Part shown: positions 1 to 64,000 of the stretch, piece after piece
Layout of the letters: every line of letters starts with the position of its first letter
Position numbering within the stretch: the first letter of the stretch is position 1
DNA from: Alphaproteobacteria bacterium
GTDB lineage: Bacteria; Pseudomonadota; Alphaproteobacteria; UBA9219
Assembly: GCA_026225415.1 (NCBI GenBank)
Contig: JAMFSS010000004.1
Coordinates: forward strand, 1 to 64,000
DNA length: 64,000 nt
Direction: 5' to 3'
Position numbers and translations under genes: made by a program
The notes under the pieces: generated by a model
Databases searched by the model: none
What the model saw: only the letters and a program-made list of their open reading frames with translations
Told to the model about the DNA's origin: nothing

Positions 1-383
1 AATGGGATGCAGGCAACGGCGATTTTATCGATAAGCACGAAGCCTGCGCCATTTTATCGCCCTGCTCGCCCTTGGCCGTTACTTTGACGGCAGCCCCAAC
101 CAGCATAATAGCGGGCGGATCGACAACGCTCAGCTGGACAATCAGCGGCAATATCGGTGCGATGACCTGCACAGCGTCCAGCACCGACACGCCGACAACA
201 TGGTCGCAAACCTATAGCTATGCCAACGGCGCAACGGCAGCCGGCAGCGCCACCGTCGTTCCTGCGCCGCCTAACGGGTCGACCAGCACAACCTATACCC
301 TCAGCTGTACCGACAGCATCCATACGGGGGCCGGTAACATCACAATCAATGTCAGCGGCGCGGCATGCGCACCGGGGCCGTAA
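1..383 (+). CDS. C-terminal fragment of an exported Ig-like-domain protein (5' end outside the window)
   Basis: The reading frame (codons starting at base 3) is open from the window edge to the TAA at 381-383, so this is the end of a longer gene. The last 100 or so residues are Ser/Thr/Gly-rich and follow a pattern LTAAPTSIIAGGSTTLSW ... MTCTASS ... TWS ... TTYTLSCTDS, which is the shape of short bacterial Ig-like/PKD-like beta-sandwich domains with a Cys pair between strands B and F. Such modules usually stack in cell-surface or secreted proteins. The next gene starts within or just after its stop, so the two are probably co-transcribed. No catalytic motif is visible in the part seen; the fold assignment is inferred from pattern only. 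Confidence 0.6.
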   Translation, partial: WDAGNGDFIDKHEACAILSPCSPLAVTLTAAPTSIIAGGSTTLSWTISGNIGAMTCTASSTDTPTTWSQTYSYANGATAAGSATVVPAPPNGSTSTTYTLSCTDSIHTGAGNITINVSGAACAPGP

Positions 384-385
384 TC

Positions 386-1810
386 ATGAAGAGTGGAAAA
401 AACATGAATAAACTTTTCAGTTCGCGCGGCTTATCGGGTTGGAAACGCGCCTTTATCGCCACGCGCCTGTTGGCGGCGCTGCTTCTCGCTTTTGGCTTCG
501 GCGCCCCTTCATCAGCCTGGGCTTTGGGCGGCGGGGGTTTTATTGCCCAGAACTGTGTGGATGGCTGCACCTATTTTGATGGATTGGCTGGTTTTAATGC
601 TACGGCCTGGGCACCCTATTGCAGCATAGATGGGCATGGCGGTGTTGGTGGGGTCGGCGCCCTGCATTGGTGCCCCGATAACCCCAGCGGCTGCGCGGCA
701 GGCACCACATGGAATGAAATCAGCATGTCCTGCGTGGCCTCTGCCGTCAACGGCGCCTGTGGAACGGCCAATGGCGGCAATGATACATCGGCGCCCAGTA
801 CCAATCTCTGTGGCACAGGCACCGCCAGTGCCGTAGCCAGCGCAGCTGGCGGCTGGACATGGACATGCGCGGGATCCAATGGCGGCACGACGGCCAGCTG
901 CTCGGCCAATCTGAGCGCGGCTGTCAACGGCGCCTGTGGCGCGGCCAGCGGCGCGACCTACAGCTCTGCGCCGCATACGGCAGCCTTTTTATGCAACAGC
1001 GGCACAGCGTCAGCCGTAACCGGCACCAACACCTGGTCATGGACCTGCGCCGGATCTAACGGCGGCAGCACGGCTTCTTGCTCTGCCACAAATTGCTCCC
1101 CCGTTTATACCGGCACATGGGTTGCAGGCGCCTGCTCGGCCACATGCGGCGGCGGCACGCTTGCCGCAGCCACCTGCTCCACAGGCAACAGCGCCGATTG
1201 CAACCCCGCCACCATGCCCTCCGGTTCCTGTAATACTCAGGCTTGTTCGGCGTCCCAAGGCGTCCTTATCGGTTGTGGTTCGACGGGCAGCACGGGCGTT
1301 GGCACCGGCTGCGCCGCTTCAACTGCAGTGACAAGCTCGGCGACCCAAATCGGAATATCGGTTCAAGGATCAGATAACCCCGAAAATGCGCCTTGCGCGA
1401 CTATAGGGGCCTATTATTCTGTTTCGCAAATTGGATTATGCGGGGGGGTGTATTCATGCGGTGATGCGACAGGCTTCGCCTATTACGAATGTGTTGCCCC
1501 AACGGGAACCTGGCAGTATTGCGGCAATTCGCAGGCAACAGGGCAGACAATCAATGTTGTGCATAGCGTAAGCTATGTGGCTAATACGACCGGTTGTGAA
1601 AACAGCACTCTTTCGCCGACTACGGCGGCCGGGTTCGGCCTGACAGCGGGACAGGATCCAACCCAGTATCAATCCGGTTGCGCCACGCCGGGCTATTACA
1701 CAACCGTCACCGATCCCAACCAACCTTATAATGCGCCTCTTGTTGCGAACGGCACGGTCCAAACCACCTATACCTGGGTAGACGCCTATCAATGCGTCGC
1801 CAATCATTGA
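386..1810 (+). CDS. Secreted Cys-rich repeat protein with TSP1-like segment
   Basis: About 474 residues. ATG at 386 lies two bases after the upstream stop; an in-frame ATG at 404 (MNKLFSSRG) is an equally plausible start, and the frame is also open from 365. A basic N-region, a hydrophobic stretch ARLLAALLLAFGFGAP-like and an A-W-A site form a signal peptide. Two tandem copies of a 59-residue unit start at bases 746 and 923, each with VNGACG ... TASAV ... WTCAGSNGG ... ASCSA. Next comes a block of TSP1-like spacing (GTWVAGACSATCGGGT ... CNTQAC), then a Cys-rich C-terminal half with no recognised domain. The many paired Cys imply disulphides outside the cytoplasm. Probably an adhesin or surface-structure subunit; that function is inference. 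Confidence 0.75.
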   Translation: MKSGKNMNKLFSSRGLSGWKRAFIATRLLAALLLAFGFGAPSSAWALGGGGFIAQNCVDGCTYFDGLAGFNATAWAPYCSIDGHGGVGGVGALHWCPDNPSGCAAGTTWNEISMSCVASAVNGACGTANGGNDTSAPSTNLCGTGTASAVASAAGGWTWTCAGSNGGTTASCSANLSAAVNGACGAASGATYSSAPHTAAFLCNSGTASAVTGTNTWSWTCAGSNGGSTASCSATNCSPVYTGTWVAGACSATCGGGTLAAATCSTGNSADCNPATMPSGSCNTQACSASQGVLIGCGSTGSTGVGTGCAASTAVTSSATQIGISVQGSDNPENAPCATIGAYYSVSQIGLCGGVYSCGDATGFAYYECVAPTGTWQYCGNSQATGQTINVVHSVSYVANTTGCENSTLSPTTAAGFGLTAGQDPTQYQSGCATPGYYTTVTDPNQPYNAPLVANGTVQTTYTWVDAYQCVANH

Positions 1811-1834
1811 TGAACAGGATGCGGAATTATCTTC

Positions 1835-2287
1835 TTAATCCCTGTGATAAGGATGCCCGGCGATGATCTGTCGCGCGCGGTAGATTTGTTCCAACACCAT
1901 CACGCGCACCAAACGATGCGGCCATGTCAGGCGGCCAAAACTCAGCATGAAATCGGCGCGGGCGCGGATTTTATCCGTTACCCCGTCGGCGCCGCCGATG
2001 ATAAAAACAATATCATTGCCGCCACCCTGCCATGCACCCAGCTTGGCGGCGAAATCGCGGCTGCCCATATCCTTGCCGCGCTCGTCCAGCACCACCACAA
2101 ACGCTTTGGCCGGAATGGCTTTTAACAAAAGCTGTGCTTCGTTCTTTTGTGTTTCGGCTGGTGGCAAAGATTTCGGCGCAGCAAATTCCTGCACCGCAAT
2201 TGTTGCTCCCAACCGTTTTTGATATTCCGCCACCCATTCCGCCTCAACGCCGCGCGTTTTGCCGATGGCAAGAATGAAAATTTTCAT
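1835..2287 (-). CDS. rlmH: 23S rRNA (pseudouridine1915-N3)-methyltransferase RlmH
   Basis: 150 residues, the usual size for RlmH, a SPOUT-class enzyme that methylates pseudouridine 1915 in helix 69 of assembled ribosomes using S-adenosylmethionine. Visible family marks are the N-terminal MKIFILAIGK strand, the SAM-knot loop FIIGGADG, and the C-terminal block LVRVMVLEQIYRA followed by GHPYHR. The start is placed at ATG 2287, because the frame extends 14 codons further upstream with no family-like sequence. It is the last gene of a minus-strand run (xerD-nadD-rsfS-rlmH); the rsfS-rlmH pairing is common in bacteria. It ends 25 bases from the convergent surface-protein gene. Confidence 0.95.
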   Translation of the reverse strand: MKIFILAIGKTRGVEAEWVAEYQKRLGATIAVQEFAAPKSLPPAETQKNEAQLLLKAIPAKAFVVVLDERGKDMGSRDFAAKLGAWQGGGNDIVFIIGGADGVTDKIRARADFMLSFGRLTWPHRLVRVMVLEQIYRARQIIAGHPYHRD

Positions 2288-2317
2288 ACGACCTCTTTTG
2301 GCGAAAGCGGCGGAAAA

Positions 2318-2346
2318 ATCCCTCTCCAACTTGTTGGAGAGGGGAT
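2318..2346. repeat. REP-like palindrome between rsfS and rlmH
   Basis: Arms ATCCCTCTCCAAC and GTTGGAGAGGGGAT surround a two-base TT centre, with one extra G in the right arm. The core CCCTCTCC/GGAGAGGG recurs in two hairpins at 60766-60799 and 60931-60963, so this appears to be a dispersed repeat family rather than a gene-specific terminator. It has no T-tract. Confidence 0.65.
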
Positions 2347-2356
2347 GTTCTGCGGC

Positions 2357-2920
2357 CTACTTCTGTACCTGCTTGCCGTTCCACATCGCGTCCAGATCAT
2401 AATAACGGCGCACTTCGGGGCGGAACAGATGGATCACCACATCGCCGGCATCGACCAAAACCCAATTGCTCTCGCCTTGGCCTTCGATACGGATATTCTT
2501 GATGCCCAGTTTAAAAAACGCCTCGCGCAAATAACCTGCAATCGCGGAAACCTGACGTCCTGCGCGACCCGATGCGATGATCAGATAATCGGCAACGCTG
2601 CTGCGCCCTGTCAAGGTGATGCAAACAATTTCTTCGGCTTGACGCTCATCCAGAATTTTTAAAACGGCGTCGCGCATTTGTTCGGGCAAACCTTGCGGCG
2701 CTTTTGCCACAGCCTTGGACGCAACAGCCTTCACGGCAATATTTTTTGCGGCTGCTTTTTTCGGCGCGGCCTTCACAATTTTCTTGGGAACCGGCTTTTT
2801 CGCCACGGTCTTCTTGGCCACCGGCTTATTTACCGCCGCTTTCTTTGCGGCTGGTTTGGCCGTCGTTGCTTTTGCTTTAGGGGCGGTTTTAGAGGCGGTT
2901 TTCTTTTTCAGACTTGCCAC
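2357..2920 (-). CDS. rsfS: Ribosomal silencing factor RsfS with Lys/Ala-rich N-terminal tail
   Basis: 187 residues. The C-terminal ~110 residues are the RsfS (DUF143/Iojap) domain, which binds ribosomal protein uL14 and blocks 30S-50S joining; visible blocks are AEEIVCITLTGRSSVADYLI, ASGRAGRQVSAIA and the end HLFRPEVRRYYDLDAMW. The first ~75 residues are an unusual low-complexity tail of Lys, Ala, Pro and Val (KKTVAKKPVPKK-type repeats), like the C-terminal tail of histone H1 or AlgP. That roughly doubles the usual length. The start at 2920 overlaps the 3' end of nadD by 13 bases, so the two are likely coupled. Identity of the core is firm; the role of the tail is unknown. Confidence 0.93.
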   Translation of the reverse strand: MASLKKKTASKTAPKAKATTAKPAAKKAAVNKPVAKKTVAKKPVPKKIVKAAPKKAAAKNIAVKAVASKAVAKAPQGLPEQMRDAVLKILDERQAEEIVCITLTGRSSVADYLIIASGRAGRQVSAIAGYLREAFFKLGIKNIRIEGQGESNWVLVDAGDVVIHLFRPEVRRYYDLDAMWNGKQVQK

Positions 2921-3528
2921 GTTGGGGAATCCTTCCTGATTTGCGTTGCCGATAGGTAATTCAATTTATTGTCCAACATAATCCATGCGGGCCCGATGTT
3001 GGTAGTCTGTGCGTTTGTACCCTTTTTCCATGTCTTTTGCCATGCTTTATCGAAACATATCGCGGCCTTGCCCATGTTGCGCCCGGCGGGGTAACCGGGG
3101 CGACGAAACACCGCCACAGGCACTGTGCGGAAAATATCCTGCCATTCTTTCCACGCGGGTATCTGGCGCAAATTATCGGCGCCCATCAACCACACAAAAC
3201 GCGTGCGCGGAAACCGGCGACGCAAAACGCGCAACGTGTCGGCGGTATAATGCGTGCCCAATTCACTTTCGATAGCGGTCACGCATAGTTTGGGGTGCGT
3301 CGCCACGCGGGTCGCGCGCGCCATGCGTTTGTCCAAGCTCGCCATATCCTTTGCCGATTTCAACGGATTTTGCGGGCTGACCATCCACCAGATCTGATCC
3401 AACCCCAATTGTTTCAACGCATACAGGCTCATGGCCAAATGCCCGTCATGCGCGGGGTTAAACGAACCGCCCAATAACCCAATTGTCTTTCCGGCAAAAC
3501 CGGTGCCATTGCGCAAATGGGGTTTCAT
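2908..3528 (-). CDS. nadD: Nicotinate-nucleotide adenylyltransferase NadD
   Basis: 206 residues. NadD transfers AMP from ATP to nicotinate mononucleotide to give deamido-NAD in the NAD pathway. The N-terminal GGSFNPAHDGHL carries the nucleotidyltransferase HxGH motif, and the C-terminal LSATQIRKD matches the (I/L)SxTxIR motif. A MGADNL-containing block in the middle is also typical. Its start codon overlaps the xerD stop by four bases and its end overlaps the rsfS start, which indicates one polycistronic unit. The nadD-rsfS-rlmH order is a common conserved arrangement. Confidence 0.95.
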   Translation of the reverse strand: MKPHLRNGTGFAGKTIGLLGGSFNPAHDGHLAMSLYALKQLGLDQIWWMVSPQNPLKSAKDMASLDKRMARATRVATHPKLCVTAIESELGTHYTADTLRVLRRRFPRTRFVWLMGADNLRQIPAWKEWQDIFRTVPVAVFRRPGYPAGRNMGKAAICFDKAWQKTWKKGTNAQTTNIGPAWIMLDNKLNYLSATQIRKDSPTWQV

Positions 3529-4457
3529 GCGGCCCCCTTTTTGGCAAGGGGATGATGTTCGGCCACAGTCCGCGCCAAACGTTCACCCGCGACATGGGTG
3601 TAAATCTGCGTCGTCGCAATATCGGCATGCCCCAACATGGTCTGCACACTGCGCAAATCCGCGCCATGTTCGATCAGATGCGTGGCAAAGGCGTGGCGTA
3701 TCACATGTGGGCTTAACCGCTTGGGGTCAAGCTTGGCCGCCAGCGCCAATTCTTTAAGCAGTTGGAAAAAACGCTGCCGCGTAATCGGCGCGGGCTTGCC
3801 GGTGGGCGAGGGGAACAGAAAAGGCGATACGCGTTTATCCAACCATTTTTTGCGCACCTCCATCCATTCGCGTGTTGCCTTTATCGCGAATTCGCCTAAG
3901 GGCACCATACGCTCCTTGCCGCCCTTACCGCGCACCAAAACCATGTCGCGGTCAAACTGAATAGCGCTGGTGGGCAAGCTTACCAACTCCGTCACGCGCA
4001 ATCCGGCGGCATATAATAATTCCAACATTGCACGCAACCGCAACCCGTCATTGCCCGGATATTTCGCGACGGTATCCAACAAACGCATCACTTCTTTTTC
4101 GCTCAGATATTTCGGCAAAACGCGCCCCAGTTTTGGCGCATCGATACTGCGTGTCGGGTCCTCGTCGCGCAGTTTTTCCGAACACAGAAAACGAAAAAAT
4201 TGCCGCAACGCCGATAATCGCCGCGCCTGTGTTCTTGCGGCATTCTTGCTGACATGCCGCAAATAACCGCGCAAATCCTCTTCACCGGCATCCACCAAAT
4301 CGATTTTCTTTTTGGCCAGAAATCCGGCGGCATCGGTCAAATCACGGGCATAGGCCGCGCGGGTATTGGGCGCCGCGTTTCGTTCGGCCAACATCATGTC
4401 CAAAAATGCGTTGATCTGCGCGTGGAATATTTTTTCTTTTTTGGCTACCGGCGGCAT
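3525..4457 (-). CDS. xerD: Tyrosine site-specific recombinase XerD
   Basis: 310 residues. XerD acts with XerC at dif to resolve chromosome dimers during division. The N-terminal SAM-like domain spans about residues 10-95. In the C-terminal catalytic domain the active-site residues are visible: Arg in AAGLRVTEL, Lys in GKGGKERM, His-x-x-Arg in HVIRHAFATH, then LGHADIATT and the nucleophile in QIYTHV. The sequence reads as chromosomal XerD rather than a phage integrase because it has no extra arm-binding domain and sits in a core operon. Its start shares one base with the stop of the 668-residue gene upstream. XerC is not in the window. Confidence 0.93.
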   Translation of the reverse strand: MPPVAKKEKIFHAQINAFLDMMLAERNAAPNTRAAYARDLTDAAGFLAKKKIDLVDAGEEDLRGYLRHVSKNAARTQARRLSALRQFFRFLCSEKLRDEDPTRSIDAPKLGRVLPKYLSEKEVMRLLDTVAKYPGNDGLRLRAMLELLYAAGLRVTELVSLPTSAIQFDRDMVLVRGKGGKERMVPLGEFAIKATREWMEVRKKWLDKRVSPFLFPSPTGKPAPITRQRFFQLLKELALAAKLDPKRLSPHVIRHAFATHLIEHGADLRSVQTMLGHADIATTQIYTHVAGERLARTVAEHHPLAKKGAA

Positions 4458-6463
4458 TAATTTTTAACGCCCAGCATGCCAATCGCCTGCCGCGCAAACA
4501 TACTGGCCTCGGCCTTTAATCCGGCAAAACGCAAGGCGCGGATAATCGCCACAGATTTGGGCACCGAAATAACGTCATTGCCCGCCATATCAACCGCCAA
4601 TAAAATACTTTCTGCGCGGCGGCCATTGGCGCCCGCGACTTGCAACCGGTCAAGCAAAACGGGTGACACAGAAATTTTGCGCTCCACCACTGGCGATTCC
4701 ATCACTTTCGCCCAGGCGGTATCGGGAACGGGAAATCCGGCCGCATCCATCAACAACAACACCGATGCCGCGGCATCCCGCGTATCATGATTATCATCCT
4801 TGGTGGCAAAGGCCAGCCATTTGCCGAAATCATTTTCGGATGCCACGCCCGCCAACATAAATTGCGGCCATAAGGCGACCAAAGGTTCGGCATTACGCGC
4901 ATCGCTTTGCGCCAATTTGTACCATTCGCTGGCACTGTCCGCGCGACTGGCCATCATATAAATCGCGGCAACATCAACCGCGTCGGTGATATGCGCGTTT
5001 TCTGGCTTGGCGTTGCCTAAAATCATCGCCGCCACGCCGCCCGCATTGTTCAAAAAAACGGGTGATGCCGATTGCGCAAATCTCACGGCATAGCTGATAC
5101 GCTTGCCGGCATCCTGTTCATTTTCCGATGCGCGGTATAATAACGCATGCAAACGCAATCCCGTTTCATTGCTGGATAGGGGATCTTTTAAAACATCCGG
5201 CATAAAATTCACCGCGTGATAAACCGCGCCCACTTCCTTGTCGCTGATGATACCGCGCGTCGCCGCTTTTTCCGCCAAAGCCAGCTTGGCCACATCCTGT
5301 TGCGCGGGCAAACGCAACAACGCCGCCATAACCGACGCATCCGGACGTGTATATAATTCGCTTGGCAAATTCAGATTGGCAATTTGCATCAAACCAACGG
5401 CTGGCGGCGTTAACGGCGTTAATTGCGACGGCAATTTTTTACCGTCGGCCAGAATATCCCTGTCGGCAATTTCCAGAAAAACTGTGTCGCGTACGCTTTG
5501 CGTCCGCATCACGTCCAAGGCCACCTGCGCGCTTTTGCTGTCTTTGGTGCGCAATTGGCAGGTAATCTGCAATTTTTGCCAATCGACGCCGCCGCGGGCT
5601 TTGGTAAAATTGTCGGCGGCAGCGCACACATTGCTGTCACCCATCAACGCGTTTTCGGCGGCAAGGCGGAAAGTGTCATCATCCACCAATTTGGCATCCG
5701 CGCTTTGGCTTAATGTCCACGCGTTATTGCCGTCGCCAAAGGCAATCAGCTTGGCAATGCGCATCGATGTCAGGCTCTGCGTTGCTGCGCTGTCGCCTTC
5801 GGGTGGGGTGGCCGCAGTCAACAACAACCGCCGCATCAAATTATTCAGCAAGGCTGATTGCGTTGGCGCGGCATTGGCCAATAAAATATCGGCGGTGGCG
5901 CGCGGCGTGCCTTTCCAGACATCCGCACCTAAAGTTTCGCTGTTTTTTACGCTCACCGTTTCCGCGCTCACAACGGGCAGGGGTGCAGGCACCGGTTTTG
6001 CCAAGGCATCCGTTGCCGTCGGTGCTGTCGTCACGGCAGAAACCAAAATTGGAGCCGCTGTAACGGTTGTTGTTCCAACGGGTACTGATGCAGACGGCAC
6101 AGATGCAGCCGGCGGAGACAAGATTGGTGCCGTGGCAATAGAGGCGGGCGCAACAGGCGCAGACACCGCAACAACGGGCGCAGGTGTTGGCACTATGACA
6201 GCAGGCACTGCCGCAATAGGTGGCGCATCCGGTACAGGCACCGCAGATGAAACAGGCACAGCCAGCACAGGCACAGAAATAACCGGCGGTATCGTCGCCA
6301 AGCCAGAATAATCAGAAGGCGCGGGCGCACCACCGCCGGGTAAAAAACTGGCGCCGCGTGGTGTGGTGGAATCATTCTGGGCATAAACAAAATTTGCCCC
6401 AAACAACATTACACCCGTTATCAGGGTGGTCGTCAGAAACCGTTTACCGGGGGATGCGCTCAT
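4457..6463 (-). CDS. Exported protein of unknown function, Pro/Ala/Val-rich linker plus helical domain
   Basis: 668 residues from ATG 6463; the frame stays open 25 codons further upstream, but the sequence before MSASPGKRFL is basic and not signal-like, and it overlaps another small gene. The N-terminus (KRFLTTTLITGVMLFGANFVYAQ) is a signal peptide or anchor. Residues ~45-190 are a low-complexity Pro/Ala/Val/Thr-rich linker (PVPDAPPIAAVPAVIVPTPA-type). The remaining ~470 residues look alpha-helical, with many Ala/Leu repeats resembling TPR/HEAT-like solenoids, but no family was recognised. It is translationally coupled to xerD downstream and to the 53-aa membrane protein upstream. Probably periplasmic and possibly peptidoglycan-spanning; function unknown. 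Confidence 0.75.
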   Translation of the reverse strand: MSASPGKRFLTTTLITGVMLFGANFVYAQNDSTTPRGASFLPGGGAPAPSDYSGLATIPPVISVPVLAVPVSSAVPVPDAPPIAAVPAVIVPTPAPVVAVSAPVAPASIATAPILSPPAASVPSASVPVGTTTVTAAPILVSAVTTAPTATDALAKPVPAPLPVVSAETVSVKNSETLGADVWKGTPRATADILLANAAPTQSALLNNLMRRLLLTAATPPEGDSAATQSLTSMRIAKLIAFGDGNNAWTLSQSADAKLVDDDTFRLAAENALMGDSNVCAAADNFTKARGGVDWQKLQITCQLRTKDSKSAQVALDVMRTQSVRDTVFLEIADRDILADGKKLPSQLTPLTPPAVGLMQIANLNLPSELYTRPDASVMAALLRLPAQQDVAKLALAEKAATRGIISDKEVGAVYHAVNFMPDVLKDPLSSNETGLRLHALLYRASENEQDAGKRISYAVRFAQSASPVFLNNAGGVAAMILGNAKPENAHITDAVDVAAIYMMASRADSASEWYKLAQSDARNAEPLVALWPQFMLAGVASENDFGKWLAFATKDDNHDTRDAAASVLLLMDAAGFPVPDTAWAKVMESPVVERKISVSPVLLDRLQVAGANGRRAESILLAVDMAGNDVISVPKSVAIIRALRFAGLKAEASMFARQAIGMLGVKN

Positions 6464-6605
6464 CAGGTATGGCCAATTCCGTCTTTTGCGTCGGTGGCAT
6501 GATATGGGCGTTCGAAAGCCACAAAGCCCCACCGGCAATAATTAATAGCAAAATTCCGGCAACAACAGCAATAAGCGATTGTGAATGGGACTTATCTGAA
6601 TTCAC
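6444..6605 (-). CDS. Small single-pass membrane protein (53 aa)
   Basis: A short GTG-initiated frame. The start at 6605 is preceded by AGGAG with a 7-base spacer, and the stop is TAA at 6444-6446. The product has a polar N-terminus (NSDKSHSQS), one strongly hydrophobic segment (LIAVVAGILLLIIAGGALWL) and a polar C-tail ending DERIPR. It overlaps the start of the 668-residue exported protein by 20 bases in another frame, which suggests coupled translation and a shared envelope role. No family was recognised. The good ribosome-binding site and the clean TM topology are the support; no homology search was possible. Confidence 0.6.
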   Translation of the reverse strand: MNSDKSHSQSLIAVVAGILLLIIAGGALWLSNAHIMPPTQKTELAIPDERIPR

Positions 6606-6667
6606 TACATTTCTCCTGATTTTTCTCTATATTGACTCGCGAACAGTATCTACCAGTAAATTGTGGC

Positions 6668-7225
6668 ATGAAGAAGTCAAATCTCGAAAATTTTTCGCTC
6701 CGAAAACCTGTCGTTCTCATCGGCATGATGGGTGCCGGCAAAAGCAGCGTGGGTAGAGCCTTGGCGGAAATTCTGGGCGTGCCTTTCTGTGATGCCGATC
6801 ATGAAATCATCGCCGTTTCCAATTGCAGCATCGCACAAATTTTCGCCGATTACGGCGAAGAAGAATTCCGCCGTATCGAACGGCAAGTCATTGCGCGTTT
6901 ACTTAAAACAGGCACAGGGATCTTGTCGGTCGGCGGCGGCGCGTTTATGAACACGGAAACACGCGCGCGCATCATGGAATCCGCTTTGTCGGTGTGGCTC
7001 AAAGTCGATCGCGAAATTTTACTGGCGCGGGTTTTACGACACGGCGAACGCCCTTTGCTCAAAGAAGGCGACCCGCGTGAAAAAATGATGCGGTTATTGG
7101 ACGAACGCGAACCGGTTTATGCCGAGGCTAATCTGGTGGTCGATTGTGACGACCGCCCGGTTGCGCAAACGGCGCGGCGCGTGGCTGAGGCTATACAAGC
7201 CGCGCCAGAGTCTCAAACTCGCTAA
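6668..7225 (+). CDS. aroK: Shikimate kinase AroK
   Basis: 185 residues from ATG 6668 (MKKSNLENFS); an upstream TTG in the same frame would add 12 residues without family similarity. Shikimate kinase phosphorylates the 3-hydroxyl of shikimate with ATP in the chorismate pathway. Visible motifs are Walker A GMMGAGKSSVG, the substrate loop CDADHEI, FRRIERQ with the substrate-binding Arg, the GGGAF loop, and the lid LRHGERPLL. In many alphaproteobacteria aroB follows directly; here the next gene is the convergent rsmA, whose 3' end overlaps this gene by 35 bases. aroA lies elsewhere in the window at 13558. Confidence 0.95.
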   Translation: MKKSNLENFSLRKPVVLIGMMGAGKSSVGRALAEILGVPFCDADHEIIAVSNCSIAQIFADYGEEEFRRIERQVIARLLKTGTGILSVGGGAFMNTETRARIMESALSVWLKVDREILLARVLRHGERPLLKEGDPREKMMRLLDEREPVYAEANLVVDCDDRPVAQTARRVAEAIQAAPESQTR

Positions 7226-8045
7226 GCGACAAAGTTTCGGCGCGGCGCGTCGGATCAATGCCGGCGCGATTCAATAATTCTTCACCGCCCAACGGTTTTA
7301 AACTCGATCGCAACATTTTGCGGCGCTGGCCGAACGCGGCGGCGGTCACTTTTTCAACCGTCTTAAAATCAATATCGGTGGGGCGATCCGAACGCGGCGT
7401 TAAATGCGCAATCGCGCTGTCTACTTTCGGTGGCGGGGTAAAGGCGGCGGCTGGCACATCCATCACGCGTTTTACGTCACAACAAAATTGCGCAATAACC
7501 GACAAACGGCCATAGGCTTTGCTGTCCGGTGCGGCGCATAATCTGTCCACAACTTCCGACTGAAACATCAAGGTTAAACTGCGATATTCATGAATCTGCC
7601 GCAACCAGCCAATCAATAATTCCGTACCGATATTGTAAGGCAGATTGGCGATAACCGCGCGCGGTGCCTGCGCCAACGCGACAAAATCGGTGCGCATCGC
7701 ATCGCCTTCCATCACTTGCAACTTGCTCTGCGATGCCGCCACCACATCATGCAATGCCGCAATACAACGACGGTCTTTTTCAATCGCAATAACATGCGCG
7801 GCATCGGACTCAACCAAAGCCCGCGTCAAACCACCGGGCCCGGGGCCCACTTCGATTACGGTGCAACCCGACAGATCACCGGCTTTTTCAACAATGCGGC
7901 GCGTCAGGTTTAAATCGCACAAAAAATGTTGTCCCAATGATTTGCGCGTCCACAATTCATGCTTGGCAATAACATCCCGCAAAGGGGGCAAATAAGACAA
8001 ATCAGGGCGCATCTTCAAACTCTTCGGTTGCGGCAATTCCGGCAT
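7191..8045 (-). CDS. rsmA: 16S rRNA dimethyladenosine transferase RsmA (KsgA)
   Basis: 284 residues. RsmA dimethylates two adjacent adenosines (A1518/A1519 in E. coli numbering) in helix 45 of 16S rRNA, a checkpoint of small-subunit assembly. Motifs seen are GQHFLCDLN at the N-terminus, the SAM-binding EVGPGPGGLTRAL, the acidic EKDRRC after strand 2, the catalytic NLPYNIGTELL, and the C-terminal FGQRRKMLRSSLK. Its 3' end runs 35 bases into the end of the convergent aroK, so there is no room for a separate terminator. A 42-base gap separates its start from the divergent 184-aa gene. Confidence 0.95.
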   Translation of the reverse strand: MPELPQPKSLKMRPDLSYLPPLRDVIAKHELWTRKSLGQHFLCDLNLTRRIVEKAGDLSGCTVIEVGPGPGGLTRALVESDAAHVIAIEKDRRCIAALHDVVAASQSKLQVMEGDAMRTDFVALAQAPRAVIANLPYNIGTELLIGWLRQIHEYRSLTLMFQSEVVDRLCAAPDSKAYGRLSVIAQFCCDVKRVMDVPAAAFTPPPKVDSAIAHLTPRSDRPTDIDFKTVEKVTAAAFGQRRKMLRSSLKPLGGEELLNRAGIDPTRRAETLSLSEFETLARLV

Positions 8046-8087
8046 CGTGTCACTTTATCGGTTCTTACCTAAAGGTTTTTCTGCCCC

Positions 8088-8642
8088 ATGTCTGCCCCCC
8101 ATAAAAGAATCCTCGTTAACATCCTCGTCACGATCCCGGTCGCGGTCATCGTTCTTGGTGCCTGCGCGTTGGCGGCGTTTTCGGTTCAGGAAAACAGGCA
8201 TTTTGTCCAATCCGTCAAACAAATCACCGATTTTACCGATTCTGTGCAAGGGGCGGCTTCTCAACAAACAACCTTTGCCCAAAGCGCGGGCGATGATTTA
8301 TGGGTCGATTTACAACATGCCGGTCGCTCGGACGCCAAAGACAGCCACGCCAACGCGTGGGGCGGCGATCTGCGGGCGATTACCGTTGCGACCCAAACGG
8401 GCGCGGTCGCCATGCGGGTCGAAGATGATGTGCCGACGCGGGATTGCCGCCGCCTCGCTTTGTATTTTGTCGACCATGCGTCTGCGAATATGGGCGTGCT
8501 TGCCATCGAAGCCCAACCGGTCGATGACACAAAATGGACTCTGGTTTATCCCCTGGCGATGCCGGTTTATGAACGCGCCGCCCTTTTTGCCTGTGGCACC
8601 AATGCTTATGCCCATCTGGCCGTAACCTTCAAAATACGATAA
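8088..8642 (+). CDS. Single-pass membrane protein, possibly pilin-like fold
   Basis: 184 residues. A short cytoplasmic N-terminus (MSAPHKRI) leads into a hydrophobic segment ILVTIPVAVIVLGACALAAF and then a long amphipathic stretch (QENRHFVQSVKQITDFTDSV), followed by a globular region with two Cys. The spacing of NAWGGDLRAITV and DDVPTRDCRRLALYF resembles the NPWGG ... C block of PilS-type type IV pilins. The canonical prepilin cleavage motif GFTLIE is absent, so processing as a pilin is doubtful. It has no pilus genes nearby. Exposed in the periplasm or on the surface; function unknown, and the pilin comparison is inference from pattern. Confidence 0.65.
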   Translation: MSAPHKRILVNILVTIPVAVIVLGACALAAFSVQENRHFVQSVKQITDFTDSVQGAASQQTTFAQSAGDDLWVDLQHAGRSDAKDSHANAWGGDLRAITVATQTGAVAMRVEDDVPTRDCRRLALYFVDHASANMGVLAIEAQPVDDTKWTLVYPLAMPVYERAALFACGTNAYAHLAVTFKIR

Positions 8643-8663
8643 TTCCGCTTTATTCATGCGGGG

Positions 8664-8692
8664 TTGATTTTTATCGGTAAATCAATACTAAT
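8664..8692 (+). promoter_or_regulatory. Inverted repeat and overlapping promoter upstream of the MarR-type gene
   Basis: TTGATTT and AAATCAA form a 7-bp inverted repeat with an 8-base spacer (8664-8685). The left arm could serve as a -35 (TTGATT) for a weak -10 (TACTAA, 8686-8691) 16 bases away. A palindrome sitting across a promoter directly before a MarR-family gene suggests autoregulation. Confidence 0.45.
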
Positions 8693-8752
8693 GGTGGGTA
8701 TCGCGTTCCCATAATGCGGTTCTTGCCCGTCACCCGACCAAAGGTTTTTACT

Positions 8753-9208
8753 GTGCGCCACGCTTATTACGAAGCTGTCCTTCTGGTCGAACGCGTTCAC
8801 CGCCATTTTCTGGAAGTCGTCAAGGCCGATCTGGATCGCGCCGGCATTCAGGATATCAACAATATCCAGGCGCTGATTTTGTACAATATCGGCACAGATG
8901 AAATGACGGTCGGCGAATTGACGGCGCGCGGCTATTATCTCGGCTCCAATGTTTCCTATAACGTCAAGAAAATGGCCGAAAGCGACTATCTGCTGCAGGA
9001 ACGCTCACCCCATGACCGCCGGTCTGTCCGCGTCAAACTGTCGCCCAAAGGGCTTGCGTTGCACAAGGTGCTCAGCGAAGGCTTGGAAAAACAAATCGAC
9101 GCGTTGACCAATGCCAAAATCACATCGGAAGAATTGACGCAAGCCAGCGATATTCTGCGCAAGCTGGAACGCTTCTGGACGGGAATGATCAATTATGGCG
9201 GTGGCTGA
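8753..9208 (+). CDS. MarR-family winged-helix transcriptional regulator
   Basis: 151 residues from GTG 8753, which has AAAGG eight bases upstream; an in-frame ATG at 8714 would add 13 residues. The sequence shows a helix-rich start (YYEAVLLVERVHRHFLEVVK), the winged helix (MTVGELTARGYYLGSNVSYNVKKM as the helix-turn-helix region), the wing SPHDRRSVRVKLSPKG, and a C-terminal dimerisation helix. The DxRxxR-like wing (HDRRSVRV) and length are MarR hallmarks. The variant resembles the LdtR-type regulators widespread in alphaproteobacteria, which control cell-wall genes, but the target here is unknown. It overlaps recF by 14 bases and has an operator-like palindrome upstream. Confidence 0.85.
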   Translation: MRHAYYEAVLLVERVHRHFLEVVKADLDRAGIQDINNIQALILYNIGTDEMTVGELTARGYYLGSNVSYNVKKMAESDYLLQERSPHDRRSVRVKLSPKGLALHKVLSEGLEKQIDALTNAKITSEELTQASDILRKLERFWTGMINYGGG

Positions 9209-10355
9209 AGTCGCGGCTCAAACTCCGCGCCCTGAACCGCTTTCCATCTCCCGCATCACCCTTTCGCATTTCCGCAATTATGAATCGATGCGTCTTGTCT
9301 GCGCCGCATCGCCTGTCATCCTTGTGGGCGCGAATGGCAGCGGCAAAACCAATCTGGTCGAAGCCCTCAGCCTTCTGGTGCCAGGCCGCGGCTTGCGGCG
9401 CAGCCATTTGGTTGATTTACAAAACCGGCATAAAACCGATCCGTGGGCGGTGGCGATAGACTTGCGCATCGATACGGGCGACCTGCATATCGGCACTGGC
9501 CGCGATATAACCACCGACAATGATGCCGAACGCCGTCTGGTGCATATCGATGGCCGTCCGGCACGCAGCCAGAACCAACTGGCCGACCATATCGCGATGG
9601 GCTGGATCACGCCCGACATGGACAGGTTGCTGGCTGAAGGCGCATCGGCGCGGCGCAAATTCCTCGACCGTCTGGTCTACAGTTTCGACCCCGCCCATAA
9701 TGCCCGCGTCCAACGTTACGAAAAAGCGATGCGGGAAAGATTGCGCCTGTTACGCGACGGCAATAACGATGCCGCATGGCTCTCGGCTCTGGAAAATGAA
9801 ATGGCGCAAACGGCGGTGGCTATCGCCGCCGCGCGGCGTGACATGGTTCGGCGTTTGCGTACGGCAATCGGCGAAAGCGGCGATGTCTTCCCCCGCGCCG
9901 ATATTGCCGTGACCGGCATTGCCGAAGATATGCTGGATGAAAAACCCGCCCTGCTGGTCGAAGACGCGCTCCGCGCCGCCTTTGCCCGTCTGCGCGGCGA
10001 CGATGCCCAAAGCGGCACCTGTGCCACCGGCGCGCATCGAAGCGACCTGCGCGTCACCCACCGCGCCAAACAATGCCCGGCGGATTTATGCTCGACCGGC
10101 GAACAGAAAGCGCTGCTGATCGCGCTCATGCTGGCCTATATGCGGTTGCTGACGGTGCAACGTAACATGACGCCCTTGTTCTTGCTGGATGATATTGCGG
10201 CGCATCTGGATGATTACCGCCGCGCGGCCTTGTTCGATGAAATTCTGGATTTGCGCGTTCAGGCGTGGCTGACAGGGACGGACACGGAATCCTTCACGCG
10301 CCTGATCCCGAATGCACAGCTCTTCACCGTTGATAACGGCCAAATCCTCTCCTGA
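9195..10355 (+). CDS. recF: DNA replication/repair ATPase RecF
   Basis: 386 residues. RecF loads RecA at single-strand gaps with RecO and RecR. It is an SMC/ABC-like ATPase: Walker A GANGSGKTNLVE near residue 40, the LSHFRNYE motif before it, signature CSTGEQKALL near residue 300 and Walker B LFLLDDIAAHLD near residue 335. It starts inside the end of the MarR-type gene, so expression is probably coupled to it. The classical dnaA-dnaN-recF-gyrB neighbourhood is absent: neither dnaN nor gyrB is beside it. Confidence 0.95.
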   Translation: MAVAEVAAQTPRPEPLSISRITLSHFRNYESMRLVCAASPVILVGANGSGKTNLVEALSLLVPGRGLRRSHLVDLQNRHKTDPWAVAIDLRIDTGDLHIGTGRDITTDNDAERRLVHIDGRPARSQNQLADHIAMGWITPDMDRLLAEGASARRKFLDRLVYSFDPAHNARVQRYEKAMRERLRLLRDGNNDAAWLSALENEMAQTAVAIAAARRDMVRRLRTAIGESGDVFPRADIAVTGIAEDMLDEKPALLVEDALRAAFARLRGDDAQSGTCATGAHRSDLRVTHRAKQCPADLCSTGEQKALLIALMLAYMRLLTVQRNMTPLFLLDDIAAHLDDYRRAALFDEILDLRVQAWLTGTDTESFTRLIPNAQLFTVDNGQILS

Positions 10356-10361
10356 AATAAA

Positions 10362-10387
10362 AAAGGGAAGCGCAAGCGCTTCCCTTT
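10362..10387. terminator. Rho-independent terminator, best read for the minus strand
   Basis: Perfect 12-bp arms AAAGGGAAGCGC and GCGCTTCCCTTT, with the innermost pairs forming the loop. An A-run at 10356-10364 becomes a T-tract on the minus strand, so it suits the end of the small minus-strand gene at 10411; it may also stop recF transcripts. Confidence 0.8.
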
Positions 10388-10410
10388 GATAGTGATTAAA
10401 CCAACGCGGT

Positions 10411-10758
10411 CTAAATAATCAATTCCGGCCAGTACAACGTCCATGTGTTGTTGTTGAACGTCAAAGGACGGAACCAGTTGAAATCCGGGCAATGTTCTTG
10501 CATCGGATGACCGTCGCTGGGGTGGATAATGCCTAAAACGCTGGGTTGACGCGGGCCGCCATCGGCGCGGAAGGTGATCGCCGTGCTTGCAAGCCCGAAC
10601 AGACCGCCGCCACTACCTGAGCCACTTTTGTCTCCCTTACCGCCTTTTTTCTTCTTTTTCTCAATGGCAGAACGGTATTCGGGTGTTTGAATGCTCATCA
10701 GATCATTCAACATATCGACTCTGTCGAGTCGGGAATCCATGTAACGGGATGGTTTCAT
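10411..10758 (-). CDS. Hypothetical protein with Lys-rich and Gly/Ser-rich linker
   Basis: 115 residues, unrecognised. The N-terminal ~30 residues look helical (MDSRLDRVDMLNDLMSIQ). There follows a Lys run (EKKKKKGGKGDKSG), a Gly/Ser linker and a C-terminal half rich in aromatic residues (FNWFRPLTFNNNTWTLYWPE). TAGGTG about 9 bases before ATG 10758 can serve as ribosome-binding site, and a strong terminator lies just after the stop. It stands alone between recF and a long noncoding stretch. The clean flanking signals support a real gene; the sequence gives no function. Confidence 0.6.
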   Translation of the reverse strand: MKPSRYMDSRLDRVDMLNDLMSIQTPEYRSAIEKKKKKGGKGDKSGSGSGGGLFGLASTAITFRADGGPRQPSVLGIIHPSDGHPMQEHCPDFNWFRPLTFNNNTWTLYWPELII

Positions 10759-11608
10759 TGAGACGCACCTATGGTTAAAGGTTGGGCAGTTTTATGCAAA
10801 GGCTCCTTCGCCAGCTGGGGCGAAACCATTGTTTAAAAGTGCGGCTCAAGGATGAACGCGTTTTCCGATTCATTCACGGGTTTCTGCTTTTTTGCAGTCC
10901 CCGTTTCACGGTGCGCCCATTCTAAAATCGCCCAATTTTTTGATCCAAATTCTTAGACCAAAAAAAACTTTTCCCACCGTCACGGCTCGATTGGAGCCGC
11001 AGATTCGGCAGGAATTGACCCTATGTTGCGCGTTACGGCTTTCAAGTCAATAAAACTTTTTCCCTCAGGCAAAAAAACCTGAAAAATTGTTGCACATGGG
11101 CAACGCTTTTGGCGCTGTGGTGCCAACGGCTGCCGCGTTTTTCGTCGCGCGCGTTTTGCAAAAAATTTCCGTCGATTTGTGGCCCATTTTCGCATCGGAT
11201 TTTGCTCTCTTTTTTCACTCGTTTTTTGTTTTTTTCCCAACGAAAAATTTTTGGATTTTTTTATTTTTCGGGAATAAAAAGTCCCTTTTTGATTATCACC
11301 GCTCCCCAATCGACGGCAAAAATTCCGCGCCTCCACACCCCCTTTTTGGCCGCCATTTCGTCTTCCATCTGATACCCGTTCAACAGCCCCGTCAGACCGT
11401 AAACGGGGCATCCTTCACCCGTTTTTTAACCCTCCCTTAACCTTCCGCCCCCGTTTCAGGGGTGGTTTTATTGAATGGTTATTACTTTCATGATACAAAG
11501 AAAGCATACGGTTATGAGCCCAAACCCGCTCTTTGGCGTTGTTTCGCGGGTTAAAGGGTGTATAGAAATCGGGCACCGACTGATTTCATCGAATAATTTT
11601 GGGTTTCC
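10759..11608. other. 850-base noncoding stretch with homopolymer runs
   Basis: No convincing gene on either strand: the frames present are short, start without ribosome-binding sites and have compositions unlike the neighbours. The middle part (about 10930-11300) is full of A and T runs, e.g. tracts of 6-7 T. One AT-rich hairpin is clear at 11241-11270 (CGAAAAAT paired with ATTTTTCG, loop 14). It must hold the promoters of the flanking divergent genes, and there is room for a small RNA. Confidence 0.5.
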
Positions 11609-13117
11609 ATGTTCTCGTTGCGGATCAAGCAAAATACGGCTTCGAGGAGCGTTAAAACGCCCTTTATAAGCCCTGATGAGAAGGCCGCGTTGTATTCGGC
11701 CGCTTTTCCCGACTTCCAAAGCCGCATGCGGATTTCCGGCCGCTGGATGCTCACCGCCGACGTTCTCGCTTTGGTGCTTTCTTTTGTCTGTGGCGCAATG
11801 CTGGCCTTTGCGTGGCATGTCTGGACGGGCGATGTCGATTTTCAGGATATACTGGGCGCCGCGACGTTGCGTCAGGCGGTGGTGTTTTTCACGATCGGGC
11901 TTATGTCCGTCCTGTGGCTCGATACGCGCGGCCATTACCGCCACCGCCTGCCTTATTGGGAAGTGGTGGGGCACATTCTCAGCGTCACCTGCATAGGCTT
12001 CGCCGCCAGCGGTTTTTACGAATTCGCAGTGCGGAATAACAGCTCGCGGTTGTGGATCGCCTTCAGCTGGGGGCTGTTCGCCCTGTTTATGTTTCTGGGG
12101 CGCAAAATCGTGCGCAGCCGTTTGGAAAAAACCGGCGCATGGAAAATCCCCGCTGTCATCATCGGCGAAGGCCCCACGGCCGATGCCGCGCTCCGCGCCA
12201 TTTCACGCGATAAAAATATCGGCTTCTCGATCATCGACCGGCTGCCGCCTTCGGCTTTGTCCGATATGAAAAAAACCCGCGCCTGGAAACAGGTGTTGAT
12301 GTTGCATGACGCGCATTATATTTTTCTGGCGCTGGAGGGCAGCGAAATCGAACGCTATCAGGCCGCGCTTAAATCATTACCCCGCGCGCGCGTGCCCTGT
12401 TCCATCATTCCGCCCTGGCTTGGGCTGCCATCCAGCACGCTAACCCCGCATCATTTCATGATGCAAGATGTTATGATGCTGCATGATACCAACCGCCTTA
12501 AACTGCCTCTGCCGCGCCTGATCAAACGCGTCACCGATATCGCGCTGGCGGGTTCGGCCTTGCTGGTACTGTCGCCTTTGTTGCTGGTGATCGGCATTAT
12601 GGTGCGCCGCGATGGCGGCAAGGCGTTTTTTAAACAAGCCCGCGTTGGCCGTAATGGCGATCTGTTCGATTGTTATAAATTCCGGTCGATGCGGGCGGAT
12701 GCCGAACAGGTTCTGGTCAAATATCTGGCCGAAAATCCCGAAGCGGCGGCGGAATGGGCAAAATTCCAGAAATTGAAAACCGATGTGCGCATCACGAAAT
12801 TCGGTGAATTTATCCGCCGCACCAGCATCGATGAATTGCCGCAACTGATCAATGTGATGAAAGGCGAAATGTCGCTTGTCGGGCCGCGCCCCTGCATGCC
12901 AGGTCAGGAAAGCCTGTATGCCGAAGATTTCAGCTTTTACGAAGCGGTGCGCCCGGGCATCACGGGGCCATGGCAAGTCAGCGGGCGTAATCATCTGACA
13001 TTCAAAGAACGCGTCGCGCTCGAAGCATGGTATGCGCGTAACTGGTCGCTGTGGCTCGATATCGTGATTATTTTGAAAACTTTTCCGACATTATTGAAAC
13101 GCGGCAATGCGTATTAA
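11609..13117 (+). CDS. Polyprenyl glycosylphosphotransferase (WbaP/ExoY class)
   Basis: 502 residues. Enzymes of this class move a sugar-1-phosphate from a UDP-sugar to undecaprenyl phosphate, the first step of exopolysaccharide, capsule or O-antigen repeat assembly. The N-terminal half has four hydrophobic segments (e.g. LTADVLALVLSFVCGAMLAF) and a CoA-binding-like soluble loop (VIIGEGPTADAALRAI). A fifth membrane hairpin (ITDIALAGSALLVLSPLLLV-like) leads into the catalytic PF02397 domain with KFRSMRADAE, RRTSIDELPQLINV, SLVGPRPCMPG and RPGITGPWQVSGR. The donor sugar cannot be told. The next gene, 36 bases on, is a glycerol-3-phosphate cytidylyltransferase, which hints at a glycerol-phosphate-decorated polymer. 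Confidence 0.9.
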   Translation: MFSLRIKQNTASRSVKTPFISPDEKAALYSAAFPDFQSRMRISGRWMLTADVLALVLSFVCGAMLAFAWHVWTGDVDFQDILGAATLRQAVVFFTIGLMSVLWLDTRGHYRHRLPYWEVVGHILSVTCIGFAASGFYEFAVRNNSSRLWIAFSWGLFALFMFLGRKIVRSRLEKTGAWKIPAVIIGEGPTADAALRAISRDKNIGFSIIDRLPPSALSDMKKTRAWKQVLMLHDAHYIFLALEGSEIERYQAALKSLPRARVPCSIIPPWLGLPSSTLTPHHFMMQDVMMLHDTNRLKLPLPRLIKRVTDIALAGSALLVLSPLLLVIGIMVRRDGGKAFFKQARVGRNGDLFDCYKFRSMRADAEQVLVKYLAENPEAAAEWAKFQKLKTDVRITKFGEFIRRTSIDELPQLINVMKGEMSLVGPRPCMPGQESLYAEDFSFYEAVRPGITGPWQVSGRNHLTFKERVALEAWYARNWSLWLDIVIILKTFPTLLKRGNAY

Positions 13118-13153
13118 AGTCTTACACCTCTTCCGTTTTCTTCAAGGCTTTCC

Positions 13154-13561
13154 ATGAAAACAATCATCACTTTTGGCACATACGATCTGTTCCATATCGG
13201 CCATTTGCGGATTCTTGCCCGCGCGCGGGCATTGGGCGACCGTTTGGTGGTCGGTGTTTCAACCGATGAATTGAATTTTTCCAAAAAACACATTAATCCG
13301 GTTTTCACCTTGGCCGAACGGATGGAAATTATCCGCGCGTTATCGTGCGTCGATGAAGTGTTTCCCGAAGAAAGTCTGGATTTAAAAGGCGACTACATCC
13401 AACAGCATAACGCATCGGTGCTGGTCATGGGCGATGATTGGCAGGGCAAATTCGATATGTTCAAACCGTTGTGCGAAGTCGTCTATCTGCCCCGCACCGG
13501 CGGTATTTCAACGACAAAGATCAAAGACTATATCGGCAAAATCGCGATAGACTCGCTCTAG
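13154..13561 (+). CDS. Glycerol-3-phosphate cytidylyltransferase family protein
   Basis: 135 residues, full length for the TagD/GCT family, which makes CDP-glycerol from CTP and glycerol 3-phosphate. Motifs are GTYDLFHIGHL with HxGH at the N-terminus and RTGGISTTKIK at the C-terminus, the two signature sequences of the family. In Gram-negatives such enzymes supply CDP-glycerol for glycerol-phosphate modification of surface glycans. The position right behind the glycosylphosphotransferase supports a surface-polymer role. Its last bases overlap the end of the convergent aroA. A related cytidylyltransferase specificity (e.g. ethanolamine phosphate) cannot be excluded. Confidence 0.88.
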   Translation: MKTIITFGTYDLFHIGHLRILARARALGDRLVVGVSTDELNFSKKHINPVFTLAERMEIIRALSCVDEVFPEESLDLKGDYIQQHNASVLVMGDDWQGKFDMFKPLCEVVYLPRTGGISTTKIKDYIGKIAIDSL

Positions 13562-14877
13562 GAAATCTTTGCGCCCAACTTGTTCATCATCGCGACAAAA
13601 ACCGGGAAACTGGTCGCAATACATCTGCCGTCGTCGATGCTCACCGGCTCTGCACTGCGCATCCCCAACACCAGAAAACTCATCGCAATCCGGTGATCCA
13701 GCGCGGTGGTGATAACAGCACCCCCCCGCGGCGCGGCGCCTGTGCCATGCACAATTAAATCATCACTTTCAATTTCCACGGTCGCGCCGCATTGCGTCAA
13801 ACCTTGCGCCATCAGGGCCAAACGGTCGCTTTCTTTCACGCGCAATTCACCCAGCCCGCGCATGCGCATAACACCGTTTGCGCAGGCCGCAGCTACGGAC
13901 AATATCGGATATTCATCAATCATGCTGGGCGCCCGTTCGGGCGCCACATCGATGCCGCGCAAACGGCTGCCCTTCACAACCAAATCGGCAACCGGTTCGC
14001 CGCCTTCGCTGCGGCGGTTTTCAAATGTGATATCGCCGCCCATTTCAATCAAAGTTTCAATCAATCCGGCGCGGCGCGGATTCAACCCGACATTGCGCAA
14101 TATCACATGCGAACCCGGGCACAGTAACGCCGCCACAATCGGAAACGCTGCCGAGCTGGGGTCGGCGGGGACAGTAATATCCCGCGCCACCAATTTCGGG
14201 TTGCCCATAATCAAAATCACATCCGCGCCCGCATCGTTTTTGGTAACGCGCACATCCGCGCCAAAACCGCGCAACATATTTTCCGAATGGTCACGCGTCG
14301 GTACGGATTCAATAACCGTTGTCACGCCCTCGGCGCTCAACCCCGCCAATAAAACTGCAGATTTCACCTGTGCCGATGCCACGGGCAATGTATAGGTGAT
14401 AGGCTTCACGGTTACAGAACCCGTCACGCTCAATGGTAACTTGCCGTCCGTACTTTCAAACCGCGCACCCATTTGTGACAAAGGGTCAATCACCCGCTCC
14501 ATAGGCCGTTTGCACAAGGACGCATCGCCGGTAAAACGCGTGGTAAAGTTTTTACCTGCGACCAAACCCATCAACAAACGTGCCGATGTGCCACTGTTCC
14601 CCATATCCAGAATTTCGGATGGTGCCTGCAATCCCGCCGCACCCACGCCGGTGACATGCCAAACACCCGCATCGTCTTTATGAATTTTGGCACCCATCGC
14701 GCGCAACGCCGCAACGGTCGACAGAACATCCTCGCCTTCCAACAAACCGCGCACGGTTGTGGTGCCTTCGGCGATGCCACCGAACATAATGCTGCGATGG
14801 GAAATGCTCTTATCGCCCGGCGGGGTGATATCGCCGCGTAAGGACGCGCAAAGGGATGAGGTGAGTTTGTGTGTCAT
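13558..14877 (-). CDS. aroA: 3-phosphoshikimate 1-carboxyvinyltransferase (EPSP synthase)
   Basis: 439 residues. AroA joins phosphoenolpyruvate to shikimate 3-phosphate, the sixth step towards chorismate. Motifs: PPGDKSISHRSIMF at residues ~18-32, LDMGNSGTSARLLMG near 90, KRPMERVIDPLSQMGA, PGDPSSAAFP-like DPSSAAFPIVAAL in the middle, and RVKESDRLALMAQGL with the catalytic Lys-Glu-Ser-Asp-Arg near residue 350. The GNSGTSAR form is closer to class II enzymes (as in Agrobacterium CP4) than to E. coli AroA. The end overlaps the convergent cytidylyltransferase by four bases; fadD lies 39 bases upstream on the same strand. Confidence 0.95.
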   Translation of the reverse strand: MTHKLTSSLCASLRGDITPPGDKSISHRSIMFGGIAEGTTTVRGLLEGEDVLSTVAALRAMGAKIHKDDAGVWHVTGVGAAGLQAPSEILDMGNSGTSARLLMGLVAGKNFTTRFTGDASLCKRPMERVIDPLSQMGARFESTDGKLPLSVTGSVTVKPITYTLPVASAQVKSAVLLAGLSAEGVTTVIESVPTRDHSENMLRGFGADVRVTKNDAGADVILIMGNPKLVARDITVPADPSSAAFPIVAALLCPGSHVILRNVGLNPRRAGLIETLIEMGGDITFENRRSEGGEPVADLVVKGSRLRGIDVAPERAPSMIDEYPILSVAAACANGVMRMRGLGELRVKESDRLALMAQGLTQCGATVEIESDDLIVHGTGAAPRGGAVITTALDHRIAMSFLVLGMRSAEPVSIDDGRCIATSFPVFVAMMNKLGAKIS

Positions 14878-14916
14878 AAAAAAGAATTAGACCGCGATTA
14901 TACTTAACGCAAGTCC

Positions 14917-16614
14917 TTAGGCTTTCTTCGTCGCTTCTTCTTCCAAAATCAATTTACGAGACAGTTTGCCAATCAAAGTCTTGGGCAATGGCGTGTCGCG
15001 AAACTCCACCAGTTTTGGCATCTCCATCGGCGATAACCGGTCTTTTAAAAACGCCTTTAATTCCGTCTGTGTCAGGCTCGCGCCGTCTTTCAATTTAATA
15101 AACGCCTTGACCGTCTGGCCGCGATAATCATCGGCAATACCGGCCACCACACATTCTTCCACGGAAGGATGTTGATAAATCGCTTCTTCGACATGGCGCG
15201 GATAAATTTTAAACCCACCGGCGGCAATCATATCCTTGATGCGGTCGACGATAAAAATATAACCATCTGCATCCATATAACCGACATCGCCGGTATGAAG
15301 GCGTAACCCTTCCGGCGTTTGATCCATAACCATCGCGGTCTCTTCGGCATTATGCCAATAACCGACCATCACCTGCGGCCCGCGCACGCATACTTCGCCG
15401 GTTTCGCCTTGCGGCAAAACGGTTTTCTTGTCTTCCAGACTCACGATTTCGATAATCGTGCCGGGCGCGGGCAACCCAATCGAACCGGCTTTGTTTTCGC
15501 CGTCAACCGGATTGCACGAAACAACCGGCGATGTTTCCGATAACCCGTAACCTTCGACCAACACGCAACCGGTCAAACGTTCAAAATCATGTTTGACCTC
15601 AACCGGCAAAGGCGCGCCGCCCGAAAAACAATATTTAATGCAACGCAAATTATATCGCGCCAGATCCTTGTAATGGTTGATGGCGGTGTAAATGGTCGGC
15701 ACGGCGGGGAACAAGGTTGGGCGCTTTTTGTGGATGGTCTTCACCACCTGCGCCAATTCAAAACGCGGCAACATGATAATCGTGCTGGCCAACAACACCG
15801 TCACATTTAAAACGGCGGTCATCGCAAAGACATGGAAAAACGGTAATACGCCCAGCATCACTTCGCGCCCGCGCACCACATTCGGGAACAGATTGCGTGA
15901 TTGTACCACGTTAATCGACAGATTGGCATGCGTCAGCATTGCACCCTTGGGCACGCCGGTCGTGCCGCCGGTATATTGCAACACGGCCAAATCTTTGGCG
16001 GGGTCAATCACCACGGGTACATAATCGCCTTTGTTTGCTGTTAATTTCGCAAAACCGATATGCGCGGCGTCGTCATCCACATGCGCAATCTCCTTGCGCT
16101 TCACAACCGGATAAATCAACGACAATACACACGGCAAAATCTCCGCCATGCGGCAGACGATTATTTTCTCTAACGTTCCTTGTCCGACAACGCGATTCAA
16201 CTTGTTATAAATATCGGGAATGTCGATGGTGGCCACAATTTTGCAACCGGAATCCGCGACCATATTGGCAATTTCCGGTGGCGCATAAAGCGGATTAAAA
16301 TTCACAATTGTCGCGCCAATCTTCAATGCCGCGAAATACAAAAACACATAGTACGGCGAATTGGGCAACATCAACCCGATGCGGTCGCCTTTGCGAACGC
16401 CCAGATCCTGCAACCCCTTGGCCGCACGCGCTATCAAATCGGCACTCGCGCGATAGGTATAAGTCTTGTTCAAAAAATCGATAAATACAGTCTCGGGAAA
16501 ATCGCGCACAGCTTCATCAAAAATCTCATACAAAGGCCGCGCCGGAATCGTCGCCGACCAATCGACGGAAGCGGGATAGGATTTCGACCATTGATATTGC
16601 GGGGGGACTGTCAT
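14917..16614 (-). CDS. fadD: Long-chain fatty acid-CoA ligase (FadD-type)
   Basis: 565 residues, the length of FadD. It activates fatty acids to acyl-CoA via an acyl-adenylate. ANL-superfamily motifs are visible: A3 LQYTGGTTGVPKGAML near 220, A5 VEGYGLSETSPV near 360, A7 LHTGDVGYMDADGYI, A8 VDRIKDMIAAGGFKIYPRHVEE (fatty-acyl-CoA-synthetase signature) and A10 KTLIGKLSRKLI with the catalytic Lys. FadD enzymes are peripheral on the inner membrane. It lies upstream of aroA on the same strand, with no obvious functional link, and is divergent from the DUF983 gene. Specificity for chain length is not readable. Confidence 0.92.
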   Translation of the reverse strand: MTVPPQYQWSKSYPASVDWSATIPARPLYEIFDEAVRDFPETVFIDFLNKTYTYRASADLIARAAKGLQDLGVRKGDRIGLMLPNSPYYVFLYFAALKIGATIVNFNPLYAPPEIANMVADSGCKIVATIDIPDIYNKLNRVVGQGTLEKIIVCRMAEILPCVLSLIYPVVKRKEIAHVDDDAAHIGFAKLTANKGDYVPVVIDPAKDLAVLQYTGGTTGVPKGAMLTHANLSINVVQSRNLFPNVVRGREVMLGVLPFFHVFAMTAVLNVTVLLASTIIMLPRFELAQVVKTIHKKRPTLFPAVPTIYTAINHYKDLARYNLRCIKYCFSGGAPLPVEVKHDFERLTGCVLVEGYGLSETSPVVSCNPVDGENKAGSIGLPAPGTIIEIVSLEDKKTVLPQGETGEVCVRGPQVMVGYWHNAEETAMVMDQTPEGLRLHTGDVGYMDADGYIFIVDRIKDMIAAGGFKIYPRHVEEAIYQHPSVEECVVAGIADDYRGQTVKAFIKLKDGASLTQTELKAFLKDRLSPMEMPKLVEFRDTPLPKTLIGKLSRKLILEEEATKKA

Positions 16615-16705
16615 GGGACATAATTTTACGCCGCGATGCTTAACAACTGTTTAGCGTTCCGTATGGTGCATTGCGAAAATCCGCCAAATAGCCTAGTTTG
16701 CCCCC

Positions 16706-17104
16706 ATGGAAAATCCAACCCTACCAACACTCCTCTGGCGCGGCTTCATCGGCCGCTGTCCCCATTGCGGGCAGGGGGCGTTGTTCTGCGCCTATCTGAA
16801 ACAAAATGATGCGTGCCTATATTGCAGTCAGGATTTCACGGCATTCCGCGCCGAAGACGGCCCGGCATGGGTCACCATCTTGCTGACGGGGCATATTGTG
16901 ATACCGGTGGCGCTTGGCATGGCGCGGCACGATACCGACCCCGGCACTGGCACGCTGTGCTTTCTTATCACCCTCACGCTGGCCTGTGTTTTTATCCTTC
17001 TGCCACGCTCCAAAGGCGTTTTTATTGCCGTTTTATGGTTGCTGGCGCGGAAAAGGGCGCAATCTTTATCGCTCTTGAATTCTTCGGAAAAGATACAATC
17101 TTGA
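16706..17104 (+). CDS. DUF983 small membrane protein with zinc ribbon
   Basis: 132 residues. The N-terminal part carries GRCPHCGQG and CLYCSQD, two CxxC knuckles of a likely zinc ribbon, followed by two hydrophobic segments (VTILLTGHIVIPVALGMA and LCFLITLTLACVFILLP). This is the standard DUF983 pattern, common in alphaproteobacteria and sometimes found with cytochrome oxidase or heme genes, but the function is not established. It is divergent from fadD and 32 bases upstream of grpE on the same strand, so it may share grpE transcription. Confidence 0.88.
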   Translation: MENPTLPTLLWRGFIGRCPHCGQGALFCAYLKQNDACLYCSQDFTAFRAEDGPAWVTILLTGHIVIPVALGMARHDTDPGTGTLCFLITLTLACVFILLPRSKGVFIAVLWLLARKRAQSLSLLNSSEKIQS

Positions 17105-17136
17105 ATTGATAGATATTCACAGCTAAGAAGCACCCC

Positions 17137-17697
17137 ATGACAGAAAACATAACAGACCCCGCCCCCGAAATTGCCGCCGAAACCGCGGAAGGTGTTGACG
17201 CATCCACCGCGCGCATCGCCGATTTGGAAAAACAACTGGCCGACATGAAAGACCGCGCTTTGCGCGAAATGGCCGATGCCGAAAACACCCGCAAACGCGC
17301 ACAAAAAGAACGTGAAGACACGGCCAAATATGCGGTGGGTAATTTCGCCAAGGAAATGCTGGCGGTCGCAGATAATTTCCGCCGCGCGTTGGATGCCGCG
17401 CCGAAAGACATTACCGATCCCGCCATCAAAAACCTCATCACCGGTATCGATGCCACCGAACGCCAGCTTCAATCAACGCTCGACCAGTTCGGCATTAAAA
17501 AAGTCGACCCGATGGGTCAAATGTTCGACCCCAATTTCCACCGCGTGATGGTCGAAGTCGAAAGCGCCGATGCGCCCCCTGGCACCATCATTCAGGTCAT
17601 GCAATCCGGCTATATGATCCATGACCGGTTGTTGCGCGAGGCTTTGGTCGCGGTGGCTAAAGGCGCATCTGCACAACATATTGATAAATCAGCATAA
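17137..17697 (+). CDS. grpE: Nucleotide exchange factor GrpE
   Basis: 186 residues. GrpE releases ADP from DnaK as a dimer. An acidic, disordered start (ENITDPAPEIAAETAEG) is followed by the long coiled coil (ARIADLEKQLADMKDRALRE, then AENTRKRAQKEREDT), and the beta-wing C-terminus has the signature GQMFDPNFHRVMVEVES and VMQSGYMIHDRLLREALVAV. dnaK follows after 113 bases, the usual heat-shock pairing. The gap contains a possible promoter, so dnaK can be expressed separately. Confidence 0.96.
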   Translation: MTENITDPAPEIAAETAEGVDASTARIADLEKQLADMKDRALREMADAENTRKRAQKEREDTAKYAVGNFAKEMLAVADNFRRALDAAPKDITDPAIKNLITGIDATERQLQSTLDQFGIKKVDPMGQMFDPNFHRVMVEVESADAPPGTIIQVMQSGYMIHDRLLREALVAVAKGASAQHIDKSA

Positions 17698-17736
17698 AGA
17701 ATCATTCTTTATCGCTAAAAAAGACTCATACAACCA

Positions 17737-17764
17737 TTGCACCAAGCAAAATCATCCCTATATA
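17737..17764 (+). promoter_or_regulatory. Candidate dnaK promoter
   Basis: TTGCAC and TATATA are 16 bases apart, about 47 bases before the dnaK ATG. The bases around the -10 (TCCCTATAT) also resemble the C-rich -10 of sigma-32 promoters, so heat-shock control is possible. A short GGGGTTTAAGCCCC hairpin lies between it and the start codon. Confidence 0.4.
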
Positions 17765-17810
17765 GACTTCATAAGGGGTTTAAGCCCCGGCCTCGAAAGG
17801 AAAAGACAAA

Positions 17811-19712
17811 ATGGCAAAAGTAATCGGCATCGATCTCGGCACCACCAATTCATGCGTTTCCGTAATGGAAGGCGGCACCACGACCGTTATCCATAACGCC
17901 GAAGGCGCCAACACAACTCCCTCTATCGTTGCCTTCACCGGCTCCGACGAACGTCTGGTAGGGCAGGCCGCCAAGCGTCAGGCCGTGACCAACCCCGCGA
18001 ATACTTTGTTCGCCATCAAACGTCTGGTTGGTCGCCGCTTCGATGACCCGATGGTGCAAAAAGACATCGATCTGATGCCCTACAAAATCGTCAAAAATTC
18101 TAATGGCGATGCATGGGTCGAAGCTAACGGCAAAAATTACAGCCCGTCCGAAGTCTCGGCGTTCATCCTCATCAAGATGAAAGAAACCGCCGAAGCTTAT
18201 TTGGGCGAAAAAGTCACACAGGCTGTTATCACGGTACCCGCCTATTTCAACGACAGCCAACGTCAAGCAACCAAAGACGCCGGTAAAATCGCCGGTCTTG
18301 AAGTGTTGCGTATCATCAATGAACCAACCGCGGCCGCATTGGCCTACGGCATGGAAAAGAAAAAATCCGGCACTGTTGCCATTTATGATTTGGGCGGCGG
18401 TACGTTCGACGTTTCCGTCCTTGAAATCGGCGACGGCGTGTTCGAAGTCAAATCGACCAATGGCGATACGTTCCTGGGCGGCGAAGATTTCGACAGCCGC
18501 GTGATGGAATTCCTGTGCGATGAATTCAAGAAAGAACAAGGCATTGATCTGCGTCAAGACAAGCTCGCGCTGCAACGTCTGAAAGAAGCGGCAGAAAAAG
18601 CCAAGATCGAATTATCTTCAGCGATGCAAACCGAAGTCAATCTGCCCTTCATTACGGCAGATGCTGCGGGGCCCAAGCATCTGGCCATCAAACTGACCCG
18701 CGCCAAGCTAGAATCGCTGGTCGAAGAGCTGGTCAAGAAAACCATCGAACCTTGCAAGCAGGCGTTGAAGGATGCCGGCATCAAAGCGTCAGAAATCGAT
18801 GAAGTGATTTTGGTCGGCGGTATGACACGCATGCCGAAAATCATCGAAACGGTGAAAGAATTCTTTGGCCGTGAACCGCATCGTGGTGTGAACCCCGATG
18901 AAGTGGTCGCCGTGGGCGCCGCCATTCAGGCGGGCGTGTTGAAGGGTGATGTGAAGGATGTTTTGTTACTCGATGTCACACCCTTGTCGCTCGGCATCGA
19001 AACGCTGGGTGGTGTGTTCACGCGTCTTATCGACCGCAACACCACGATCCCAACCAAAAAATCGCAAACCTTCTCGACAGCCGAAGATAACCAAAACGCC
19101 GTGACCATCCGCGTGTTTCAAGGCGAACGCGAAATGGCCGCCGATAATAAAATGCTCGGCCAATTCGATCTGGTCGGTATCCCGCCCGCACCGCGCGGCG
19201 TGCCGCAAGTCGAAGTCACGTTTGACATCGACGCCAACGGCATCGTCAGCGTTACGGCCAAGGACAAAGCCACGAATAAGGAACAGCAAATCCGTATTCA
19301 GGCATCGGGCGGCTTGTCCGACGCCGATATCCAGAAGATGGTCAAGGAAGCCGAAGCCAACGCGGCTGAAGATAAAAAACGTCGCGAAGCGGTCGATGCG
19401 CGTAATCAGGCCGACAGCCTTATCCACCAATCCGAAAAGACATTAAAGGATTTGGGCGACAAGGTTGCGGCGGGCGACAAAACCGCCATCGAAAGCGCGA
19501 TTGCCGATCTGAAGGGCGTGATGGAGTCCGGCGACGCGGCGCAAATCAAAGCCAAGTCGGACGCCCTGACCCAAATCGCGATGAAGATGGGCGAACAGCT
19601 GTACAAATCGCAACAGGAAGGCGCTGCGGCAGCTCCCGAAGCGGCGGCTTCGGAACCCGGCGTTGTCGATGCCGAATTCAGCGAAGTCAAAGACGAAAAA
19701 ACGGGAACCTAA
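17811..19712 (+). CDS. dnaK: Hsp70 chaperone DnaK
   Basis: 633 residues. ATP-dependent chaperone acting with DnaJ and GrpE. Phosphate-1 motif [13 protein letters not shown] at the N-terminus, phosphate-2 [17 protein letters not shown], the adenosine motif [12 protein letters not shown], the interdomain linker [12 protein letters not shown], and a substrate domain ending in a low-complexity Ala-rich tail ([12 protein letters not shown]) with VDAEFSEV close to the C-terminus, equivalent to the EEV-type end. AAGGAAAAGACAAA gives a clear ribosome-binding site. A strong terminator follows the stop, so dnaJ is not co-transcribed within this window, unlike many alphaproteobacterial dnaKJ pairs. Confidence 0.98.
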
Positions 19713-19731
19713 AACCGGTTCGACGCAAAAG

Positions 19732-19764
19732 AAAAACCCCGCGATGAAAATCGCGGGGTTTTTT
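19732..19764 (+). terminator. Strong terminator after dnaK
   Basis: Fourteen-bp arms AAAAACCCCGCGAT / ATCGCGGGGTTTTT around a GAAA tetraloop, ending in six T. The A-rich left arm also makes it bidirectional for the convergent gene at 19778. Confidence 0.93.
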
Positions 19765-19777
19765 ATTGATTCAAAAA

Positions 19778-20293
19778 TTAAACCGATGGCGCGGACGGGT
19801 TTGTCTTCCACCCATTGCGCAAAGCCTCGCGAATAACAATTTTTGCGACTTTCTCGGCAATTTCTTCTTTGGATAAATTGAATGTGCTTACCGCTTCGGT
19901 TTGCAATAAATTCGATTGTGTCTTATCCGGATGGGGATAAGTAATTTTTATCGTATCGCCCACTGAATAGGGATCGCCCCGATTAAAGCCCGAAGTTATA
20001 GATGTAGTGAGATGATACAAACTGTCTTTTTTTATGCGCCACAGGGAACAAATGTTCGTATCAATTTCCCATGAAAGGCCTAGATCTTTCAACAACGATT
20101 TATGTGGGTGAGGTTTAAGCGAAAGTTTTTTCTTCCCCCAACCCCAAAAAATTTCTTTATACAGCCCTTGCTCACAGGCAATCTGGTTTATACGCGCACA
20201 TATTTCTTTGCCGACTTTGATGATGGCTGGTGTTTCGTCATCTTTGGCGATTTCTCGTTTTGCGCTTTCAATAAGGGCGGCTGAACTCTGCAT
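19778..20293 (-). CDS. Hypothetical protein (171 aa)
   Basis: Start placed at ATG 20293 (MQSSAALIES) because AGAGGA lies 7 bases upstream; the frame extends ten codons further without a site. No signal peptide or membrane segment. The N-terminal 60 residues are helical and charged (SAKREIAKDDETPAIIKVGK). The middle contains YKEIFWGWGKKKLSLKPHP and a likely beta-rich part, and the end is again helical (LSKEEIAEKVAKIVIREALR). G+C is lower than in the neighbouring dnaK and holA. Unrecognised; the composition suggests a recently acquired cytoplasmic protein. Confidence 0.6.
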   Translation of the reverse strand: MQSSAALIESAKREIAKDDETPAIIKVGKEICARINQIACEQGLYKEIFWGWGKKKLSLKPHPHKSLLKDLGLSWEIDTNICSLWRIKKDSLYHLTTSITSGFNRGDPYSVGDTIKITYPHPDKTQSNLLQTEAVSTFNLSKEEIAEKVAKIVIREALRNGWKTNPSAPSV

Positions 20294-20384
20294 AAAATTT
20301 CCTCTTGAATAAAATAAAAACAATCTTCCCTGAAATCATAACCAAAACGGTAAAAACTGTAAAGAAGTCACGCATTATGGTTAA

Positions 20385-21398
20385 TTAAGCCGCCAACCCC
20401 AACAACACCTGCGCACAGAGCGCGGTATCGGGCGTGCCCGTCTTCTTCACGGCGGCTTCGGCATCGTACAAACGGCGCAACGCCTGTTCGGCGCGCGCGC
20501 GCGGCCACCGGCGCAATTGCCCCGCCATCGCGCTCTCGAATTTCCAAAACACAGGGGGCTGTAAACGTTTTACTGCATCGGTCGCGTTCAACCCGTTATC
20601 CATCTGTGCCCGCGCCCATTGAAGGCGCATAAAATGCCGTTGCGCGGCGCGTAAAATGGCGACCGGCGATGTTTGCTCGGCATAGAGCCGGTCGATCAAC
20701 TGCGCAGCGCGGTGCGCTTCGCCTGCGCCCACGGCAAAAACCAGATCATCCAATTCGGCGGCACCGGCATCCTGCACCGTCGCATGCACATCATCCACTG
20801 TCGCGGCCTTACCCTTGCCGACATACAACGCAAATTTTTCCAACTCGCTGCGCATGGCCATACGGTCAGGCGGCAAAATATCGCCCAACGCCACAATCAC
20901 CTCGCGCGTCGTGCGGATGCCCTCGCTGTTCAAAATTTCGGTAATCGTGCGTTGCCGCGCGACAGTGTCTTCCACATAACACGGGATGGCACAGGCAAAG
21001 GGCGTTTCCCCCTCGCACACCGCGCGCAATTTCGACCTCTTGTCCAAATCACCGCCCTCAATCAACAACAATGAATCCGAATTTGGCATATCGGCCAGCA
21101 ATTTGCCCACAGCGCCCGCCACGCTCTCGCCCGGGTTCTGCGTGCGTATCAAACGCCGCCCGCCTCCCAACGCCTGTGCCGCCATTTCATCATATAAACG
21201 GGCAGGGTCGTCAGTGATGCTGCTGCCCGCCATGCTAGAAACGCGGAACGGGTCATTCAGGTCGGCCACAACCAGTTTCGCCAGATGCACCACGCGTTCG
21301 CGCACCAAGCCGGCATCGGGCCCGTAAACCAGAATAACCCGCACAGCAGGGTCGGGCTTGGTTAAGAAGGCGGTTATCTTGGCGGTGGGCAGTTTCAT
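20385..21398 (-). CDS. holA: DNA polymerase III subunit delta HolA
   Basis: 337 residues. Delta opens the beta clamp in the clamp-loader complex. N-terminal LVYGPDAGLVRERV near residue 24 corresponds to the non-catalytic AAA+ P-loop region, with ALGGGRRLIRTQN, SDSLLLIEGGDLDKRSKLR and, in the C-terminal collar, VAILRAAQRHFMRLQWA. These match the PF06144 delta pattern. In many relatives holA follows leuS-lptE; here leuS-lptE is 10 kb away and followed by a glycosyltransferase and glmM, so holA has been separated from that unit. Confidence 0.9.
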   Translation of the reverse strand: MKLPTAKITAFLTKPDPAVRVILVYGPDAGLVRERVVHLAKLVVADLNDPFRVSSMAGSSITDDPARLYDEMAAQALGGGRRLIRTQNPGESVAGAVGKLLADMPNSDSLLLIEGGDLDKRSKLRAVCEGETPFACAIPCYVEDTVARQRTITEILNSEGIRTTREVIVALGDILPPDRMAMRSELEKFALYVGKGKAATVDDVHATVQDAGAAELDDLVFAVGAGEAHRAAQLIDRLYAEQTSPVAILRAAQRHFMRLQWARAQMDNGLNATDAVKRLQPPVFWKFESAMAGQLRRWPRARAEQALRRLYDAEAAVKKTGTPDTALCAQVLLGLAA

Positions 21399-21534
21399 AG
21401 CGTTAATTTAGACCATTTTAACGCCCATGAACCAAAAAAATGCGCTTTTTCGGTAAAAAATAATCATTATTTTCATATCCGGCATGGTAAATTCGGTCGT
21501 CTTAAAAATTTATTTTAGAAAAAAGATTAAACGC

Positions 21535-23295
21535 ATGATAACGCCCAAAACCCCCATTCGGCGCACAGCAGCCCCATCGCTCAAAGCCTATTCCATAAGC
21601 GATTTGGAAAAGCTGGAGGCCTATCTCGAACAAACCCATCCGGAATTCAACCGCAAAAATCCGGCTTATGACAGAAACAAACATGCGGAAACCAAAAAAC
21701 AAATCCGCGACGCCTTATCCTGGGCGCTGGGAAATCTGAAATCACTGAAAGTCAAAACTATCGACGATGAATTTTCCGACCCGCTTCTGCTCGTCAATAC
21801 GATGATCAAATACGCCTCGCCCGATATCGAAACCATTCTGGCGGCCATTCTGTATCCTTCCGTGCGCCCCATCGAAGGAAACGGCGTCGATTGGCACCGG
21901 TTGGCGGATATTCAGGAAAAATTTGGCGTTGGTGTCAGGGACACCATCGAAAACACGCTGCGCTTCCGTTCGCTTAATTTGAATGACGAAGATGTGGGGC
22001 TGTTCCGCATCATGTCCTTATGGGCGGCACAGGGGCGCGGCCCCATCCTGATTCGCGCCGGGCAATTGCTGTGCAATATCAAAGAAGAAATCGAAGAGCC
22101 GACCACCTATAATACCAAAGCTCGCGACCGCATGATCACCAACGCCAATGAAGTTTATGGCCCGTTGCTCGAAGTCGCGGGTTTCGGTGCCTTGCAAAGC
22201 GAATTATTGAACAAAAGTTTTCAATTGGAAGACCCCACTCATTATGCCGATACCTGCCGCCGCATCGCCGATATAACGCGCGAACATACCGGCACCATTT
22301 TAAAAACCATCACATCCTATGTTGAAGTGCAACGCGGCTGGATAGCAGGCGAGCATTTCCTTATCGAAGCCCGCCCCAAAGAACCCCATTCGGCGCGTAA
22401 GAAACTGATAAGAAAAAACAACGAAATAGCGGCATACAATGAAACGCACGAAGACAAGAGAGAAAAATTGACGTTGGAACAGCTGGGTGATCTTTATGGC
22501 GTCCGCATTGTCGCGCAAAGGCAGGCCATCGATGAGTGGCTGGATAAGCAGGAAATGCGCGGGCATGAGGCCACGCCCGAACAGGAAGTGACCCAATTCA
22601 TCTCCATCTTGCGCGATCTACGCGTCAGGCTCAGCAAGAAAACAGGCTTCGACAATAAGAAAAAAACCCACACGCGAGTAAACGCAAAAACGAACGTAAT
22701 CGAACATTATTCACCGACCAAGGAATTTTTCGATAAAATGGTTGCCGAAGAACCGCGCGATAAAGACCCGGCGCGGCTGAAAGACCCCGATTGGGCAGCG
22801 GCGGAGGCCGCACGATATCCCAACAGGAAAGATTCATGTCTGGTCGATTATCTTGATCCCCCTAAATTCAACGGTTATAGAGGCCTTAAAGACACGCTTG
22901 CCATCCCCGTTGGAAACAAAGGGTTCATTCTCGTCGAGGTTCAGTTCGTGAATTATATCAGTCATGAACTCAACATGTTCGGCCCTAACACCAGTCATTT
23001 CGCTTATAAGGCCGAATTCGGTTCCGACAGAACCGCGCTTTCGGACTGGTTCGCCGTTGCCAATTGCGAAATCACTGCGCGCAACGCGCCCAACCGCCAG
23101 CATGTCTTTGTCTATGATGCCAATGGCCGCATCGTCGATGTTACGCAAGACCCGACCGTTTCCGGTTTTATGCGCCTGACACGATCAAACAATGTGGAGG
23201 CGCGGATTATCGATCCCCTCCGCCCCGAAGATCCCGATAAAACCTCCGGCCTCAGCACCAAACTCGTCAATGGTTGCCGGGTGATCGCCCTTTAA
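21535..23295 (+). CDS. Divergent RelA/SpoT-homologue (RSH) protein with lost HD pair
   Basis: 586 residues from ATG 21535; the frame opens at 21484 but the extra 17 residues lie in AT-rich sequence. The order follows long RSH enzymes. Residues ~75-240 match the hydrolase domain in outline (ETILAAILYPSVR, IQEKFGVGVRDTI, LIRAGQLLCNI, NEVYGPLLEVAGFGALQSE), but the His-Asp of the usual LLHD is Tyr-Pro. Residues ~280-500 match the (p)ppGpp synthetase: EARPKEPHSARKK, LGDLYGVRIVA with the conserved Asp, DYLDPPKFNGYRGLK and LVEVQFV with the catalytic-position Glu. A TGS-like start (VFVYDANGRIVDV) follows. Likely hydrolase-dead and possibly synthetase-competent; this is inference from motif alignment by eye. 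No partner gene is obvious. Confidence 0.7.
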   Translation: MITPKTPIRRTAAPSLKAYSISDLEKLEAYLEQTHPEFNRKNPAYDRNKHAETKKQIRDALSWALGNLKSLKVKTIDDEFSDPLLLVNTMIKYASPDIETILAAILYPSVRPIEGNGVDWHRLADIQEKFGVGVRDTIENTLRFRSLNLNDEDVGLFRIMSLWAAQGRGPILIRAGQLLCNIKEEIEEPTTYNTKARDRMITNANEVYGPLLEVAGFGALQSELLNKSFQLEDPTHYADTCRRIADITREHTGTILKTITSYVEVQRGWIAGEHFLIEARPKEPHSARKKLIRKNNEIAAYNETHEDKREKLTLEQLGDLYGVRIVAQRQAIDEWLDKQEMRGHEATPEQEVTQFISILRDLRVRLSKKTGFDNKKKTHTRVNAKTNVIEHYSPTKEFFDKMVAEEPRDKDPARLKDPDWAAAEAARYPNRKDSCLVDYLDPPKFNGYRGLKDTLAIPVGNKGFILVEVQFVNYISHELNMFGPNTSHFAYKAEFGSDRTALSDWFAVANCEITARNAPNRQHVFVYDANGRIVDVTQDPTVSGFMRLTRSNNVEARIIDPLRPEDPDKTSGLSTKLVNGCRVIAL

Positions 23296-23306
23296 TTTTT
23301 CCAAAG

Positions 23307-23336
23307 AAAAAAGGCCTGGCGTTTAAGCCAGGCCTG
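23307..23336. terminator. Terminator, best for the minus-strand 88-aa gene
   Basis: GGCCTGGC / GCCAGGCC around a GTTTAA loop. The A-run on the left (23306-23312) is a T-tract on the minus strand, so it ends the gene at 23365; on the plus strand it lies 18 bases after the RSH stop but without a T-tract. Confidence 0.75.
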
Positions 23337-23364
23337 AAATCCCTCACGAATTTCGTATCGCGGG

Positions 23365-23631
23365 TTAAACCGCTACTTTTTCTGCTGTTTCTGTTGTGGC
23401 GCGCATATCGGCTGGCAATGTCATGCCAACTTCGTGGGCGGCGCGGATAATGCGTTCGCCAATGCTGCCCACGCGGGCGGCGGCGGCAGCATAGCTGTTG
23501 GACGCGCGGCGGATCGCCGAAATGGTTTTGTCGAGTGCAACCAGATTGGTCTGGTTGGTCATGGCGACCAAACGTTCTAACGTTTCGTCGGTTGAACCGT
23601 GGCTCTCGCTGACTTCATAATTCTGAAACAT
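23365..23631 (-). CDS. Small helical protein (88 aa), Ala-rich
   Basis: Unrecognised. Two helical halves: ETLERLVAMTNQTNLVALDKTISAIRRASNSYAAAA-type sequence (residues ~16-50) and a C-terminal half ARVGSIGERIIRAAHEV. TNQTNLVALDKTISA resembles the signalling-tip sequence of methyl-accepting chemotaxis proteins (family consensus ITxIAxQTNLLALNAAIEAA), though without the hairpin Glu. No membrane segment or signal. Its ribosome-binding site (AGGA, 7-base spacer) lies inside a predicted leader hairpin at 23632-23700, and a terminator follows the stop. Next to it, divergently, is the flagellar rod-like miniature protein. A chemotaxis- or motility-linked role is speculation. Confidence 0.6.
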   Translation of the reverse strand: MFQNYEVSESHGSTDETLERLVAMTNQTNLVALDKTISAIRRASNSYAAAAARVGSIGERIIRAAHEVGMTLPADMRATTETAEKVAV

Positions 23632-23700
23632 GGTACATCCTGGGTGAGGGGTGATTCTTTTTTTATTCTTCTTGATGAACCCAATGTACCGTCAAAGTTT
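23632..23700 (-). promoter_or_regulatory. Leader hairpin occluding the ribosome-binding site of the 88-aa gene
   Basis: On the minus strand GGTACAT and, two bases off, TGGGT in the 5' arm pair with ACCCA and ATGTACC in the 3' arm, immediately before the ATG. The AGGA of the Shine-Dalgarno falls within the 3' arm, its GG forming the bulge. The pairing could act as a translational switch or thermosensor; not tested. Confidence 0.45.
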
Positions 23701-23773
23701 GAATCCCAAGTTAATATGCAAAAGTTTTTTCGACAAAAAAGACCTAAAAAACTTCATGTTTTATTGGGGTTTA

Positions 23774-23800
23774 TTGACAGAGTGTTAACCCGTCTATGCT
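23774..23800 (+). promoter_or_regulatory. Candidate promoter of the rod-like small gene
   Basis: A perfect -35 TTGACA (23774-23779) is followed after 15 bases by TATGCT (23795-23800); a slightly later AT-rich hexamer would give a longer spacer. It is 44 bases before the start codon at 23844. Confidence 0.4.
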
Positions 23801-23843
23801 AAAGTGATAGGGTCAAACATCCAAAAAACTGAGGAAAACCGCC

Positions 23844-24062
23844 ATGTCCAGCGCCTTTACCACAGCCGTAAACGGCATCAATTCAGCCGTGTCGCGCGCG
23901 ACACAGTCGGCGTCCAACATAGTTAAGGCTTCGTCAACAGGAAAGAATGTTGATACCGATCTGGTGAATATCAAATCCGCCAGCATCGATGTCGCCGCCA
24001 ACGCGGTTGTGATCAAGGAAGAAGAGAAAATCCAGAAGGCGCTGCTGGATATTACGACTTAG
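23844..24062 (+). CDS. Miniature flagellar rod/hook-like protein (72 aa)
   Basis: 72 residues. The first half, TAVNGINSAVSRATQSASNIVKASS, follows the N-terminal helix of axial flagellar proteins (..SG...A..R....A.NI.N). The second half, [36 protein letters not shown], follows their C-terminal helix (VDL..E.V.......Y.AN..V....E....LLDI). The D0 helices are thus joined directly, without the D1 domain of FlgB/C/F/G/E. GAGGA upstream of the ATG is a good ribosome-binding site. It could pack with the rod or hook, or be a remnant. No flagellar structural genes are nearby; motA-motB are 20 kb away. Confidence 0.65.
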   Translation: MSSAFTTAVNGINSAVSRATQSASNIVKASSTGKNVDTDLVNIKSASIDVAANAVVIKEEEKIQKALLDITT

Positions 24063-24696
24063 GATTATAAAACGCATCGCCTGAAGCCGCCGCATCGGCG
24101 ATAAACGTCTTTTCCTCAATCACATTCACGCGATTTTCGGCAATCATGCGCAGCGCTGCCGGATAGGCTTGATGTTCGGCGCGCAAAACGCGGGCGGCCA
24201 ATGTTTCCTCGTCATCACCATTCAAAACCGGCACAGCGGCCTGTAAAATAATCGGGCCGTGATCCATTTCCGCGCGCACAAAATGCACCGTACATCCCGT
24301 CAGCTTGCCGCCATAATCCAAAACTTTCCGGTGCGTATGTAATCCGGGGAAGGCGGGCAATAATGACGGGTGGATATTCACCAAACGGTCGCGCCATTGT
24401 TCGGTGAACCAGGGCGACAAAATCCGCATAAACCCGGCCAGACAAATCAGCTGAACGCCATGCGTTTCAAACATCGCATCAATCGCCGCTTCAAATGATT
24501 GTTTATCGGCATAATCTTTATGCGATATCACCGCAGTCGGGATATGAGCGGCCTTGGCATGCTCCAACCCTTTGGCATCGGGTTTGTTGGAAATCACACA
24601 GGCGATACTGGCAGGAAATGTCACGGCATCACAGGCGGCAATCAATGCCTGCATATTGCTGCCCCGCCCGGAAATAAGAACGCCAACTTTTAACAT
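24052..24696 (-). CDS. purN: Phosphoribosylglycinamide formyltransferase PurN
   Basis: 214 residues from ATG 24696 ([12 protein letters not shown]); a TTG two codons upstream is also open. PurN formylates GAR using 10-formyl-tetrahydrofolate in purine synthesis. Motifs are [19 protein letters not shown], the signature [16 protein letters not shown], the catalytic His-Asp in [17 protein letters not shown], and a late [12 protein letters not shown]. The start overlaps the end of purM, the usual purMN operon. The 3' end overlaps the end of the rod-like gene by 11 bases, tail to tail. Confidence 0.96.
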
Positions 24697-25769
24697 GGCC
24701 AAATGTCACCGGTATTATTCAACACAACTTGTTCACCAGACTCGCGCGGCTCAACCACACCAATCCGATAAACCTTCTCACCGGCATCGCTCAAAATCTT
24801 TATCGCTTCATCGGCTTTGTCAGATGCAACAATCACGGCCATGCCAATTCCGCAATTAAACGTCCGCGCCATTTCGTTGGCGTCAATCTTGCCCACTTTG
24901 GCCATCCAGTTAAACACGGCAGGCGCTTGCCAACTTGCCGCATCAATCCGTACGCCCATGCCATCCGGCAAAACGCGGGGAATATTTTCCAATAAACCGC
25001 CGCCGGTGATATGCGCCATTGCCTTTACGCAACCGGCACGCACCGCCTGCAACATCGGCTTCACATAAATACGCGTGGGGCGCAACAACGCGTCGCCCAA
25101 ACTCACCCCCGCCTCAAATGGCGCAGGCGCGTCGTAAGACAGGTTTTCCTGCGCCACCAATTTACGCACTAACGAAAAACCATTGCTATGCACGCCATTC
25201 GACGCCAAACCCAAAACAATGTCGCCTGGTGCCACAACTTCGCGCGGCAAAATCTGTTCGCGTTCTGCTGCGCCTACCGAAAATCCGGCCAAATCATAAT
25301 CGCCCTTGCCATACATGCCGGGCATTTCGGCGGTTTCGCCGCCCACCAAGGCGCAACCGGCTTGCTTGCATCCTTCGGCAATACCGGCAATCACTTGCGC
25401 GGCTGATTCTATGTCCAACTTGCCGGTGGCGAAGTAATCCAAGAAGAAGAGTGGTTCCGCACCCTGCACAATGAGATCATTCACGCACATGGCAACCAGA
25501 TCAATGCCAACCGTGTCATGCTTGTTGGCGTCAATCGCTACCTTCAATTTCGTGCCCACGCCGTCGGTCGTGCTGACCAAAACGGGGTCTTTAAAACCGG
25601 CGGCCTTTAAATCGAACAAAGCGCCAAATCCGCCCAAACCGGCATCGGCACCCTTGCGGGCGGTGGCTTTCGCCAAAGGTTTGATGCGGTTGACCAATTC
25701 ATTGCCCGCATCGATATCAACGCCGGCTTCGGCATAGGCGCGGCGGGAAGTTGAGATGGGGTCGGACAT
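24690..25769 (-). CDS. purM: Phosphoribosylformylglycinamidine cyclo-ligase PurM
   Basis: 359 residues from ATG 25769 ([10 protein letters not shown]), the normal length; the frame remains open 120 codons upstream but that part has no family sequence. PurM closes the imidazole ring to make AIR with ATP. Motifs: [55 protein letters not shown] in separate short blocks, [28 protein letters not shown], and THITGGGL-like [14 protein letters not shown]. It overlaps purN. Upstream, divergently, is the DUF2066 gene, as in many alphaproteobacteria. Confidence 0.96.
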
Positions 25770-25905
25770 AGGCCTGCACAGGTCGGGGTTGGCAAAATAG
25801 GGATTATAGGGGGCAACATAAAGCCTTGAATGGGATTTTGTCGAATCTGTTTTTATGGTACCTGTTTTACGGCCCTTTGCCGCAACCTTTGCCCCCGATA
25901 TTCCC

Positions 25906-26691
25906 ATGCGTTTCGCCTTTTTGCCCCTTTTGTTGCTTGTATTGGCGCCAAACCCCGTTTGGGCGCAATCGGTACTGGATAATCTGCCCGGTATGGATAA
26001 TGCCCCCGCATCTGATAATGCGGCTACAACCCCGCAACCGACACTGGCCAAACAGACCCCGACCACACTCACCAACGAAATCTGCACCGTGGCCGATGTT
26101 AATGCCGATGTAACGGCTGATAACGCCAATCATGCCCGTGACCAAGCATTAATGCAGGCCGAACGTGCAGGCTTGTCGCAACTGATGGGTAAACTGGGCG
26201 CGCCGGATAACACGGCAAAAATGAAGGACGATGATGTCGCGCTTCTGGTGCAAAGTTTTGAAGTACAAAGCGAAAAAACATCCGCCACCCGCTATATCGG
26301 GGTGTTTACGATACGATTTAAACCCAGCGCGGTTCAGAAAAAATTTGGCAAGGCCATTGCGGCATCTACCACCGCTGTGGCCGATGGCCTCGCACCCGAT
26401 AAACCCGATGCGGTAAAACCGCTGCCCACGGGGCCGGTGTCACATATAATGGTGGCAGTCCGCGCCGACTCGCTGCCCACATGGGGCAAAATTAAAACCC
26501 GCATTCAGGCGGCACAACCGGTTGTGATGGTCGAAGTATTGGATTTAGCGCGCGGCGTCAGCCATATCGATCTTAGCTATGGCGGCACATTGCCCGATCT
26601 CCAAAACGCACTGACCGATCAAGGTTTAGTTCTTCGCCAGAATAATATTGGAGTCTGGGAAATTTATGATGGAAGTATGACCGCACGATAG
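25906..26691 (+). CDS. DUF2066 exported protein
   Basis: 261 residues from ATG 25906, where a signal peptide begins ([21 protein letters not shown]); the frame opens at 25855. A Pro/Asn/Ala-rich linker (residues ~22-60) leads to DUF2066 sequence: [47 protein letters not shown] in short blocks, and a C-terminal half with [19 protein letters not shown]. The family is periplasmic and uncharacterised. In relatives the gene is followed by a DnaA-like hda; here a low-G+C ATPase gene on the opposite strand follows instead, so the usual neighbour has been displaced or lies elsewhere. Confidence 0.85.
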
Positions 26692-26743
26692 TTGAGCTTA
26701 ATGTTTTTTCAGGCAATAACTAAAAGATGTGTTTGGGACATTT

Positions 26744-27934
26744 TTATTGCTTCCAATCATCGCCCGGCATAATTCTGTGCATAAATTCATCAAAAAGAGG
26801 AACCGTAAATGAAGTATCTCCGTGATTAGGACTCCAAATCATTCCCTTAGTTATAAGACTGCTTCGTGTAGGGCCCAGAGAGCTAACTTCGCGGTCTAGA
26901 GCAGTTGCAATGTCTCCTGATCTATGTGGACCAGCGCCTAGTTCGGCCATAGCGCGAAGATACTTCTTTTCTGCTGGGGTAAGTCGGTCAAATCTAACGC
27001 GGAAAAAGCTTTCATCTAATGCAGCAACCGCAATATCTGAGGCATTCTCAACATCGGCCTTCGTAATAGGAGAAGATATGGCAATATCCCAAGAGTGTTT
27101 CCCCCATTCTTGGACAAAATAAGGATAGCCGTGTGTTCGCGAGATAATACTGTCGAGGGCATCTTCAGTTATATCTACATTCTGTTCATGTGCAGGTTTT
27201 GATATAGCTAGCTTTACTGCCTCAGGAGATAGAGGGCCAATATTAGGAAAATTAAAAAGTCTTTCCGCATAAGACTTTGCTCGTCCCATGCGCCCTGTTA
27301 ATTGAGGTAACCCTGCGCCAATTAAAATAACAGGTAAACGCCTTTGTGAAGCTCGGTGCAATGCTGTGATAAGAGCGGCTAACTCTTCTTCTTGAACATA
27401 TTGCAGTTCATCTATGAAAATAGCGAGCGCTGTTTCTGCTTTTTGCGCTGCTATGCCTGCAGTTTCCAAGAGTGCTTGCAGATCATGTTCTAAATCCCCA
27501 TTGTCCGCTAGGCCAGCTTCTGGTTCGAAGTCAAAACCAACTTCAATATCTTGGTACTTCACTTTAAGAGATTTTGCGAAACCTGCTAAAGCCCGCAACC
27601 CTCGTTGAGCCCATTCTTTAGCTTTTTCATTTTTTGACAGAACGAGAAGCGCCAAGCGCAATTGAGGCGCTAAAATAGCTGGTAAGGAACGATCCTCAGG
27701 TGCTTCTATACGTAAGGTTTGAATGCCTGATGCTTCTGCGTCATCCCGCATTCGGTCTAAAAGAACTGTTTTCCCAACGCCACGAAGGCCAATCATCAAA
27801 ATACTTTTTGTTGGATAGCTTAGTCTGGTTCTCTCTAAGGCTATGCGTATAAATTCTCTTTGTTCATCACGTCCCGCGAGTTCCGGCGGCGGCGTCCCAG
27901 CACTAGGGGCAAAAGGGTTTCTAATAGGATCCAT
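26744..27934 (-). CDS. AAA/STAND-like ATPase (ORC1/Cdc6-like), low G+C, probably acquired
   Basis: 396 residues from ATG 27934 (MDPIRNPFAPSAG); an in-frame GTG at 27949 lies inside the -10 box, so it is unlikely. Visible: FxGR-like ELAGRDEQREFI, Walker A MIGLRGVGKTVLLDRM near residue 53, Walker B LAIFIDELQYV near 195, sensor-1-like PVILIGAGLPQL, then the winged-helix C-terminus (LTPAEKKYLRAMAEL, RSSLITKGMI). This is the layout of the ATP-binding ORC/Cdc6-like proteins often carried by mobile or accessory loci. A 60-base sample (27361-27420) has 22 G+C, far below the flanks. No partner gene is beside it; function unknown. Confidence 0.8.
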   Translation of the reverse strand: MDPIRNPFAPSAGTPPPELAGRDEQREFIRIALERTRLSYPTKSILMIGLRGVGKTVLLDRMRDDAEASGIQTLRIEAPEDRSLPAILAPQLRLALLVLSKNEKAKEWAQRGLRALAGFAKSLKVKYQDIEVGFDFEPEAGLADNGDLEHDLQALLETAGIAAQKAETALAIFIDELQYVQEEELAALITALHRASQRRLPVILIGAGLPQLTGRMGRAKSYAERLFNFPNIGPLSPEAVKLAISKPAHEQNVDITEDALDSIISRTHGYPYFVQEWGKHSWDIAISSPITKADVENASDIAVAALDESFFRVRFDRLTPAEKKYLRAMAELGAGPHRSGDIATALDREVSSLGPTRSSLITKGMIWSPNHGDTSFTVPLFDEFMHRIMPGDDWKQ

Positions 27935-27940
27935 ACATTT

Positions 27941-27968
27941 ATTATACACATATTATCTATATTATCAA
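27941..27968 (-). promoter_or_regulatory. Promoter of the ATPase gene, apparently leaderless
   Basis: On the minus strand TTGATA (27968-27963), 16 bases, then TATAAT (27946-27941). A start site about 7 bases past the -10 falls on the A of ATG 27934, and no ribosome-binding site precedes that codon. Confidence 0.6.
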
Positions 27969-28015
27969 TAGTTTATAACTTGCATAATTTTTATATAATT
28001 GAAGGGATTTATTAG

Positions 28016-29356
28016 TTAAACCGCTGCTCTCACCGCATCGCAAATATCATTAACCAGCTGCTGAACCAACGCGCCGTCATCGCCCTCGGCCATTACGCGC
28101 ACCAACGGTTCTGTGCCCGATTTGCGAATAACAAACCGACCGCCGCTGCCCAATTTGGCTTCCGACTTCGCAATTACATCGCGCACTGCGGCCAATTCCA
28201 AAACACTGCCGGGGGCTTTCACATTCTGTAAAATCTGCGGCACCGGTTTAAACACCGAACAAACTTCGCTCGCCTTGCGCCCGCTTTCGCGGATCACCGA
28301 CAACACTTGCAGCGCCGCAATCAACCCGTCGCCGGTGGTGCAATAATCGCTTAATACAATATGACCCGATTGCTCGCCGCCGACATTGCACCCCTGTTCG
28401 CGCATCGCCTCTACAACATAACGGTCGCCCACCGGCGTGCGGATAAGCTTGATATTATTCTGCCCCAAATAACGTTCCATGCCCAAATTTGACATCACGG
28501 TCGCAACCAAAGCATTACCGCGCAGCTTGCCCGACTTTGCCCATGATTGCGCGACCAAAGCCATCAATTGATCGCCGTCAATTTTTTTGCCTTTTTCATC
28601 GGCCATAATCAAACGGTCGGCATCGCCGTCTAATGCAATGCCGATATCGGCCTGATGCAGTAATACTGTCTCCTGCATCAGATGCGGATAGGTGGCACCA
28701 CAACGCGTGTTGATGTTGCGGCCATTGGGGTTGACGGCCACGGGGATAACCTCCGCGCCCAATTCCCACAATACTGTGGGCGCAACCTTATACGCCGCGC
28801 CGTTGGCGCAATCGACGACAACGCGCAACCCTTCCAGATTGCTTCCGCTCGGGTATGTCGCCTTGGCATATTCCACATAACGACCGATGGAATCCTCCAA
28901 CCGGCTGGCGCGACCCAATTCATCCGCGGGCGCATGATCATCGGCCCAATCGCCATCCATCCGCGCTTCGATCTGCAATTCCAATTCGTCCGATAATTTA
29001 TTGCCGTCGGGGCCGAACAATTTAATGCCGTTATCCTGATACGGATTATGCGACGCCGAAATCATCACGCCCATATCGGCACGCAGGCTTTTGGTCAACA
29101 TGGCGACTGCGGGCGTGGGCAATGGCCCCAACAAAATCACATCCATCCCCTTGGCGACAAAACCGGCGGTTAAGGCCGGTTCGATCATGTACCCCGAAAG
29201 CCGCGTATCCTTGCCAATCACCACGCGATGGCGGTGGTCGCCGCGCTTAAACAAGCCGGCGGCGGCCATGGCCACGCGCATGGATGTTTCCGCCGTCATC
29301 GGTTCGGTGTTGGCGCGGCCACGGATGCCGTCGGTGCCGAAATATTTGCGTGTCAT
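28016..29356 (-). CDS. glmM: Phosphoglucosamine mutase GlmM
   Basis: 446 residues. GlmM converts glucosamine 6-phosphate to glucosamine 1-phosphate for UDP-GlcNAc, feeding peptidoglycan and LPS. Motifs are [11 protein letters not shown] at the start, the phosphoserine loop [17 protein letters not shown] near residue 100, the metal loop [10 protein letters not shown] near 245, and the phosphate-binding [12 protein letters not shown] near the C-terminus. The start overlaps the stop of the upstream membrane glycosyltransferase by four bases, so it is the last gene of the leuS-lptE-GT-glmM operon. The usual glmM neighbours (ftsH, folP) are absent. Confidence 0.97.
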
Positions 29357-31302
29357 TTGTCGCCTGCAACAGGTTGAATACGATAGATAAGGTAATCGGA
29401 TGGCACAGGAATCTCAATCTTTTTGAGCCATACGGGGATTTGCCCGCGAATAAGCCGTTGAATGAGGGGCTGTCGGGCATCCCGATTGGCGAAATGCAAC
29501 ATCCCGTCTTCGCCTGTCGCCAGATGGGTATGCCCGGGCGCGTAATAATCCGCGCCCAAATACATCAAGGGCGGAATACGGCACACCAACACAATATCGG
29601 CGCGGGATTGCACCGCGGCGCGGTGGGCTTCGTTATCATCCATGGCATGGAAAAACGCGAAAGCCGTGGCATTGCCTGCCACATCGAAATTGCCCGCGAT
29701 AACATTATGCCGTGTCGCGAACAAAATTTGTGGCCCCGTATCGCTGCTGTTCAAGATTGTCAAAGGCTTGGCACCCAACCCGTCTGTTTCATTTAAAAAC
29801 GGAATAATCGGCTCCAACGGACATTGCGCGATGCCGCGCGCCGCCGGAAACAACATGACATCGGGATAAAGCGGCGTAGCGTGAATAAGTGCCGGTATAA
29901 AAATAACCGGCAGAAAACCAAGGCAAAGAAAAACCCCCACTTCCGCATAATGCAAAGACCGGTCGCGCAGGCGTGATTTTAATTGATCCCAACATGCGCA
30001 CAGTAACGCGGTCAAAGGCGCGACAGAAAAAATTTCCATAAAAATACCCACGCGCATCTGCCAAAAAACTGTCAGACAAAACGCGGCAAACAGAAAAATA
30101 AACTGCGCCACCCACATCAACCGCTTGGCGTCACGGGCATGCCGCGCTTTCCACAAACAAACGCCAAGCGCCAGAAGGGGCAACAACAAAAGCCGCAGAA
30201 AACACAACATAGCCGGCACAAAACTGGCGGGCATAAAATAATTGATATGCAGCCCACGCACCAAAGGCATCGCCTCGCCAATATTGTCCAACGCGGTCGT
30301 GGCATCGAAATTATCGTAATCGGTAAAAGGGCCATTAAGGGCAGACGGCACCACCGCAAAAAACACAATCAACGCCGTCAAACCCAGCAATTTATAAAAA
30401 ACCAAACGGATATATTTGTTGTCGGTAAAACGCGACAGAAAATATCCGGCAACCAAAACCCCGCCGCTCAACGCCGCGAAAATCACATAGGCGGGCGAAA
30501 ACCACGACAAGGCAAGCCGGGGGGCGCGGCTGGACAATTCCGACACAGGCAAGGCAATCGGCACAAGTGCGGCGGTAAAAACCGGCAACGCCACACCAAA
30601 AACCGCGGCATGATGCTGCACACCCTCACCCAACCACGCGGCCGCAATCGCAAGACACGCCACAAACAAAATCGCCCACGGCAACGCCTCCGCGCCTATC
30701 CAAAACCCACCGGCGAAGCACAATGCCGATGCCACGGCAAAAAACACGCCGCGCTTTTGCATGATGATGTTGGACAGGCTGATCAACCCAAATAATGCAA
30801 TAATTGTCTGCGCGCCGTGATGGTCAACCCGTCCGGGCGTAAAATTAAACGCCAGTAAAGGCATAAACAAAAACAAAACACACGCGATGTTGGCGCGATC
30901 GGCACCCACCGCCAAACGCGCCATGCGCGGCAACACATAAAACAGAACGCCCAACCAAACCAAAGGCACAATAAAAGACGCTATCATCAACGCATCTGTC
31001 ACGCCAAATGCGGAAATAAACGGCAACGCCACCGCTGCAATCGGCATATCGATCAACCGCGACCAATGCACGATTGTGTCGGCGCCCATGCGCGGCACCG
31101 CAAGATCATACCAACTTTGTCCACCCAACCACGCCGAAACCTGTTGAAGGCGCATATAATCGTCGGGGTCGGCCAGATGATGCGTGAAAAACGGGCTTTG
31201 CGGATGCAGCGCAAAACACAAAACAAAGAAAGCAAAAACAAAAGCGGGTAAGCCGCGATAGGGACGGGCAAAGATAAAATTTCTGAAAGAAACGCGGCTC
31301 AC
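29353..31302 (-). CDS. STT3-like multi-pass GT-C glycosyltransferase
   Basis: 649 residues with about 11-12 hydrophobic segments in the first ~470 and a soluble C-terminal domain. The first large extracytoplasmic loop has [17 protein letters not shown] and then [10 protein letters not shown], and further on [10 protein letters not shown]. Acidic pairs in the first loop plus a later WSR/DHH pattern are typical of GT-C enzymes related to oligosaccharyltransferase STT3/AglB/PglB. The C-terminal domain contains [18 protein letters not shown], in place of an evident WWDxG motif. It probably transfers a lipid-linked sugar or glycan to an envelope acceptor. It overlaps both lptE and glmM by four bases, so it belongs to their operon. 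Substrate is unknown. Confidence 0.7.
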
Positions 31303-31805
31303 TTGCGCTCGGAAAAATAAAGGCTGACGCGGTTGGTGATCTGCTCGCTGATCTCATGCAAGGTGCGTTCATGCGCGCTCTGCCGCGCCGCGACCGAACC
31401 GTAAATCTGGTCAAGCAAATCAAAGCTGGCAACGCTATGCGCATGGCCGCGCAGCATTTCGTTGCCTGCCGCGTCGGTCAAAATATATTCTCCTGTCATA
31501 TCCAACTGCGCCCGCGTCGCGGTGGCGTTGGCCAGAATGCCCAAACTCGCCTCGGTGGATGTGATTTTGACCCTCAATTTATAGGCGGGCGTCACAGGCC
31601 TGTTCTTGCCATACATCCGGTCGATCAAATCATTGCGCAAAACCTGCCCGTCGCGGTCGGCGATATTCTCGACAGAAATATTGTTTAATTGATCGGCAAC
31701 CGGCGATCCATCTTCGGCCTGATGCGAACCATAAACGGGCGAAAAACCGCAAGCCGTCAACACTAGTAAATACGGTATAATCAGGATGGCGTTGGGGTTT
31801 TTCAT
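31299..31805 (-). CDS. lptE: LPS-assembly lipoprotein LptE
   Basis: 168 residues. The N-terminus is a lipoprotein signal ([19 protein letters not shown]) with lipobox LTAC and then the GFxPVYG block typical of alphaproteobacterial LptE. LptE plugs the LptD beta-barrel and helps place LPS in the outer leaflet. Later strands include YKLRVKITS and [16 protein letters not shown], and a C-terminal helix ([10 protein letters not shown]). It overlaps leuS and the GT-C gene by four bases each; leuS-lptE is a conserved pairing. Confidence 0.88.
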
Positions 31806-34408
31806 GCTACAATGCTGACTATCTTGTTTGCGACATATATAACTTTTTTAGTTGGCTTGTTATCAAGAGCACGTTTGACCGCATCGTTATCCAATGCCCA
31901 AGACTTAACTTCCTCTTCAGGCATATCGATTGGTATTTCGATTGTTGCTCGGAGTTTTCCGTTGACCTGTATTGCAATTTTTGCCGTGTTTTTGACGAGT
32001 AACTCGAGATCAGCTATTGGCCATTTTTCTTCGACCAAAAGTATCTGATGCCCAAGTGCTTTCCACATTTCCTCGGTTACGTGCGGCAACATAGGAGCGA
32101 TTAGGCGAGTTAATGTCTCCACGCCTTCTCTGAGTGCCCAAGCCTCAGCCCCTTGTTCTTGAAGGAGGTGAGATCGTTTTTCTGGATGTTTTGTAAAAAA
32201 GTAGGAATGGAATTTTTCTAACTCATTAGACAATTCGCGTATTTTGGCAACTGCAACGTTAAATGCAAAACGTTCATAAGCCTCTGAAACACTGCAAATT
32301 GTCTGATGTGTGATTTGCCTTAGTTCTTTTGCTGGAAGGGTAATTTGAGGCATCTGAGAAGGGCATTTTATACTAGATATATCTTCTGCAATCTTCCACA
32401 ACCGGTTAATGTAACGCCACGCGCCATCCACGCCGCTGTCGGTCCATTCCAGATCGCGCTCGGGCGGGCTGTCGGACAACATAAACAAACGCGCGGTATC
32501 CGCGCCATAGCCGGAAATAATTTTGCCCGGATCGACCACATTGCATTTCGACTTGCTCATCTTGTCGCCGCGAAAAACTTTCACCGGCGTCTGGTCGTCC
32601 AATTTCACCGCGCTGCCATCGGGATTTTTCTGCACCTGTTCGGGATACAACCAAACCCCGTCGACGGATTTATAGGATTCGTGACACACCATGCCTTGCG
32701 TAAACAATCCGGCAAAGGGTTCCTTGACGCCTACATGCCCCGTCTGCTGCATGGCGCGTGTGAAAAAACGCGCATACAACAAATGCAAAATGGCATGTTC
32801 AACGCCGCCCACATATTGATCGACCGGTAACCAATAATCGGCAGCTTTGCGGTCAACCGGTTGGCTGTCGTCTTGCGCCGAACAATAACGCGCAAAATAC
32901 CAGCTTGAATCCACAAACGTATCGCACGTATCCGTTTCGCGCCGCGCGGGTTTGCCGCAAGTAGGACACACCACATTCTTCCATGTCGGATGCAAATCCA
33001 ACGGATTGCCCGGCTTGTCGAATGTCACATCTTCCGGCAACACTACCGGCAAATCGGATGCGGGCACAGGCACCGCGCCGCATGTGTCGCAATGAATAAT
33101 GGGGATGGGGCACCCCCAATAACGTTGGCGGCTAATACCCCAATCGCGCAAACGGAATTGCGTCACGCTTTCGCCCGCATTACGTTTTTCAATTTCGGCG
33201 ATGGCTTTCTTTTTCGCGTCTTCGATATTCAACCCGTCAAGAAAATGCGAATTGAAAATCACGCCATCATCGGTAAAGGCGGTATCGCCAATGGCAAAAC
33301 CGGCGGCGTCCGTATCGGGCGGCAACACAACAGGTTTGACCGGCAATTTGTATTTACGCGCGAAATCCAGATCGCGTTGATCATGCGCAGGGCAACCAAA
33401 CACCGCGCCGGTGCCATACTCCATCAAAACAAAATTGGCGACGTAAACGGGCAAGTGCCAATCGGCATCGAACACATGCGCGACTTTCAACCCGGTGTCA
33501 TAACCCTGCTTTTCGGCAGTCTCGACCGCAACTTCCGATGTGCCGGTGCGGTTACATTCCGCGATAAATGCCGCCAGCTTGGCGTCATTTTTGGCCAACT
33601 CCAAAGCCACAGGATGATTGGCCGAAATCGCCACAAACGAAGCGCCAAACAAAGTATCGGGCCGCGTCGTAAAAACTTCGATAGAATCTTTCCTGTCGGT
33701 CAGCGCAAATTTTACCCGCGCGCCCTGCGATTTCCCAATCCAGTTCTCCTGCATCAAACGCACTTTTTCCGGCCAACGGTCAAGCGTGCCCAGCGACGCC
33801 AGCAAATCTTCGGAAAATTCCGTGATCTTCAAAAACCATTGCGACAATTTGCGTTTTTCGACCGTGGCGCCCGAACGCCAACCGCGCCCATCGATAACCT
33901 GTTCATTGGCCAAAACCGTATGATCAACCGGATCCCAATTGACCCAAGACTCTTTACGATAAGCCAATCCGGCTTTCAAAAAATCCAGAAACAGTCTTTG
34001 CTGATGCTTGTAATAAGACGGATCGCAAGTGGTCACCTCGCGCGACCAGTCAATCGCCAAACCCATGCTTTTCAATTCACCGCGCATCGTGTCGATATTC
34101 TCATGCGTCCATTTGGATGGATGCACGCCACGGTCACGCGCCGCGTTTTCCGCCGGCAAACCAAAGGCATCCCACCCCATCGGGTGCAGCACGTTAAAAC
34201 CCTGCGCACGTTTGTAACGGGCGACCACATCCGACAATGTATAATTGCGCACATGCCCCACATGGATACGCCCCGAAGGATACGGGAACATCGACATCAC
34301 GAAATATTTGGGTCGCGCCGCATCTTCGGTCGCTTTGAAACATTGCTTCTGCTCCCACAGGCTCTGCCATTTGCGTTCGGTTTCTTGCGGATTGTAGCGG
34401 GTCGTCAT
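31802..34408 (-). CDS. leuS: Leucyl-tRNA synthetase LeuS
   Basis: 868 residues, full length. Class I synthetase that charges tRNA-Leu and edits mischarged amino acids. HIGH-type motif [15 protein letters not shown] near residue 43, editing domain (residues ~220-420, with [13 protein letters not shown]), zinc-like [15 protein letters not shown] motif [10 protein letters not shown] near 620, anticodon-binding helices and a C-terminal domain ([13 protein letters not shown]). From about base 32395 down to the stop, the last ~195 codons, G+C and codon choice change sharply (26 of 60 G+C at 31861-31920 against 38 of 60 at 33061-33120). The frame is intact. First gene of the leuS-lptE-GT-glmM operon. 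Confidence 0.97.
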
Positions 34409-34431
34409 ACTGAAACTGCCTGATAAGATGT

Positions 34432-34462
34432 AAGGGCTGATAAAAACCTTTTTATTGCCCTA
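34432..34462. repeat. Hairpin between leuS and the TPR-GT gene
   Basis: GGGC ... ATAAAAA-CC-TTTTTAT ... GCCC forms a stem-loop in the 97-base gap between the divergent genes. It may be an operator or leader structure for either; its AT core makes it unlike a terminator. Confidence 0.35.
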
Positions 34463-34505
34463 TATCAAGGGTATTAAGTGATGCACCTTACTTGTCGGCT
34501 AAAAC

Positions 34506-36404
34506 ATGCCCCAACCCGCTCAACTGTTTGAAACCGCCACCACCCATCATCAGGCCGGAAGGCTGGACGACGCGGAAAAGGCGTATCTGGCATTGCTGCG
34601 CCTTAACGCATCGCATGGCGACGGGCTGCGCCTTCTGGGCGGCCTTTATTTGCAAAAACGCCAATGGAATGATGCGATAACCCATCTGGAAAAGGCCGCG
34701 CGTCTTTTACCGCGCGACGGTGAAACCCTCACCAATCTTGGCATAGGCTTGCGCGGCGCAGGCCGCATCACCGAAGCCCTCGATGCGTATAACCGCGCCC
34801 TCGTCGCGTCGCCCGATTATTTGTCGGCGCTTATCAACTTAGGCAATCTTTATTACGAAACGGGACGCGTGCCCGATGCGCTTGTGTCCTTCGGGCGCGT
34901 TTTGCAACTGACACCCAACAACCCTGCCGCGCATTTCAACTATGCCAATGCGTTGCTGTCCTCCGGCAAAATGCATGATGCTATCGGACGTTATGAACAT
35001 GCGCTTAAACTCAAACCCGATTATTGTGATGCGATGATCAATCTGGGTATGGCGCTGACCCATGCGGGCAAAGGTGATCAGGGTAAACAATGGCTTGGTA
35101 TCGCCCGCACCTGGTTCGACAAAGCGTTGTCAAGCGATCCGCATAATGTCACGGCGATGAACAACATCGCCAATGTCCTGCGGCAACAAGGCAAGCCCGA
35201 AGAAGCGATTGCGTTTTACACACGCGCCTTGGAAATCCGCCCCGATTACGCCGAAGCCGCCATCAACCGCGCCACTAGCCTGCGCGATCTTAATCGCCTG
35301 GACGAGGCCATGGCCAGCTGCCGTCAGGCGTTGCAGTTCAAGCCCCATTCAGCCGAAGCCCGCGTCAATCTGGGCGCGATGTTGCAAGACACGATGCGCC
35401 ACGCCGAAGCCATTCAGGTTTTTACCGAAGCGTTGGAAATCAAACCGTCTTTGCTTGATGCGCGGTGGAATAAATCCCTGTCACTGTTGGCATTGGGGGC
35501 GTATCGCGAAGGCTGGGCCTTGCACGAAACCGGCCTCGGCGTCGCGCATATGCGCGGCGAATATCCCTCGCCCGAACGCCGCTGGAACGGCGATGATCTG
35601 GGCGATAAACGATTGATGATATGGGCGGAGCAAGGCTTGGGCGACACGCTGCAATTCATCCGCTATGCCGAAATGTGCAAGGCGCGATGCGGTAAATTAA
35701 TCTTGGTCTGCCCGCGTCCTTTGCGCGCGTTGCTGGCCAATATAAAATATATCGATGAACTGCCGGAAACAATCGAAGAAAAAGATTTTGATGTGCATGT
35801 GCCGATGATGAGTCTTCCGTACATTTTCCAAACGCTGGTTGAAACCATACCGGCGAATATTCCGTATTTAAGTATCAGCGACGACAAACGCGCCGCATGG
35901 GCAGATAAAATTCCATTGGCTACAGGATTAAAAGTTGGTTTGGTGTGGGCGGGCAATCCGCGCGAAAATCAAATCAATGCCAACATGGCCGACCGCCGCC
36001 GCAGCATGGGTTTGGAAATGCTGCGCCCGCTGTTCGATGTCAAAAACGTGCAATTCTATAATCTGCAAATGGGCGCCAAATCCGCGCAAATTGACGAATG
36101 CGGCTTACGCGACCGCTTCATCGATCTGATGGGGACTGTGAAAGATTTCGAAGACACCGGCGCGATTATCGAAAAATTGGATTTAATTATTTCAGTCGAT
36201 ACATCGGTGGTGCATCTGGCGGGCGGCATGGGCAAACCGGTCTGGGTGTTGTCGCGTTTTGATGCGTGCTGGCGCTGGCTGCAAAACCGCGCCATCAGCC
36301 CGTGGTATCCAACCGCGCGCATCTTTGGCCAAAAAACCCACGGCGAATGGGGCGCGGTGGTGGAAACTGTTCGCGCAGAACTTGAAAAACTATCGCTTAA
36401 TTAA
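34506..36404 (+). CDS. TPR-repeat glycosyltransferase
   Basis: 632 residues. Residues ~1-320 consist of eight or nine TPR units (e.g. ETLTNLGIGLRGAGRITEAL, SALINLGNLYYETGRVPDAL), with consensus Gly-8/Ala-20/Pro-32 positions. Residues ~345-632 form a GT-B-like domain: LMIWAEQGLGDTLQFIRYA, LVWAGNP, and LIISVDTSVVHLAGGMGKPVWVL, which follow the GT9/heptosyltransferase-like pattern fused to TPRs in bacterial O-linked transferases. No signal peptide, so cytoplasmic. It is the only plus-strand gene between the DUF3576 and leuS genes and seems inserted in an otherwise conserved DUF3576-leuS-lptE order. The acceptor, perhaps a flagellin or envelope protein, is unknown. Confidence 0.82.
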   Translation: MPQPAQLFETATTHHQAGRLDDAEKAYLALLRLNASHGDGLRLLGGLYLQKRQWNDAITHLEKAARLLPRDGETLTNLGIGLRGAGRITEALDAYNRALVASPDYLSALINLGNLYYETGRVPDALVSFGRVLQLTPNNPAAHFNYANALLSSGKMHDAIGRYEHALKLKPDYCDAMINLGMALTHAGKGDQGKQWLGIARTWFDKALSSDPHNVTAMNNIANVLRQQGKPEEAIAFYTRALEIRPDYAEAAINRATSLRDLNRLDEAMASCRQALQFKPHSAEARVNLGAMLQDTMRHAEAIQVFTEALEIKPSLLDARWNKSLSLLALGAYREGWALHETGLGVAHMRGEYPSPERRWNGDDLGDKRLMIWAEQGLGDTLQFIRYAEMCKARCGKLILVCPRPLRALLANIKYIDELPETIEEKDFDVHVPMMSLPYIFQTLVETIPANIPYLSISDDKRAAWADKIPLATGLKVGLVWAGNPRENQINANMADRRRSMGLEMLRPLFDVKNVQFYNLQMGAKSAQIDECGLRDRFIDLMGTVKDFEDTGAIIEKLDLIISVDTSVVHLAGGMGKPVWVLSRFDACWRWLQNRAISPWYPTARIFGQKTHGEWGAVVETVRAELEKLSLN

Positions 36405-36924
36405 ACTGCTTCTGCGCAATCCGTATCTGGCGCGCGCTGGTCAGGATGGCATTTTCGATAGAACCAGAGGTTGTGCTGGCCACCGGCGCATCGGCCCAAT
36501 TGGTGCCGGTCTTTGCCTGACGGAATACCGAAACTTTCACGCCATTGGCGGTTAAATCACGGTCGCGGATAAAGATGTTCAGTTTGGTGCGTTCATTGGG
36601 CGCATCGGGCGATGTGTACCAATCGGTCAGAATAACGCCGCCAAACGGATCGGCGGACGCAATCGGCATAAAGGAAACGGTATCCAGCGCCGCGCGCCAC
36701 AAAAACCCGTTAACGCCTATGCCATTATTATCGCTTTGTTTTTTGGAATCCTTGCCGCCAAATAAACTCCAACCGCCAGAATCGCTGATTAAACTGCCGT
36801 TTTTATACAAATCATCATGCGCCTTATCGCCATAGGTCGGGTCGGTCGTGACCTCACCGCCACCGCAAGCCGCAAGGGTCATAAGCATAAAGGAAGCGGG
36901 AACAAGCAAAACAAGCTTTTTCAT
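36397..36924 (-). CDS. DUF3576 lipoprotein
   Basis: 175 residues. Signal MKKLVLLVPASFMLMTLAAC with lipobox LAAC and a GGG after the Cys. The remaining sequence carries the DUF3576 pattern: NGFLWRAALDTVSFMPIASADPFGGVILTDWY in short blocks, APNERTKLNIFIRDRDL, then AILTSARQIRIAQ at the end. DUF3576 genes usually lie just upstream of leuS in alphaproteobacteria, and the function is unknown; an outer-membrane or envelope role is likely. Its stop lies within the last codons of the convergent TPR-GT gene (8-base overlap). Confidence 0.85.
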   Translation of the reverse strand: MKKLVLLVPASFMLMTLAACGGGEVTTDPTYGDKAHDDLYKNGSLISDSGGWSLFGGKDSKKQSDNNGIGVNGFLWRAALDTVSFMPIASADPFGGVILTDWYTSPDAPNERTKLNIFIRDRDLTANGVKVSVFRQAKTGTNWADAPVASTTSGSIENAILTSARQIRIAQKQFN

Positions 36925-37340
36925 GGGATTCCACAGAGGAGGGAGGTGATTCTCGAAAAGTCATTAAAGGGGCTGCCCGCGCCTATTGCAAGCAATTTGC
37001 AAGCAATATGCCGGGGTAAATCCCGCCAAATAACCGTGGCAAGAATCCCCCCAAAGACCCGGTGCGGCCTTTTTCAACGCCCGAAACGAGGCCATTATTT
37101 TGCTCCAAAGAAATCATGCTGCAGATGCGATATTGTTATTTATCATATGGTTAGATGTGAATGGACAAAATATTTTGTTGCCGGAAAGCCACATTTGGGC
37201 CGCCTCTTTACCAAAATCTTATTTCGCGCTTGTCTGTGCAGGGTCAAAGCATCAAATTCTAACCCGTGAGGCTTCCTGCCTCAATTCTGACTTTATATCT
37301 AAAACGACCACTCCAAACTAAAACAACCTCAGGGGGAAAA
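36925..37340. other. 416-base noncoding region, porin leader and divergent promoters
   Basis: No supported gene. The right half (37100-37340) is AT-rich and must carry the promoter and long leader of the porin gene; no clear -35/-10 pair stands out. A short direct repeat GCAAGCAAT lies twice around 36987-37006. Confidence 0.5.
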
Positions 37341-38585
37341 ATGCGTAAAATTCTTTTGGCCACAACCGCACTCGTCGGTTTTGCTGTTACGGGCGCTGCT
37401 CATGCCGCGACCTCGCCGCTTAACGTGACGCTCGGTGGCTCAACCGATTTCGTTGCCGCTAACTTCGCCGACCAAAATCACGCGGGTCCAAACTCCAACA
37501 ACCGCGATTTCGAAACGGTTTATGGTTTGAACTTCACCGTGTCCGGCAAAGCCGCAAACGGTCTGGAATATGGTGGCGTTCTTGGTCTGACCAACGCTGG
37601 CGATATCAGCAACAACTTCTCGGGCACGCAAACCAGCCCATACCTGAACGCGGGCAACATCTATCTGTCCAGCGCGTTTGGTAAAGTCGTTCTGGGCGAC
37701 TCGCATGGCGCGACTGATCTGACTGTTGGCGCTCCTTCCGTGGGCGAAGGCCAAACAACCGGTCGTTATGCCGACTTCCTCGACACAACCCAATTCGCCA
37801 AGACTTTCGTTTATGGCGTTGACGGCACCGACCACAGCACCAACGTAACCTACTTCACACCTAAGGTTGGTTTTGAAGGCGTCAAGGCTCAATTGGCCGC
37901 CAGCTATATCCCACAATTCTATAACTATGGTTCAAGCGGCGTGAAGTATAACGCGGGCTCGACCTTTGGTACTGCTGCTGGCAGCACAAATACCCTCTCG
38001 CCTTACCATGACGTGTTTAAGGTTGCTGGCGATGTGTCGGGCAACCTCTCGGCTGTTGCCTTGACGGGTAGCGCGCATGTTATCAGCGGCAGCTCAGACG
38101 CAACATCCTTGGCTCCAACCACGGTTGGCGGTCTTAGCGTTGGTAACAATGCTGCATGGATCGTTAACGCTCCTGCTGGCGTTGTCCAAAGCTTCACCGC
38201 TTGGGGCATCGGCGCGCAAGCTGCTTTGGATGGATTCACGTTTGGCGGTTCTTATGACGACAACGGCCATTACAATGCGGTTTCTGGCCAAACCAAAGAC
38301 CAAAACCAATACTCCGCTGGTTTAAAGTATGAATTCAGCAAGTTTGGCGTTGCCGCTAACTACACCGGTGGCGAAGGCTATGACAATCTGCTGTCCACAG
38401 CAGGCGGCACAGGCTCTTCGGCTAACTACATCAAGAGCTTCGACTCTTATGGCCTCGGCGGCACCTACAGCTGGGCTCCTGGTCTGACCTCGAACGTCGA
38501 TGGCGTTCTGTTCGACCAAAAATCCGATGCTGGCGTCAAGAACGACGGTTACGTTCTGTTGGTCTCGCAAAAGCTGGCGTTCTAA
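37341..38585 (+). CDS. Outer-membrane porin
   Basis: 414 residues from ATG 37341, preceded by AGGGGG with a short spacer; the frame opens 25 codons earlier without a signal peptide. Signal peptide MRKILLATTALVGFAVTGAAHAA. The mature protein is Gly/Asn/Ser/Tyr-rich with alternating beta-strands, ends in a C-terminal aromatic strand (GYVLLVSQKLAF, Phe last), and shows the general trimeric-porin pattern (GNIYLSSAFGKVVLGDS, LKYEFSKFGVAANYTGG). Codon use is strongly biased to a few C-ending and T-ending codons, as expected for an abundant protein. A strong terminator follows. Substrate range is not readable. Confidence 0.93.
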   Translation: MRKILLATTALVGFAVTGAAHAATSPLNVTLGGSTDFVAANFADQNHAGPNSNNRDFETVYGLNFTVSGKAANGLEYGGVLGLTNAGDISNNFSGTQTSPYLNAGNIYLSSAFGKVVLGDSHGATDLTVGAPSVGEGQTTGRYADFLDTTQFAKTFVYGVDGTDHSTNVTYFTPKVGFEGVKAQLAASYIPQFYNYGSSGVKYNAGSTFGTAAGSTNTLSPYHDVFKVAGDVSGNLSAVALTGSAHVISGSSDATSLAPTTVGGLSVGNNAAWIVNAPAGVVQSFTAWGIGAQAALDGFTFGGSYDDNGHYNAVSGQTKDQNQYSAGLKYEFSKFGVAANYTGGEGYDNLLSTAGGTGSSANYIKSFDSYGLGGTYSWAPGLTSNVDGVLFDQKSDAGVKNDGYVLLVSQKLAF

Positions 38586-38611
38586 GCCTCTGGCTTAACG
38601 CTTAATAAATT

Positions 38612-38646
38612 GAAAGGCGGTGGTTTTCCACCGCCTTTCTTTTTTG
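38612..38646 (+). terminator. Strong terminator after the porin gene
   Basis: Arms GAAAGGCGGTGG / CCACCGCCTTTC with a TTTT loop, followed by T6 (38640-38645). Confidence 0.92.
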
Positions 38647-38650
38647 TGTA

Positions 38651-38786
38651 GACGAGGGGAAAGAAGCGGGGATAAAAGAGGGAGCAAGGGAGAGGAGAGC
38701 CTTCTGAATCCCTTTCTCTCTCCGCTCTTTCTCAATCTTGCTCCCCCTCCTCTTGCTCTCCTTTCCTCCTTACCTCTCTAAGGAAA
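38651..38786. repeat. Purine-rich / pyrimidine-rich imperfect inverted repeat
   Basis: A G/A-rich arm (38651-38700, with GAGGGAGCAAG) is followed by a C/T-rich arm (38711-38780, with CTTGCTCCCCCTC and CTTGCTCTCC) on the same strand. A similar element lies at 41361-41496. Between the porin terminator and the hpnL gene. Confidence 0.5.
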
Positions 38787-38789
38787 ACA

Positions 38790-39761
38790 ATGTTTCGCAT
38801 AGCTGCCATATTGGGGCTGGCCGGTTTGGCCGTCGCCACAGGCCTCATTGTCTGGAGCGGATGGGCGCAAGTGCTGCAAGCGCTGGCGCAGGCGGGTTGG
38901 GGCATTGGCGCCGTGGCGTTGTTTCATATCGTGCCGCTGATCGTGTCGGCGGCGGGCTGGCGCGTTTTGGTATCCGGGCGCAACCGCCCCAACCTGCCGC
39001 GTTTTATTTATTTCATGTGGGTGCGTGCCGCAGTCAATAACCTGATGCCCGTCGCGCGTATCGGCGGTGAAATCGCCGCGGTGCGTTTGATGACGGCGCA
39101 CGGCATGCGGCGCAGCATCGCGATCGCCTCCACCATAGTCGAATTGACGGTATCGATTGCCGCCATCTTTTTGTTTGTGGTTGTCGGCGTTATGCTGTTT
39201 GCGCTGCGCGTCAATGATCATGATGCGGTCATGCGCATGGTCTGGGGCGTTGTCCTTTCGCTGCCCTTGATCATCGCGTTGGCGGTGGTACAGAAAATAG
39301 GTTTCTTTGGTTTGATGCTGCGCCTGTTCCGCGTGATGTTCCGCGACAAATGGGCGGCGATGGCGGGTGATGCCGCGCGGCTTGATCGCGCTGTCGGTCT
39401 TATCTATCGCCGTCATGCCCGCGTTATCATCTGTTGGATGATGCAACTGGCGGGCTGGAGCCTGGGCGCGGTCGATATCTGGCTATGCCTGTATTTTCTG
39501 GGGCATCCTTTGCGCCCCTTGGAAGCCGTGATGATCGAGGCGCTTATTCAAGGCTCGGCCAGTATTGCGTTTGCCATTCCGGGCGCTCTGGGTGTTCAGG
39601 AAGCGGGTTTTCTGGTGTTTGGCGGCATGCTCGGCCTGCCGCATGAAATTGCGGGCGCCTTGGCCGTTATTCGCCGCTGCCGTGATTTAATATGCTATAT
39701 ACCGGCACTGGTGCTGTGGCAGGCGCATGAAGGAAAGAAGTTATTCAATGACAAACGATAA
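38790..39761 (+). CDS. HpnL-type lysylphosphatidylglycerol-synthase-like membrane protein
   Basis: 323 residues, seven or eight hydrophobic segments. The pattern GWRVLV near residue 55, VNNLMPVARIGGEIAAVRL in the middle, and SASIAFAIPGALGVQEAGFLVFG near the C-terminus is that of the HpnL branch of the UPF0104/LPG-synthase TM family, which works with hopanoid genes in many alphaproteobacteria and is proposed to move lipids across the inner membrane. No other hopanoid gene is in the window. Its 3' end overlaps engB. Confidence 0.82.
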   Translation: MFRIAAILGLAGLAVATGLIVWSGWAQVLQALAQAGWGIGAVALFHIVPLIVSAAGWRVLVSGRNRPNLPRFIYFMWVRAAVNNLMPVARIGGEIAAVRLMTAHGMRRSIAIASTIVELTVSIAAIFLFVVVGVMLFALRVNDHDAVMRMVWGVVLSLPLIIALAVVQKIGFFGLMLRLFRVMFRDKWAAMAGDAARLDRAVGLIYRRHARVIICWMMQLAGWSLGAVDIWLCLYFLGHPLRPLEAVMIEALIQGSASIAFAIPGALGVQEAGFLVFGGMLGLPHEIAGALAVIRRCRDLICYIPALVLWQAHEGKKLFNDKR

Positions 39762-40386
39762 AGAAAAATCAGAACAGGCGCGGATACTCTTTGCGCAAGA
39801 ATGCGAATGCATTCTGGCCGCCGCCGAACCGGGCCAATTCCCCGACAGCAAATTACCCGAAGTCGCATTCATCGGCCGGTCGAATGTCGGCAAATCATCG
39901 CTCATCAACGCGCTGACGGGGCGCAACAAACTCGCGCGCGCCTCCAACACACCCGGCCGCACACAACAAATTGTATTTTTCAATCTGGGCGAAAAATTGA
40001 TGCTGGTCGATCTGCCCGGCTATGGGCATGCGGTGGCACCGGTTGCAGAAAAAGAACAATGGAACGAATTGGTGCAATATTACATGCGCCAACGCCGCGA
40101 ATTGAAAATCGTGTGTTTGTTGATCGATGGCCGCCACGGCGTCAAAGCGAATGACGCGGAAATGATGGAAATTCTCGACCGCGCGGCGGTCACCTATAAA
40201 ATCATCCTCACCAAACTCGATCAGGTCAAACCTGTCGAACGCGCCCAACGCCTTGAACAAGTCGCGGCGGCGGTGTCGCGCCATCCCGCGGCGCTCGATG
40301 GTCTTATCGCCACAAGTTCGGAAGATAAATTGGGGATTGATAGCTTGCGCGAATATCTTGCGGGCGTCGCTGCGGCGGGGATTTAA
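39748..40386 (+). CDS. engB: Ribosome-biogenesis GTPase EngB (YihA/YsxC)
   Basis: 212 residues from ATG 39748 (MTNDKEKSEQ); the frame is open 7 codons earlier. Essential GTPase for large-subunit assembly. G1 FIGRSNVGKSSLINALTG, G2 region NTPGRTQQIVFF, G3 LVDLPGYGHA, G4 ILTKLDQVK and G5 IATSSEDK are in order, and the TRAFAC EngB-specific FFNLG...LMLVDLPGYG block is clear. It overlaps the end of the HpnL gene by 14 bases, so translation is likely coupled. Confidence 0.95.
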   Translation: MTNDKEKSEQARILFAQECECILAAAEPGQFPDSKLPEVAFIGRSNVGKSSLINALTGRNKLARASNTPGRTQQIVFFNLGEKLMLVDLPGYGHAVAPVAEKEQWNELVQYYMRQRRELKIVCLLIDGRHGVKANDAEMMEILDRAAVTYKIILTKLDQVKPVERAQRLEQVAAAVSRHPAALDGLIATSSEDKLGIDSLREYLAGVAAAGI

Positions 40387-40387
40387 A

Positions 40388-40699
40388 TTACCAACCCATA
40401 ACGCGGTTAATACTCTCGGCCACGGTGGTGCTTTGGCGAATGGTGGCGATTTGTAAACTTTCGTCATCGCGGATGCGGTTAATCACATCATCGGCACAGG
40501 TAATTTGCACCTGTCCCAAAGCCGTTATCGCCATCGACGCGACCTTGCTATCCAAATCCTGTTCATGAAGCCACTCTGCGATTTGATCAACAAATTGCGC
40601 GGCCTGCGCGCGGCGCATTTCGGCTTCGCGGTTACGCGGAATCTCCAAAACGCCGTCCATCTGCAATTCGATAAAATAACGGTTCTTTTCTTCGGGCAT
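40388..40699 (-). CDS. Hypothetical protein (103 aa)
   Basis: Start at ATG 40699 (MPEEKNRYFIEL), with GGGAG 8 bases upstream; the frame continues 14 codons beyond. Charged, no signal or TM. A short beta-like start (YFIELQMDGVLEIP) is followed by helices (EAEMRRAQAAQFVDQIAEWL), then a compact block SKVASMAITALGQVQITCADDVINRI. That last part looks like a small alpha/beta domain, but nothing was recognised. The stop is one base from the engB stop, convergent; recX is divergent upstream. Confidence 0.65.
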   Translation of the reverse strand: MPEEKNRYFIELQMDGVLEIPRNREAEMRRAQAAQFVDQIAEWLHEQDLDSKVASMAITALGQVQITCADDVINRIRDDESLQIATIRQSTTVAESINRVMGW

Positions 40700-40796
40700 A
40701 GAATTCTCCCTGTTCTGTAAAAACATTTTCGCGCCCCGCACCTTAACAATGGTTTAACATTGCGCGTAATTCAGGGCGGTGTAACATCAAGACAAC

Positions 40797-41360
40797 ATGA
40801 AGCCGGTGAAACGAAAAATCCCCACGCCGCAAAATCTCCATAATGTCGCGCTGCATTATCTGGGGCGCTATGCCGCGTCCGAAGCGTCGTTGCGGCGCGT
40901 TTTGCAAAACCGCATACGCCGCGCGGCGCATGACAATCCCGATTTTGCGCAAGATGAAACGAAACAGGCGGCACTACGTTCTACTATCGAAACGATTATC
41001 GAAACCCATAAAAGAACCGGCGTGTTAAACGACACTGCCTTTGCCGAAACCAAGGTCAACAGCCTGCGCCGCCAAGGCCGTTCGCGCCGCATCATCCAGC
41101 AAAAACTGGCGGTCAAAGGCGTTAAAAACGATATCGTCGCGGCGGCGTTGGAAAATCACGCCGATGATGCGCCGCCGGAAGTGGCGGAACTCAAAGCCGC
41201 GCTGATACTGGCGAAAAAACGTAAACTGGGTGCGTTCAGAACAATGCCTGCCGATGATGACCGCCGCCGCAAGGATTTTGCCACGCTGGCGCGCGCCGGT
41301 TTTTCTTCCGACATCGCCCGCAAAGCCCTCAATGCCGAACCGCCGGAAGAATGGGAGTAG
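40797..41360 (+). CDS. recX: RecX-family regulatory protein
   Basis: 187 residues. Shows the three tandem three-helix repeats of RecX: NVALHYLGRYAASEASLRRVL, VLNDTAFAETKVNSLRRQGRSRRIIQQKLAVKG and ALILAKKRKLGAF ... RKDFATLARAGFSSDIARKAL. RecX caps or trims RecA filaments. Sequence is a little longer at the N-terminus than average. recA is not in the window. Transcribed from a promoter region shared with the 103-aa gene, and its stop is followed by a purine/pyrimidine inverted repeat. Confidence 0.82.
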   Translation: MKPVKRKIPTPQNLHNVALHYLGRYAASEASLRRVLQNRIRRAAHDNPDFAQDETKQAALRSTIETIIETHKRTGVLNDTAFAETKVNSLRRQGRSRRIIQQKLAVKGVKNDIVAAALENHADDAPPEVAELKAALILAKKRKLGAFRTMPADDDRRRKDFATLARAGFSSDIARKALNAEPPEEWE

Positions 41361-41496
41361 GTAGGGAGAGCGAAGATGAGCAGGGGAGCAAGAGAATAGA
41401 GCGAGCAAAAAAGAGCAAGAAAGAAAAAAGGGGAGGAATAAAGAGGTTATCCCTCATTCTTCCTCCCCCTCTCTCGCTCTTTTCTCGCTCTATCTC
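41361..41496. repeat. Second purine-rich / pyrimidine-rich imperfect inverted repeat
   Basis: Left arm 41366-41443 is G/A-rich (GGGAGCAAGAG, AGAGCGAGC, AAGAGCAAGAAAG); right arm 41452-41492 is C/T-rich (CCCTCTCTCGCTCTTTTCTC). It fills the gap between the convergent recX and ppiC genes and can act as a bidirectional terminator-like hairpin. Confidence 0.5.
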
Positions 41497-42375
41497 TTAT
41501 TTCTTGGTGCTATCATCCGCCTTCACCGGCGTGCCGTCCAGATTGAACTTTTCAATCTTGGCCTTGGCTTCCAAAGATTTGACTTCATCATTGGTCAACT
41601 CCTGGCCCAACTGGTTGGCAATCTGATCCTTCACTTCGGCCACCGGCGGCGGCGAGGATTTGCGCTTATCTTCAACCTTGATGATGTGATAACCGAATTC
41701 GGTTTTCACAGGGGTTGTGCTGACATCACCGGGCTTCATGGCAAAAGCGGCATCGGCAAATGCCTTGACCATCGCGTCATGCACGAAATAACCCAGATCA
41801 CCGCCATGCGCCGCAGAACCGGTGTCTTTCGATTTTTCTTCAGCCAGCTTGGCGAAATCCGCGCCGCCTTTCAGCTGTTTGATGATGTCGTCGGCTTCGG
41901 CTTCGGTCTTGACCAGAATATGGCGGGCGCGCACTTCGTCTTGTGGCTTGAACTTGCTGGCCAGCTGGTCATAACGTTCCTTGATCTTGGCATCGGTGAT
42001 CTTGGGTTCGATTTGCTTATGAACATAGGCTTCGGCGACCACTTGCGCTTCCAGATCATGCACGCGGGCTTTCACATCCTTGTCGTTTTGCAAACCATCG
42101 GCATAACCTTTTTGCGAAACGATCTTGGTCGCGATCATCTTTTGCAGAATTTGCGGGAAAATCATTTGCGGCGGCATTTGTTGCATTTGCGGGCCGGCCA
42201 TTTGCAGTTCGCGCATAACGTCCGAACGGTGGATTTCTTCGCCATTCACGCGGGCCACAACCGGATCGCCGGCAGGCACAGCAGCGGAGGCAGCGGCAGG
42301 CGCATCAGCAGCCAAAACCGGCAGGGCAAACGAGCCCATCAAAGCGACAGTAGCGAGAAGCAATTTCTTGGACAT
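41497..42375 (-). CDS. Periplasmic parvulin peptidyl-prolyl isomerase
   Basis: 292 residues. Signal peptide MSKKLLLATVALMGSFALPVLAAD with a linker of Ala/Pro. An N-terminal helical SurA-like region (VVARVNGEEIHRSDVMRELQ, QILQKMIATKIVSQK) is followed by the parvulin domain: EVRARHILVKTEAEADDII, GGDLGYFVHDAMVKAF, VSTTPVKTEFGYHIIKVEDKR. A C-terminal helical tail follows. Role: folding of outer-membrane and periplasmic proteins, which fits the porin three genes away. No downstream gene is attached. Confidence 0.92.
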   Translation of the reverse strand: MSKKLLLATVALMGSFALPVLAADAPAAASAAVPAGDPVVARVNGEEIHRSDVMRELQMAGPQMQQMPPQMIFPQILQKMIATKIVSQKGYADGLQNDKDVKARVHDLEAQVVAEAYVHKQIEPKITDAKIKERYDQLASKFKPQDEVRARHILVKTEAEADDIIKQLKGGADFAKLAEEKSKDTGSAAHGGDLGYFVHDAMVKAFADAAFAMKPGDVSTTPVKTEFGYHIIKVEDKRKSSPPPVAEVKDQIANQLGQELTNDEVKSLEAKAKIEKFNLDGTPVKADDSTKK

Positions 42376-42579
42376 TTTTCGAATCCCTATGGTTTCAGAG
42401 AATGGGGTTGCAGAACCTTAAGAGCTAACCGCTCTTCACCCAAACATCAAGCCTCAGAAATAGGGCGGTATTGAGGCGCCCCCAAGGCATCAAAAAGGGT
42501 TTAAATCCATGAATTTATACATCTCAGTGTCCCAAGCGTGAAAACATCGTGATTGCAGGCCTTAACCATATTTGCGACT

Positions 42580-42607
42580 TTGCGAAACTATTTGCCGCCT
42601 GTATAAT
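42580..42607 (+). promoter_or_regulatory. Promoter of the first SDR gene
   Basis: TTGCGA (42580-42585), spacer 16, TATAAT (42602-42607), 37 bases before the ATG at 42645. AAGGGA is the ribosome-binding site. Confidence 0.65.
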
Positions 42608-42644
42608 CCGGTAACATTTCGTAAACATAATAAGGGATTATATT

Positions 42645-43382
42645 ATGACAAACGCATTAGCCGGAAAAATCGCCGTTGTCACAGGCGCAACAGAAGGCGG
42701 CATCGGCCACGCCTGCGCCATCGCGATGTTGGAAGCAGGCGCGCGCGTTGTGCCTGTCGCCCGTAATCTGGAAAAATTGAAGGCTACATTTGCCAAATAT
42801 GGCGATGCCGCGATCCCTGTGGCAGCAGATTTGCTGAAGCAGGAAGAACGCGCGACACTGATTGAAAAGATTTTGGGTATGACGGGTCAAATCGACATTT
42901 TTCATGCCAATGCGGGCGCCTATATTGGCGGCAACCTGCATGAAAATGATCTCCAGGAAATTGAAGATGTTGTGATCTTGAACACGCTCGGCGCTCTCTC
43001 TCCCATTCGCGCGGTATTGCCCCATATGTATGTGCGCGGCACAGGCGATGTTGTCGTAACCGGTTCCATCGCGGGGGACAGCTACAACCCCTATCACGAA
43101 CATGTTTACGGCCCTTCCAAGACATTCATCGAACAAGCCGTTAAACTTCTTCGCCCCAATGCGGCCAAGCAAGGCGTACGTGTCAGCGCTATTTCGCCCG
43201 GCCCTACCGAAACCCCGCTGGTTGCAGGCTGGGATCCTGAACGATTGGCCAATGCCCGCGCGGCAGGCGAGTTTATCTCGCCCGCAGAAGTGGCTGATGC
43301 GTTAATGTTCGTTCTGACACGTCCAAACGGTCAGGCCATTCCTAAAATGGTTGTGACGCCCAAAGCATTTAGCATGCTCTAA
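42645..43382 (+). CDS. Short-chain dehydrogenase/reductase (SDR) 1
   Basis: 245 residues, classical SDR. NAD(P)-binding TGATEGGIGHACA at the N-terminus, NAG in IFHANAGAYIGG near residue 90, catalytic Ser in VVTGSIAGDS, and the Tyr-Lys pair YGPSK near 155, then SPGPTETPL. The enzyme is probably a soluble NAD(P)-dependent alcohol/ketone oxidoreductase of unknown substrate. It resembles the next gene throughout (IDIFHANAG, SISPGP), so the two are recent-to-old paralogues. Own promoter and terminator. Confidence 0.92.
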   Translation: MTNALAGKIAVVTGATEGGIGHACAIAMLEAGARVVPVARNLEKLKATFAKYGDAAIPVAADLLKQEERATLIEKILGMTGQIDIFHANAGAYIGGNLHENDLQEIEDVVILNTLGALSPIRAVLPHMYVRGTGDVVVTGSIAGDSYNPYHEHVYGPSKTFIEQAVKLLRPNAAKQGVRVSAISPGPTETPLVAGWDPERLANARAAGEFISPAEVADALMFVLTRPNGQAIPKMVVTPKAFSML

Positions 43383-43408
43383 ATCCTCCGAACGGGTTGC
43401 TGTTCGAC

Positions 43409-43445
43409 TAAGGCGCGTAGCCCAAGCTGCGCGCCTTATTTTTTG
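43409..43445 (+). terminator. Terminator after SDR 1
   Basis: TAAGGCGCG / CGCGCCTTA arms with a 12-base loop, followed by T-rich sequence (ATTTTTTGG). Confidence 0.85.
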
Positions 43446-43460
43446 GCGATATCGGCCAAT

Positions 43461-43489
43461 TTGACAAGCAAGCGGCAGAGGGATATCTA
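43461..43489 (+). promoter_or_regulatory. Candidate promoter of the second SDR gene
   Basis: A perfect TTGACA at 43461-43466 with 17 bases to TATCTA (43484-43489). The -10 is poor, but the spacing and position before a new transcription unit support it. Confidence 0.4.
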
Positions 43490-43538
43490 ACTCCCGCAAT
43501 ATTGACGCACCGGTTTTAAACACAGAAGGAGCAAGGTT

Positions 43539-44273
43539 ATGACAAAGACATTGGAAGGCAAAGTTGCAATCGTAACCGGGGCCTCTTCGGGCATCGGTCT
43601 GGCAAGCGCGGAAGCGATGGTTGCCGCCGGCGCGCGCGTGGTCATGGTCAGCTTCGACGAAGCCGGCCTCAAAAAACTGCATGCCAAACATGGTGACGCC
43701 ATTATCCCCATCACCATGAATTTGCTTGATGACAAGGAATGCGCGACTTTGGTGCCGCAAGTGCTGCAAAAAGCCGGCAAGATCGACATTTTCCACGCCA
43801 ACGCCGGCTCCTATATCGGCGGTGACCTGGTTGCAGATACTGACAATGAAACGATCGACCGCATGATGAAGCTGAACGTCAATGTCGTGATCAAGAATGT
43901 GCGCGATGCTTTGGTGCATATGATCGAACGCAAAAAGGGTGATATCATCATCACTGCTTCCATTGCCGGAACGCGCCACCCCAATTATGAACCGGTTTAC
44001 GGCCCTGCCAAAACTGCCGTGAAGCGTTTTGCCGAATTGACCCGCACGCAGGTTGCCAAGCATGGCATTCGCGTCGGCTCTATCTCGCCCGGCCCCGTCG
44101 AAACCGCGCTTGTTGCGAATTGGGAACCGGCCCGCTTGGAAAAAGCTCGCGCGGAAAAGGCTTTCCTCGATCCTACGGAAGTGGCCGATGTGGTCATGTT
44201 CATGCTGACACGTCCGCACCATATGACGATCAGCGATGTGGAAATGACGCCAACCGCGTTCGACCTGATCTAG
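43539..44273 (+). CDS. Short-chain dehydrogenase/reductase (SDR) 2
   Basis: 244 residues. Classical SDR with TGASSGIGLASA, HANAGSYIGGDL, catalytic Ser in IITASIAGTR, YGPAKTAVKRF, SPGPVETAL. An AGAAGGAGC site precedes the ATG. Paralogue of the gene before, sharing the NAG and SPGP blocks, with changes around the substrate pocket. Dinucleotide preference and substrate are not readable; the first Gly motif without a basic residue after strand 2 (SFDEAGLKKL) could fit NAD. Ends in its own terminator. Confidence 0.92.
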   Translation: MTKTLEGKVAIVTGASSGIGLASAEAMVAAGARVVMVSFDEAGLKKLHAKHGDAIIPITMNLLDDKECATLVPQVLQKAGKIDIFHANAGSYIGGDLVADTDNETIDRMMKLNVNVVIKNVRDALVHMIERKKGDIIITASIAGTRHPNYEPVYGPAKTAVKRFAELTRTQVAKHGIRVGSISPGPVETALVANWEPARLEKARAEKAFLDPTEVADVVMFMLTRPHHMTISDVEMTPTAFDLI

Positions 44274-44300
44274 TTCAGGAATTTCTGCCCAACAATTAAG

Positions 44301-44335
44301 AAACGGTTGTCCCGGTCAAAAGGGCAACCGTTTTT
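44301..44335 (+). terminator. Terminator after SDR 2
   Basis: AAACGGTTG(T)CCC pairs with GGGCAACCGTTT, with loop GGTCAAAA, and a T-rich end. Confidence 0.88.
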
Positions 44336-44501
44336 GCGTTTGGGCCAAGAGGCCAAGGCATCAAGCCAACAAAAACTGCTCCCAACAACTTATTCATTCA
44401 TCTTAAAAAGATATTAACCGTTGGCAGGCAATTATTAACGGGTTGCGCCTTTTGGCGCGCCCCAAGGCTTGCCCCGTCCTTTCTAAGATTGGTTCCCTTC
44501 C

Positions 44502-45374
44502 ATGAATTTGATTATCGGTATCATCACGGTCGTTGCCTGTACGATGGGCGGCTATGTTGTCGAAGGCGGCCATCTTGAAGTGCTGATCAAAGCGGCGCCG
44601 CTCGAAATCGTCATCATGGGCGGCACCGCCGCAGGCGGTTTTATCATCGGCAACCCCAATGTGGTCATCAAACGCACCGGCAAGGCTTTGGGCTTGTTGC
44701 TGAAAAAGAACAAGTACGACAAAGCCTCTTACATCGAATTGCTGTGCATGATGTATCAGGTCTTCAAACTGGCCAAAACCAAGGGTTTACTGGTGCTGGA
44801 ACAGCATATCGAAAACCCGCATGAAAGCAGCCTGTTCGCCCAATTCCCAGGCTTCCTGCATGATCATCATGCGGTTGATTTCTTCTGCGATTATCTGCGC
44901 CTCGTCACTTTGGGTTCCGACAAACCTTACGAGCTTGAGGCTTTGATGGACCAGGAACTGGAAGTCCATCATGAAGAGGATCATAGTGCCGTTGCCGCCG
45001 TTCAGAATGTCGCCGACGGCATGCCCGCCATCGGTATTGTTGCCGCCGTTTTGGGCGTTATTCACACCATGGGTTCGATTTCCGAACCGCCCGAAGTGTT
45101 GGGTCGTTTGATCGGCGGCGCGCTTGTCGGTACCTTTATGGGTGTATGGTTCGCCTATGGGATGATCGGCCCTGCAGGCAATTCATTGAATGCCATTTTG
45201 TCGGCGAACGGCAAATATCTGACGGCGATCAAGGTTGGGTTGCTGGCGCATTTGCAGGGCTTCGCGCCTTCGGTGTCAATCGAATATGCCCGCAAAACAT
45301 TACTAAGCCATGTCCGCCCGACCTTCGCGGAAGTTGAAGAAGCGACCGCGGCACTCCCGCCACCCTCCACATAA
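44502..45374 (+). CDS. motA: Flagellar motor stator protein MotA
   Basis: 290 residues. Stator subunit that with MotB conducts ions to drive flagellar rotation. Two N-terminal TM segments (LIIGIITVVACTMGGYVVEG; PLEIVIMGGTAAGGFIIG), a cytoplasmic loop with KKNKYDKASYIELLCMMYQ carrying the charged residues that contact FliG, and two C-terminal TM segments with MPAIGIVAAVLGVIHTMGSI and LIGGALVGTFMGVWFAYG containing the conserved prolines. motB follows after 11 bases. No other flagellar gene is adjacent. Confidence 0.97.
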   Translation: MNLIIGIITVVACTMGGYVVEGGHLEVLIKAAPLEIVIMGGTAAGGFIIGNPNVVIKRTGKALGLLLKKNKYDKASYIELLCMMYQVFKLAKTKGLLVLEQHIENPHESSLFAQFPGFLHDHHAVDFFCDYLRLVTLGSDKPYELEALMDQELEVHHEEDHSAVAAVQNVADGMPAIGIVAAVLGVIHTMGSISEPPEVLGRLIGGALVGTFMGVWFAYGMIGPAGNSLNAILSANGKYLTAIKVGLLAHLQGFAPSVSIEYARKTLLSHVRPTFAEVEEATAALPPPST

Positions 45375-45385
45375 GGGACAAATAA

Positions 45386-46360
45386 ATGGCCGACCAGCCC
45401 GTCATCATCATCAAGCGCATCAAAAAAGGCGGCCATGGCGGCCATCACGGCGGCGCGTGGAAAGTGGCCTATGCCGATTTCGTGACGGCGATGATGTCGT
45501 TCTTTTTGTTGCTGTGGCTGTTGAACGTGACCACTGATGTGCAACGCAAAGGTATCGCCGATTATTTCGCGCCCGCCAGCCTTTCAAAATCGGATTCCGG
45601 CGCGGGCGGCATTTTCGGCGGCCAAACCATCACGGCACCAACGGGTGCGGAAATCAATGACCGTTCGCCGCCTTCCAATCAGGATGTGACCATTCCAACC
45701 GTGGGACAGGGCGAAGAAGGTAACGAAGAGGTGCGCGGCATCAGCGACGGCATAGCCGATGGCAAGGGCGGCGACGGCACCACCACCACGCCCAAAGAAG
45801 CGCAAAATGTCGCCAAGGCGATGGCCGCCGAAGAAGAAAATTTCAAAAAAGCCGCCGATGTTTTGAAGCAGGCGATTTTGGCCAGCCCCGAATTGCAGGG
45901 CTTCGCCAACCAGATCATCATCGACCGCACGCCCGAAGGGTTGCGGATACAGATTATCGACCGCGATAAATTTTCGATGTTCCCGTCGGGCGGCGCTGTG
46001 CCTTATGAACGTGGCCGCGATTTGTTGATGCTGGTCGGCAAAGTGATTGCCCGCATGCCCAACAAAATTTCGGTCACCGGCCATACCGATGGCACGCCCT
46101 TTACCGCCGGTTCGGGGCGCGATAACTGGACGCTGTCGACCGAACGCGCCAATATCAGCCGCGAATATCTTGTGCAGGCAGGCGTGCCCGAACAAAATGT
46201 CGCGCGTGTGTCGGGTCTTGCCGACCGCGATCCGTTTGCGGCCGACCCCAAAGATCCGCGCAACCGCCGTATCAGTATCGTGTTGTTGCGGCAATCGCTG
46301 GCGCCCGCGTCGCTTGTGGCACCGGCAGAACCCGCTGATGCGCCAACAGACACCAAGTAG
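45386..46360 (+). CDS. motB: Flagellar motor stator protein MotB
   Basis: 324 residues. One TM near the N-terminus, AWKVAYADFVTAMMSFFLLL, with the ion-binding Asp in YADF; a linker; and a C-terminal OmpA-like peptidoglycan-binding domain (SVTGHTDGTPF, NWTLSTERANISREYL, PRNRRISIVLLRQ). The extracytoplasmic linker (residues ~65-190) is long and Gly/Thr-rich. The Asp plus the AxxxAF-like context suits a proton-type stator. Follows motA by 11 bases. Confidence 0.97.
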   Translation: MADQPVIIIKRIKKGGHGGHHGGAWKVAYADFVTAMMSFFLLLWLLNVTTDVQRKGIADYFAPASLSKSDSGAGGIFGGQTITAPTGAEINDRSPPSNQDVTIPTVGQGEEGNEEVRGISDGIADGKGGDGTTTTPKEAQNVAKAMAAEEENFKKAADVLKQAILASPELQGFANQIIIDRTPEGLRIQIIDRDKFSMFPSGGAVPYERGRDLLMLVGKVIARMPNKISVTGHTDGTPFTAGSGRDNWTLSTERANISREYLVQAGVPEQNVARVSGLADRDPFAADPKDPRNRRISIVLLRQSLAPASLVAPAEPADAPTDTK

Positions 46361-46420
46361 GGGGATTCCCTAAAGGTTGGAATTAGTTTATCTTACAAAA
46401 CACCTTATCCTTCTGTAACA

Positions 46421-47494
46421 ATGTCCGACCAAACACATCAATCTTTTACCCTGCCACCGCGCCGCGAAACTTTTCTGGCGCGTTATCCGCGCAATCTGAA
46501 AATGGCGGCCACGGTTCTGATTCTGGCCTGCGTGATTTTGCCGCCGTCTTTTATCCGCGGTTATCTGCATCATCACAAAATTGCCGAAGTGCATATCCTT
46601 GGCGGTGAACCCGTCGATATGGCCAATCTGCCGACCGTCGGCGGCAAGGTCGAATCCGATATCAAAGCGCCGTCTTTAAACGACCAAAACGACCGCAGCG
46701 TGAAATTGCTGGCGGCACCCGATGCGCGCATTAATCAAGACGACGCGTTGGGAAGTTTACCGCGCACCAGCGAAGACGGGCTACGCCCGTGGCAACTTTA
46801 TGCGCGGCCTTTTAATTCGGCAGATAAACGCCCGCGCATCGCTATCGTGATCGTGGGGCTTGGCCTGTCGCGCGGCATTACCGATCAGGCGATCAGCCAA
46901 TTGCCACCGACGGTCACGCTGTCTTTTTCGTCCGACAGTCCGGTGGTGGGTGCCTGGGGGCAACGCGCGCGTCAGGACGGACATGAAATTCTGCTGCAAA
47001 TCCCCAGCGAACCTTTCGATTACCCCAACAGCGATCCCGGCCCCGATACGCTTCTGACCGCCTTGCCCAACAGCGATAATCTGGAACGGTTGCTGAAAGG
47101 CATGCGCCGCGCCACCGGTTATGTGGGCATCACCAGCGTGGTCGGCACGCGCTTTACCGCAGACACCAATAAATTGACCCCCATGCTGGAAGCGATGAAT
47201 CAACGCGGGCTGATGGTTTTCGATGCGCGTTCAACACCGCACAGTGTGGTGGGCGATGTGGCGCGTAATCTGAATATGCCGGCGGCGATTGCAACCCAAA
47301 AGCTCGACAGCGATCTGTCGCCCGACGCGATTACCGAAGCGCTGGGCGATCTGGAAAAAACCGCGCGGCAAAGCGGCCGCGCGATTGGCGTCACATCCGC
47401 ATCGCCTGTCATGATCGCGCAACTTCAGGCTTGGGCGAATACATTGCCCGAACGTGGTATCGCGCTCGCTCCACTTACAGCCTTAGTTCAATAA
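46421..47494 (+). CDS. Divergent polysaccharide deacetylase family protein
   Basis: 357 residues. One N-terminal hydrophobic anchor (MAATVLILACVILPPSFIRG-like), a linker (residues ~55-140), and a divergent polysaccharide deacetylase domain: IAIVIVGLGLSRGITDQAI, VTLSFSSDSPVVGAWG, ILLQIPSEPFDYPNSDPGP, and a C-terminal LAPLTAL. In many alphaproteobacteria this domain sits downstream of a ctpA-type protease and beside rppH; here rppH is next (9 bases), which agrees. Probably acts on a periplasmic glycan. Metal-binding residues of classical deacetylases are not clearly kept. Confidence 0.88.
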   Translation: MSDQTHQSFTLPPRRETFLARYPRNLKMAATVLILACVILPPSFIRGYLHHHKIAEVHILGGEPVDMANLPTVGGKVESDIKAPSLNDQNDRSVKLLAAPDARINQDDALGSLPRTSEDGLRPWQLYARPFNSADKRPRIAIVIVGLGLSRGITDQAISQLPPTVTLSFSSDSPVVGAWGQRARQDGHEILLQIPSEPFDYPNSDPGPDTLLTALPNSDNLERLLKGMRRATGYVGITSVVGTRFTADTNKLTPMLEAMNQRGLMVFDARSTPHSVVGDVARNLNMPAAIATQKLDSDLSPDAITEALGDLEKTARQSGRAIGVTSASPVMIAQLQAWANTLPERGIALAPLTALVQ

Positions 47495-47503
47495 AGGATT
47501 TTT

Positions 47504-48070
47504 ATGGGCATTGATTTTTCGCAACTTCCCTATCGCCGTGGCGTCGGCCTGTGTTTATTCAATGCCGATGGGTTGGTGTTGGTGGCGGAACGCCGCGACA
47601 AGGCGAATTCGTGGCAAATGCCGCAAGGCGGCGTGAACCCGGCCGAAGACACGGCGGTGGCGGCCTTGCGCGAAATGAAGGAAGAAGTCGGCACCGACAA
47701 TGCGCGGATCGTCGCCAAACATCCCGACATGTTGCGTTACGAATTTCCCGACTGGTTGCAACAACGGCGCGTTCACGCTGACGGGGCGGGCGGCGTGGTG
47801 TTTCGCGGTAAATATCGCGGCCAGGAACAGGAATGGTATGCGTTGGTATTTCAAGGGCAAGACAGCGATATTGATTTATCGGGCATCCATGATCCGGAAA
47901 CCGCCAAAAACGGCCCCGAATTTGTTTCATGGAAATGGGTGCCGTTGGCCGAAGCGCCGACGCTTATCGTGCCGTTCAAAAAGCCGGTTTATGACGCCAT
48001 GGCCGCCGGTTTCGCACCGATTGAAGCCGCTATAAAACGCGGGGATGTTTTACCAGCTTGGAACAAGTGA
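47504..48070 (+). CDS. rppH: RNA pyrophosphohydrolase RppH
   Basis: 188 residues. Nudix hydrolase that removes pyrophosphate from triphosphorylated mRNA 5' ends, starting RNase E-dependent decay. N-terminal YRRGVGLCLFN and the Nudix box GGVNPAEDTAVAAL followed by REMKEEVG are complete, with the RppH-specific QMPQGG just before. The C-terminal half FVSWKWVPLAEAPTLIVPFK is also family-like. Ten bases from the deacetylase gene; convergent with the KirBac gene, five bases apart. Confidence 0.93.
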   Translation: MGIDFSQLPYRRGVGLCLFNADGLVLVAERRDKANSWQMPQGGVNPAEDTAVAALREMKEEVGTDNARIVAKHPDMLRYEFPDWLQQRRVHADGAGGVVFRGKYRGQEQEWYALVFQGQDSDIDLSGIHDPETAKNGPEFVSWKWVPLAEAPTLIVPFKKPVYDAMAAGFAPIEAAIKRGDVLPAWNK

Positions 48071-48074
48071 TTTT

Positions 48075-48977
48075 TCACGAGGCCTTGCTTTCAATCGGCT
48101 TGGTATCATGGAAACGCGTGTAATTAATTTCCATCCGGTCGGCATTGCGTTTGATGATATCCTCAAAAACGGCATCGCACAGAATTTCATCGGCAATATA
48201 CGACCGCCGCGCATGGATGGTTTGCGCATAAGTTTCATCCAACCCCGTCAACGACACGATAATTTCCGCCCGCACAGCCTCCAACCCTTTGCGGTCCATT
48301 TTATATAACGGGCTGTTTTTATCGATCGCATGCATAATCGTCCATGTATATTGCATCAACGGCACATGGCTGCGCGCGACGGGAAGATCGTAAAAACGCC
48401 GCATGCGGATGCCTTCCTTGCTGACCGCATCCACCAAAACCACCAGCTGGATTTTCGCATCGACAATACGGTTGCCGCGTTGGTTGGCCAGCCGCAACAT
48501 GAAATGCGGCGTTTCATCATAGGGGCCGATAACGGCAACATCGCTGAACAACACCCGGGCGGTGGGTCGTGATAATTTCGCGAAAACCATGCCGGTCATC
48601 ATCGCGAAAAAACTCAGGCCGAACAACGCTTCGACGCTAACCATGATATTGCCGCCCAAACCAATCGGCGTCAATTTGCCGTAGCCGATTGTGGCCATCG
48701 TCTGCACGCTAAAGAAAAACGCATCCTGAAACGATCCCACGCGCGCATTTTCAATCGCATCACCCAACGCCAGATAGGTGCAGGCGAACAGGATATTACT
48801 AAGCAAATAAAGAAGAATGATATAAAGCGCCAAACGCCACCACGGCGCATCCAGCAGCAACGCGTACAGATCGCTCATCACACGCGTGGAATTACCGATG
48901 CGCACAATTTCAAACCCGTCGCCGCGCGGCACAAGGCGGGAATGGCGGATTTTAGGTTCGGCTTTCTTTTTAGGCAT
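48075..48977 (-). CDS. KirBac-type inward-rectifier potassium channel
   Basis: 300 residues. Two TM helices (WWRLALYIILLYLLSNILFA; ALFGLSFFAMMTGMVFAKLS) flank the pore helix and selectivity filter QTMATIGYGKL with the K+ signature TIGYG. An N-terminal slide helix region lies before them. The cytoplasmic C-terminal immunoglobulin-like domain spans residues ~150-300 and includes RPTARVLFSDVAVI and LMLRLANQRGN-like HFMLRLANQRGNRI, which are KirBac/Kir signatures. It conducts potassium across the inner membrane. Convergent with rppH; its start overlaps the acpS stop by one base. Confidence 0.93.
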   Translation of the reverse strand: MPKKKAEPKIRHSRLVPRGDGFEIVRIGNSTRVMSDLYALLLDAPWWRLALYIILLYLLSNILFACTYLALGDAIENARVGSFQDAFFFSVQTMATIGYGKLTPIGLGGNIMVSVEALFGLSFFAMMTGMVFAKLSRPTARVLFSDVAVIGPYDETPHFMLRLANQRGNRIVDAKIQLVVLVDAVSKEGIRMRRFYDLPVARSHVPLMQYTWTIMHAIDKNSPLYKMDRKGLEAVRAEIIVSLTGLDETYAQTIHARRSYIADEILCDAVFEDIIKRNADRMEINYTRFHDTKPIESKAS

Positions 48978-49390
48978 CAGGATTCCTGTGTTGGCAAAGC
49001 TTCGATAATCACAAAAGCCTGCGCCCAGGGATGATCGTCGGTCAAGGTGAGATGAATTCTGGCGGTCATGCCGGCGGGTGTCATGCTGCGCAGTTTTTCC
49101 AACGCGCCGCCGGTCAATTGCAGGGTCGGTTGCCCCGACGGCAGATTAACAACGCCCATATCGCGGAAAAAAACGCCGCGATAAATGCCGGTGCCAAGCG
49201 CCTTGGCGCAGGCTTCCTTGGCGGCGAAACGTTTGGCGAATGTGGCGGCGCGGATGCTGTCGGTGCGTTTGGCGGCTTTGGCCTGCTCGATATCCGTGAA
49301 AACGCGTCCGACGAAACGCGCACCGAATTTATCCAGCGTTGCCGTGATGCGTTCGATATTACAGAGGTCGCTGCCGATGCCGATGATCAT
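48977..49390 (-). CDS. acpS: Holo-[acyl-carrier-protein] synthase AcpS
   Basis: 137 residues. Transfers 4'-phosphopantetheine from CoA to apo-ACP. Motifs: [13 protein letters not shown] with the metal-binding Asp at the N-terminus, and [13 protein letters not shown] near residue 55 with the second metal ligand Glu. The product ends with the expected [14 protein letters not shown]-like strand [13 protein letters not shown]. pdxJ is upstream with one small gene between, the usual pdxJ-acpS context. Confidence 0.95.
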
Positions 49391-49402
49391 CCAAACAACC
49401 TA

Positions 49403-49747
49403 TCAGATATCATAGCCTTCATAACGGCGCTTTTTCTCGATATCCCCGCCCAAATAAAACTGGGGGCGCAGGATTGTCGGCGGCACCATTACATTATCCA
49501 TCATGCCCGCCATTGTTTTTCGCATACCGGCGCCCTTGGCGCGTTTGCCGGTGGGGGCTGGCAATGCGGGCGATGGCGTGACAGGTGTGGCGATGACTGT
49601 GGGCGCTCTTTGTTGTTCCAAACGCTCCATCAACACATTCATGTGCAGGGGGCGCGGATGAGGGCGGTCCAAATTCACATGCGGCTCGATAGCCGATTGC
49701 ATGCGGCGCAGGGCAAAAAGTTGGGCGCGTGATTTTTTCAAATTCAT
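49403..49747 (-). CDS. Hypothetical protein (114 aa), Pro-rich
   Basis: No recognised family. N-terminal basic helix (NLKKSRAQLFALRRMQSAIE), a Pro-rich middle (PHPRPLH, TPVTPSPALPAPTG), and a C-terminal stretch with MVPPTILRPQFYLGG and a charged end. No signal or TM. Between pdxJ and acpS on the same strand with gaps of 41 and 12 bases, so probably co-transcribed. Likely intrinsically disordered in part; real-gene status rests on operon position. Confidence 0.55.
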   Translation of the reverse strand: MNLKKSRAQLFALRRMQSAIEPHVNLDRPHPRPLHMNVLMERLEQQRAPTVIATPVTPSPALPAPTGKRAKGAGMRKTMAGMMDNVMVPPTILRPQFYLGGDIEKKRRYEGYDI

Positions 49748-49788
49748 AAACGAAACGTATCATAAACGGGCAAAAGAGTCACCCCGAT

Positions 49789-50526
49789 TTACTTTCGCGC
49801 CTTAACCATTATCCCGCGCATTTTCGTAACCGATGCCGCTAGTCCCACAAACAAAGCCTCGCCGACCAGAAAATGGCCAATATTCAATTCGATAATTTCG
49901 GGAATGGCGGCAATCGCGGTGACATTATCATAGTTTAACCCATGTCCTGCATGCACTTCCAAACCCAATTTATGTGCTTGTTGCGCAGCCCATTGCAGGC
50001 GTTTCAGTTCTTTCTTCTGCGCTATACCCTTGCTATTTGCATAAGCACCGGTATGCAATTCAACCGCCGCCGCACCGGCAGTCCATGCCGCCAGCACTTG
50101 CGCCGCATCGGGGTTGATAAATAAAGAAACGCGAATACCGGCTGCCGCCAATTCATTAACTGTTCGCGCCAGTTTCTTGCCGCCCTTCACGACATCCAAC
50201 CCGCCTTCTGTCGTCACTTCGGCGCGTTTTTCCGGCACCAGACAAACGGCATGCGGCTTAGTCGTTAAGGCGATTTTCTTCATCGCCTCTGTCGCCGCCA
50301 TTTCCAGATTGATGGGCTTTTTCAAAACACGGCGCAGGTTTTTAACATCGGTGTCCATTATATGCCGCCGGTCTTCGCGCAAATGGATGGTAATGCTGTC
50401 CCCGCCGCCTTTTATCGCCTCCTGCGCGGCGCGCGCTATATCGGGCGCGGCACCCGCATCGCGGTTTCGCGCATTCCTTAACGTCGCGACGTGGTCGATA
50501 TTGATACCCAATCGAAGTTTTGGCAT
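49789..50526 (-). CDS. pdxJ: Pyridoxine 5'-phosphate synthase PdxJ
   Basis: 245 residues from ATG 50526 ([14 protein letters not shown]); 19 extra codons upstream lack family sequence. Condenses 1-deoxy-xylulose 5-phosphate with aminoacetone-3-phosphate in vitamin B6 synthesis. Motifs: [31 protein letters not shown]-like [52 protein letters not shown] and [16 protein letters not shown], all diagnostic. mutS starts 47 bases away in the opposite direction. Confidence 0.97.
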
Positions 50527-50572
50527 GGTCGTGGCCTGCTGTGTTTTTAACCGATTCTGGATTGTAGCATTT

Positions 50573-53239
50573 ATGCCCGCCACTCAACCTTCTTTTTTGC
50601 CGCAAACCACCGCGCCCGCAACGGAAACAATGACGCCGTTGATGGCGCAATATTTTTCCGTGAAAGACCGGCACAAGGATTGCTTGCTGTTTTTCCGCCT
50701 TGGCGATTTTTATGAATTATTTTTCGATGATGCGGTTGCCGCCGCCAAAATTTTGGACATCGCGCTCACCCGTCGCGGCCAACATCAAGGGCAGGATATC
50801 CCCATGTGCGGCGTGCCCGCGCATGCCTACGAAGCCTATCTGGCCAAACTGATCCGCGCCGGTTGCCGCGTGGCGATCTGCGAACAAAAAGAATCCCCCG
50901 AAGAAGCAAAAAAGCGCGGCGCGAAATCCATCGTGACGCGCGATGTCGTGCGCATTATCACGCCCGGTACCATTACCGAAGACGGTTTGCTGGATGCGCG
51001 CTCCGCCAATTATCTGGCATGCCTGACATCGGTGGGGGATGAAATCGCCGTCGCCTGGTGCGATATCGTCAGCGGCCACATCGCCGCGCAAAGCGTCATG
51101 GTCGAAGACATGTCGGGCGTGCTGGCGCGATTGGATGCCAGCGAAATTCTGATCGCGCAAAGGCTGGTGGAAAAGCCCGAATTATTTGAAATTCTGGCAC
51201 CGTGGCGCACCAAGCTCGCGCCGCAACCCAATGGCCGTTTTGACAGCGACAACGGCAGGCGGCGCCTGCAGGCAATCTATGAAGTCAGTGATTTGGCATC
51301 ATTTGGTGACTTTTCCCGTTCGGAAATTGCCGCGCTCGGCGCGTTGCTTGATTATGTCGAACTGACACAAAAAACCGACCTCAAGCATTTTTTGCGTCCG
51401 CAAAAGACGGGTGGCGCACAAATGGCGATTGATGCCGCCACGCGTCGCAATCTGGAACTCACGCGCACCTTGTCGGGCGAACGGCGCGGCAGTTTGCTGG
51501 ATGTTATCGACCGCACCGAAACGGGCGCGGGGGCGCGTTTGCTGGCCTCGCGCCTCACTTCGCCGCTTACGGATATCCATGCGATAGCGGCGCGGTTGGA
51601 TAGCGTCGCGTTTTTCGTGGCGCAAAACCCTCTGCGCGAAAATATCTGCAAAGCCTTACGCCAATCGCCCGATCTGGAACGCGCCCTTGCGCGGCTGGCT
51701 TTGGGGCGCGGCGGCCCGCGCGATCTCGCCAGCGTGCGCGACGCATTAAAACAGGCCGAAGCGATACGCAGCGTCTTGCTGGCATCCGGCACAATGCCGA
51801 CAGATATTCGCGAAGACGCCAAACATCTGGGCGAACATAATGCGTTGATAGATAAACTGCATCGCGCCTTGGCTGCCGATTTGCCGATGTTGGCGCGTGA
51901 CGGCAATTTCATCGCGCGTGGCTATGCCGCGCAACTGGATGAATTGATGACGCTGCGCGATGACGGGCGGCGTCTGGTGGCGGCGATGCAGCAAAAATAT
52001 GCAACCCATACCGGCATCGCGACGCTTAAAATCAAACATAACAATGTCATCGGCTATCACATCGAAGTATCGCCCGCACAGGCCGACAAGGTGATGAATG
52101 ACAAGGATACGTTTATCCACCGCCAAACCTTGGCCAGCGCGGCGCGTTTCACCACGGTGGAATTATCCGAACTGGAACGCAAAATAACCGAAGCCGCCGA
52201 CAAAGCCCTGGCGGTTGAAATGCAATTGTTCGGCGATCTGGTGAATGAAGTCACCCAACGTCTGGTCGATTTGCACCACACGGCGCTGGCGCTCGCAGCG
52301 CTTGATGTCGCTTCGGCTCTGGCCGAACTCGCGGTCGAACAAAATTATGCGCGGCCCGTGGTCGATGCGTCGTTGGAATTTAAAATTATCGGTGGACGCC
52401 ATCCGGTGGTGGAACAGGCGCTCCGCAAACAAAATGCGGGCGCTGCGTTTATCGCCAATGAATGCGATCTGTCGCCCGCGCAACATCTGTGGTTACTGAC
52501 GGGGCCCAATATGGCCGGTAAATCCACTTTTTTGCGGCAAAACGCGCTCATCGCCTTGCTGGCGCAAATCGGGTCGTTCGTGCCCGCAACATCGGCGCAT
52601 ATCGGTGTCGTCGACAGGCTGTTCAGCCGTGTCGGCGCTGCCGATGATCTGGCGGCAGGCCGTTCAACCTTTATGGTTGAAATGGTCGAAACCGCCGCGA
52701 TTTTGACTCAGGCCGGTAATCGCGCGTTGGTCATTCTCGATGAAATCGGGCGCGGCACCTCGACCTATGACGGGCTTTCGATCGCGTGGGCGGTGTTGGA
52801 ACATCTGCACGAAGTCAACAAATGCCGCGCGTTATTTGCCACGCATTATCATGAACTCACGGCGCTTGCGGAAAAACTCCCGGCGCTTCGCCGCGCCACG
52901 ATGCGCATCCGTGAATGGGAAAACCGCGTGATCTTCATGCATGAAGTGATCGAAGGTGTCGCCGACCGGTCATACGGCATTCATGTCGCGCAAATGGCGG
53001 GCTTGCCCGTTTCGGCAATCGCCCGGGCATCGCAAGTGTTGGCGGGTTTGGAAGCGGATAAGTTGAAACAAGGCAAAATCGCCGACACGCTTCCGGTGTT
53101 TGATGCATCGGCAAAAATTGCGCCCAAAGTGAAAACTATGAAGCCTGAATTGGAAAATATTCTTGCCGAACTTGACCCCGATGCGCTCAGTCCGAAACAG
53201 GCATTAGAGATTCTCTACAAGATCAAGGGTGCGGCTTAA
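50573..53239 (+). CDS. mutS: DNA mismatch repair protein MutS
   Basis: 888 residues from ATG 50573; the frame is open 153 codons upstream, but that part is antisense to pdxJ. Mismatch sensor. The N-terminal domain has [15 protein letters not shown] with the Phe-x-Glu mismatch-binding pair, then the connector, lever and clamp regions, and the ABC ATPase with Walker [18 protein letters not shown], Walker [17 protein letters not shown], signature loop [20 protein letters not shown] in parts, and HYHELTAL. C-terminal region ends [15 protein letters not shown]. Length and motifs indicate MutS1. A weak hairpin terminator follows. Confidence 0.97.
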
Positions 53240-53248
53240 CAGCGAATC

Positions 53249-53272
53249 ACCACCGGTTGATTCGGTGGTTTT
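53249..53272 (+). terminator. Weak terminator after mutS
   Basis: ACCACCG / CGGTGGT arms with loop GTTGATT and a short T-run (TTTTGGG). Confidence 0.6.
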
Positions 53273-53601
53273 GGGTCGTGCGGGGATTCCCGAATTACTT
53301 TCACCCGCATCCAATCGTAGGATGAACATCATCACCAACCCCCAAATGGGCAACAACTTGCCCGTGTTATTTGTTGCCAAACAGAAACGAATTTCATCGC
53401 GCAATGTTAAGCAATTTTAAGATTATCAGCCTGCCACCGGCACAAGATTCGTTTCGCTTACGTTTTTCCTTTGGTTAAAGCTTGGGTTGCCAAAACTGTT
53501 CACAGAAAAATTAATTTACCTTCTGTTAACGCTTCCCATTTACCCCCGAAAACTGTTATGTTGCCCGACTTAATCTGGACACGGATTGAGCATGATTTGT
53601 T

Positions 53602-53622
53602 CCTGTATCGAAACGATACAGG
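53602..53622 (+). promoter_or_regulatory. Perfect leader hairpin CCTGTATCG-AAA-CGATACAGG
   Basis: Nine-bp perfect arms with a triloop, 50 bases upstream of the ATG at 53673. It has no T-tract, so it is more likely a mRNA-stabilising or protein-binding leader element than a terminator. Its presence argues for the downstream start of the giant gene. Confidence 0.55.
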
Positions 53623-53672
53623 CGCGGGTTAAGGCACAACAAATAAACAGTAATTGGAATTTAGAGGTTCAA

Positions 53673-56600
53673 ATGGCTCTGCAGAAGACTCCGATGACCG
53701 CTGCTCCTGCAAAAGGTTCCGCCCCCATTCCTTCAATTCCCAAGCCAATGGCTCAACCCCATGCGCAAAAACCCGCTTTATTAGCAGGTCTGGGCTCCCT
53801 TCCTTTCTGGATCGGCCTTTCGGTCTCGGTCGCCTGGGTGGCAATCGTTATGATGATCATCGCCGTGTCTGGCCCTACGCACAGCCTTGGCGGCATTGCG
53901 CTGGCCGATTGGGCGATTGGTATTTCCGCCGCCGTGTCGCCTGTCGCGATGGTGTGGATGATCACCGCCTATCTGCAACGCGCCGCCGATATCCAGACAA
54001 TCGCCGATCCTTTGCGTCGTCAGCTTACGCTCATCACTGGCGAGTCAGGTGCCGCAGATGCCCGTATCCGTCGTTTTAATCAGGCGATCCGCGAACAAAT
54101 CGAATTACTGCGCAGCGCGCAAACCCTCAGCCAGGATGATCTGGAAGCGGTCATGGATCGTGTGCGCCAACATCGCAGCGATCTGGAACGTTATGAATCC
54201 AACAGCACCCAACAGGTGAAAGAAATCCAGGACGTCGTCCGCCGCAGCATGTTCCAATTGGAACAGATGATGGATGACAAATTCACGATGCTGAAATTCC
54301 TTGATGGCAAATTGCAGGCCAATGGCGACGGTGTTGCGCGTCAGGTGGAAAGCGTCGGCGAAAATGTCGCGCGTTTGCTGGAAGAAATCGAAACAACCGG
54401 CGCGCGCGTCGCCGACTCGCTCGACCGCGCCCAACGCGACAGCCAGAAACTGGCCGATACATCGGCGCTACAGGCGTCCAGCCTGACCAATGCGGCCGAA
54501 GTCGCCTCGGAAACACTGGGCGGTTTGTCCAGCAAGATCGATCTCAGCGTTGCGCGTTTTCTTGAACGCGCTTCGTCCGCGCGTGAAGAAGCGGAACGTC
54601 TGGCCTTGGCCTTGGATGCGCAAACCCGTTCTTTGGATGATTTCAGCTCGACCTTGCCCATGCGCGTGTCGGAGGCGGAATCCGTCCTTCGCGGCGTTGC
54701 CGACCGTCTGTACGCCAGCGAACAGATGGCGCGTGAACAAGCCGTCCATCTGAGCGACAAGCTGTCGCAACAGGTCGACGGTCTGCAAAGCTTTATGGAT
54801 CGTTTTACCGGACGTTTGTCCGATATCGATGCCGGTCTTGACCGTCGTCAGTCAGATTTAAATAATCTGGCCGAACGTATCGGCACGACCACATCGGGTT
54901 TTGTAACATCGTGGGAAAAGTCGGTTAATGATCTGAACGACCGCACCGGCAACACCTTGTTGCGCTTTACGGTGGTGAATGATGAAACGCGCCGCAATGC
55001 CGAAGCGGTGACCACCCATCTGAATGAAACGACCAGCAAGTATGAAGACGCCGCTATCCGCGTGCGCGCGTTGTCACAGGAAAGCAACCAGCAGATGAAG
55101 GGTCTGACCGAAGAAGTCGCCCATCAGCTGTCGCAGTTTGAAAGCCTGAGTAAGGCATCGAACATGGCCGGCGAAGAAGTGCAGCAACGCGCTTCGATTG
55201 CGCTCGAAAATCTGCAACATGTTCTGGAACGTATTTTGGCGGCGCGTGAAGCGACGCAAACCGTTGGCGAAACATTGGTGAAGGACATCAATATCGCCGT
55301 CGATGAAAACGAAAAGATGATCCAGCGTTTGTCGGAAACCGCCCAGCTTGGCGTGCGCGCCCTTGCCGCCGCGACCGATCAATTGAACCGCCAACAATCG
55401 GACGTTGCCGGTCAATCCAAAGCATCGGAAGGCGTGTTGGTTGAATCGGTGCAGAAACTGCAACAACAGGCCGATACCGCGTGTAACGCTTTGCGCGATC
55501 AGGCGCATGTGTTGACCCATTTGCTGTCGGAAACGCAAGGCCAGTTGATTGCGACCGACCAGAAATTGCAAAATTTTGCTCTGTCGGCTGTCACGCCCGT
55601 TCAATCGGCGATCAAGCAAATCGACAACAGCGCGGATGCGGGCATGCGTTCACTGGCGCATTTCGGCGACGGCCTGACGGCGCAAGTCACGCGTTTACAG
55701 GATTTCCACGGACGCATCGGCGGCATGAGCGAGGAAATGAGCAAGGCGACCGCGGAATCCGCGCAATCGCTGGAAAGCCTCAGCGCGCGTTTCGTGGCGG
55801 CCCGTTCGCAACAGGAAGAAGCAGTGCGCGGCACCTTGGCGCAATTCGCCGAATTGTCGGATCGTCTGCAACGCGAAGTGTCGGGTCTTGACGGCCATGC
55901 GGCGCAATCGGTCGAATTGTTGCAACAATCGGCGCTTAAGGTTGGCGAACAATCTTACCAGATGCTGCAAAACGCCCAATCATCAGGCGCACAGATCAAG
56001 GACATCGCGGCTTCCTTGCAAAACGAAGCGGCGCAAATCCAATCCACCATGCTGCAAAACGCCCAGGCAACAGGCGCGCAGATTAAGGATATTTCGGCGG
56101 CCCTGCAAAACGAAGCGGTACAAATTCAATCCGTGTTGCGCAAGCAGACCGAAGAAATCGACGGCGATCTGTCAAAGGCGCAACAGAAATTCACTTCGCT
56201 TGGCGAAACGATCCGCGAGCGGGCTGACGCCACCTATGCATTGCTCGACCGCGCCGTCGCGCATTATGGCGACATCAACCACAAACTCGATACTGTCGGT
56301 TCGGACGCCGCGCGTATCGAAGCGCAGGCCGCCGACATCGCCACCACCACCACACGCACCGTGCAAAATCTGTCGGTGCTGAACGATAAAATGACCGTGA
56401 CGCATGATATGGCGACGACACAGGCGCAACAGACTTTGGCCAAGCTGGACGAAACAACGGCGGTCTTCCATCGCCGCGCCGCCGACATGAACGACATCGC
56501 GCAACAAGCGACCAGCAGCGTTATCAATGCCGGCACTGTTTACGGCGAACAAAGCGGCAAGCTGGTCGATTGCAGCCATCAGGTCGATGGCGTGTTGCGT

Positions 56601-59600
56601 CAATTGACGCAGGCGACAACCGCGCTCACCGATCAGGCCGCGCAGATTCGCAACGGTATGGAACAACAAAATAACCGTTTGCTGGCGCAACTGGCGGATT
56701 CCGTCGCACAGCTGGACGTTACAGGCGGCAAGCTACAACAAATCGCGTCTGTCGCGGTACAGGGTGCCGATCAGGCCTCCGCCCGCTTCAGCGATATGAC
56801 AGAAACGGCATCGCAACGCATCACGGCCTCCTCGCAAGATTTGCACGCGATGACCGAACGCGCCGAAGCCGCCTTGTCGGCTTTGGGTGCCAACGTCACG
56901 CAACAGGCGGCTTCGCTGTCGGTTGTCGGCGAACAATTGAGCGAACAACAAAAAACCTTGGCCGTTGCGAATGAAAAACAACGCGTGCAAATGACCGACC
57001 TGTTTGAAAAACTGGGCGCGGCGCATCATCAGGCTTCGGAAATCGCCGAACGCTCGATCGGTTTCCTCACGGAAAATCTGCAAGAAATCCACCGCCAGAT
57101 GGGCGCTGTGGGCGACCAATCGCAAACGGCAGTCGGCAATGTCAAACTGGCCAGCATGGGCTTCTCGGAACAGGCATCCCTGCTGATCCATAACGCGCAG
57201 GCGGCGGAACAACAGGCGCGTACCGTTTTGTCTGTAACCTCTGCGTTACAGGAACAGGCGCGTCATCTGCGGGAAAGCTTGACCAACGAAAGCGACCGCG
57301 CGGGCGAAAGCCTTGGCGTCTTGCTGGGCCGTTTGACATCGGGCGGCGCCGAAATGCGCGATCTGGGCACCAACACCCATACGGTTCTGGCGACCCTGCA
57401 ACGGGCGATGGCCGAACAAAATGGCGAACTTTCCACCGGGATGCAGCACATCACCGAACGTCAGCGCAACCTGACATCGTCGCTCGATGCGCAACGCGAC
57501 GCGATCAATGGCTTGCTCAACCGTTTGACCTTGGCGCAGGACGAAACCGCATCGGTCGCCGAACGCACCGCACTGCGTTTGACGGACGGCACCGCGCAAA
57601 TCACGCGCCATGTCGAAACACTGGATGCGCGTTCACAAAGCGCGTTGGCGAATGTGCAGGCGGCGGTCAGCGGTTTCGCGCATGAAGCGCAGGCGATTGA
57701 AACCCAATCGCAAAAAGCCGAACAGCAATCGCGGAATATCCTTACCGCCGCGTCCGGCATGCATGAACAAATCAGCGATTTGCGCCAGACGATGCAGGGC
57801 GATGGCGAACGCACTAATGTGTTGTTCTCCAACCTGCTTGATAAGGTCACGATGGGCGCCGCCGAATTGCGCGATCTCAGCGCGGCTACCGAAATGTCGC
57901 TTATCAGCCTTGGCAACAATGTCACGCAACAAAGCGGCGCGTTGACATCGACCATGCAACAAATCGCCGACCGCCAACGCAGCCTCGCGGTGGCGTTGGA
58001 TTCGCAACGCGATGTCGTTAATGGGTTGCTCAACCGCCTGACCTTGGCGCAAGACGAAACCGCGTCGGTCGCAGACCGCACCGTGACCCGTCTGGCCGAT
58101 GGCGCGCAAGCGATCATCCGCAATGCCGACGCTATCGATGCGCGCACCCAAGCCGCTTTGGCGAATGTGCAATTGGCAACCGAAGCCTTTAGCAAAGAAG
58201 CCGAAGCGATCGACACGCAAGCCAAGCAAGCCGAAGTTCAGGCGCAATCCATTCTGGCCTCGGCGTCCGGCCTGCATCACCAGATTTACGACCTTCGCAC
58301 ATCCATGCAAAGCGACGGCGAACGCGCCACCGAAGTATTGGCCGGCCTGTTCAACCGCATCACGGTTGGCAGCGGCGAAGTGCGCGATGCCGGCGGCGCG
58401 GCGGAAGCCACGCTTGTATCGTTGCAACGCGCGATGGGCGAACAAACGGGCGAGCTGTACACATCGATGCAGAAAATCGGCGAACGCCAACGCAGCCTGA
58501 CGGAATCTCTGGAACAACAACGCGAAACCATTGGCGGCCTTATCGCCCGCTTTGCCACCGCGCAGGATGAAACCGCGTCGTTGGCCGAACGGACGGCAGA
58601 CCGTATTCATGACGGCGCCCAGAAAATCACCACCAGCCTCGATCTTATCGGCGCGTCGGCGGGTGCGACCCTGGCCAGTGTTGCTGAATCGGTTGCCGGG
58701 TTCGGCGATCAGGTTTCCGCGCTTAATATCCAAAGCCAGCAAGCCGAACAACAAATCCGTGGCGTGCTGTCGGTTACCGCCGGCATGCAGGAACAGGCAC
58801 GCCATCTGCGCGAAGCGATGCAGGTGGAAACCGCCCGCGCCGTCGAACATTTGTCGGACGTTATCGCCACGCTGGATCAAACCAGCCTGCATCTGAAAAC
58901 CGAAAGCGGCATCGCCATCGAAACATTGGACAAGACAGCCCAACGTTTCACCATCATCACCGAAACCGGCGTGGACAGTTTGCGTCAACAATCCGCTGCC
59001 GTGGCGCAAAGCGTCGCGCAATCGGAAACACAGATGAAGAGTATCGGCGACCAAATTGGCGGCCATCTGCGTCTGGTCACCGAAGCGGGCGACAAAGCCG
59101 AAACGCAAACGCGCACTTTGGCCGATGCGTCCGAATTTGCCACCACGCGTTTGGCCGCCTTGCGCGACACTCTGGGCGCCAGCGCCAAAGACGGAACGGC
59201 CTTTGTCGAATTGTCGACCAAGCGTATTACGATGGTCAAAGACGCGTTACAGGAACAGCTCGATCATTTGTCGGCCTTCTCGCAACAAGCGGTACAACAG
59301 GTTGCCGTCGCCAGCGAAAGTTTGGCCAGCGAAAGCGACAGGCTGAACGCCAAACTGGCGGCATCCGAATCCGCTTTGACAGGCGCCGCCGATCTGGTGC
59401 GCGAAGAAGCGAAACATTTGCCCGCCACGCTTAACCGCGGCATCGCCGAAATCGAGGCCGCCAGCGGCGCGATTAAGGCAAACGCCACCGATATGGATCA
59501 GGCGTTGGTGCAAAGTGCCGATCGCTTTATTTCGGTCACATCAATGGCGCGCAACCACATGGCCGAAGAAATGCAACGCGTCAGCAGCGTTGCGGAAGAC

Positions 59601-60737
59601 GCCAGCGGCGTTCTGGTTCGCTTCAACGAAATGCTGGGCGAACAGGTCGCATCGATGCAGCAAAACAGCGCAATGCTGACCTCCGAACAAAAAATACTGG
59701 TGGAAAAAGCCGCGCAAAGCGTCAGCGATTTAACCGCTGCCGGTACGCGTCTGGAAACCTTGCGCAACGAAGCGGCTTCGACCGCCGAACGCATGGTGCA
59801 GGAATTTGTCACGCTCGACCAACGCGCGACAGCCTCCAACGACCGTCTGGTGCAAGCGGGTGACACGATCACACGCCAAGCCGAAGCGATTGGCGAAGTC
59901 GCAGCCCGCGCCGAAACCAAAATCGCGGGTGTCAGCGACGGCCTGCGTGCCCAGCTGGAACATATCCGCGAAGGTATGCAAACCCAGATCGACGATATTA
60001 ACCGCGGCCTGATGCAAATTACGGCGCAATTGGAACGGACAGGCACAACTTTGCGTAACACGGCTGTGGGCGCGGTGGCAGATGTTGAACGCGTGGGGCA
60101 ACGCTTTGAACAGACGGGCGGCGAAGCCGTCGGCCAAGTCGAAGCACGCACCCAACAAATGCGCGATGCCACCGACGACGTCGCCAAGATTTTGGGCGGT
60201 TTCGGCCAACAATTCGATGCGATGTTGCGCCACATGGCCGAAGCCGGAACAGGCATCAAACATCAGGAAAGCGATATGCTGACGCATTTGCAATCCATGT
60301 TGGGTCATCTGGGCACCGTTGCGGAAAAGCTGGAATCGGCACGCGCTTTGTCGGGCGATGTCAGCCAGCACGCCATCGAACGTCTGGACAGCGTTGTGAA
60401 TTCCATCCAGGCGCAGATGAACAACATGACGGCGGGCGCGCAAACGGCGGCCGGCATCATGCGCGGCATCGGCCAGATTTACAGCGACCAATCAGGTTCA
60501 CTGACCAAGGGTGTGGGTGAAGCGCATGCGCAAGTGTTGACGATGAACAAGAGCATCGACGATATGCAAATGCGTACCGACCGCATGCGTCAAGCGTTGA
60601 AGATGCAGGGCGATGATCTGATGAACTCGCTGCGTCAAATCCTGTCGCAACTGGAAATGACGGGTGATGGTTTGTCCGAAGCGGTTGATCGCACTTTGCA
60701 AGAACAGGCCAATGCCGGGTTGAAGAAGATCAGCTAA
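53673..60737 (+). CDS. Giant membrane-anchored coiled-coil protein (TipN/GPR-like polarity factor)
   Basis: 2354 residues from ATG 53673, with AGAGG 7 bases upstream; the frame opens at 53586 but 29 extra residues lie across the leader hairpin. A Pro-rich start (residues 1-45) is followed by two TM segments (LPFWIGLSVSVAWVAIVMMI; AISAAVSPVAMVWMITAYL-like) and ~2200 residues of heptad-type coiled coil rich in Ala, Gln, Glu, Ser. The juxtamembrane block (RRQLTLITGESGAADARIRR, REQIELLRSA, VRQHRSDLERYES) recalls TipN of Caulobacter and GPR of Agrobacterium, both N-terminally anchored coiled coils at the new or growing pole. Contains three exact 171-residue repeats and a 29-residue pair. Role in polarity is inference from architecture. 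Confidence 0.85.
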   Translation: MALQKTPMTAAPAKGSAPIPSIPKPMAQPHAQKPALLAGLGSLPFWIGLSVSVAWVAIVMMIIAVSGPTHSLGGIALADWAIGISAAVSPVAMVWMITAYLQRAADIQTIADPLRRQLTLITGESGAADARIRRFNQAIREQIELLRSAQTLSQDDLEAVMDRVRQHRSDLERYESNSTQQVKEIQDVVRRSMFQLEQMMDDKFTMLKFLDGKLQANGDGVARQVESVGENVARLLEEIETTGARVADSLDRAQRDSQKLADTSALQASSLTNAAEVASETLGGLSSKIDLSVARFLERASSAREEAERLALALDAQTRSLDDFSSTLPMRVSEAESVLRGVADRLYASEQMAREQAVHLSDKLSQQVDGLQSFMDRFTGRLSDIDAGLDRRQSDLNNLAERIGTTTSGFVTSWEKSVNDLNDRTGNTLLRFTVVNDETRRNAEAVTTHLNETTSKYEDAAIRVRALSQESNQQMKGLTEEVAHQLSQFESLSKASNMAGEEVQQRASIALENLQHVLERILAAREATQTVGETLVKDINIAVDENEKMIQRLSETAQLGVRALAAATDQLNRQQSDVAGQSKASEGVLVESVQKLQQQADTACNALRDQAHVLTHLLSETQGQLIATDQKLQNFALSAVTPVQSAIKQIDNSADAGMRSLAHFGDGLTAQVTRLQDFHGRIGGMSEEMSKATAESAQSLESLSARFVAARSQQEEAVRGTLAQFAELSDRLQREVSGLDGHAAQSVELLQQSALKVGEQSYQMLQNAQSSGAQIKDIAASLQNEAAQIQSTMLQNAQATGAQIKDISAALQNEAVQIQSVLRKQTEEIDGDLSKAQQKFTSLGETIRERADATYALLDRAVAHYGDINHKLDTVGSDAARIEAQAADIATTTTRTVQNLSVLNDKMTVTHDMATTQAQQTLAKLDETTAVFHRRAADMNDIAQQATSSVINAGTVYGEQSGKLVDCSHQVDGVLRQLTQATTALTDQAAQIRNGMEQQNNRLLAQLADSVAQLDVTGGKLQQIASVAVQGADQASARFSDMTETASQRITASSQDLHAMTERAEAALSALGANVTQQAASLSVVGEQLSEQQKTLAVANEKQRVQMTDLFEKLGAAHHQASEIAERSIGFLTENLQEIHRQMGAVGDQSQTAVGNVKLASMGFSEQASLLIHNAQAAEQQARTVLSVTSALQEQARHLRESLTNESDRAGESLGVLLGRLTSGGAEMRDLGTNTHTVLATLQRAMAEQNGELSTGMQHITERQRNLTSSLDAQRDAINGLLNRLTLAQDETASVAERTALRLTDGTAQITRHVETLDARSQSALANVQAAVSGFAHEAQAIETQSQKAEQQSRNILTAASGMHEQISDLRQTMQGDGERTNVLFSNLLDKVTMGAAELRDLSAATEMSLISLGNNVTQQSGALTSTMQQIADRQRSLAVALDSQRDVVNGLLNRLTLAQDETASVADRTVTRLADGAQAIIRNADAIDARTQAALANVQLATEAFSKEAEAIDTQAKQAEVQAQSILASASGLHHQIYDLRTSMQSDGERATEVLAGLFNRITVGSGEVRDAGGAAEATLVSLQRAMGEQTGELYTSMQKIGERQRSLTESLEQQRETIGGLIARFATAQDETASLAERTADRIHDGAQKITTSLDLIGASAGATLASVAESVAGFGDQVSALNIQSQQAEQQIRGVLSVTAGMQEQARHLREAMQVETARAVEHLSDVIATLDQTSLHLKTESGIAIETLDKTAQRFTIITETGVDSLRQQSAAVAQSVAQSETQMKSIGDQIGGHLRLVTEAGDKAETQTRTLADASEFATTRLAALRDTLGASAKDGTAFVELSTKRITMVKDALQEQLDHLSAFSQQAVQQVAVASESLASESDRLNAKLAASESALTGAADLVREEAKHLPATLNRGIAEIEAASGAIKANATDMDQALVQSADRFISVTSMARNHMAEEMQRVSSVAEDASGVLVRFNEMLGEQVASMQQNSAMLTSEQKILVEKAAQSVSDLTAAGTRLETLRNEAASTAERMVQEFVTLDQRATASNDRLVQAGDTITRQAEAIGEVAARAETKIAGVSDGLRAQLEHIREGMQTQIDDINRGLMQITAQLERTGTTLRNTAVGAVADVERVGQRFEQTGGEAVGQVEARTQQMRDATDDVAKILGGFGQQFDAMLRHMAEAGTGIKHQESDMLTHLQSMLGHLGTVAEKLESARALSGDVSQHAIERLDSVVNSIQAQMNNMTAGAQTAAGIMRGIGQIYSDQSGSLTKGVGEAHAQVLTMNKSIDDMQMRTDRMRQALKMQGDDLMNSLRQILSQLEMTGDGLSEAVDRTLQEQANAGLKKIS
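55962..56135 (+). repeat. Two 87-bp tandem repeats inside the giant gene
   Basis: Two units of 29 codons, starting at 55962 and 56049, each beginning MLQNAQ and including GAQIKDI and LQNEA.QIQS. Near-identical bases suggest recent duplication in phase with the coiled coil. Confidence 0.85.
57318..58856 (+). repeat. Three 513-bp tandem repeats inside the giant gene
   Basis: Units start at 57318, 57831 and 58344, exactly 513 bases (171 codons) apart. Each has LL...T.G..E.RDL, ERQR.L, AQDETAS.A.RT and a block of Q-rich helix. A partial, older copy precedes the first unit (about 57001-57317). Confidence 0.85.
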
Positions 60738-60765
60738 GGCTTTCTTTTAAGGCTCAATGGATAAA

Positions 60766-60799
60766 TCCCTCTCCGCCCGTCTTTACGGGGGGAGAGGGA
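60766..60799. repeat. REP-like hairpin, left copy
   Basis: TCCCTCTCCGCCCGT pairs with ACGGGGGGAGAGGGA (one mismatch), loop CTTT. Same family as 2318-2346. Confidence 0.7.
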
Positions 60800-60837
60800 A
60801 GCCCTCACAGAACCCACAAGCACAGAATATAAATAAA

Positions 60838-60898
60838 GGTGAGGTGGGTGTCTCAATAATCCGAATACCGGATTGTTGGCAAACCCACCTCACCCCAT
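60838..60898. repeat. Central inverted repeat of the palindromic element
   Basis: AGGTGAGGTGGGT and ACCCACCTCACC are inverted copies separated by about 35 bases, with a smaller CCGAATACCGG core. Lies between the two REP-like hairpins, giving a nested arrangement. Confidence 0.6.
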
Positions 60899-60930
60899 TT
60901 TTTATTCTACTTGCTGATATTTTGGTATCT

Positions 60931-60963
60931 CCCCTCTCCCCCCGAAGTACGGGCGGAGAGGGG
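60931..60963. repeat. REP-like hairpin, right copy
   Basis: CCCCTCTCCCCCCG pairs with CGGGCGGAGAGGGG (one mismatch), loop AAGTA. Confidence 0.7.
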
Positions 60964-60985
60964 TATCAACATCCAGCTTACAGCA

Positions 60986-61040
60986 AAGAAAAACCCGACA
61001 TCCTTGCTGTTTGCACAGAAGAATGTTGGGTTTCTATTTT
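60986..61040. terminator. Possible bidirectional terminator
   Basis: AAACCCGACAT and ATGTTGGGTTT pair (one G-U), with A-runs to the left and a CTATTTTAAA tail. Suits the minus-strand gene that ends at 61058. Confidence 0.5.
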
Positions 61041-61057
61041 AAATTAAATAATAGTTT

Positions 61058-61576
61058 TTATTTGTGGCCCATCTGCATGCATGTAGCATATGTCTTACTT
61101 AAGGCTTGAACGCTTCTCTTTGCTGCGTCTAGAGTTTCAATGCCGCCTCCATCTGTTTTGTCAGAGAAAATTTTGCCCTTAATAAGAATTGCCGAAGCGG
61201 TTCCGCTAAAATCAATTGGTTCCATATTATCGGCTACAAAACGTGTTTCATCAGACGAAGGAACAATAACAGATAATCTGGTAACAACTCCTGTTTCATT
61301 AACTGCTGCCGCACTCACTGTATATGCTTCAGGCTTATCGGTAATACGCAAGCTGTCAATATCGAGTGTACGGTTTCCCATAAGGTTTGCTTGCTCGCGC
61401 ATTACAGCTTGTTGTGCGCAGAAATAATCTCCGCGAATTGAAACAACAGCGCCTTGTGACCCGCCGTTATTTCCAGTGTTGCTATTGCTCTTGCTGTCGC
61501 TGCTATTGCTTTGTGCATTTGCTGTAAGGGGAGCCAAAGCTAATGCAATCGCTGCCAATTTCATTCCGTTTTTCAT
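61058..61576 (-). CDS. Periplasmic protein of unknown function, low G+C
   Basis: 172 residues from ATG 61576, GGAG 5 bases upstream. Signal peptide MKNGMKLAAIALALAPLTANA, then an Asn/Ser-rich linker (QSNSSDSKSNSNTGNNGGSQ), then a domain with FCAQQAVMREQANLMGN and, at the end, SKTYATCMQMGHK. Two Cys may pair. Hand count 61261-61320 gives 25 of 60 G+C, below most of the window. No family recognised. A 7-bp palindrome (61631-61651) lies upstream. Stands alone next to the sensor kinase. Confidence 0.65.
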   Translation of the reverse strand: MKNGMKLAAIALALAPLTANAQSNSSDSKSNSNTGNNGGSQGAVVSIRGDYFCAQQAVMREQANLMGNRTLDIDSLRITDKPEAYTVSAAAVNETGVVTRLSVIVPSSDETRFVADNMEPIDFSGTASAILIKGKIFSDKTDGGGIETLDAAKRSVQALSKTYATCMQMGHK

Positions 61577-61630
61577 AATCACTCCGTCAAATAATGTGGG
61601 TTAAATTCCTATGAGCGAAATATATCAGAA

Positions 61631-61651
61631 ACTATTGTTTCGACCAATAGT
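61631..61651. promoter_or_regulatory. Operator-like palindrome upstream of the low-G+C gene
   Basis: ACTATTG and CAATAGT, perfect 7-bp arms with a 7-base centre TTTCGAC, 55 bases before the ATG at 61576, in an AT-rich promoter region. Confidence 0.4.
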
Positions 61652-61731
61652 GGCTTTACTTTCATAAAAATAAATGAGAGGCAAGTGATTGTAATATAAT
61701 ATAAATTTATTATTAAAAAGAAATGAAAAAT

Positions 61732-63090
61732 TTAAACGGGCACCCAAACCCGCGCGCGCAAACCGCCCATGGGGCTGTCTTCCAGCACCACATCGCCGCC
61801 GTGGAAACGCGCGATATCGCGGGCGATGGTCAGGCCCAAACCAACGCCGCCGGTGGCGGGGTTGCGCGATTCTTCCATGCGGGTAAAGGGGCGGAACATA
61901 TCTTCGCGCCGCGCTTCATTGATGCCCGATCCATTATCATCAACCGTAATCGTCACGACCTCGGCATCATGAATGGCAGAAATTTCTGCAGCATTTCCAT
62001 AACGCAAAGCGTTGCCCAGCAGATTGGTAAGACACCGTTTCATGGCATTACGGCGCAGGATGATGGTGATATCGTCCGGCGCATTCACGGTGATGTTGGG
62101 GTTTTGCCGCCGCGCCGATGCCGCAATCTCACCCAGCAATTCGCCCAGATTAACCGGTACCGCCGCTTCGGCTTCATCGCCGCGCGCAAAGGCCAGATAG
62201 GCGTTCAGCATCTCTTCCATTTCCGTGACGTCGCTCGTCAACTCATCCGCCGCCGCGTTTTGTTCCATCAATTCAATTTGCAAACGCATGCGCGTTAACG
62301 GCGTGCGCAGATCGTGGCTGACACCGGCCAACATGGCGGTGCGTTGCGTTATCTGGCGTTTCAAACGGTCGCGCATCACCATTAAGGCGGCACCCGCCTG
62401 CCGCACTTCGGATGATCCTTCGATTTTAAACCAAGGTACTTCGCGGCCTTTGCCAATGGCTTCCGCCGCGTCGGCCAAACGACGGATGGGGCGGATCTGG
62501 TTGCGCATAAACAGCAACGCAATGGATGTCATCAACACCGAACTGCCGGTCATCCACAAAATGAAAACTTGCGTGGTGGGTGTATAGATGCGGCGTTCGG
62601 GCGATAAAATGGTGTACACGCCTTCGGGCACCCCCACCTGAATGCTGATGGTTTCCGGCGCATAAGTCATGTCGAGGACATAGGAATAAGACAGGCTGTC
62701 ATTCAACGCATGTTTCAACATCACGGCGATGGGGCCGTGGATAGGCTCTTGCGGTGGCAGGGCTTTGCCGGGCGCGAACCCAACCGTTAAATCCATTTTG
62801 CTGCTGGCCAGCGATAACACCGCTTGGGTGCTGTTGGTATTGCCGCTTTTTTCCAGCAGATCGACGATAAAGGCAATATCACCCGATAACGCATGCGTCA
62901 TGCGTTGCGTGACGGTGTACCAATGGCGGTCGAAAAACACATAGGTCGCGGCGGCCAACATGATGAAAGTCGGCACCACGAAAATCAGCAAGGTGCGGCC
63001 AAACAGGCTGCGTGGCAGCATGCGTTTAAAACGCAGGCTCAGCGGCAAAGCGCGTGGCGGGTTGTAGCGTGGGGGGATGCTGGTTTTCAC
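61732..63090 (-). CDS. Membrane sensor histidine kinase (EnvZ-like)
   Basis: 452 residues. TM1 (FGRTLLIFVVPTFIMLAAATYVF), a periplasmic sensor of about 130 residues, TM2 (VFILWMTGSSVLMTSIALLF), then a HAMP domain (RNQIRPIRRLADAAEAIGKG), a DHp domain with the phospho-acceptor His in AGVSHDLRTPLTRMRLQ, and the ATPase domain with N-box LTNLLGNALRYG, G1 VDDNGSGI, F-box-like MFRPF and G2 GGVGLGLTIARD. Arrangement fits EnvZ/HisKA (PF00512)-class kinases. No response regulator is on either side within the window, so its partner is distal. Divergent ispE lies 75 bases upstream. Confidence 0.93.
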   Translation of the reverse strand: MKTSIPPRYNPPRALPLSLRFKRMLPRSLFGRTLLIFVVPTFIMLAAATYVFFDRHWYTVTQRMTHALSGDIAFIVDLLEKSGNTNSTQAVLSLASSKMDLTVGFAPGKALPPQEPIHGPIAVMLKHALNDSLSYSYVLDMTYAPETISIQVGVPEGVYTILSPERRIYTPTTQVFILWMTGSSVLMTSIALLFMRNQIRPIRRLADAAEAIGKGREVPWFKIEGSSEVRQAGAALMVMRDRLKRQITQRTAMLAGVSHDLRTPLTRMRLQIELMEQNAAADELTSDVTEMEEMLNAYLAFARGDEAEAAVPVNLGELLGEIAASARRQNPNITVNAPDDITIILRRNAMKRCLTNLLGNALRYGNAAEISAIHDAEVVTITVDDNGSGINEARREDMFRPFTRMEESRNPATGGVGLGLTIARDIARFHGGDVVLEDSPMGGLRARVWVPV

Positions 63091-63165
63091 GGGTTATTTT
63101 TACCCTTGTTTTCGGGGCTTTTCTACCCTTGTTTTATGGGTTTCAAGCCCCTAAATTCCCCCCGC

Positions 63166-64000
63166 ATGACCCCGATTACCGAATTTGCCCCGGCCAAACT
63201 GAACCTGTACCTGCATATCACGGGGCGGGCGGATAATGGCTATCATGATCTCGACAGTCTGGTGGCGTTCGCCAGCATCGGCGATGTGGTGCAATTGACG
63301 CAAGCCGCAGAATTCGGGTTTGATATCATAGGCTCCCATGCCGGTTTTCTTACCGGCGATAATCACGAAGACAATCTGGTGGTCAAGGCGGCGCGGTCTT
63401 TGGCGGCGTTGGTTGGCCGCGATTTGGATGCGCAAATTGTTTTGACTAAAAACCTGCCGGTCGCTTCGGGCATTGGTGGCGGGTCTGCTGATGCCGCCGC
63501 GGTGTTGCGTGCGCTGGCGCGGCATTGGGGTTTGGCGCATGATGATCCGCGTCTGGCGGAAGCGGCGGCAAAACATGGACAGGATGTGCCTGTTTGTTTG
63601 CGCACCGAAAATAATTACATGACCGCAACCGGCGTGATACCTGCGCCAAAATTACCGCGTGCGGATATTGTGTTGGTTAACCCCAATCGCGGATTATCGA
63701 CACCCGATGTTTACGGCGAATATCGCCGTGGCGGCGATGCGTTTTCACCATTGGCGCGTTTGACGCACGCGCCCGAAAATCTCGATGATCTGATCGAGGC
63801 GTTGCGGTTGCGCAGCAATGATCTGTATGCGCCCGCCTGCCGGTTGATGCCGGAAATTATTGACATGATCGAGGCGTTGCGCGCGACAAAGGGATGTTTA
63901 TTGCCGCGCATGTCGGGCAGCGGTGCGACTTGTTTCGGTATTTACCGCGATACGCAGGCGGCGCGGGATGCGGCGCAGGCAATCCGCGATGACTACCCCG
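63166..64000 (+). CDS. ispE: 4-diphosphocytidyl-2-C-methyl-D-erythritol kinase IspE (3' end outside the window)
   Basis: About 278 residues are visible, open to the window edge; it needs only a few more. ATG 63166 (MTPITEFAPAKLNLYL) is preferred, and an in-frame ATG at 63136 is the alternative. IspE is the GHMP kinase that phosphorylates CDP-ME in the non-mevalonate isoprenoid pathway. The EFAPAKLNLYLHI start, GYHDLDSL substrate loop, ATP-binding PVASGIGGGSADAAA and the late RMSGSGATCFGIY are all as expected. Divergent from the sensor kinase. No start-site Shine-Dalgarno is obvious. Confidence 0.95.
   Translation, partial: MTPITEFAPAKLNLYLHITGRADNGYHDLDSLVAFASIGDVVQLTQAAEFGFDIIGSHAGFLTGDNHEDNLVVKAARSLAALVGRDLDAQIVLTKNLPVASGIGGGSADAAAVLRALARHWGLAHDDPRLAEAAAKHGQDVPVCLRTENNYMTATGVIPAPKLPRADIVLVNPNRGLSTPDVYGEYRRGGDAFSPLARLTHAPENLDDLIEALRLRSNDLYAPACRLMPEIIDMIEALRATKGCLLPRMSGSGATCFGIYRDTQAARDAAQAIRDDYP

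Follow-up and report, generated by a model that had tools for sequence, protein, structure and literature searches.

The closest described relatives of the protein presented here are GPR and RgsE, which organise polar growth in Rhizobiales (PMC8262873, PMC7327166). Agrobacterium GPR is described as a ring of six foci, ~200 nm wide, positioned near the growing tip; PF01442 is its published hallmark, and GPR deprived of its C-terminal end fails to complement (PMC8262873). The published lengths are 2,115 aa for GPR and 2,089 aa for Sinorhizobium meliloti RgsE, which interacts with TolQ in Sinorhizobium (PMC7327166). Distant RgsE homologues are also reported in Emcibacterales and Rhodospirillales (PMC7327166), and the spread of such proteins outside Rhizobiales is therefore not new in itself. 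Caulobacter TipN combines two N-terminal transmembrane segments with a large C-terminal coiled coil (PMC9178275) and interacts with the Tol-Pal complex, which persists at the new pole once division is complete (PMC7403779). PodJ, a further coiled-coil polar scaffold of Alphaproteobacteria, begins with a cytoplasmic coil, followed by a membrane segment and a C-terminal periplasmic part (PMC10127582).

The gene under study lies in a window of 64,000 nucleotides (the whole stretch of alphaproteobacterial DNA that was analysed) and encodes a membrane-anchored coiled-coil protein in an order other than that of Agrobacterium and its kin. It resembles GPR and RgsE in its two N-terminal membrane helices, in the predicted cytoplasmic location of its bulk (hydropathy and charge), in ~2,000 residues that may be helical, and in an anchor domain shown by profile comparisons to be homologous. 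The likeness to TipN is architectural only: the layout is alike, as judged by the printed description only (PMC9178275), and the host genome carries MreB, PF10691 and tolQ, the same as the Caulobacter control genome. The PodJ layout is not found in the window protein, whose membrane segments are N-terminal. A class-wide alphaproteobacterial family, built from anchor, coil and C-terminal domain, is alike in anchor and coil period; the C-terminal domain, usual in that family, was not found in the window protein's own order. Among the publications listed by literature searches, none showed a description of the order's protein.

The gene, its surroundings and the topology of its product

The gene is real. 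Its open reading frame (ORF) of 2354 aa is the longest in the window, with a runner-up of 1041 aa, and the initial annotation was right to call it the largest gene (Table 1). The ATG at 53673 is favoured over an upstream TTG at 53586 because AGAGG precedes it and because the resulting start, M-x-L-Q-K-T-P, is common to seven congener rows (L003-L009). The protein consists of Ala (14.3%), Leu (10.0%), Gln (9.6%), Ser (8.4%), Thr (7.7%) and Glu (7.0%) as listed residues, and proline is nearly missing beyond residue 150. It had been described as rich in Gln, Ala and Glu, which holds for Ala and Gln but not for Glu, whose share is not notably high. Searches of Pfam and NCBIfam returned generic coil matches only, all under cut-off (SMC at 30 bits, PUB2_N, Baculo_PEP_C), and no catalytic domain was found in either.

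Table 1. Positions of the gene, its parts and neighbouring features in the window
Feature	Position	Strand	Basis or remark
Gene of the 2354-aa membrane-anchored coiled-coil protein	53673..60737	+	ORF; N-terminal relatives in own order
Shine-Dalgarno-like AGAGG before ATG	53663..53667	+	Read from sequence
Anchor domain, residues ~43-144, homologous to GPR	53799..54104	+	Profile comparisons
First membrane helix, residues ~43-65	53799..53867	+	Hydropathy; helix in low-confidence AF2 model
Second membrane helix, residues ~80-99	53910..53969	+	Hydropathy; helix in low-confidence AF2 model; class-invariant P90, W95
Long coil with coherent hydrophobic stripe, period 3.569	54120..60602	+	Spectral power and phase coherence
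Internal repeats of 513 nt (171 aa), with three copies of a 150-nt part	57441..58616	+	Overlap length-variable part of coil
C-terminal tail helix, residues 2314-2328	60612..60656	+	Conserved in order families f1 and f2
mutS, upstream neighbour	50696-53239	+	Same strand as gene
Inward-rectifier-type prokaryotic potassium channel	48075-48977	-	PF17655, PF01007
MotB-like protein	45386-46360	+	MotB_plug and OmpA domain; ~7 kb upstream
Nested inverted repeats directly 3' of gene	60752-60977		40-nt arms 60752-60791 / 60938-60977
Inner 40-nt inverted pair	60824-60908		Between outer arms

The upstream neighbour is mutS. Among the 14 order loci whose upstream sequence extends to 3.8 kb or more, eight have mutS in this position, and this neighbourhood is uninformative as to function. 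Downstream lie an ORF of 174 aa that has no Pfam match and then a histidine kinase. The window also holds a potassium channel gene and a gene for a MotB-like protein. The inverted repeats that follow the gene contain CCTCTCCGCCCG-type palindromes, and the segment resembles a palindromic or MITE-like element.

The two N-terminal transmembrane segments proposed by the initial annotation were recovered by hydropathy, with best windows at ~47-65 and ~81-99. Two such segments are present in all 19 order loci read, under a hydropathy cut-off that divided the window protein's own first segment in two. In the window protein, the N-terminal tail carries charges of +4/-0, the loop 0/0 and the residues that follow the second helix +5/-4. 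The pattern is alike in most order rows, with a neutral N-terminal tail in two f2 rows (L047, L051) and a charged loop in five order rows. Hydropathy and charge alone thus suggest that both ends of the membrane hairpin lie in the cytoplasm, and the coil is probably cytoplasmic because of the charges of the tail, the loop and the segment beyond the second helix.

The anchor domain and its relation to GPR

Reference sequences came from named loci, which are the best 80 of at least 542 stretches confirmed with the C-terminal domain as query; many of these 80 belong to Rhizobiales, including Agrobacterium vitis and Sinorhizobium medicae. Among the 22 of the 80 that were read, stop-to-stop ORFs measure 2278 codons in A. 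vitis CG78 and 2084 codons in S. medicae. Hydropathy gave two segments in 18 of the 22, three in L211, and one each in A. vitis NCPPB 3554, Phyllobacterium and Brucella. PF01442 is matched at 1e-81 in A. vitis and 5e-77 in S. medicae, over 13 stretches in each. The named GPR rows were taken as the right family because PF01442 and the long ORFs match the published description (PMC8262873). In contrast to the many PF01442 stretches of GPR, none was found in the window protein: the family is not listed for it at E up to 10, under filters that drop most matches above ~0.1. Three of four order relatives score 25-59 bits against PF01442 and one has no match, the cut-off being 90 bits.

Searched with a 276-aa query, the N-terminal region has relatives in 27 of the order's 32 genomes; none was found with this query in G008, G012, G019, G026 or G031. 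Profile A1, built from 27 rows of order anchors, matches 24 of the 25 order genomes that are at least 90% complete, and the only miss is G026, an assembly of 320 contigs. The window protein's own genome has a single match, with every candidate scored. Across the class, A1 finds matches in at least 43 of 289 genomes at E <=0.01; the stronger ones cover the membrane helices and the juxtamembrane block, and some weak ones cover coil only. With A3, a broader anchor profile of 32 rows, at least 161 of the 389 genomes searched in the class match at E <=0.001. In window numbering, W55, P90, W95 and Q142 are invariant in A3 and R103 is nearly so. In distant members, A1 alone tends to match the juxtamembrane part or the coil only; among the best 80 named loci, its best-domain E is <1e-3 in 70, some of which may be coil. 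The strongest anchor relative found outside the order is L221 (G116:C10:1-6000), with an A1 E of 6.8e-45 and an ORF of 1460 aa. Another homologue, L067 (G295:C60), contains a single in-frame TAA; its genome is fragmented, and this is a broken gene or an assembly error.

The initial annotation had singled out profile similarity to GPR past generic coiled coil as the observation to look for, and this similarity was found. Compared directly with A6, a profile of 13 named GPR-type N-termini, the order anchor gave an hhalign probability of 90.2% (E 1.5e-6); by way of the class-wide profile, the value was 98.3% (E 2e-14). Taken stepwise, order against class gave 99.8% (E 5e-30), and class against GPR, without L074 as a GPR-like row, gave 97.9% (E 4e-13). 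Reversed profiles scored 0.3% and 0.7%, and six other segments of the order protein scored 0.1-0.9%. The reversed and coil-segment controls being below 1%, the likeness exceeds that of generic coil. The signal from single sequences is weaker. A GPR HMM gave 18.3 bits on the window N-terminus (maximum of 300 block shuffles, 12.2; other window ORFs, 5.8) and 17.1 bits on the full protein. Of 20 order proteins, the same HMM lists 14, with scores between 3.8 (L038) and 20.2 bits (L036); the other six do not appear at E up to 10 (L032, L040, L041, L046, L047, L048). The claim of homology consequently rests on the chain of profile-profile comparisons, because the single-sequence signal is weak; on that basis, the window anchor is homologous to the GPR/RgsE anchor.

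Convergence would be another explanation of the N-terminal likeness, if a hydrophobic hairpin with an amphipathic helix after it were enough to match GPR. The identity of the window anchor to the 13 named GPR-type rows is only 14-20%, and the low-complexity coil, the weak single-sequence scores, the six unlisted proteins and a structural model of low confidence all lean in this direction. However, the reversed-profile, other-segment and block-shuffle controls speak against it, the anchor alignment keeps its register at W55, P90 and R103, and the chain from order to class to GPR is strong at each step, so that we regard convergence as very improbable.

The fold of the anchor was approached by searches of the PDB and by AF2 modelling. 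Nothing significant was retrieved from the PDB with the window N-terminus as a sequence query (best E 0.2), with the anchor profile (best E 0.016) or with the profile of the C-terminal domain (best E 0.013). The AF2 models have a mean pLDDT of 65 for the anchor, a low-confidence value, and of 62 for the GPR C-terminal domain, and neither found a PDB match at E <1. We make no fold claim for either domain because AF2 confidence is low and PDB matches are absent.

The coil, its repeats and the C-terminal end

The coil of ~2,200 residues described by the initial annotation is more than chance. Over residues 150-2354, spectral power reaches 154 at period 3.569, where none of 50 shuffles exceeds 10.9, and phase coherence is 0.81, where none of 100 shuffles exceeds 0.47. 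Local windows of the same residues show a helical stripe in 43/43 cases, as a measure of periodicity and not a helix prediction. Such coherence is shared by others: at the best of the periods tested for each, three GPR-family coils give 0.60, 0.60 and 0.83. The period of the window coil falls between those of a pure heptad (3.5) and a pure hendecad (3.667) and differs from that of the GPR family (3.57 against 3.62-3.67; 3.616-3.667 in five GPR-family proteins from named records). Five class members that are not GPR-like have coil periods of 3.557-3.593, as in the window protein.

In a full-length alignment of 17 sequences, the 16 orthologues range from 1831 to 2527 aa from the chosen start. 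The worst covered part is residues 1351-1650, where the 171-aa repeats fall. The best conserved bin of 75 residues is 76-150 (0.76, next 0.62); after this anchor bin, identity between families is highest in the last bin, by a small margin. The long in-phase stripe, the variation in length that accompanies the repeats and the lack of a detected catalytic domain would all suit a structural coil devoid of a polarity role, namely a filament or spacer, tethered to the membrane, which would make the cell stiffer or give the envelope its shape in the manner of an intermediate filament. Conservation that is by far strongest in the anchor bin, with the last bin next by that small margin, speaks against such a purely structural part, as does the activity of the named homologues at the poles; we consider it unlikely, though deserving of some weight.

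Near the C-terminus, the pattern of a tail helix is found in 15 of the 17 complete order proteins. Three f2 proteins share 9-10 of its 15 residues; coil controls taken at the same place share at most 7, and none reaches 9 anywhere. In two f3 proteins, identities are 7 and 4 of 15, within the range of the control.

The C-terminal domain of ~100 aa, which distinguishes GPR and RgsE from the window protein, was found at a convincing score in none of the 32 order genomes by direct search. The sole match in the order, in G012 (E 0.04, with 7 stops), is a chance one, and hhalign of the order C-terminus against the domain gave 0.2%. In the class, the domain is present in 162 of 389 genomes: in 145 of the at least 161 anchor-positive genomes (counted per genome, not per ORF) and in 17 genomes that have no scored anchor match. 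The 16 genomes with an anchor only are seven sampled genomes of the order, G116 and eight others (E 9e-4 to 6e-15). By eye, 19 of 20 class ORFs read end in the domain, L125 being the exception. Those 19 (L112-L131 minus L125, C-terminal ~140 aa) are not independent evidence for it because the domain profile, A4, was built from them; matches outside A4 are independent, as in G032 (3.2e-46) and G033 (1.9e-41). The domain ends in a motif like LTSDxGKVYxLLAxAxGR, and a scan of five class proteins listed no Pfam or NCBIfam family over it. L221 also lacks the domain, in an assembly (G116) listed at 10% contamination; judging by this protein, the loss may predate the order.

Genome context and a possible role at the septum and the new pole

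Strong MreB matches (>490 bits) are present in 33 of 39 genomes and in 27 of the 32 from the order, own genome included. Partial matches of 275-368 bits were obtained in G005 and G022, both of the order, and in G038; G008, G009 and G017 (79, 96 and 62% complete) gave only weak matches of a different kind in the MreB search. The lack of a strong match in G009, an assembly of 230 contigs, is probably an assembly gap. Unlike the window protein's own genome, four named GPR-bearing genomes (A. vitis, S. medicae, Mesorhizobium loti and Roseibium) showed no strong MreB match, only scores of 54-63 bits; Parvibaculum, the fifth genome reached via the named loci, has a match of 504 bits. PF10691 (database name DUF2497), which we take to be the PopZ family, occurs in 36 of 39 genomes, own included, and in 26/26 of the well-assembled ones; among 14 control genomes, it was found in Caulobacter only. 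tolQ occurs in 35 of 39 genomes, above cut-off in 34, with own genome and 26/26 well-assembled genomes again included.

The initial annotation had proposed a GPR-like scaffold of polarity or of a growth zone. The GPR likeness survives for the membrane-plus-juxtamembrane domain, which is homologous by profile comparison, but does not extend to the full family: the C-terminal domain and PF01442 are missing and MreB is encoded in the genome. The same evidence bears on whether the protein could organise a growth zone as GPR does in the strict sense, through rings at the growing pole that direct peptidoglycan and membrane synthesis. Such a function is exercised by GPR and RgsE in Rhizobiales, and the homologous anchor and the GPR-like size would be in keeping with it. 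It is nonetheless quite unlikely, given strong MreB in most genomes of the order against the 54-63 bits of the four GPR-bearing genomes, and a window protein devoid of both the C-terminal domain and PF01442. With MreB and PF10691 present, a role in polarity, or one leading from septum to pole, is expected over the running of polar growth; a growth-zone scaffold would accordingly be less likely than a polar or septal one, both being readings of function from likeness.

We infer, and on balance hold it probable by analogy with the named relatives, that the window protein belongs to the GPR/RgsE superfamily and serves as a scaffold anchored in the inner membrane, with a rod that lies in the cytoplasm and is attached at the septum and new pole. 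The anchor would gather the protein at these sites, perhaps through binding to Tol-Pal: it would join Tol-Pal or a neighbouring septal complex and then pass to the new pole by inheritance. The coil would reach into the cytoplasm as a rod of at most ~0.33 micrometre (2200 residues x 0.1485 nm, fully extended), and the tail would offer a docking peptide to a partner.

A broader proposal, which we put forward as tentative and possible rather than probable, would make GPR the Rhizobiales member of a class-wide scaffold superfamily composed of anchor, rod and C-terminal cap and recruited by its anchor to the septum and new pole. In the window protein's own order, the cap would have been lost and a docking peptide would stand instead; the in-phase rod, with the same upper limit of length, would serve as a pole-based measuring or tethering rod in a cell that contains MreB.

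The order thus has a real, nearly order-wide variant of a GPR-related scaffold. It sets the GPR-type anchor apart from polar growth, as a homologous anchor is found in an MreB-bearing order and in many other Alphaproteobacteria. Since the anchor is separable from polar growth, its own role, for example in septal or Tol-Pal targeting, becomes testable, and so do the contributions made in Rhizobiales by the C-terminal domain and the apolipoprotein-like coil.
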